The notes beneath the pieces were generated by a model. That model worked only from the letters and a program-made list of their open reading frames with translations, was not told the DNA's origin and made no database searches. From positions 1 to 34,430 of the forward strand of contig JAMONM010000038.1 in assembly GCA_027065825.1 (NCBI GenBank): a stretch of 34,430 nt of DNA, in the 5' to 3' direction. Both the position numbers and the translations under genes were made by a program. This DNA comes from Campylobacterales bacterium. GTDB lineage: Bacteria > Campylobacterota > Campylobacteria > Campylobacterales > Nitratiruptoraceae. This document shows positions 1 to 34,430 of this stretch, piece by piece (position 1 is the first letter of the stretch; each line of letters starts with the position of its first letter).

Positions 1-546
<546 letters not shown>

Positions 547-562
547 CGAATAAAGCGTCGCT

Positions 563-1528
563 TTGACAAGAAGAAAAAAGAGAACTAAAAAAAGGAGCTC
601 AAAAAGCGCAAAAAAAGGTTCGTTTTTCGGACTAAAGGCGCTTTTTGGGCTGCTGGTTGTGTCTTTTGCCGTTTTGATCAGCGCCTATTTTTCATATAAG
701 GCCGGCTACGAAAAAGGATATTCTGCCGCCGCTAAGAGCGCTCAAAAAAAGATCGCCTCTATCAAGCGTGAGGAAAAAGAGGCTCTAAAAAAGCACTTGA
801 GAGAGCATCTCTCCGAAATCAAGGACTATATGCAAAACAAGGCCGAAGAGACGAAACCGGCCAAAATAGAGCAAAAAGTATACCACTCCAAGCCTAAACT
901 GGCGATTATTATCGACGACGTAGCTTTCGGGGCGCAGGTTAAAAAGTTAAAATCGCTCGGTTTTGCCGTTAACCCCTCTTTTTTCCCCCCGACCCCCAGA
1001 CATCCGAATACTCCCGATCTGGCGAGAGAGTTTGACTTTTATATGGTTCATCTGCCGCTTGAGGCGGTTAACTTTTCTACGCCCGAAAAGGATACTCTAA
1101 CTACCGCCTCCTCTCTCGAAGAGATCAGAGAACGGATAAAAAACATAAAAGAGTGGTTTCCCAGGGTTAAATATCTGAACAACCATACGGGCAGCGCTTT
1201 TACTTCCGATCTTGTCTCTATGAGAAAATTGATGCGCGTTTTAAAGGAGGAGGGGCTGTTTTTCGTCGATAGCAGAACCACTCCGAACACCAAAGTGCCG
1301 GCGGTGATGAAAGAGATTGGAAACAGATATATAGCCAGAGACATATTTTTGGATAACGAACCCGACGAAGGGTATATAAAAAATCAGCTCAAAAAAGCTG
1401 TAAAAATCGCCAAAAAAAGAGGATATGCCGTTGCTATAGGCCATCCGCACCCCAAAACCATCGAGGCTCTTAGGAACTCTAAAGATATTTTAAAAGAAGT
1501 GGAGTTAGTATATATTAACCAGTTATAA
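563..1528 (+). CDS. divergent polysaccharide deacetylase family protein, N-terminal membrane anchor
   Basis: PKLAIIIDDVAFG..., NPSFFPP, HLPLEA, NNHTGSAFTSD, FVDSRTT, IAIGHPHP-type motifs of the divergent polysaccharide deacetylase family (YibQ-like); one TM near residue 30. Confidence 0.9.
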   Translation: MTRRKKRTKKRSSKSAKKGSFFGLKALFGLLVVSFAVLISAYFSYKAGYEKGYSAAAKSAQKKIASIKREEKEALKKHLREHLSEIKDYMQNKAEETKPAKIEQKVYHSKPKLAIIIDDVAFGAQVKKLKSLGFAVNPSFFPPTPRHPNTPDLAREFDFYMVHLPLEAVNFSTPEKDTLTTASSLEEIRERIKNIKEWFPRVKYLNNHTGSAFTSDLVSMRKLMRVLKEEGLFFVDSRTTPNTKVPAVMKEIGNRYIARDIFLDNEPDEGYIKNQLKKAVKIAKKRGYAVAIGHPHPKTIEALRNSKDILKEVELVYINQL

Positions 1529-1554
1529 GTGACAAAAAAAAGACGGAACGGACA

Positions 1555-2892
1555 ATGAAAAAGATTGCCCTGGCTTTTGCGGTGGCGCTGCTGCTCTATT
1601 TTTTGGGTTCGTTGGTATTTTCGCAGGTTCAGGCCAGACTAATAGGTGTCGTGGCTTTTTTGGTGGTGTTGTGGAGTAACGAGGGTCTTCCGCTGGGCGC
1701 GGTATCTCTTTTACCCTTGATCCTCTTTCCGGCTTTGGGGATACTGGATCTAAATTCTGTGACTCCTAATTATTCGAAATCGATAATATTTTTATTTATC
1801 GGCGGTTTTTTGCTGGCCATCGCTATGCAAAAGAGCAGACTGCACGAGATACTGGCCGCGAAACTTCTCTCTTTTTTCCCTGATACGCCCAGGGGAATAA
1901 TCTACTCGTTGGCGATTACTTCAGCGGTTTTGAGCTCTTTTTTGTCGAATACCACGGTAACTTTGATGATTATGCCTATAGCTCTTTTTCTGACCGATAA
2001 TTTGAAACTCAAGATCAGATTTTTGTTGGCTACCGCTTACGGAGCCAGCATAGGAGGAATCTTCACTCCCATCGGAACGCCGCCCAATCTGATACTGTTG
2101 GGTTTTATGGAGGATGTGGGAGTTTCGGCGCCTACCTTTTTGGAGTGGATGATGTTGACCTTTCCGGTTATCGCCGCGATGTTGATATTCGTTCCGTACT
2201 TTTTGTCGCTATCGGTTCAAGGCGAATCTATTAACAAAAGGGAAAACTCCGCCAAAGGGTTGAGCGTCCAGCAAAAGAAACTGGCGGCAATTTTGGCGGC
2301 GCTGGTGGTTTTGTTGCTTTTAAACGCTCCGATAAAACCCTTTTACGACGGTTTGGGGCTCAATGAAAAGATGATTTTGCTGGGGTTTGGGCTTCTTCTT
2401 TTTCTGCCCGGTATAGATCTGCTCAAATGGGAGGATTTCAAGGATATGCCCTATGAGATCATATTTCTATTTGGTGCCGGGTTTACCATAGCCGCCGCTT
2501 TTATAAAAACCGGTTTGGCTTCCTCGTTGGCCGAACATTTCGGAGTGTTCGGATCGCTGCCGCTGTTTGTAATTTTGTTTATGGTAGCTCTTTTTGTGTC
2601 CTTTTCCACTGAAATAACCAGCAATACTGCACTGACTAGTATCGCTTTGCCGGTTTTTTACGAGTTTGCCAAAAATAACGGCGTGGAGCCCCATATAATA
2701 CTGTTTATAGCCACTATATCGGCCAGTTACGCGTTTATGCTCCCGATAGCCACGCCGCCCAACGCCATCATAATGTCCAGCAGAGTCATAAAGGTCGCCC
2801 AGATGGCCAAGACCGGATTTTGGATTAATATATATGGAGTAACCGTAGTTTCCATAGTCGCTATTTTCTTCTGGAGCGGATACTTTAACTAG
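1555..2892 (+). CDS. SLC13/DASS family anion (dicarboxylate/sulfate) transporter
   Basis: 445 aa, multiple TM segments; SNTTVTLMIMPIA and ITSNTALTSIALPV (SNT motifs), GGIFTPIGTPPNLI and ATPPNAI motifs. Confidence 0.9.
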   Translation: MKKIALAFAVALLLYFLGSLVFSQVQARLIGVVAFLVVLWSNEGLPLGAVSLLPLILFPALGILDLNSVTPNYSKSIIFLFIGGFLLAIAMQKSRLHEILAAKLLSFFPDTPRGIIYSLAITSAVLSSFLSNTTVTLMIMPIALFLTDNLKLKIRFLLATAYGASIGGIFTPIGTPPNLILLGFMEDVGVSAPTFLEWMMLTFPVIAAMLIFVPYFLSLSVQGESINKRENSAKGLSVQQKKLAAILAALVVLLLLNAPIKPFYDGLGLNEKMILLGFGLLLFLPGIDLLKWEDFKDMPYEIIFLFGAGFTIAAAFIKTGLASSLAEHFGVFGSLPLFVILFMVALFVSFSTEITSNTALTSIALPVFYEFAKNNGVEPHIILFIATISASYAFMLPIATPPNAIIMSSRVIKVAQMAKTGFWINIYGVTVVSIVAIFFWSGYFN

Positions 2893-2894
2893 CT

Positions 2895-3635
2895 ATGAAG
2901 TATATAAAAAACGATCTCTTTTCTAGGTGCGGATTTGATAAGGTTTACTATATAGGAGATCTTGCGCTTCTCAAAAGGCCGGCGGTTTCCATAGTCGGCA
3001 GTAGACGGCCCACCTTTTATGCCAAGAGCATGACGAAGAAGATCGCATCCTGTTATGCGAAAAGGGGTTTTGCCGTCGTCAGCGGAGCGGCGATGGGTAT
3101 AGACGCGATGGCTCACGAGGGAGCCGGATACGAAAATACGATTGCGGTTCTTCCTTGCTCCTTAGATAGAGTATATCCCAAATCCAATGCCGCTTTGATA
3201 GAAAAGATCGGCCGTAGCGGTCTGCTGCTTTCACCTTTTTCGCCAACTTTCGAGGCTACGAAATGGAGTTTCGTGGTTAGAAACAGACTTGTAGTAGCCC
3301 TTGGCGATTTTTTGATCGTTCCCGAGGCGGAATCCGGCGGAGGCTCCATGAGGAGCGCAGAACTGGCTCTTGAAATGTCCAAAGAGATTCTCGTACTTCC
3401 GCATAGATTAGGCGAAAGCTCGGGAACTTTCGAGCTTTTGAGAAAAGGTTTGGCGAAAGAGATTATCGATCTTGAAAAGATCTGTCCAACCGAAAAGAGC
3501 GATCCGTTTATAGAATATTTGAAGAGCTCTCCATTTTATGATGAGGCTCTGGAGAGATATCCCCAGCAAATCGTCGAAGCCGAACTCGATCAAAAGATAG
3601 AGGTGATCGATGGCAAGATCTTTTACAAAGGGTAA
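2895..3635 (+). CDS. dprA: DNA-processing protein DprA/Smf
   Basis: Rossmann-like DprA core: SIVGSRRPTFYAKSMTKKIA, GFAVVSGAAMGIDAMAHEGA, TIAVLPCSLDRVYPKSNAAL, SGLLLSPF, RNRLVVALGDFLIVPEAESGGGSMRSAELALE. Confidence 0.95.
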   Translation: MKYIKNDLFSRCGFDKVYYIGDLALLKRPAVSIVGSRRPTFYAKSMTKKIASCYAKRGFAVVSGAAMGIDAMAHEGAGYENTIAVLPCSLDRVYPKSNAALIEKIGRSGLLLSPFSPTFEATKWSFVVRNRLVVALGDFLIVPEAESGGGSMRSAELALEMSKEILVLPHRLGESSGTFELLRKGLAKEIIDLEKICPTEKSDPFIEYLKSSPFYDEALERYPQQIVEAELDQKIEVIDGKIFYKG

Positions 3636-3636
3636 A

Positions 3637-4530
3637 ATGAATCTTACCGCAGATATCGCCGAAAGGAACGTAGCCGTTTTTAAAAACGGCAGATTCGACT
3701 CGCCGTTGGATAGTACGAGAGAGTTTGGGTTGAGAGATATCATAAAATGGATGTTGACTCCAAAACCGAAACGCGGATCCTCCAAATGCGTAAAGTGCTC
3801 CGAGGATTTCGGATTGAACGGAGTATGCTGGTTTGGGCACGCCACTTTTTATATAAGAGTGAACGGTTTTCATTTGATGTGCGATCCGGTTTTTTTCGAT
3901 ATTCCTTTTCATAAACGGTCCGTAAGGTGCGATTTGCTGGATAGAATAGAGCGTGTGGACGCCGTTTTGATATCGCACAGTCACTACGACCATTTGGATC
4001 TCAAAAGCCTTAAAGAGCTGATTTCTCGATTCGATCCGCTATTTATTGTGCCTAAAAAAACCTCTTTGCCGGCAAAAGCGAAGGTCGTAGAGATGGAGTG
4101 GTTCGAGTTTATAGATTTTGGGGCTCTTAGAGTAATCTTTTTTCCGGCCAAACACTGGAGCTCGAGAAGCTGGCTGGACAAAAACAGATCTCTTTGGGGA
4201 AGTTTTATGATAGAGGGCGAAAAGAGTATCTTTTTTGCCGGAGACAGCGCTTATGCGCACCACTTTTCAGATATATCCAGACTCTGCGAGACGGATATCG
4301 CGATTTTACCTATAGGCGCTTATAGTCCCGAATATCTCATGTCTCATAGCCATATGAATCCGTATGAGGCGCTGAAAGCATTTTACGATTTGGGCGCCGA
4401 TGTGTTGATTCCTATGCATTACGGAGTTTTCGATCTCTCGCTGGAGCCGCTTTGTGAACCGTATGAAGTGATGAAAACCGTTTTTTCTAAAGCCGAATTT
4501 CTCAATATAGGAGAGTGTTATACATGGTAA
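3637..4530 (+). CDS. MBL-fold metallo-hydrolase (NAPE-PLD/UlaG-like), paralog A
   Basis: WFGHATFYIRVNG, DPVFFDIPF, ISHSHYDHLDLKSLK (HxHxDH), FAGDSAYAHHF, PIGAY, HMNPYEAL, HYGVFDL. ATG at 3637 follows the dprA stop; the track start at 3610 would overlap dprA. Confidence 0.92.
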   Translation: MNLTADIAERNVAVFKNGRFDSPLDSTREFGLRDIIKWMLTPKPKRGSSKCVKCSEDFGLNGVCWFGHATFYIRVNGFHLMCDPVFFDIPFHKRSVRCDLLDRIERVDAVLISHSHYDHLDLKSLKELISRFDPLFIVPKKTSLPAKAKVVEMEWFEFIDFGALRVIFFPAKHWSSRSWLDKNRSLWGSFMIEGEKSIFFAGDSAYAHHFSDISRLCETDIAILPIGAYSPEYLMSHSHMNPYEALKAFYDLGADVLIPMHYGVFDLSLEPLCEPYEVMKTVFSKAEFLNIGECYTW

Positions 4531-4886
4531 AGAAAATGACTTTGGGCGAATACGCGAAAAAGATGCGAAAAAGCAGGTACGAAATAATCAGAATGTGTCT
4601 TAGAGGGGAATTGGAGTGCCAAGAAGAGATCGAAAACGGCAAGAAGGTAACCTATATACTTCTAAAAGAGGAGACTAACGATAAAAAAAGCGAGAATAAC
4701 GGGCTTTTAAGTATCATTAAAACTCGAAATAGCGAAGTTTCGCGAAATTTGATAGAGCTGTTGGAGAGTGAAAAACATGATATTTTCTACAGCCACGGCG
4801 AGTATTATATCTATTTTCCGCTTTTGGGTAGAGCTTTTAGGGTATTAGAGGAGAACAAGAGCGTATCAGAGCTTAGAAAGCTCTGA
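4524..4886 (+). CDS. small hypothetical protein with putative N-terminal MerR/excisionase-like HTH
   Basis: Track ORF 4515-4886; ATG at 4524 overlaps the MBL stop (ATGGTAA) and has GGAGAG upstream. LGEYAKKMRKSRYEIIRMCLRGELECQEEIENGKKVTYIL resembles excisionase-type winged-helix spacing. Confidence 0.65.
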   Translation: MVKKMTLGEYAKKMRKSRYEIIRMCLRGELECQEEIENGKKVTYILLKEETNDKKSENNGLLSIIKTRNSEVSRNLIELLESEKHDIFYSHGEYYIYFPLLGRAFRVLEENKSVSELRKL

Positions 4887-4899
4887 TACTATTTTTTTT
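4864..4899 (+). terminator. intrinsic terminator embedded in the 3' end of the 4524-4886 CDS
   Basis: Perfect 11-bp inverted repeat TATCAGAGCTT-AGA-AAGCTCTGATA (4864-4888), then CTA and T8 (4892-4899). Confidence 0.8.
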
Positions 4900-5041
4900 C
4901 GGTGGAGTGGTGATCTTTATGCTCTATGTAATCTTTTTTGATCATCTCTTTTTCCCCCTCTTGGAACCAATAGGGGTTGAGATACTCAGAAGCAAAGCTT
5001 ACGGCAGCAAAAGCGAAGATTCCCAAAAGAACTTTTTTCAT
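4889..5041 (-). CDS. small secreted/periplasmic protein, 50 aa (absent from ORF track)
   Basis: Manual translation: MKKVLLGIFAFAAVSFASEYLNPYWFQEGEKEMIKKDYIEHKDHHSTEKK*. GGAGG ribosome-binding site just upstream (TAAGGAGGCATTATG), Sec signal-peptide-like N-terminus ending at ASA-type site, TATAAT upstream. Confidence 0.8.
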   Translation of the reverse strand: MKKVLLGIFAFAAVSFASEYLNPYWFQEGEKEMIKKDYIEHKDHHSTEKK

Positions 5042-5063
5042 AATGCCTCCTTATATTGTTTAT

Positions 5064-5082
5064 GAGAATTATACTCATTATT
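5064..5082. promoter_or_regulatory. Fur-box-like sequence overlapping the -10 of the 50-aa gene
   Basis: GAGAATTATACTCATTATT matches 15 of 19 positions of the classical GATAATGATAATCATTATC; minus-strand TATAAT lies at 5068-5073. Confidence 0.5.
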
Positions 5083-5084
5083 AC

Positions 5085-5113
5085 TTAAATAGGACTTAAT
5101 TTATCCTATTTAA
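5085..5113. promoter_or_regulatory. inverted-repeat operator candidate between the 50-aa gene and htrA-like gene
   Basis: TTAAATAGGA-CTTAATTTA-TCCTATTTAA: perfect 10-bp arms with 9-nt spacer. Confidence 0.55.
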
Positions 5114-5138
5114 ATAGAAATTTTGGAGAGGAGTAAAT

Positions 5139-6236
5139 ATGAGGCTTTACAAAGTAGCGCTTCTGTCTTTTTTGTTGGTTATTGTTTTGGCGACATTGTG
5201 GCGTATCGTACCGATTTTGGAGAGTCGTTTCGCATCGGTTCCCAAGACCGTCGTACCGCGCGGAGAGCTTAGCCGGCTGGAGCGAAGCAATATAGAGATT
5301 TTTGAAAAGAGCAAAGATAGCGTAGTGTACATATCTACACTGAAACAGGTTGTGGATATTTGGAGTATGACGCTTTTTGACGTTCCTAAAGGAACGGGTA
5401 GCGGATTCGTTTGGGATTCTTTCGGACATATAGTCACCAATTATCACGTTATCCAGGGAGCAAGCAGAGCCATGGTACGTTTAAGTAACGGCAGAGATTA
5501 CGAAGCCGTTCTCGTAGGGGCCGATCCCGATCACGATCTGGCCGTTTTGAAAATCGATCCGGTACCGGGAGTGATGAAGCCGGTCTCTTTAGGAAGCAGT
5601 TCGGATCTGAGAGTAGGGCAGATAGTATACGCTATCGGTAATCCCTTCGGACTAGACTGGACTATGACTATGGGAATAATTTCGGCGACAGACAGAGTCA
5701 TACACGAGCCAAACGGAGTCAAGATCAAAAACGTAATACAGACCGATGCGGCCATAAATCCCGGAAACTCCGGAGGTCCTTTGCTTGACAGCGCAGGAAG
5801 GGTTATAGGAGTAAACACGGCTATTTATTCTCCTAGCGGAGCCAACGCCGGTATAGGATTCGCTTTGCCTATAGATCTGGTAAATAGGGTGGTTTCCTCT
5901 TTGATATCGTACGGATATTATAAAAAGTTGACTTTGGGAATTAAGAGCGACGAGAGACTCAACAGATTACTAAAAAGAAAATTTGGAATTTCGGGTGTGG
6001 CGGTTTTAGGGGTTGAACCCGATTCAATAGCGGCTATGGCAGATATAAAACCGGCACGTATCTATTCGGACGGATCGATAGAGTTTGGAGATATAATAAT
6101 AGCCGTAGATTCGATTCGAGTCTCTTCGCTGAACGATCTTGAAGAGCTACTAAGTAAAAAAAGCCCGGGAGACAAGATTGTTCTTAGTTTAAAAAGAGGA
6201 TCTGAAAGAGTCGATATAGAACTGAGAATGCCCTAA
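5139..6236 (+). CDS. S1C (HtrA/DegS-like) serine protease, TM anchor, trypsin-like domain and one PDZ
   Basis: Triad contexts TNYHVIQGA, DPDHDLAVLKI, AAINPGNSGGPLLD; C-terminal single PDZ; N-terminal TM; RBS GGAGAGGAG. Confidence 0.93.
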   Translation: MRLYKVALLSFLLVIVLATLWRIVPILESRFASVPKTVVPRGELSRLERSNIEIFEKSKDSVVYISTLKQVVDIWSMTLFDVPKGTGSGFVWDSFGHIVTNYHVIQGASRAMVRLSNGRDYEAVLVGADPDHDLAVLKIDPVPGVMKPVSLGSSSDLRVGQIVYAIGNPFGLDWTMTMGIISATDRVIHEPNGVKIKNVIQTDAAINPGNSGGPLLDSAGRVIGVNTAIYSPSGANAGIGFALPIDLVNRVVSSLISYGYYKKLTLGIKSDERLNRLLKRKFGISGVAVLGVEPDSIAAMADIKPARIYSDGSIEFGDIIIAVDSIRVSSLNDLEELLSKKSPGDKIVLSLKRGSERVDIELRMP

Positions 6237-6435
6237 GCCGATCTCGCTTCCGTTTACTCTTCAATGCCGCCATTTAGGACCGAGCCGCTATCGGTTATGA
6301 GATAGGACTTTTTGGCGCCGGCGATATTTTCTTGCGGCTTTTTCTCATTCGATGTTACGCGTTTTTGGATTTTAGTGAAGCCTTGCGGGAGCTGCTGGAA
6401 TTTCGGCGGCAAATAGCTAGAATGCCGCCGCTTCA

Positions 6436-6951
6436 TCAAGCGTCTTTGAGTTTGAACTGATCTATAAACTCTTCTATATCTTCGTAAAGGGCCTGGAGAT
6501 CCTCCTCGTGTTCGACTTCGTCCGCCAATATTCTGCTGGCTATGTCGTAGGTGACTATGTCTTTGTCTTTTGTTATTTCGGCCAGTTTGCTATATACGTC
6601 TATAGCGCACTGCTCGCCCTTTATAGCCTGCTCCAGGACTTTTAGAACGTCCGGATTTTCGGGCGCTTCGTAAGCGCAGTTTGCGTATTTGAACCAATCT
6701 TTAGGATGCAACAGGGGTTCTCCGCCCAGCTGCATGATTCTCTCGGCCACCATGGTTGCGTGCCTTAGCTCGTCGGCGGCGTGCTGGTTCAATTCGGCGA
6801 CGACGCCGTCTTTCATTATCCCTTTTACCACTTTTGCCTCTATAAAATATTGGTAATAGGCCAGCCATTCATCGGCGTATGCCCTGTTTAGGAGGTCTAT
6901 TACCTCTTTGGCTTCGATTCCCTTTAAAATGCTGATTCCTTTGCGTGCCAT
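6436..6951 (-). CDS. Dps-like/ferritin-like diiron protein (DPSL or thioferritin type)
   Basis: AYADEWLAYYQYFIEAKVV, ELNQHAADELRHATMVAERI, EQCAIDVYSKLAE, ILADEVEHEEDL (four-helix carboxylate/His ligands) plus a Cys pair (NCAYEAP, EQCAIDVY). RBS AAAGGAG. Confidence 0.85.
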   Translation of the reverse strand: MARKGISILKGIEAKEVIDLLNRAYADEWLAYYQYFIEAKVVKGIMKDGVVAELNQHAADELRHATMVAERIMQLGGEPLLHPKDWFKYANCAYEAPENPDVLKVLEQAIKGEQCAIDVYSKLAEITKDKDIVTYDIASRILADEVEHEEDLQALYEDIEEFIDQFKLKDA

Positions 6952-7096
6952 GAACGCTCCTTTCTGTTTTTAAAGAAAAATTTTTTCCTTTGATACATTA
7001 TTGCACTAAATACCTTATCGGTAGATTAAATCGTTTTCAACATATAGAATAAAACTATTTTTTAAATAAAAATTGTTTAATAACTAAATTATGCAG

Positions 7097-7126
7097 TTGA
7101 CATTATATGGCATAATATTGTATATA
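7097..7126 (+). promoter_or_regulatory. sigma70-like promoter of the Fur-family gene
   Basis: TTGACA (7097-7102), 18-nt spacer, TATATA (7121-7126). Confidence 0.5.
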
Positions 7127-7213
7127 TAAAGCACGCGTACTAATATTGGAGGGTTAAGTGACATTAAAGTGAAATATGTTAAAAGTAGCGGTTAAATTCA
7201 AGGGGGAAAAACG

Positions 7214-7630
7214 ATGACCGAGTCTATGGACTATACCGAACTGTTAAAAGAGCACGATCTAAAGGCTACGCCGCAGCGCGTTATTTTTTTGGACGAACTG
7301 CATAAAGCCGGACATTTGAGTATTGAGGAGCTCGAAACAAGAGTAAAGAGGGTAATCCCTACCATTTCTACGGCAACGATATATAAAAATATAAACTCTA
7401 TGGTGGAAAAGGGGCTGCTCAACGAGGTGAAACTGGCCGGAGTAAAAACCAAATACGAGATCAAAAAGAGCAGGCACGGACATCTGTTTTGTGAATCGTG
7501 CAAGGAGATATACGATATCGAAATCGATACCGAGTGTCTGTCGGTGCAACTGGATATAGGTAACGATATACGAGATATAGAGGTCTCCGTAAAAGGAATC
7601 TGCCCCTCTTGCGCGAAAAAGAGCGATTAA
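7214..7630 (+). CDS. Fur-family transcriptional regulator (Fur/PerR-like)
   Basis: LKATPQRVIFLDELHKAGHLSIEELETRVKRVIPTISTATIYKNINSMVEKGLL winged helix; HGHLFCESC and CPSC zinc-site pairs. Confidence 0.92.
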   Translation: MTESMDYTELLKEHDLKATPQRVIFLDELHKAGHLSIEELETRVKRVIPTISTATIYKNINSMVEKGLLNEVKLAGVKTKYEIKKSRHGHLFCESCKEIYDIEIDTECLSVQLDIGNDIRDIEVSVKGICPSCAKKSD

Positions 7631-7647
7631 TCTTTTATCGCTCTTTT
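7617..7647. terminator. bidirectional terminator shared by convergent Fur-family and ClC genes
   Basis: AAAAGAGCGAT-TAATCTTTT-ATCGCTCTTTT: perfect 11-bp stem with A/T tracts on both sides. Confidence 0.8.
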
Positions 7648-8922
7648 GAATCTGATCTCTATCGATTCGATAATTTCCGGAGCGAAAACAGATTTTTGCG
7701 AAGATATCAGATACGAAATAGTTGAAGTCACGGCGGCGAAATGGGCTACTTCTATTCCGAAAAGCTCCGCGGCGAGAATTGTAGTGGCGATTGGCGAGTT
7801 TGTGGCTCCCGATAGAACCGAAACAAATCCTAACGCAGCGTATAACGCCACGTCCGCCTCAGCCGTTTGAGCAAACAGATTACCGCAGACCGCTCCTATA
7901 AAAAACAGAGGCGTTACGAATCCTCCGCTTCCTCCAAAGCCCAGCGTTATCAAGGTAAATAGGGTCTTTAAAATAGGATCGTACCATTCGAACTCGTTTG
8001 TGATATAAAAGGCGCGATTAATCGTATCAAGACCTAATCCGAGATATTTATCTCCAAATAGATAGGTCAGAGCAATTAACAGGACTCCTCCTATAAAGCC
8101 CTTTAGAACCGGATCGAGTTCATGTTTTGCGAGACGATTGGCTAGATTCATAGCGACTATGACGCCATATGCCGCGGCTCCGAAAAATATTCCGGCGGCG
8201 ACAGCCTTTATCAAATTCAAAATTTCCCAAAAATCCGGAACCAGTGCGACGTAGATAGGATGGTAAATATACTCCACTTTTAAAATATGCATGCTCCAGT
8301 AGGCGACGAAACTGGAAATAAAAGATGGCACCAGTACTCTATATAGAATTTTACCCGAAAAGAGCGCTTCGAGAGCGAAAAAACCGGCCGCTATCGGCGC
8401 TCCGAAAACCACGGCGAATCCCGCGCTTACCCCGCTGATTATTAGAACTATTTTGTGCTGCTCTTTAAGGCGTAGCGCTCTAGCGCCCAGAGCCGAGACA
8501 AAAGCACCTATTTGCGCCGACGGTGCCTCTTTGCCCGCCGATCCTCCAAAAATCAACGTTATCAACGTTGCAACCTGTTTGGAGAAAAAAGCGGCCGTTT
8601 TTGGTCCGTTTTTGTCGAAAATGGCGGATTTGACCACCTCTTCGGTACCGTCTCCTACGGCTTCTTTCCATTTGTAGCCGGTCAGTGCGGCGCTAAGAGC
8701 CAAAGCTAAAGGTAAAAAAATAAAGGAGGGAGCCCCAAAAAGCTTATGTAAATCGAGATAATTTATGGAAAACTCCAAGAAAATAAGAGCACCGCCCACA
8801 GCGAAACCCACGATAGCACCCGTGAGTGCTGCTATTGCGCTCCATTTGACTATATCGAAGGAGGTTCTGTAAAATTTTTTATATCCTCTAACCAATTTTT
8901 GTCTGTTAAAGACTCTATTCAT
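7627..8922 (-). CDS. ClC family chloride channel/transporter
   Basis: GGSAGKEAPSAQIGA (GKEGP-like), GFGGSGGFVTPLFFIGA (GxFxP-like), about 10 TM segments. Confidence 0.93.
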   Translation of the reverse strand: MNRVFNRQKLVRGYKKFYRTSFDIVKWSAIAALTGAIVGFAVGGALIFLEFSINYLDLHKLFGAPSFIFLPLALALSAALTGYKWKEAVGDGTEEVVKSAIFDKNGPKTAAFFSKQVATLITLIFGGSAGKEAPSAQIGAFVSALGARALRLKEQHKIVLIISGVSAGFAVVFGAPIAAGFFALEALFSGKILYRVLVPSFISSFVAYWSMHILKVEYIYHPIYVALVPDFWEILNLIKAVAAGIFFGAAAYGVIVAMNLANRLAKHELDPVLKGFIGGVLLIALTYLFGDKYLGLGLDTINRAFYITNEFEWYDPILKTLFTLITLGFGGSGGFVTPLFFIGAVCGNLFAQTAEADVALYAALGFVSVLSGATNSPIATTILAAELFGIEVAHFAAVTSTISYLISSQKSVFAPEIIESIEIRFKRAIKD

Positions 8923-9694
8923 CTCTAAAGTGCGCCACTACCGGGGCGTGATCGCTGGGAGTTGGGGATCTTCTTTTTCTGGTCCACAGATCCACATCTA
9001 TATCTTCGCATCGTTCAAAGGCGTTAGGAGAGGTGAGAATATAGTCAATTCTCATACCCTGATTCCTCCAGATGGCTCCGTTTTTATAGTCCCACCATGT
9101 AAATCCCGGTTCGTTAGGTCGGAGCTCTCTGTAAGTATCCACCAAACCGATCGAGACAAAATCCTCAAAAGCCTCCCTCTCCTCATCCATAAATCCTATG
9201 CTTCCCTTTAACAAAACCGGATCCCATACGTCCATATCGTCTCTGGCTACGTTCATGTCGCCGACTACTATCAGTTTTTCTTTTAGAGAGAAGTTTTCGA
9301 CTATATAGCTTTTTAGTTTCGAGAAGAAGCGGAGCTTATATATCAGTTTTTCTCCTTCAAGATCTCCGTGAGGAGCGTATACGTTTATTATACGATAATC
9401 ACCGGCTTTTGCGGCGATAACTCTTTTTTGGTTATCAAAGAGGGAATCGGCGAACCCTTTTTTTATATCGTACAGAGGATATTTTGAGCATATCGCTACG
9501 CCGTTGTACCCTTTTTGTCCGAAAACTGCGCAATCGTATCCTAAACGTTCGAAGCGTTCAAAGGGAAAGTTCTCTTCGGTACATTTTATCTCCTGCAGGG
9601 CCAGCAGGTCTACAGCTCTTTTTTCCTTTAGCCATCTCTCTAACAGATCCATTCTCGCTCTTATCGAGTTTACGTTGAAGGTGGCTATCTCCAT
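8915..9694 (-). CDS. xth: exodeoxyribonuclease III
   Basis: MEIATFNVNSIRARMDLLERWL, LALQEIKCTEENFP, VFGQKGYNGVAI, INVYAPHG, VVGDMNVA, MRIDYILTSP, SDHAPVV. Confidence 0.96.
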   Translation of the reverse strand: MEIATFNVNSIRARMDLLERWLKEKRAVDLLALQEIKCTEENFPFERFERLGYDCAVFGQKGYNGVAICSKYPLYDIKKGFADSLFDNQKRVIAAKAGDYRIINVYAPHGDLEGEKLIYKLRFFSKLKSYIVENFSLKEKLIVVGDMNVARDDMDVWDPVLLKGSIGFMDEEREAFEDFVSIGLVDTYRELRPNEPGFTWWDYKNGAIWRNQGMRIDYILTSPNAFERCEDIDVDLWTRKRRSPTPSDHAPVVAHFRDE

Positions 9695-9857
9695 AGATCT
9701 CCTTTAACGAGTTCAGTATAGCCGAGTTGATCCCTCTTTTGTCCAGAGTTTCCGAAGGCTTTTTTTTCGGTTTTCTAAACTCCAGGTAAGTTCCTATAAG
9801 CGCAAACAGCACTATAAATATCAGTATCGAGACTCTGGATATTGTATCGGTACTCAA
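9558..9857 (-). CDS. small single-TM hypothetical protein; 3' end overlaps xth out of frame
   Basis: Starts with 4-nt ATGA overlap with sixA-like stop; TM then basic region FRKPKKKP. Annotated end is doubtful. Confidence 0.5.
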   Translation of the reverse strand: MSTDTISRVSILIFIVLFALIGTYLEFRKPKKKPSETLDKRGINSAILNSLKEIYGDSHLQRKLDKSENGSVREMAKGKKSCRPAGPAGDKMYRRELSL

Positions 9858-10345
9858 TCTGCTCTCTCCAGCAAAGAGGGGTATATCAGCGCGCGCAGTT
9901 CAAACAGACCCTCTTCGTATAGCAGTTCCGTTATGGAGGATTTTTTTATTTTAACGTTTAAATACTCGCAACCCAAAAAATAGCCTACGGTCTCCGAAAT
10001 ATCCGGTTCGTGCCCAACCATCGCCAGGGTATTTGCTCCGCTATGCTTTTTTATCACTTTTAAATAGTCGCTTTCGGAGGCTCCCGGATTGAGGAGAGGC
10101 TCTTTTACCAAAGGTGCTTCTTTAAAGAATTCGTTCAATATTTTGGCGGTCTGGTATGCTCTAACAGCCTCCGAAGAGACGATCAGATCGATTTTGAATG
10201 TATCTTTGAGGGCTCCAAATAGTTTTTTTGATCGTTCTATCCCTTTTTGAACCAGAGGTCTTTTCATATCGTTACCGAAAAAGAGCGCTCTGTCCGCCGC
10301 TTTTGCGTGTCTGATCAGCAGTATCCTCACTCTCTCTCCTCGCAC
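9854..10345 (-). CDS. SixA-type phosphohistidine phosphatase (histidine phosphatase superfamily)
   Basis: LLIRHAKAADRA (RHG-like), SSEAVRAYQTAKIL, LAMVGHEPDISETVGYF. Confidence 0.9.
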   Translation of the reverse strand: MRGERVRILLIRHAKAADRALFFGNDMKRPLVQKGIERSKKLFGALKDTFKIDLIVSSEAVRAYQTAKILNEFFKEAPLVKEPLLNPGASESDYLKVIKKHSGANTLAMVGHEPDISETVGYFLGCEYLNVKIKKSSITELLYEEGLFELRALIYPSLLERAD

Positions 10346-11514
10346 TCTTTTATTAGTTTATAACCTTTTGCCGCTTTAAGTTTCAAAGGTATTTTGTAGT
10401 ACTGTTCTATCCCCTTTTTGATGATCCAGCCGGCAACTCCTGCGATGTTGAATCCAAAAGGGGTAACTACCAAGGCGTATCTTCCTCCCAGCGCTATCGC
10501 AAGACCCCTCAGCTTTATATCAGCCGCTATCGGCGATTCTTTTTTGATAGCGGCGATAACGTTGCGCGCCGCTATCACTCCGCTTTGTTCCGCGCTTTGG
10601 GCCGTAGGGGGGATCGATTTTCCGTTTTTGTCTTTGAGATCGGCGGCGTCTCCCACGGCGAAAATATTTTCCGTTACTCTAAGATATCGATCCACTTTCA
10701 AAAAACCTTTTTCGCTCTTTTCGAATCTGAGATTCTTAACAAAAACCGACGGCTCTATACCGCCGGCAAATATCGCGAAATCGAACTTTATCTCTCTTTT
10801 GTCGTCCAAAACGGCTACGTTGTCTTTGACCTCTTCGACGCGGCTCTTCACGAGAGTCACCCCCAGGGAGTGGAGCCGGGCTATAACGGTTTCTTGACTC
10901 TTTTTATCCAGACCTTTCAAAATATGGGAGGAGATCAGGGATATTTTTATGTTGCCGCAAGTTAGAGCGTTGTTTTTCGTATATCTGTTGAAATACTCCT
11001 TCATCTCGGCAGCTATCTCAATACCGCTGAGTCCGCCTCCTATTACGGCTATGTTAAAGCTTTTTTCGGCTCTTTGGGGTTCCAGTCTTTCGAAGAGTTC
11101 TGTTTCAAAAAACTGTTTTACCTTCAGAGCCGCTCTGAGGCTTTTTACTCCCAGGGAACGTTCGCCTTTTTCTTCGAAACCTTCCAGAAAACGGGTGACG
11201 CTACCTGTGGCGATAATAAGATAATCGAATGGGTATTCGCCCTTTTCGCATATAAGACGGCCCTCTTCAATCCCTTTTGCGGTATCGGAAACGAATTTAA
11301 ACCCTTTTTCAAAACTGGCTACGAGGGTCGGCAGATAGATTAGAGTGTTTTGAATGGGGATTTTGGAGGCTACCAGATCGTAGCTCTCCGTTTGCAGATA
11401 GTGGTAGGTGTGCTGATCGATTAATACAACCTCCATCTCCTCATCATAGGAGGCCAGCGTCTCCAATGCCTTAATTCCTCCGTAACCGCCGCCCAGTATA
11501 ATAACCTTTTTCAT
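10327..11514 (-). CDS. NAD(P)/FAD-dependent oxidoreductase, NDH-2-like
   Basis: VIILGGGYGGIKALETLA FAD site; DYLIIATGSVT; NIAVIGGGLSGIEIAAEM NAD site; IFAVGDAADLKDKNGKSIPPTAQSAEQSG. Confidence 0.9.
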   Translation of the reverse strand: MKKVIILGGGYGGIKALETLASYDEEMEVVLIDQHTYHYLQTESYDLVASKIPIQNTLIYLPTLVASFEKGFKFVSDTAKGIEEGRLICEKGEYPFDYLIIATGSVTRFLEGFEEKGERSLGVKSLRAALKVKQFFETELFERLEPQRAEKSFNIAVIGGGLSGIEIAAEMKEYFNRYTKNNALTCGNIKISLISSHILKGLDKKSQETVIARLHSLGVTLVKSRVEEVKDNVAVLDDKREIKFDFAIFAGGIEPSVFVKNLRFEKSEKGFLKVDRYLRVTENIFAVGDAADLKDKNGKSIPPTAQSAEQSGVIAARNVIAAIKKESPIAADIKLRGLAIALGGRYALVVTPFGFNIAGVAGWIIKKGIEQYYKIPLKLKAAKGYKLIKECEERE

Positions 11515-11590
11515 AGTGGCTCCTTTCGTAGCCTCCCCCTAAATACAAGCTCTCCCTTTTTCAGATTATAGGAGTACCACTCTTAAAACT

Positions 11591-12622
11591 CTATAAGATT
11601 AGCATAGCGTCGCCGTAACTGTAGAAGCGATACCTTCGTCTAACAGCCAGTTCGTAAAGCTCCATCGTCTTTTTTAGGCCTATAAACGAAGCAACCAGCA
11701 TTATCAGAGTCGATTTTGGCAGATGGAAATTTGTCAGTAGATGATTGACTCTAATGGGAGGATTCATAGGGTTTAGAAATAGATCGCACTCTCCCGAGGG
11801 GATTTTTGTTCTGGCGTAATATTCTACGGCTCTGGTAACGGTGGTTCCGACCGCCAATATTTCCCGATCGGAGTCTATCAGTTTTTGTGTTCGTTTTGGT
11901 ATTTCGAAAAACTCCTTGTGCATGGAGTGTCCCTCTATTCTATCGGTTTTGAGGGGCAAAAACGTTCCGGCGCCTACGTGGAGGGTGACGAAGAACGTAT
12001 CAAACCGTTCGGTAATCTCTTTTTTTAACTCCTCGCCGAAATGAAGCGAAGCGGTAGGCGCGGCAACGGCTCCGTATTTTTGGGCGAAAGGGTTTTGGTA
12101 GAGTTTTTCGTCTTTTTTGGAGGCGGAACGTTTTATATAAGGGGGCAAGGGAACGATTCCTCTTTCGTTCATAAACTCTATAAGCGCTTCAAAATCCATA
12201 GGCGAGCCCTTTTGGTAAAAGCTAACCACTCTCATACCGTTTTGCCCCAGCTCTTCCACGATGGCGGTAACCGAGTCCTCGAAAATGAGCCGACTGCCCT
12301 TTTTCACTCTGCCTCTGATAAAGACTTCGTATCTGCCTTTTGAGAGAGGTCTATCCAGCAGGAGCTCGATTTTGCCGCCGCTGCTTTTTTTACCGAATAG
12401 CCTTGCTTTGATAACTTTGGTATCGTTGAACAATATAGCGCACTCTTTACCGATTAGATCTGGCAGGTTTTTTACAAAGGAGTGTTCCGTTTTACCGCTT
12501 TTTCTATCGTAAACTAGCAATCTTGCGTTTTGGGGAGGGTCGGCCGGTTCTGAGGCGATGAGCTCTTTGGGAAGCTCATAATCGTAGCTCTCCACCAGCG
12601 AAGGGTCCAAAGACTCACTCAT
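11591..12622 (-). CDS. queA: S-adenosylmethionine:tRNA ribosyltransferase-isomerase
   Basis: YDYELPKELIASEPADPPQNARLLVYDR, FNDTKVIKARLFGKK, AAPTASLHF, HVGAGTFLPLKTDRIEGHSMHKEFFEIP, TNFHLPKSTLIMLVASFIG. Confidence 0.96.
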   Translation of the reverse strand: MSESLDPSLVESYDYELPKELIASEPADPPQNARLLVYDRKSGKTEHSFVKNLPDLIGKECAILFNDTKVIKARLFGKKSSGGKIELLLDRPLSKGRYEVFIRGRVKKGSRLIFEDSVTAIVEELGQNGMRVVSFYQKGSPMDFEALIEFMNERGIVPLPPYIKRSASKKDEKLYQNPFAQKYGAVAAPTASLHFGEELKKEITERFDTFFVTLHVGAGTFLPLKTDRIEGHSMHKEFFEIPKRTQKLIDSDREILAVGTTVTRAVEYYARTKIPSGECDLFLNPMNPPIRVNHLLTNFHLPKSTLIMLVASFIGLKKTMELYELAVRRRYRFYSYGDAMLIL

Positions 12623-13343
12623 TGGCGTTTTCCGCTTTGTGTGGATTGATTATTTTCGCTATTAAAATCGAGACGCCATAAAGAATGATCAGCGGACCGG
12701 CCATCATTAGCTGCGAGAGGATATCCGGCGGCGTCAATAGAGCCGCTATCGCGAATATGATTACGATCGCGTATTTAAAGAAGCCTTTGAGACTCTCATC
12801 GGTAACCAGCCCCAAGGTAGCCAGGAAAAAGGTTATTACCGGCAGTTCGAAAGATAGTCCGAATCCGAACATCAGCTTGGTGAAAAAGCCTACGTATTCG
12901 CCTATGCTGGGCAAAGCGGTAAAGAGCTGGCTACCGAAATTTATGAGGTAACTAAATCCGTACGGAAAGACAACGTAGTAGGCAAAAAGCGCACCGGCTA
13001 CGAACATTACGGTGGCGGAAATCACAAAGGGCAGAACCATCTTTTTTTCGTGTTCGTACAGACCCGGCGCTATAAAGAGCCACAGTTGCCAAAAGATTAC
13101 CGGAAGCGAGAGTATGATCGAAGCGAAAAAGGAGACTTTTAGCGCCGTAAAGAAGGCTTCGCCCACTTTGGTAAATATTACGTTGCTTCCTGGAGGCAGG
13201 GACTCTTTTAGGGGTATCATCATCCAATCTAGAATATACTCCCAAAAGGTAAAACAGACCACGAACATGACAAAAAGGGTGGCTATGGATATCAGCAATC
13301 TTTTTCTGAGTTCGGCCAGATGGGGTTTTAAATCTTCAAACAT
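12615..13343 (-). CDS. tatC: twin-arginine translocase subunit TatC
   Basis: HLAELRKRLLISI N-terminus, FTKVGEAFFTALKVS, PGLYEHEKKMVLPF, six TM segments. Confidence 0.95.
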   Translation of the reverse strand: MFEDLKPHLAELRKRLLISIATLFVMFVVCFTFWEYILDWMMIPLKESLPPGSNVIFTKVGEAFFTALKVSFFASIILSLPVIFWQLWLFIAPGLYEHEKKMVLPFVISATVMFVAGALFAYYVVFPYGFSYLINFGSQLFTALPSIGEYVGFFTKLMFGFGLSFELPVITFFLATLGLVTDESLKGFFKYAIVIIFAIAALLTPPDILSQLMMAGPLIILYGVSILIAKIINPHKAENANE

Positions 13344-13722
13344 TTACTTTGTCCTTATCCTCGAAATCCTCTCTTTTTTTGAACTTGACCACCTCTTTTT
13401 TGGCGTTTTCTCTTTTGACTTTGTCTTCGTTCTCCCTTTTTTGTTCCGCAAGATCGCTTATATCCTCTAAATCTTCTATGTGAACCAGTTCCTGGACCTC
13501 TTTGCTTACGGTGTCCATCTTCTTTTTATACTCCATCGCCTCCTCTTTGAGTTCGCTGATTTTAATCTCCTCTTCGAGAGAGACTTTGGCGTCGTTGATC
13601 GCTCTTTTTACGCTTTTTAAAAATTTGGCCGTGTCTATCAGAAATTTCGGAAGCTTTTCCGGACCCAAAAATATGATGGCTACCACGGCTATGACCAGCA
13701 GTTCGGCAAATCCCATAATCAA
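13336..13722 (-). CDS. tatB: twin-arginine translocase subunit TatB (start more likely ATG at 13716)
   Basis: MGFAELLVIAVVAIIFLGPEKLPKFLIDTAKFLKSVKRAI; adjacent to tatC. Confidence 0.93.
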   Translation of the reverse strand: MIMGFAELLVIAVVAIIFLGPEKLPKFLIDTAKFLKSVKRAINDAKVSLEEEIKISELKEEAMEYKKKMDTVSKEVQELVHIEDLEDISDLAEQKRENEDKVKRENAKKEVVKFKKREDFEDKDKVNV

Positions 13723-13772
13723 CCCTTGTAGAGACGCTTTAGGGGAATTTTACATAAAAAGAGATTACAAAA

Positions 13773-14813
13773 CTATAAAGTTTCGCCCAGAATGTAAAGC
13801 GCCAGCTCGTCGGCCAGAAAAAGATTTTTCGCATAGTATCTGCCATTTTTTAGAGTAAGCTTCTCGCCCACCAGGTCGTCGGCCCTCTCTCTCATAGATA
13901 AGGGCAATAACTCGCGTTCGACGCCTACTACGCTTCTTAGACCCAAAAAGAGTTTCTCGATCAGGAGATCGGACCGAGACAGCGTCTCTATCCGGGTTTT
14001 TAGCGGATCTTTTATGTATGCGCGGAGATCTCTTTGCGAATAGAATCGCCTGCTATCGTAAAACCCTACGGCCCCGCAACCTACGCCGATATACGGTTCG
14101 TGCATCCAATAGCCCAGATTGTGCATGCATATTCTGCCGTAGTTTGATACTTCGTACTGGCTGAATTTATCTTGTAGTTTTTCGCCGATCAGCAGATAAA
14201 ATGGCTCTTCGCTGTTTTTGACCTCTTTGCCGTAAAACGCGGTTTGCTCCTCTATCGTTAGCTCGTAGGCGCTGACGTGTTCTATGGGCAAAGAGAGCAG
14301 AATATCCAGATCCTCGTCGATTAGCCGTTTATTGTCGATACTGCACTGATATATAATATCGCAGGAGATCCTTTCAAATCCGGCCTCTTGGGCTCTGTAG
14401 ACAGCTGAAAGGGCCTCTTTTGAGGTGTGGGATCTGCCTAGGAATTTAAGTTTTGCATCGTTAAAACTCTGAACTCCCAGACTGATTCTGTTAACTCCCA
14501 GGCTTCTCATTCCCAAAAGCCACTCCTTGGTGGCGCCGGTAGGATTGGCCTCTGCCGTGATTTCTGCCTCCGGAAGCAGATAAGGTGATATTAGATCGAA
14601 TATCTTTTCGTAATATCCCCATTCGGCGCAAGAGGGGGTCCCTCCTCCAATAAAGACCGTTTTGAGGCTTTCAGCTCTTTGTAGTTCATGTTCGAGTTGA
14701 AGCGTCAAGGCTTCGAAATAGGCTCGTTTTAAATCGTGGTTTTTCGTATAGGATACGAAAGAGCAGTAGTGACATTTGCTGTCGCAAAAAGGTATGTGGA
14801 TATATAGCAGCAT
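13773..14813 (-). CDS. hemW: radical SAM heme chaperone HemW / coproporphyrinogen III oxidase-like
   Basis: LLYIHIPFCDSKCHYCSFVSY (CxxxCxxC), FIGGGTPS, ITAEANP, GVNRISLGVQSFND, LGRSHT, YELTIEEQTAF. Confidence 0.93.
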   Translation of the reverse strand: MLLYIHIPFCDSKCHYCSFVSYTKNHDLKRAYFEALTLQLEHELQRAESLKTVFIGGGTPSCAEWGYYEKIFDLISPYLLPEAEITAEANPTGATKEWLLGMRSLGVNRISLGVQSFNDAKLKFLGRSHTSKEALSAVYRAQEAGFERISCDIIYQCSIDNKRLIDEDLDILLSLPIEHVSAYELTIEEQTAFYGKEVKNSEEPFYLLIGEKLQDKFSQYEVSNYGRICMHNLGYWMHEPYIGVGCGAVGFYDSRRFYSQRDLRAYIKDPLKTRIETLSRSDLLIEKLFLGLRSVVGVERELLPLSMRERADDLVGEKLTLKNGRYYAKNLFLADELALYILGETL

Positions 14814-14914
14814 CTCTTCACCTTGCGCCTTCGAGCGGCTTTATCAGAGTTTAATTCGATGTTGGTTAATATATCACAACTTTAATTTGAATATGAAAAG
14901 GTCGGATTCCGATA

Positions 14915-15382
14915 ATGAATCAAAAACGATACAGACCCAATGTGGCCGCCGTGGTACTCTCTTCGAAATATCCGGAAAAAGTGGAGTTCATGATCGCTCT
15001 ACGAAACGACGTGGATAACGCGTGGCAGTTTCCTCAAGGAGGAATAGACGAGGGAGAAAGCCCCAGAAGGGCGCTTTTTAGAGAGTTGAAAGAGGAGATA
15101 GGCACGGATGAGATAGAGGTGATAGCGGAATATCCGCATTGGGTCAGTTACGACTTTCCGAAAGTTATCGCAAAAAAGATGTATCCTTACGACGGACAGA
15201 AACAGAAATATTTTCTGGTGAGGCTAAAGCCTGGAGCCAAAATAGATCTAAAGACTAAAGAGCCGGAGTTTAGAGAGTACAGATTCGTTCCTCTAAAGGA
15301 GCTTTTCAAATACGTTACCTATTTTAAACGGCCGATATACAAAAAGGTTATCGACTATTTCAAAAAAGAGGGGTACATTTAG
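14915..15382 (+). CDS. rppH: RNA pyrophosphohydrolase (Nudix)
   Basis: YRPNVAAVVLSSKYPEKVEFMIALR, WQFPQGGIDEGESPRRALFRELKEEIGT (Nudix box). Confidence 0.94.
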   Translation: MNQKRYRPNVAAVVLSSKYPEKVEFMIALRNDVDNAWQFPQGGIDEGESPRRALFRELKEEIGTDEIEVIAEYPHWVSYDFPKVIAKKMYPYDGQKQKYFLVRLKPGAKIDLKTKEPEFREYRFVPLKELFKYVTYFKRPIYKKVIDYFKKEGYI

Positions 15383-15383
15383 A

Positions 15384-15416
15384 GCTCAAAGAGCGGACAA
15401 GGTCCGTTTTTTGAGC
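15384..15416 (+). terminator. terminator-like hairpin directly after rppH
   Basis: GCTCAAAGAGCGGAC-AAG-GTCCGTTTTTTGAGC: 15-bp stem (with G.T pairs), loop of 3, T6 tract within the 3' arm; rppH stop ends at 15382. Confidence 0.65.
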
Positions 15417-15434
15417 CCTAAAACTGTGTAAAGG

Positions 15435-16646
15435 ATGCGGATGCTGGTCGTTCAGAAATATGGCGGGACGAGCGTTGGAAGTCTCGAGAGAATACAAAAC
15501 GTGGCAAACAGGGTGGCCAAAACCAAAAAAAGCGGCAGCGACGTGGTCGTAGTCGTTTCCGCCATGAGCGGAGAGACGAACAAACTGATAGAGTACGCCA
15601 ACCACTTTAGCAAAACTCCCAGCAGAGAGGATATGGATCTTTTGCTAAGTTCAGGGGAGAGAGTGACGGCGGCTTTGCTATCGATAGCCTTGAACGAGAT
15701 GGGATTAAAGACCGTGGCCATGACCGGCAGGCAGGCCGGAATAGTTACGGATAGTTCCCATACTACCGCCAGGATAGAAAAGATAGATCCTGAGCCGATC
15801 AAGAGGGAGCTGGAGGCCGGAAAGATAGTTGTTGTAGCGGGTTTTCAGGGTATTAGCAAAGACGGCAAAGTCACCACTTTGGGCAGAGGAGGTAGCGATC
15901 TTACCGCCGTGGCTCTAGCAGGTGCTCTGGGCGCGGCTAGATGCGAGATATATTCCGATGTGGACGGAATATATACCACCGATCCGAGAATCGAGCCAAA
16001 AGCGAGAAAACTGGACAAAATCAGTTACGACGAGATGTTGGAGCTGGCGAGTCTCGGGGCGAAGGTGTTGCAAAATAGGAGCGTGGAGCTGGCGAAAAAG
16101 CTGGGAGTGGTTATCGAAGCCAAAAGCAGTTTTAACGACAACAGAGGAACTATAATAACCAAGGAAGAGGATATCATGGAAAAGCCATTGGTCAGCGGAA
16201 TAGCACTTGATAAGAATCAGGCCAGAGTCAGCCTAAGAGGAGTAGAGGACAGACCGGGTATAGCCGCGGAGATATTCAAGGCGTTGGCGCAGGAGAATAT
16301 AAACGTCGATATGATAGTACAGACGATAGGTAGAGACGGCAAGACCAATTTAGATTTTACGGTACCGCAAAACGAACTTGAGCGCGTAAAACTGATTATG
16401 GACAGATTCAGCCACGAATACGAATCGATAGATTACGATCCGAAAATAGCCAAAGTATCCATAGTCGGCGTAGGCATGAAATCGCACAGCGGCGTAGCCA
16501 GCAAGGCTTTTGAGACCTTGGCGGCCGAGAATATAAACATAGAGATGATAAGTACCAGCGAAATCAAAATCTCGATGATTATTGATGAAAAATATAGCGA
16601 ACTGGCCGTCAGATCTCTGCATGAGGCTTACGAGCTGTATAAATAG
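15435..16646 (+). CDS. lysC: aspartate kinase
   Basis: VQKYGGTSVGSLERIQNVANRV, SAMSGETNKLI, LLSSGERVTAALL, GFQGISKDGKVTTLGRGGSDLTAVALA, two ACT domains. Confidence 0.96.
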   Translation: MRMLVVQKYGGTSVGSLERIQNVANRVAKTKKSGSDVVVVVSAMSGETNKLIEYANHFSKTPSREDMDLLLSSGERVTAALLSIALNEMGLKTVAMTGRQAGIVTDSSHTTARIEKIDPEPIKRELEAGKIVVVAGFQGISKDGKVTTLGRGGSDLTAVALAGALGAARCEIYSDVDGIYTTDPRIEPKARKLDKISYDEMLELASLGAKVLQNRSVELAKKLGVVIEAKSSFNDNRGTIITKEEDIMEKPLVSGIALDKNQARVSLRGVEDRPGIAAEIFKALAQENINVDMIVQTIGRDGKTNLDFTVPQNELERVKLIMDRFSHEYESIDYDPKIAKVSIVGVGMKSHSGVASKAFETLAAENINIEMISTSEIKISMIIDEKYSELAVRSLHEAYELYK

Positions 16647-16654
16647 CGGAGAGA

Positions 16655-17200
16655 TTGATGGAGTTCGACAGATGGACGCTCAACGCCATAAGATATGACG
16701 AGACTATGATGAGCTGGATGGAGGAGCGCAGATACGACTGGGTTCCTCTGGCTTCGGCCGCTATCGAAAAGATACTATCTGGCCACAGCGTCGTGGTGGT
16801 TACGGACGGCGAGAGGGAGTGGTTCGGAGAGTATATACTCTACGCTCTCAATCGTCCCGACAGAAAAAGGCCCATGATACCAGTTTATCTTCTGAAGAAT
16901 ATGGTCCCCTATCTTGACTCTTTGAAAAAAAGCGAAGATATCGATCTGCTGTACGATATGCTCTCTTTGTCTTTCAAAGAGGAGTACTTTTTTTGGTATA
17001 TAGGCAGAGCCGATTCTCCTCGCAGTTCTATAGCCAAGAGAAAAGAGGACAGTTTTTTATGGATCATGGATGAACAGATGCAGAACAATTTCTATCTGAA
17101 ATCTTTCGACGACCTGCTGGATATGAAGCTGTTTCAGCTTTTTAGGCTCTTTGATAGGAGTCTCGAAGCCGCACTCTTTGGAGAAGTCGATCTCAAATGA
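16655..17200 (+). CDS. hobA: HobA, DnaA-binding initiation regulator
   Basis: WTLNAIRYDETMMSWMEERRYDWVPLASAAIEKIL...FLWIMDEQMQNNFYLKSFD; located between lysC and holB/folP as in Helicobacter pylori. Confidence 0.88.
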   Translation: MMEFDRWTLNAIRYDETMMSWMEERRYDWVPLASAAIEKILSGHSVVVVTDGEREWFGEYILYALNRPDRKRPMIPVYLLKNMVPYLDSLKKSEDIDLLYDMLSLSFKEEYFFWYIGRADSPRSSIAKRKEDSFLWIMDEQMQNNFYLKSFDDLLDMKLFQLFRLFDRSLEAALFGEVDLK

Positions 17201-17793
17201 GCGCGCTGGCGGAGATTTTGATATGTGACGACCCGGAAAGCACGGCGCACTTGCTAAAAGAGGAGTTTACCGCAAACAGGGTCGTTTTGCTAATTAGAGA
17301 GGAGTTCGGAATCGAAGACGCTAAAGAGGCCATAAAAGAGGCCTATATAGCCAGCGAAAAGGAGAAGCTGATAGTTTTGGCCGCAAAAAAGTTTAATATC
17401 TACTCCCAGAACGCGCTCTTAAAGATTTTGGAAGAGCCGCCAAAAAATATTCTTTTTAAGATTCTCTGTACGGCTAAATCCTCTCTTTTACCCACCATCA
17501 GATCGAGATTGCCCGTTAGAAACTTAAAAAAAAGAGACGCAAAGCCCTCCCGAAAGATCGAAAAAATAGATCTGGAGGAGATTCTTAACATGCTGAAACA
17601 AGAGAGAATTGAAGCTGAGGAGGCGAAAGAGAGCGTTTATGAGGCCTTCAGACTCTTTTTAAGATCCGAACCTAAACCGGGGGCCAAAACTCTTGAGGCG
17701 TTCGAGGAGTCGCTAAAGTTGCTGGAACTCAACTCCAATCCTAAGACGGTACTTTTAAGGCTCTATCTAAATATATTAAAGAGTAGAAGATGA
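17197..17793 (+). CDS. holB: DNA polymerase III delta' subunit (short form)
   Basis: FNIYSQNALLKILEEPPKNILFKILCTAKSSLLPTIRSRLPV clamp-loader motif; only 198 aa. Confidence 0.88.
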   Translation: MSALAEILICDDPESTAHLLKEEFTANRVVLLIREEFGIEDAKEAIKEAYIASEKEKLIVLAAKKFNIYSQNALLKILEEPPKNILFKILCTAKSSLLPTIRSRLPVRNLKKRDAKPSRKIEKIDLEEILNMLKQERIEAEEAKESVYEAFRLFLRSEPKPGAKTLEAFEESLKLLELNSNPKTVLLRLYLNILKSRR

Positions 17794-18950
17794 GAGTAGT
17801 TAAAATTTCCTCCCAAAGCGACGTTATAAAAATAATGGAAAGACTCGGCGTAGATCCGGCCGGAACTAAAATAATGGAAAAAAAGTGCGAAATAATGCTT
17901 TTTTTAATTAAGGATCTGCCCGTAGGGGCCGCAAATATACTAAAACAGGACGCTCTCTCTATTGGAGCGGATGCGGCCCTTCCCAGCGGAGCGGTTACCT
18001 GCAGTTTCAAAAAGTGCGATCTGCTGCTGATGGGAACCAAAAAACACATCGAGATTCTCTCTAAAAAAGAGAAGGCCCAGCCGTACGGATTGAAGGATCT
18101 AGCAAGAGAGCTCTCTTTGCATATAGACCAAAGAGCTTCCGACGTGAAAATAATGGGAGTGATAAACGTTAACAGCGACAGTTTCTATCCTATGAGCCGT
18201 TTCGATCCCAAGGCGGCGCTATCGGCTATAGAGAGAATGATAGAGGAGGGCGCCGATATGATAGATATCGGCGCCGTTTCCAGTCGACCCGGTAGCGATG
18301 AGGTCCCCCTTTCGGAGGAGATAAAAAGGGTCTCTCCCGTGCTGGAGCTTTTAAAAGATAGCGAAATTACCTCCAAAGCCCTCTTTAGTATCGATACCTA
18401 CAGGCCGGAAGTGGCGAAAATGGCGCTTGAAGCTGGTTTTAAAATCGTCAACGACATTACCGGACTAAGAGATAGTAAAATGTGCGAAGTCGTCTCTTTT
18501 TACGAAGCTTCCGTAGTGATAATGCATATGCAAAATGAACCTAAAAACATGCAGGCCGATCCCAGATACGAGGATGTTGTGTCGGAAGTGTCTCGATTTT
18601 TCGAAGAACGTATCGAAAAGGCGCGCCGTTTTTCTATACCTGAAGAGAAGATTATTTTGGATCCCGGTATCGGATTTGGTAAAAGACTCGAGCATAACGT
18701 GGCTTTGCTTAACGGATTGTCCCATTTTAAGAGATTCGGCCGAGAGATTCTAGTCGGGGCCAGCAGAAAATCGATGATAGATCATATCTATCCCTCAAAA
18801 GTTGAGGAGCGACTTCCGGGAACGATCGTGTTGCACCTCAAGGCGCTCAGGGAGGGAGCCCAGATCATAAGATGTCACGACGTAAAGGAGCATAAACAGG
18901 CCTTTGCTGTGGAGAGATACCTCAACGGTTCGGTAGAGGCTCTAATATGA
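17790..18950 (+). CDS. folP: dihydropteroate synthase
   Basis: IMGVINVNSDSFYP, GADMIDIGAVSSRPGS, SIDTYRPEVAKMALEAGFKIVNDITG, VVIMHMQNEPKNMQ, IILDPGIGFGKRLEHNVALL, GASRKSMI. Confidence 0.95.
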   Translation: MRVVKISSQSDVIKIMERLGVDPAGTKIMEKKCEIMLFLIKDLPVGAANILKQDALSIGADAALPSGAVTCSFKKCDLLLMGTKKHIEILSKKEKAQPYGLKDLARELSLHIDQRASDVKIMGVINVNSDSFYPMSRFDPKAALSAIERMIEEGADMIDIGAVSSRPGSDEVPLSEEIKRVSPVLELLKDSEITSKALFSIDTYRPEVAKMALEAGFKIVNDITGLRDSKMCEVVSFYEASVVIMHMQNEPKNMQADPRYEDVVSEVSRFFEERIEKARRFSIPEEKIILDPGIGFGKRLEHNVALLNGLSHFKRFGREILVGASRKSMIDHIYPSKVEERLPGTIVLHLKALREGAQIIRCHDVKEHKQAFAVERYLNGSVEALI

Positions 18951-20101
18951 ACAGAGTAGTCCTTTCGAAAAAAGCTTCCGCCGGTATCAAAGAGGGGTTT
19001 TTGTGGGCATACAAAAACGAGGTGATCTCCACTCTTGAGAACGGACTCTCGGCGGCCGAGATATACGACGACAAAGGAGAGTTTTTGGCCGTGGGATACT
19101 ACAACCCGGCCAGCGTGATTGCGGTTAGGATTTTTGACAGAAAAAGATCGACCTTGGGGCGGGATTTTTTCAGGCAAAGTCTTTTAAAGGCGATAAAAAG
19201 GCGCTCTTTGTTGAATGCTGAGGCCTATAGAATAGTCAACTCAGAAAGCGATTTGCTTCCGGGATTGGTAGTGGATCGATATAAAGATTATATCAGAATA
19301 GACTTTACTACCGCCGGGATGCTGATGTTCAAGGACGATATTCTCTCGTTGCTGTTTGAGATCTTAAAACCTGGGGGAGCGGTCGTGGATTTTGACGAAC
19401 GACTGCAAAAAAAAGAGGGGGTGGAGTTTGAAAGAGAGATTTTGGGAGAGGTTCCGAAAAAGATCCTTTTCAAAGAGAACTCGATAGTTTTCGCGGCCGA
19501 TATTATAGACGGTCAAAAGAGCGGTTTTTATCTGGATCAAAGAAGAAACAGACGGATATTGAGCGAGTATATCGCGCCAAGGAGCGAGTTTTTGGATCTG
19601 TTTTGCAATACCGGAGGATTCGGTCTGTATGCCGCCAAAAAAAAAGATGCCAGGGTTACTGCGGTAGACATTTCCCAAAAGGCGATCGAGGATGCGAAGG
19701 AAAATTACGAAATTAACGGTTGCGGTGCCGAGTTCGTACGGGAAAACGTATTTGACTACCTAAGGGTTTTAAGAAAAGAGAAAAGACGATTTAACGTTAT
19801 AGTCGTCGATCCGCCCTCTTTCGCTAAAAACTCTGCCCAAAAAAGAGCCGCTTTGCGCGGATTTTGGGACCTTACCGTTAACTCTTTTAAATTGGCCGCC
19901 AAAGAGGCGTTTGTGGCCCTCTTTTCTTGCTCGTATCACGTGGAGGAAAAGGATCTTTTGCAAATCGCCAATCGCGCCGCTTTACAGACCAACAGAAAAG
20001 TAAGCGTCTTGGACACTTTTTATCAGGATATAGACCATCCGTGGATTTTAGGCTTTGACTACTCAAAATATCTCAAAGGCTTTCTATTCAGGCTCGAATG
20101 A
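18947..20101 (+). CDS. class I SAM-dependent rRNA methyltransferase (RlmI-like, PUA domain)
   Basis: FLDLFCNTGGFGLYAAKKKDARVTAVDIS, VVDPPSFAKN, FVALFSCSYHVEEKDL; N-terminal PUA-like region. Confidence 0.9.
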   Translation: MNRVVLSKKASAGIKEGFLWAYKNEVISTLENGLSAAEIYDDKGEFLAVGYYNPASVIAVRIFDRKRSTLGRDFFRQSLLKAIKRRSLLNAEAYRIVNSESDLLPGLVVDRYKDYIRIDFTTAGMLMFKDDILSLLFEILKPGGAVVDFDERLQKKEGVEFEREILGEVPKKILFKENSIVFAADIIDGQKSGFYLDQRRNRRILSEYIAPRSEFLDLFCNTGGFGLYAAKKKDARVTAVDISQKAIEDAKENYEINGCGAEFVRENVFDYLRVLRKEKRRFNVIVVDPPSFAKNSAQKRAALRGFWDLTVNSFKLAAKEAFVALFSCSYHVEEKDLLQIANRAALQTNRKVSVLDTFYQDIDHPWILGFDYSKYLKGFLFRLE

Positions 20102-21078
20102 TGAGATTGATTTATCGCAAAAACGAAGCTTTGCCCACCATCAAGAAGGGTTTTAAAGGAGTACCCGTAAAAAGAGGGCGCTTCGTTGGAGAGTTCGACT
20201 CCAGAAGCGGGCGCGGTTTCAGACAAATAGGCGATCTGGCCATATTCGTAAAGAGATTTTTGACAAAAGAGAAAGGCATAGCCAAAACTCCTTTGAAAGT
20301 GTTAAAAGAGGATATCCCTAAATCGAAAGATTTTATTTTGTGGCTGGGCCACGCCACCTTTTTTATCTCTGTCTGCGGAAAAAAGATCTTGACCGATCCC
20401 AGTTTTGGCTCAATTCCTTTTAAAAGACGGCTGACGCCCCCGCCTTATCGTTTAGGGGAGCTGGGAGAGATAGACTATCTGCTCGTATCGCACGGCCATT
20501 ACGATCATCTGGATCTAAAGAGCCTCAAAGGAGCTTCAAAAATCAAAGAGGCGCTCGTTCCTTTAGGCATGGGAAGATTGATAGGCAGAGTCAACAAAAG
20601 AGTCGCTATCCAAGAAGCCGGCTGGTATCAGCGATACGATACGGAGGGAGTCGAGATCTTCTTTTTGCCGGCACACCACTGGTATAGGCGGGGCTTTTTC
20701 GATTACAACCGCGTTTTATGGGGAAGTTTTATGATCTCCTGCAAGGGAGTGAATATCTATTTTGCGGGCGATAGCGGATATAACAGACATTTTAGGGAGA
20801 TAAGGGAGCTTTTCGGATATATCGATATAGCCATTATGCCGATAAATCCCCCCTATATCGTAGGCGGCAGCCATATGAGCCACAAAGAGACGCTAAAAGC
20901 CATCAAGGATCTCTCTCCTAAAAAAGTGATCGCCATGCATTACGGAACCTTCGATTTGACTTTGGAAAGCACAAAAGAGCTGGCGGAATGGTTTAAAAAC
21001 CTCTCCAAAAACGAATTAGGCGAAGCATATAAAGTGCTACTTCTTGAGATTGGAAAGCCTCTTCTTTTGAGCCGTTAA
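20098..21078 (+). CDS. MBL-fold metallo-hydrolase (NAPE-PLD/UlaG-like), paralog B
   Basis: LWLGHATFFISVCGKKILTDPSF, VSHGHYDHLDLKSLK, LPAHHW, FAGDSGYNRHF, HMSHKETLKAI, HYGTFDLTLE; clear paralog of 3637-4530. Confidence 0.92.
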   Translation: MMRLIYRKNEALPTIKKGFKGVPVKRGRFVGEFDSRSGRGFRQIGDLAIFVKRFLTKEKGIAKTPLKVLKEDIPKSKDFILWLGHATFFISVCGKKILTDPSFGSIPFKRRLTPPPYRLGELGEIDYLLVSHGHYDHLDLKSLKGASKIKEALVPLGMGRLIGRVNKRVAIQEAGWYQRYDTEGVEIFFLPAHHWYRRGFFDYNRVLWGSFMISCKGVNIYFAGDSGYNRHFREIRELFGYIDIAIMPINPPYIVGGSHMSHKETLKAIKDLSPKKVIAMHYGTFDLTLESTKELAEWFKNLSKNELGEAYKVLLLEIGKPLLLSR

Positions 21079-21205
21079 AGTTTAATTAAATTTTATTATG
21101 GTTAAAATAGATAGATTTGCGAATAAAATCTCAAAAGGCGTCGGTCCGGTTTTCGGTCGAGATTTGACCGATTAGGGGCCGTCGGTTAGCCGCAAGAGAA
21201 TTATT

Positions 21206-21232
21206 TATAATTTTTTTTGAACATAATGTTCA
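21206..21232 (+). promoter_or_regulatory. candidate promoter -10 and 7-1-7 palindromic operator upstream of the diheme peroxidase
   Basis: TATAAT at 21206-21211; TGAACAT-A-ATGTTCA perfect palindrome at 21218-21232. Confidence 0.5.
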
Positions 21233-21253
21233 TAATTTTAAATAGAGCGAGTT

Positions 21254-22108
21254 ATGAAAAGAGTTTTTCTATATCTGTTTTTTACCGTCTCTCTTTTGGC
21301 CAACGGTCCCATAGAACCGATAGATCCGGCAAAACATCTAAATCTTTTGAAAGTGGAACTGGGTAAAATACTCTTTTTCGATCCGAACCTCTCATCGGAT
21401 TCCAAAACGTCGTGCGCAAGCTGCCATAAAAAAGAGCACGGAGGCTCCAACGGCAAAAGGTTCGCACGCGGGGTTTACGACAGGGAAGTCGCTTTGAACG
21501 TGCCCTCGATTTATAACTTGAAATATCAATACGTATACGGATGGCTAAAAAAAGAGTACGATCTGAAAAAGAAGATAGAACTGATCATGACGGATCCGGA
21601 TATCATGGACGCCGATTTCGAAAAGATAAAAAACTACATCCAAAAAACCCCTTTTTTGTCCAAAAGATTTTCCTATACCTATTCAAAGGTGGACAAAGAG
21701 AGCATCATCGACGCTCTGTATAACTATCTATTGTCGTTGACCACCACCGGATCCAAATTTGATAGATATCTAAAAGGAGAAATCGAGCTCGATCCGGAAG
21801 AAAAGAGGGGATTTGAGCTGTTTAAGAGATACGGATGCATAGCGTGCCATAACGGCAGGAGCGTAGGAGGGCACCTATATTTCAAATACGGCTATTTCCT
21901 AGAAGGAAAGGAACAAAAATACGTTAAATGCCCCTCTTTGAGAAACGTGGAGTATACCGCTCCATATTTTCACACTGGCGCGGTCAAGGATCTAAAAGAG
22001 GCCGTTAAATGGATGGCGAAGGTTCAGCTGGGCCGGGAGATCAGCGACAGGGATTGCGAATTGATAGTAAAATTTCTCAAAACCTTGAGCGGAACGCCGA
22101 ATGATTAG
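21254..22108 (+). CDS. diheme cytochrome c peroxidase/MauG family protein
   Basis: Signal peptide; CASCHKKEHGG and CIACHNGRSVGG heme sites; KCPSLRNVEYTAPYFHTGAVKDLKEAVKWMAKVQLG. Confidence 0.9.
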   Translation: MKRVFLYLFFTVSLLANGPIEPIDPAKHLNLLKVELGKILFFDPNLSSDSKTSCASCHKKEHGGSNGKRFARGVYDREVALNVPSIYNLKYQYVYGWLKKEYDLKKKIELIMTDPDIMDADFEKIKNYIQKTPFLSKRFSYTYSKVDKESIIDALYNYLLSLTTTGSKFDRYLKGEIELDPEEKRGFELFKRYGCIACHNGRSVGGHLYFKYGYFLEGKEQKYVKCPSLRNVEYTAPYFHTGAVKDLKEAVKWMAKVQLGREISDRDCELIVKFLKTLSGTPND

Positions 22109-24170
22109 ATTTATCAAAATTTTGGTAATAGCCGTTTTTATTCTCTTTTTGGCCATCTACCTTCATAAAGTGATGGAGTATGAGAAGGTAACCAAAATAT
22201 TCGGTTACGAGGAGAGAATAGGGGTGTTGGCCGACATAAACCACTATATCAGCGACGAAGTGGACAAAATAGTCGGTAACAGATACGTAAACTACGACTA
22301 TATAATCGACGATATAAAGCGCTTTCAGGAGGAGCTCAAGAAGATCTCCAAAAACGAACTCGCCTTGAAAACCTCGATAGTAGAAGAACTGAAAAAGATC
22401 AAAAAGAGTTTCGACGAGGAGAGAATAATAATAGAAAAGATTATACAAGAGAGCGCCGTAGTAAAGAGCTCTTTTTTGTATCTGCCCTATCTTGAAAAGG
22501 AGATTATGCTAAACGGTCTGAGCGATAAAAAGATCGTTGACGCGGTTCATGAAACCATAGAGCTGCTATCTTATCAGGTCTTTTTGAGGGAGAGGGGCTC
22601 CAACAAGAAATTCTACGAGAGTCTGGCCTCAATCAAAGAGTTTACGCCGCAGGATGAAAAGCTGGCCAAGCTTTTGAGATATTTTTACGTCCACTCTATT
22701 TTGGTTAACGACTCCATGGAGAGACTGACACCGCTTTTGGAAGAGTTCAAACATAAAAATATGATCGTCAATCTAAATATAGAAAACGCAAAAAACAGAA
22801 TAGTTGATTACGAGGTGAACGTAAAAAGAGACAATCTGCTGTTTGAAGGTGTACTGCACAGCGTTCTGTTTATTTTTGCTGGAACCATTTTCTTTTTTAT
22901 CTACAAGGAGCAAAAGGCCGAAAACGAATTGAAGAGAATGGCGGAATACGATTATCTTACCGGTCTTCCCAACAGATATAGGCTGCTAAAGGATCTAAAA
23001 AGAAAATATGAGGACAAAAAGGTACATATTATCAAGTTCGATATCGACAATTTTGCTCATATCAACGAAAAGTTCGGTTCCGTTATCGGCGACGTGGTAT
23101 TGAAATTCTTTGCCTCGCTTTTGGAAAAAGAGTGCCCGGGCCACTCCTATCGAGTGACTTCGGACGAATTTGTGGCCATTTGCGAAAATCCGAACAGGGA
23201 GGAGATAATCTCTTTTTTCAGAAGGTTGACATCCACGATAAAAAACAGGTCCCCCTACTATTTTACAATCAGCGCCGGAGCTTTCTGGCTGGAGGGCAAG
23301 TTCGACAACGAAAAGGTAATATATTACCTCCATTCCGCTCTTTACAGCGCTAAAAAACGCGGCGGCGACAAACTGGTCTTTTATGAGGAGGGGGATTTTT
23401 ACATAAAGGAGTACAGTTACCTTTCCCATATCGGAACTGAGATCAAAAAGGAGATCGAAGAGTCGATAAAAGAGGACAGGTTCGTTCTATGTTATCAGCC
23501 TATATGGAGCCTAAAAGAAAAAAGGGTCAAAAAGTACGAGGTTCTCCTTAGAATGCAAAAGGGCTCTTCCATCATATATCCGGCTGAATTTATCGAATTC
23601 GCCGAGCGTTTCAATCTCATAGGCAAAGTGACAAGAATAGTGATAGACAAAGCTTTCAAAGCCTATAAAGAGACCGGAGCCCCGCTATCTATAAATCTTT
23701 CGGGTCTCGATCTGGTCGATGAGTCTTTGATATCTTATATCATCAGGATGTCCAAAAAACATGATATCGACAATTCGCAGATAACTTTTGAGGTGACTGA
23801 AACCGCCGTGGTCGAAGATTTCGAAAGAGGCAAAAAGTTCATAACGGATCTGAAAAAAGAGGGTTTTAGATTCGCCATAGACGATTTCGGGGTGGGATAC
23901 AGCTCGCTGAAATATCTTCACGAAATACCTGTAGATTATATAAAAATAGACGGCTCATTCATAAAAGATATCAAAAACAGCGAAAAGATGCAGGAGTTCG
24001 TCAAAAATATCCACTATATCATCAAAAGCTCCGGAAAGCTTTCAATTGCCGAATTCGTCGAAGATTCCCAGACACTCGCCATTTTGGAGAGAATAGGAAT
24101 AGATTACGTTCAGGGTTATTTCATAGGTATGCCAGCCATGCAGATAGACGGCGCCAATAAAAACCTCTAA
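22101..24170 (+). CDS. membrane GGDEF/EAL protein, degenerate GGDEF with probable c-di-GMP phosphodiesterase EAL domain
   Basis: Two TMs flanking a helical sensor region; GGDEF site reads VTSDEF; EAL site EVLLR with NLSG, FEVTET, IDDFGVGYSSLKYL, YIKIDGSFI, QGYFIG retained. Confidence 0.9.
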   Translation: MIRFIKILVIAVFILFLAIYLHKVMEYEKVTKIFGYEERIGVLADINHYISDEVDKIVGNRYVNYDYIIDDIKRFQEELKKISKNELALKTSIVEELKKIKKSFDEERIIIEKIIQESAVVKSSFLYLPYLEKEIMLNGLSDKKIVDAVHETIELLSYQVFLRERGSNKKFYESLASIKEFTPQDEKLAKLLRYFYVHSILVNDSMERLTPLLEEFKHKNMIVNLNIENAKNRIVDYEVNVKRDNLLFEGVLHSVLFIFAGTIFFFIYKEQKAENELKRMAEYDYLTGLPNRYRLLKDLKRKYEDKKVHIIKFDIDNFAHINEKFGSVIGDVVLKFFASLLEKECPGHSYRVTSDEFVAICENPNREEIISFFRRLTSTIKNRSPYYFTISAGAFWLEGKFDNEKVIYYLHSALYSAKKRGGDKLVFYEEGDFYIKEYSYLSHIGTEIKKEIEESIKEDRFVLCYQPIWSLKEKRVKKYEVLLRMQKGSSIIYPAEFIEFAERFNLIGKVTRIVIDKAFKAYKETGAPLSINLSGLDLVDESLISYIIRMSKKHDIDNSQITFEVTETAVVEDFERGKKFITDLKKEGFRFAIDDFGVGYSSLKYLHEIPVDYIKIDGSFIKDIKNSEKMQEFVKNIHYIIKSSGKLSIAEFVEDSQTLAILERIGIDYVQGYFIGMPAMQIDGANKNL

Positions 24171-24183
24171 AGCATACAATTGA

Positions 24184-24189
24184 TATAAT
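24184..24189 (+). promoter_or_regulatory. probable -10 element for ligA
   Basis: TATAAT about 28 nt upstream of the ligA ATG, in the short gap after the GGDEF/EAL gene. Confidence 0.5.
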
Positions 24190-24201
24190 CTCTATTATTA
24201 A

Positions 24202-28248
<4,047 letters not shown>

Positions 28249-28252
<4 letters not shown>

Positions 28253-28962
28253 GACTGGATAGGTATCTATATAGCCGCGACATGGTTCGAAGCAGAACGA
28301 GAGCGAAAGAGCTGATCCTAAAAGGGGCCGTAAAAGTAGACTCTAAAGTGGTTAAAAAACCCTCTTTCGAGGTTTCGCAAGATTCCATAGTGGAGATAGA
28401 GGGGGATGATATCTTTGTCAGCAGAGCCGGGGAGAAGCTGTGGAGATATCTGCAAAAGGGAGCGTTAAATCCCGCCGGATCTACCGTTTTGGACGTTGGG
28501 GCGAGTACCGGCGGCTTTACCCAGGTTATGCTTTTAAAGGGAGCGGCGAGCGTGACCGCGCTGGACGTGGGAAAATTACAGCTACACGAGAGTCTCAGAA
28601 GAGATCCGAGGGTAAAGGTCCTCGAAGAGACCGATATCAGAGATTTTTCTCCCGCAAAAAGATATGATATAGTAACCTGTGACGTATCGTTTATAAGCCT
28701 GTTGTCTATAGCCGATTATTTGGATGGACTCTTTTTGAAAAATCTGCTGGTTTTGTTCAAACCTCAGTTTGAGGTGGGGAAAGAGGCAAAAAGAGACTCA
28801 AAAGGGGTTGTCAAAGATCAAAAGGCAATAAAAGAGGCTATGAGAAGATTTGAGAGTCTGGCTGAGGAGAAAGGATGGATTTTGATAGATAAATCTCCCT
28901 CCGAGATCAAGGGCAAAGAGGGCAATCAAGAGTATTTTTATCTATTCGAGAGAGCAAAATGA
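28249..28962 (+). CDS. tlyA: TlyA-family rRNA 2'-O-methyltransferase / S4-FtsJ protein, probable TTG start
   Basis: LRLDRYLYSRDMVRSRTRAKELILKGAVKVD (S4), FVSRAGEKL, VLDVGASTGGFTQVML, LFKPQFEVGKEA. Track start at 28204 extends into the upstream gene. Confidence 0.92.
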
Positions 28963-29783
28963 GAGATACGATAGACTCTTTGGCCATAGGCGCCTTTGAC
29001 GGGATGCATCTGGGGCATAAGGCTCTGTTCGAGCGTCTGGGAAAAAGGGGCGGTGTTTTGATTATAGAGAAGTCATGCGCCAATATAACCCCCGGGGATA
29101 CCAGATGCGAGTTCGTTGAGCATCCATGCTTTTTTTATCGGCTCGAAAACATAAAACATCTCGATGCCGAAGGCTTCGTTGAAAAATTAAAAAGAGATTT
29201 TGTAAATCTAAAACGGATAGTCGTGGGGTACGATTTCGCTTTCGGAGCGGGCAGAAGATACGGCCCCGATGATCTAAAAAGGTACTCCGACTTTGAGGTT
29301 GAGGTGGTCGACGAGGTAAAAATCGACGGAATATCAGTCCACTCCAGAGTTATCAGAGAGTATATAAAATCCGGAGATATCGAAACGGCCACCAGACTGC
29401 TGGGCCACTCGTTCTTTATAGAGGGCGAAGTGGTCAAGGGTCAGGGACTGGGTTCTAGGGAACTGGTGCCGACCCTAAACCTCTCCGTAACCGATTACGT
29501 TTTGCCAAAGGAGGGGGTTTATGCGACTCTTACGGATATATGCGGCTACTATGAGCCTTCGGTGACTTTTATAGGGCGCCGCGCCACTACCGACGGTAAA
29601 TTCGGCGTAGAGACGCATATTATCGGAAAAACTTTAAAGGAGTGCAAAGACTCCAGAGTAAGGATCATATTCTTACAGCGTATTAGAGACAACAGAAAGT
29701 TTGACTCTTTGAGAGAGTTGAAAAAGGCGATAGAGTCCGATATCCAAAAGGCCCTGGCGGTCGTCAAAAAACATACGATCTAA
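28959..29783 (+). CDS. ribF: bifunctional riboflavin kinase/FAD synthetase
   Basis: LAIGAFDGMHLGHKALFERL, IVVGYDFAFGAGRRYGPDDL, ISVHSRVIREYIKSGDIETATRLLGHSFFIEGEVVKGQGLGSRELVPTLNL. Confidence 0.92.
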   Translation: MRDTIDSLAIGAFDGMHLGHKALFERLGKRGGVLIIEKSCANITPGDTRCEFVEHPCFFYRLENIKHLDAEGFVEKLKRDFVNLKRIVVGYDFAFGAGRRYGPDDLKRYSDFEVEVVDEVKIDGISVHSRVIREYIKSGDIETATRLLGHSFFIEGEVVKGQGLGSRELVPTLNLSVTDYVLPKEGVYATLTDICGYYEPSVTFIGRRATTDGKFGVETHIIGKTLKECKDSRVRIIFLQRIRDNRKFDSLRELKKAIESDIQKALAVVKKHTI

Positions 29784-29792
29784 GGAAAATCG

Positions 29793-31820
29793 ATGATCAG
29801 AGTCGTTATAGCTGCCATTATGGCTTTTAGTTTCGGATGGGCTCAAAAGGAGGCTAACGCTCTAGTCGGCGAAGAGTCGCCATATTTGAGACAACACGCT
29901 CACAATCCGGTGAAATGGTTGCCGTGGAGCGAGGAGATTTTTGAGATAGCAAAAAGAGAGCATAAGCCCATATTTTTATCTATCGGCTACAGTACCTGTC
30001 ACTGGTGCCACGTGATGGAGGAGGAGTCTTTCGAAAACGAAGAGATTGCCGAGCTGATAAACAGGTATTTCATACCGGTAAAAGTGGATAAAGAGGAAAG
30101 ACCGGATATCGACAGATACTATCAAAGGATCTATCAGATAATGCACCAAAGAGGCGGCGGATGGCCTTTGACCATTATAATGACCGAGGATGGCAAACCT
30201 TTTTTCGCCGCCACCTATATTCCTCCCGAAGACGGATACGGCGTAAAAGGCATGAAGACCATTTTGCCGGTTTTGGCCAAAGCCTACAAAGAGGATAGAG
30301 AAACAATAGAAAAACGGGCAGACGCGGTACTGGCTCTGTTGAAAAGATATGAAGAACAAGAGTATGTGCCGGTAAAACTGGATCTTGTTTTGGCGGAAAA
30401 ATTTCTTATGCAGGTTAGCGAGGGATACGATCCGGTTTATAAAGGTTTCTCGAAACGGATAAAGTTTCCAGAACCCAGCAAAATCGAGGCTCTGATCGAT
30501 ATCTATATGATTTCAGAGGATAAGAGAGCTTTCAAAATGGCCGACGAAACGCTAAAGGCTATGGCTCGCGGCGGGATATTCGATCAGATAGAGGGTGGAT
30601 TTTTCCGTTACACTACCGACAGGAGATGGCAGATTCCCCATTTTGAAAAGATGCTCTATACAAACGCTCAGATTTTGATACCTTATATAAGGATGTATCT
30701 GCTCACAAAAGAGAGGCTTTATAAAGATGTGGTTTTGCAAACGTTAAAGGCCATAGATTCGAGATTTTTTTCAAAAGGTCTCTACCGTAGCGCCAGCGAC
30801 GCCGACAGCGAAGGTACAGAAGGCGGATATTTTATCTATAATTACGATGAGACACTAAAGAGGTTTTTAAAGGAGGGGTTTTCAAAAGAGAGGGCGATAG
30901 AGGCTCTAAAGAGATTCGGTATAACGCCGGACGGCAATATAGACGGCGAAAACTCCAATCCGTATCGTAACGAGGAGGTAAAACTCGACTCTTTGACCGA
31001 GCTGAAGGCGCTGAATATTTTACGAGACATTCGCTCAAAAAGAAAATACCCCTTTGTCGACGAAAAGATAATCACTTCGTGGAACGCTATGATAATAGAG
31101 ACGAAAATAAGAGCCTCCTGCATAGAGCCGCGTTATCTTTCGGAAGCTCTCGAGAGTCTCGATACGCTTTTGGAAAATCTCTATATAAAAAAGAGACTTT
31201 ATCATCAGATGGTTTGGGGGAAAAGACCTACGAAAGAGGCGATGCTCGAAGATTATGCCTATTTGATCAAAACTCTACTAGTGGCCTATCAATACAGTTT
31301 TGAAAAGAGATATCTAGATCTTGCAAAAGAGCTGGCGACTGAGGCAAGGAGGAGATTCTATCGCAAAAGATGGTATCTAAGCGAAGCTCAAATCGCTGCG
31401 GTGGCCGATTTGAGCGATGCTTATTACACTTCGCCTCTTGCCGTGATGATAGGAGATTTTTTGACGCTCTCTATTTTAAACGAGGATAAGAGGCTCTACG
31501 AAATAGCAAAAAGCGAGATCGACCGCCGTTCGGCGTTAATCTTTCACAATCCGGCGCTATACCCCCAAGCTTTTAGAGTAGCTATGAGAATAAAGCTCTC
31601 CGACATAGTTATCAAATCCGATAAAAAGAGATTAAAAGAGAGTTTATGCGAAATACTCTCTTTTAGATATCCCTATATTCTGTTAAAAAGCGAAAAGACC
31701 GCGAGATATCTGGCGTGCGCTAAAAACAGTTGCTTTGCCACGGTTGATAATCTGGAGAGTCTCAGAAGACTGGTCGAAAACCGTTTAAAGATGGAGGAGC
31801 CCGGCAGATGGAGAAGATGA
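29793..31820 (+). CDS. thioredoxin-domain DUF255 (YyaL/SPATA20-like) protein with putative signal peptide
   Basis: [81 protein letters not shown]. Confidence 0.92.
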
Positions 31821-32524
31821 GAGACTCCATATTCAAAAAACCCGTTAAAAAAAGTTTCGAGTTCGACGAGGAGGTTGCCTCGGTTTTCGACGATATGATA
31901 GAAAGATCGGTCCCCTTTTATAAGGAGGTGGTAGATCTTGTGGCCGATTTGGCCGTAAAGAATCTAAAAGAGAACAGTCTCGTTTACGATCTGGGATCCT
32001 CTACAGGCAATACGTTGATAGAGATTCATAAAAAGAGCAGTTTCAACTTGCGTCTTGTGGGAATAGACAGTTCCGAGGCGATGATCAAACGGGCATGCAA
32101 CAAGGCGGCGGCATACGGAGCCGATATAACCTTTGTAAAAGAGGACATTTTGAATTACTCCTACGAGCCTTGCGAAATGTTTATAGCCAACTATACCCTG
32201 CAGTTTATCAGACCTCTAAAGAGAGAAAAATTCATAAAAAGAATCCATTCGAATCTAAAAGAGGGAGGCGTTTTTATATTTAGCGAAAAGATCGTCACCG
32301 AAGATAAACGGCTATCAAAGCAGCTTATAGAGATATATCACTCCTATAAGAAAAAGCAGGGCTACAGCGATTTTGAAATAGCTCAAAAACGTGAGGCTCT
32401 CGAAAACGTTCTGATTCCCTATACCATGGAAGAGAACGTGGAAATGGTCAGATCGGCCGGTTTTTCCTTTGTCGAGCCGATCTTTAGGTGGGCAAATTTC
32501 GCCACTTTCTTTGCCAGGAAATGA
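31808..32524 (+). CDS. cmoA: carboxy-S-adenosyl-L-methionine synthase
   Basis: [77 protein letters not shown]. Confidence 0.92.
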
Positions 32525-33541
32525 TCAGCCCTGCTGATCGAGGTATAGCTGAACGAACTCTTTTAGATTTTCGTAATCGAAAAACTCTCCGAAATTTTTG
32601 AATTTTCCTCCGCTGGCATTGGGATGGCCTCCTCCCAGAGCTATATCGTAGGCCATTTTCGATACGTCCATTTTGTTGTCGGCTCTGAGGGAAAAGGTGC
32701 CTTTTGGCGAAACGTTCATAAAAAAGTGGTAATCCGGATTTTGTTTTAAAAACCCGTTTCCCACTATGGAGCTGTTGGATACTCCGTATGTCAAGATCCC
32801 TTTGAACTCTTTGTATTCGATAGTAAATCTATCCTTCTCTTTCGCTAGCAAAGCGGTAACGTATTGCGTAACCAGATTGTCAAAGGTCTCCTCTTGGTCT
32901 CTTTTGAAAAAGCTCTTTTTGATTTTGCAAAGATCCTCATCGAGCCTGATGTAGCCTTTTGGGTCGTTTAGGTATTTTAACCCTTCTAAAAGCATATGGT
33001 GCCTGTATCGAACGTTTTGTGCCGGGAACATCGCTCTGTTTATCTCCTTTGCCTCTTCGACGGCTCTCATCAAAACTTTTCCGCTTTCAAAGGCCTCTTC
33101 TTGGGTCAACCATATATCTACGGCGTTTATTGCATCAAATAGCGGCGAATAGGGCAAGAGTTCATTGCGAAAAAATCTGTCAAAGGTGATTTTAGACGCG
33201 CTTCTCGTGACGTCGAGATAGTACCATTTGAATCTTTCGGCGCTTTCTGCCCCGGAGGCGTGGTGATCGAGCAGTTCCAGTTTAATATCAAAGCCGTTTT
33301 TTTTCAGCCTAGTTACCTCTTCTTCCAAAAATGCCGCCTCCTGCAGCGATAGATTCAGATCCGTTATCAATATGTAGTTGGTATCGTTGATATCGAGAGA
33401 GGATAAGATCTTCTCGATTTTTTTGATGATTTCATCTCCGTAATTGGCGTTTAAAAAGATTGCGTTCTCAAATAGGATCGATGTGACCAGCTGGCATCCG
33501 TATCCGTCCAGATCGGTATGCGAAAGGTGAAACAGCCTCAT
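32525..33541 (-). CDS. DHH-family phosphoesterase
   Basis: FHLSHTDLDGYGCQLV, ITDLNLS, ELLDHHASG, GGGHPNASGGKF. Confidence 0.9.
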   Translation of the reverse strand: MRLFHLSHTDLDGYGCQLVTSILFENAIFLNANYGDEIIKKIEKILSSLDINDTNYILITDLNLSLQEAAFLEEEVTRLKKNGFDIKLELLDHHASGAESAERFKWYYLDVTRSASKITFDRFFRNELLPYSPLFDAINAVDIWLTQEEAFESGKVLMRAVEEAKEINRAMFPAQNVRYRHHMLLEGLKYLNDPKGYIRLDEDLCKIKKSFFKRDQEETFDNLVTQYVTALLAKEKDRFTIEYKEFKGILTYGVSNSSIVGNGFLKQNPDYHFFMNVSPKGTFSLRADNKMDVSKMAYDIALGGGHPNASGGKFKNFGEFFDYENLKEFVQLYLDQQG

Positions 33542-33543
33542 AT

Positions 33544-33945
33544 CTACTCCATTAAATCTTGAAGAGTCAGCTCCTCAAGAAAATTGTCTATTCTGTTTTG
33601 AAGCTTGTTCAAAAAGGGCCAAAGCGTGCAAAAACTTCCCTTGTTGCTGGGGCAGCAGGCTTGATCGGGGGAACAGTCGAATACGCTGATATTTTTTCCT
33701 TCGGCCGATTCGGCTATCTCCTTTATAGAGAGCAGGCCCGGCTCCTTTGCCAGCATGAAGCCTCCCGTGGCTCCTTTGAAGGATTTCAAGATTCCCTTTC
33801 TGGCCAGATTTTGCAAAATCTTGGCCAGAAAACTTTTGGGAATGTCTAGCTGCCTCGAGAGCGTGTCGGTACCCATAGGTTCGTTTCGTTTCGCTATCAG
33901 TATCAAAGAGAGCAGCGCATATTCCGTGGCTCTGGTAAAAAGCAT
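33544..33945 (-). CDS. Rrf2-family transcriptional regulator, probably Fe-S type
   Basis: LFTRATEYALLSLILIA..., LDIPKSFLAKILQNLARKGILKSFKGATGGFMLAKEP, Cys cluster DCSPDQACCPSNKGSFC. Confidence 0.92.
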   Translation of the reverse strand: MLFTRATEYALLSLILIAKRNEPMGTDTLSRQLDIPKSFLAKILQNLARKGILKSFKGATGGFMLAKEPGLLSIKEIAESAEGKNISVFDCSPDQACCPSNKGSFCTLWPFLNKLQNRIDNFLEELTLQDLME

Positions 33946-33971
33946 CTCTATCCTCGCTTTTTTTGAAACAA

Positions 33972-33997
33972 ATTATACAAAAATTATCCTATTTAAA
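33972..33997 (-). promoter_or_regulatory. Rrf2-gene promoter region with -10 and conserved half-site
   Basis: Minus-strand TATAAT (33972-33977) preceded by TTTAAATAGGATAA (33984-33997), identical to an arm of the 5085-5113 repeat. Confidence 0.5.
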
Positions 33998-34040
33998 AAT
34001 TGAGGCGAGTCATTTATTGGTTTGACGCAAGAAATCGGAC

Positions 34041-34068
34041 TTGCCAAAAAAAAATATTTGGATATAAT
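34041..34068 (+). promoter_or_regulatory. sigma70-like promoter of rpsO
   Basis: TTGCCA, 16-nt spacer, TATAAT; rpsO ATG at 34109. Confidence 0.65.
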
Positions 34069-34108
34069 GTCACTTCCAAAACAATACAGACCAATCAGGA
34101 GGCTAATT

Positions 34109-34378
34109 ATGGCTTTGGATTCGGCGAAGAAACAAGAGATCATCGCTAAGTTCGCTTCGAGCGAAAAGGATACCGGTTCACCTGCTGTTCAGATAGCTCT
34201 TTTAACGGAGAGAATAAAGTATCTGACCGATCACCTAAAAGAGCACAAAAAAGACCACTCTTCCAGACTAGGTCTTTTGAAGCTGGTAGGGCAGAGAAAG
34301 AGACTTCTTAGATATCTTAAAAAGAAAGATTACGACAAGTATCAAGAAGTAATCACCGCCTTGCAAATTAGAGGATAG
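34109..34378 (+). CDS. rpsO: 30S ribosomal protein S15
   Basis: [85 protein letters not shown] upstream. Track start 34022 lies upstream of the promoter -10 and is wrong. Confidence 0.98.
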
Positions 34379-34399
34379 GTTCCGCCTCTCCTCTTTTTT
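34371..34399 (+). terminator. intrinsic terminator of rpsO, stem includes the stop codon
   Basis: GAGGATAGG-TTCCG-CCTCTCCTC (9-bp stem, one mismatch) then T6; stop TAG at 34376-34378. Confidence 0.75.
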
Positions 34400-34430
34400 G
34401 CATACTTCTATTAACCCCCCCCGCAAGATT

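Follow-up and report, generated by a model that had tools for sequence, protein, structure and literature searches.

The stretch of DNA analyzed here, 34,430 nt of a Campylobacterales contig (further referred to as the window), carries an overlooked ORF for a 50-residue microprotein with a predicted Sec signal peptide. We consider it rather probable that this exported protein, a member of a family with the hallmark [LVIF]NPYWF[QE][ED], belongs to an Rrf2/IscR-like Fe-S regulon, is derepressed upon cluster loss and acts by docking through its aromatic motif. A small secreted protein had been proposed at this place in the first-pass annotation, and that interpretation is supported by the sequence comparisons below. 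The family motif and the predicted membership in the Fe-S regulon are new.

Identification of the microprotein gene

4889–5041, minus strand: ORF of the 50-aa microprotein, MKKVLLGIFAFAAVSFASEYLNPYWFQEGEKEMIKKDYIEHKDHHSTEKK*; exact translation, in-frame homologs, purifying selection

The ORF had been reported as complete and uncalled, and both its coordinates and its translation match exactly. Given that 12 kb yield a list of 58 ORFs with 45 aa or more, an open frame of 50 codons is in itself no evidence. This ORF stands above chance because it is conserved, as are its ribosome-binding site (RBS), −10 box and palindrome. In-frame homologs are found in three other species of the same genus (E = 1.5e-20, 3.9e-20 and 2.6e-15), and a more distant one in a second genus of the same family (E = 4.2e-7); the reading frame, whose conservation had been suggested as a check, is thus kept in all of them. 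Gap-free alignment of 41 codons from four congeneric species gives a pN/pS of 0.03–0.40, i.e. change is mostly synonymous, with synonymous sites near saturation relative to the window species. Length changes in the alignment fall only after the motif.

The promoter region contains the following elements.

5046–5052, minus strand: RBS AAGGAGG, 4 nt upstream of the ATG; AAGGAG conserved in four species
5068–5073, minus strand: −10 box TATAAT, 26 nt upstream of the ATG; sequence and conservation
5062–5078: invariant palindrome ATGAGTATAATTCTCAT enclosing the −10 box; cross-species conservation
5070–5075, plus strand: TATACT, which may be an overlapping −10 box for the htrA-like gene; from sequence only

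The strong GGAGG site and the TATAAT noted at the first pass are both present, and few parts of the locus are as well conserved as the promoter, with the RBS, the −10 box and the upstream palindrome all kept. This strong conservation of the control region in its own right would suit a conserved promoter or leader RNA in which the frame is open by chance. Such an explanation is extremely improbable, however, since change in the coding part is biased to synonymous sites, the frame is maintained up to the motif and beyond it apart from the length changes, antisense frames of the ORF are interrupted by stop codons in relatives, and homologs occur at other loci under different promoters. By these comparisons, the overlooked 50-residue ORF is a genuine gene.

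The palindrome ATGAGTATAATTCTCAT has −10-like boxes on both strands and looks like a symmetric bidirectional promoter. It also resembles a Fur box, but has no other close copies upstream of the iron genes of this genome; it is better read as the overlapping −10 boxes of a putative bidirectional promoter.

The candidate operator and its motif

5089–5109, unstranded: candidate Rrf2/IscR-like operator ATAGGACTTAATTTATCCTAT, a 21-bp palindrome 15 nt before the microprotein −10 box; de novo motif

The palindromic form of this site, AAATAGGA-N9-TCCTATTT, has few close matches genome-wide. The two best ones outside the locus lie upstream of genes for a desulfoferrodoxin-type superoxide reductase and an Mrp-type Fe-S carrier. 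In related genomes the box was found upstream of sufB, nifS (nifS_epsilon), sufE, a NifU-like gene and mrp, as well as superoxide reductase, tpx, thiG and Rrf2 genes, and in G000, G001 and G003 the matches to the box pattern with zero mismatches precede sufB, nifS, superoxide reductase or tpx. In genomes of f7, another family of the same order, boxes precede nifS, tpx, di-haem cytochrome c peroxidase-like and ferredoxin-like genes, named by inspection. Such lists by resemblance are partly circular, as this locus is where the box was originally spotted. Compared with a reversed-pattern control, the number of matches is clearly higher in G009 (17 vs 2), with no clear excess in the AT-rich G002 and G003; given this unevenness, functional coherence weighs more than raw counts.

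We therefore put more weight on a palindromic 21-bp motif learned de novo by expectation maximization from 25 upstream regions of Fe-S and redox genes (sufB, nifS, mrp, superoxide reductase, tpx and rrf2 types), with the microprotein and htrA promoters left out. Its consensus is ATAGGATAAAATTTATCCTAT. In the 34-kb window the site at 5089–5109 ranks first with 19.0 bits (the third site scores 4.9), a result in which circularity is lessened rather than removed, as the training loci had been fetched through such resemblance matches. The null probability of a score of at least 18 bits is about 7e-7 per position.

The box precedes eight of the nine microproteins of the window type, found in eight genomes of two families (G000, G001, G002, G003, G005 with two boxes, G046, G441 and G439), with scores of 13.8–23.2 bits; the ninth is the second copy in G441 (0.3 bits). 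None of the upstream regions of six other relatives is boxed, all scoring below zero with the de novo motif. There is likewise no box before htrA in ten htrA loci lacking the peptide, where the best score is −0.7. The operator thus goes with the microprotein and not with htrA.

The operator is placed 15 nt upstream of the −10 box both in the window and in G005; in f7 it precedes the ATG by 21–23 nt and falls between the apparent −10 box and the RBS. Both arrangements fit repression, which we infer as the regulatory mode. The box resembles the experimentally footprinted motif GAC-N7-GTC of the Rrf2 protein RisR (PMC9973013), and in P. aeruginosa IscR represses tpx via a comparable site (PMC6599224). 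Taken together, the predicted membership of the microprotein gene in an Rrf2/IscR-type Fe-S regulon is well supported.

Several further boxes were noticed. Rrf2-type boxes lie upstream of or beside napA-like genes (periplasmic nitrate reductase) in G007 (L112, about 1485–1505) and G005 (L116, about 1486–1506). In f7 a box with zero mismatches precedes a gene for a conserved small membrane protein starting with MxIPKxxTLxYIxILG (L148, L149 and L150). With the first matrix, a site before a ferritin-like gene in the window (6971–6991) reached 10.6 bits; it is not among the four best-scoring positions that the de novo motif gives for the window, and was not counted.

The proposed regulator

33544–33945, minus strand: Rrf2-family regulator, best named relative IscR, proposed repressor; Pfam Rrf2, 1.6e-29
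33972–33992, unstranded: operator of the rrf2 gene itself, ATTATACAAAAATTATCCTAT, over its −10 box; second-best site of the window

The regulator has candidate Fe-S ligands at Cys91, Cys97/98 and Cys106. Its score against the IscR equivalog model, 59 bits, is below the cut-off of 207, and hence we call it IscR-like rather than IscR. The box before its gene scores 14.0 bits with the de novo motif, whose training set included this upstream region, and boxes are likewise present before rrf2 in the relatives L117, L131 and L140. We propose that the gene is autoregulated through the box covering its −10 element, and that its product is probably the regulator of the microprotein gene. This protein is likely the master of the Fe-S regulon, apparently undescribed for this lineage in the literature searched.

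The similarity to the known IscR and RisR regulons extends to a palindromic operator before suf, nifS-type and tpx genes and the regulator's own gene, to a regulator with Cys ligands and to the location of the site over promoter elements. Those regulons comprise genes for cluster assembly and redox functions in the cytoplasm, along with iron or virulence genes, whereas a recurrent exported microprotein with a repeated motif is a target undescribed for them in the literature searched.

The exported peptide and its family

4991–5041, minus strand: Sec signal peptide MKKVLLGIFAFAAVSFA, by inspection; equivalent sites in relatives
4958–4981, minus strand: family motif LNPYWFQE, residues 21–28; N, W and F invariant in nine members

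The signal-peptide-like N-terminus described at the first pass bears inspection: all nine members have a basic n-region, a hydrophobic core and small residues at −3/−1, as expected for Sec export. The likely cleavage site SFA/SEYL (residues 17/18, by inspection), with SFA/GEYL, SYA/SEYV and LFA/SDAN as counterparts in relatives, would leave a mature protein of about 33 aa. The microprotein is accordingly predicted to be exported via Sec to the periplasm.

The nine-member alignment is anchored on M1, N22, W25 and F26. The aromatic patch YLNPYWF of the first-pass annotation turned out to be the family hallmark, which starts a few residues into the mature protein, right behind the signal peptide, and is present in one to three copies per relative, standard or degenerate. 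In the paralogs L024, L025, L006 and L007 it occurs twice, about 25 residues apart. The f7 versions are longer (84–108 aa) and combine two copies of GDFNPY[WG]F with degenerate YAYE and NAYSFDE units; a profile of this type, run on 299 genomes of the order, matched only the f7 genus and one Nitratiruptor-type paralog. A scan of 397 genomes from the class found the DNA pattern for NPYWF[QE][ED] in 8.

The family had not been recognized from the sequence at first, and we found no match to it in Pfam and NCBIfam at gathering cut-offs, none for the family profile among solved structures (PDB) and no paper in a literature search with the motif string. Judged by these searches, the family is lineage-restricted and previously undescribed. 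The AlphaFold model has no globular fold (pLDDT 64, a low confidence with only nine sequences available); its sole structured parts are the helix of the signal peptide and possibly another at residues 30–46.

Two-motif paralogs also exist outside the regulon. Those of L067, L070, L071 and L072, which adjoin AsmA-like genes, share with the microprotein the signal peptide layout and NPYWFQE (twice), but occupy a different locus and have no Rrf2 box. In Nitratiruptor-type genomes two-motif paralogs sit between genes for a response regulator and a 7TM-type sensor.

The charged, His-rich tail, the remaining trait ascribed to the peptide earlier, is peculiar to the window species and absent from relatives. 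It bears on the idea of a His-rich periplasmic peptide binding iron, copper or nickel, for which one could cite the HKDHH of this tail, control by an iron-linked regulator and the acidic and Tyr residues, which could bind ferric iron weakly. As the same gene in G001, G002, G003 and G005 has no His cluster and the family has no conserved Cys or His, we regard metal binding as quite unlikely.

Release to the outside as a pheromone-like signal or a bacteriocin is very unlikely. The protein is small and exported, and weak matches to Phr/NprX pheromone models exist; however, the NprX match of the window protein, 13.2 bits against a cut-off of 33, covers only residues 1–14, i.e. the signal peptide. 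Moreover, in the neighborhoods compared the gene is not visibly accompanied by any gene for a transporter, immunity or a receptor, and the regulon is of the Fe-S/redox kind.

Genomic neighborhood and the HtrA-like protease

5139–6236, plus strand: divergent HtrA-like serine protease with an N-terminal membrane anchor (by inspection), a trypsin-like domain and one PDZ domain
4515–4886, plus strand: convergent conserved gene with a helix-turn-helix-like look; neighbor of the microprotein gene in two genera
4863–4889, plus strand: terminator hairpin of the convergent gene, a 12-bp stem followed by T8; from sequence

Divergence from the htrA-like gene with a common control region, pointed out at the first pass, is kept across the genus (four species). 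In the genus-wide layout the microprotein gene diverges from that of an anchored HtrA-like protease with a single PDZ domain and converges with a gene of the 4515–4886 type; in this comparison of neighborhoods G002 is an exception, having a cytochrome c-like gene between the two. The nearest named relatives of the protease are labeled Nitratiruptor or Campylobacterota, which places the window in that deep-sea-vent neighborhood. In G005 the convergent neighbor is retained and htrA is not adjacent to the microprotein gene. The microprotein is absent from all ten named htrA loci examined, and in several of them the convergent-type gene directly abuts htrA.

The gene at 4515–4886 has no family match, its start resembles a DNA-binding excisionase-type protein, and genes of this type adjoin the microprotein gene or htrA across the family. 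Its terminator overlaps the end of the microprotein ORF, so that the T8 tract forms, on the opposite strand, the last Lys codons.

Outer membrane protein (OMP) tails activate DegS through an aromatic tripeptide bound by the PDZ domain. DegS and AlgW bind C-terminal YxF/WVF (PMC8545111). The operator might serve the protease, and the microprotein might be its activating ligand, as MucE is for AlgW, a DegS-type HtrA protease, or OMP tails for DegS. Like MucE, the microprotein is small, exported and has aromatic residues, including a YWF within the motif; the divergent pair is kept in four species, and the adjoining protease has the anchor, the protease domain and the single PDZ domain of DegS and AlgW. 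We nevertheless hold this role to be unlikely. MucE signals via its C-terminal WVF, whereas in every member the YWF lies inside the chain and no sequence has an aromatic tripeptide of the MucE/OMP type at its end, the C-termini being STEKK, TSKK, ISKK, DSNS, FQEEK etc. Nor is the protease a constant neighbor: the boxed microprotein gene has no htrA beside it in G005 and in family f7, and the ten htrA loci mentioned above have neither peptide nor box. HtrA is a possible docking partner, though not the one we favor.

Proposed mechanism

The explanation we prefer, an exported docking peptide of the Fe-S regulon, would work as follows. When Fe-S clusters are plentiful, cluster-loaded Rrf2 protein would occupy the 21-bp operator and repress transcription. 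This site overlaps the microprotein gene's −35 region and likely the transcription start of htrA. Rrf2 proteins of this kind lose repression upon loss of the cluster, and so the peptide should appear under Fe-S damage or shortage. Oxygen or superoxide stress or a shortage of iron would lift repression in this way, so that the microprotein would be induced alongside suf, nifS, mrp, superoxide reductase and thiol peroxidase. The mature peptide of about 33 aa would reach the periplasm mostly unstructured and, during stress, would use its aromatic-acidic motif to dock onto a partner in the envelope or periplasm.

The combination of no predicted fold with an invariant and often repeated aromatic-acidic motif makes such docking the most likely action among those considered, although taken by itself it has somewhat less than an even chance. 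It is the weakest step of the explanation, drawn solely from conservation and repetition of the motif. The microprotein is probably an envelope arm of a response to Fe-S repair needs and oxygen damage. A broader and rather doubtful extension is that Fe-S regulators can carry an envelope arm in which secreted microproteins with NPYWFQE repeats would bind and adjust a periplasmic redox enzyme, a respiratory complex or a stress protease, thereby relaying cluster failure outward.

An ORF below a calling cut-off of 60 aa can thus belong, as a conserved member, to a core stress response. Here an undescribed family of secreted microproteins would join a regulon otherwise made up of genes for cytoplasmic cluster assembly and detoxification. 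The operator, the regulator gene and the invariant NPYWF core may serve as handles for studying envelope protection in vent-type Campylobacterota upon destruction of Fe-S clusters by oxygen.
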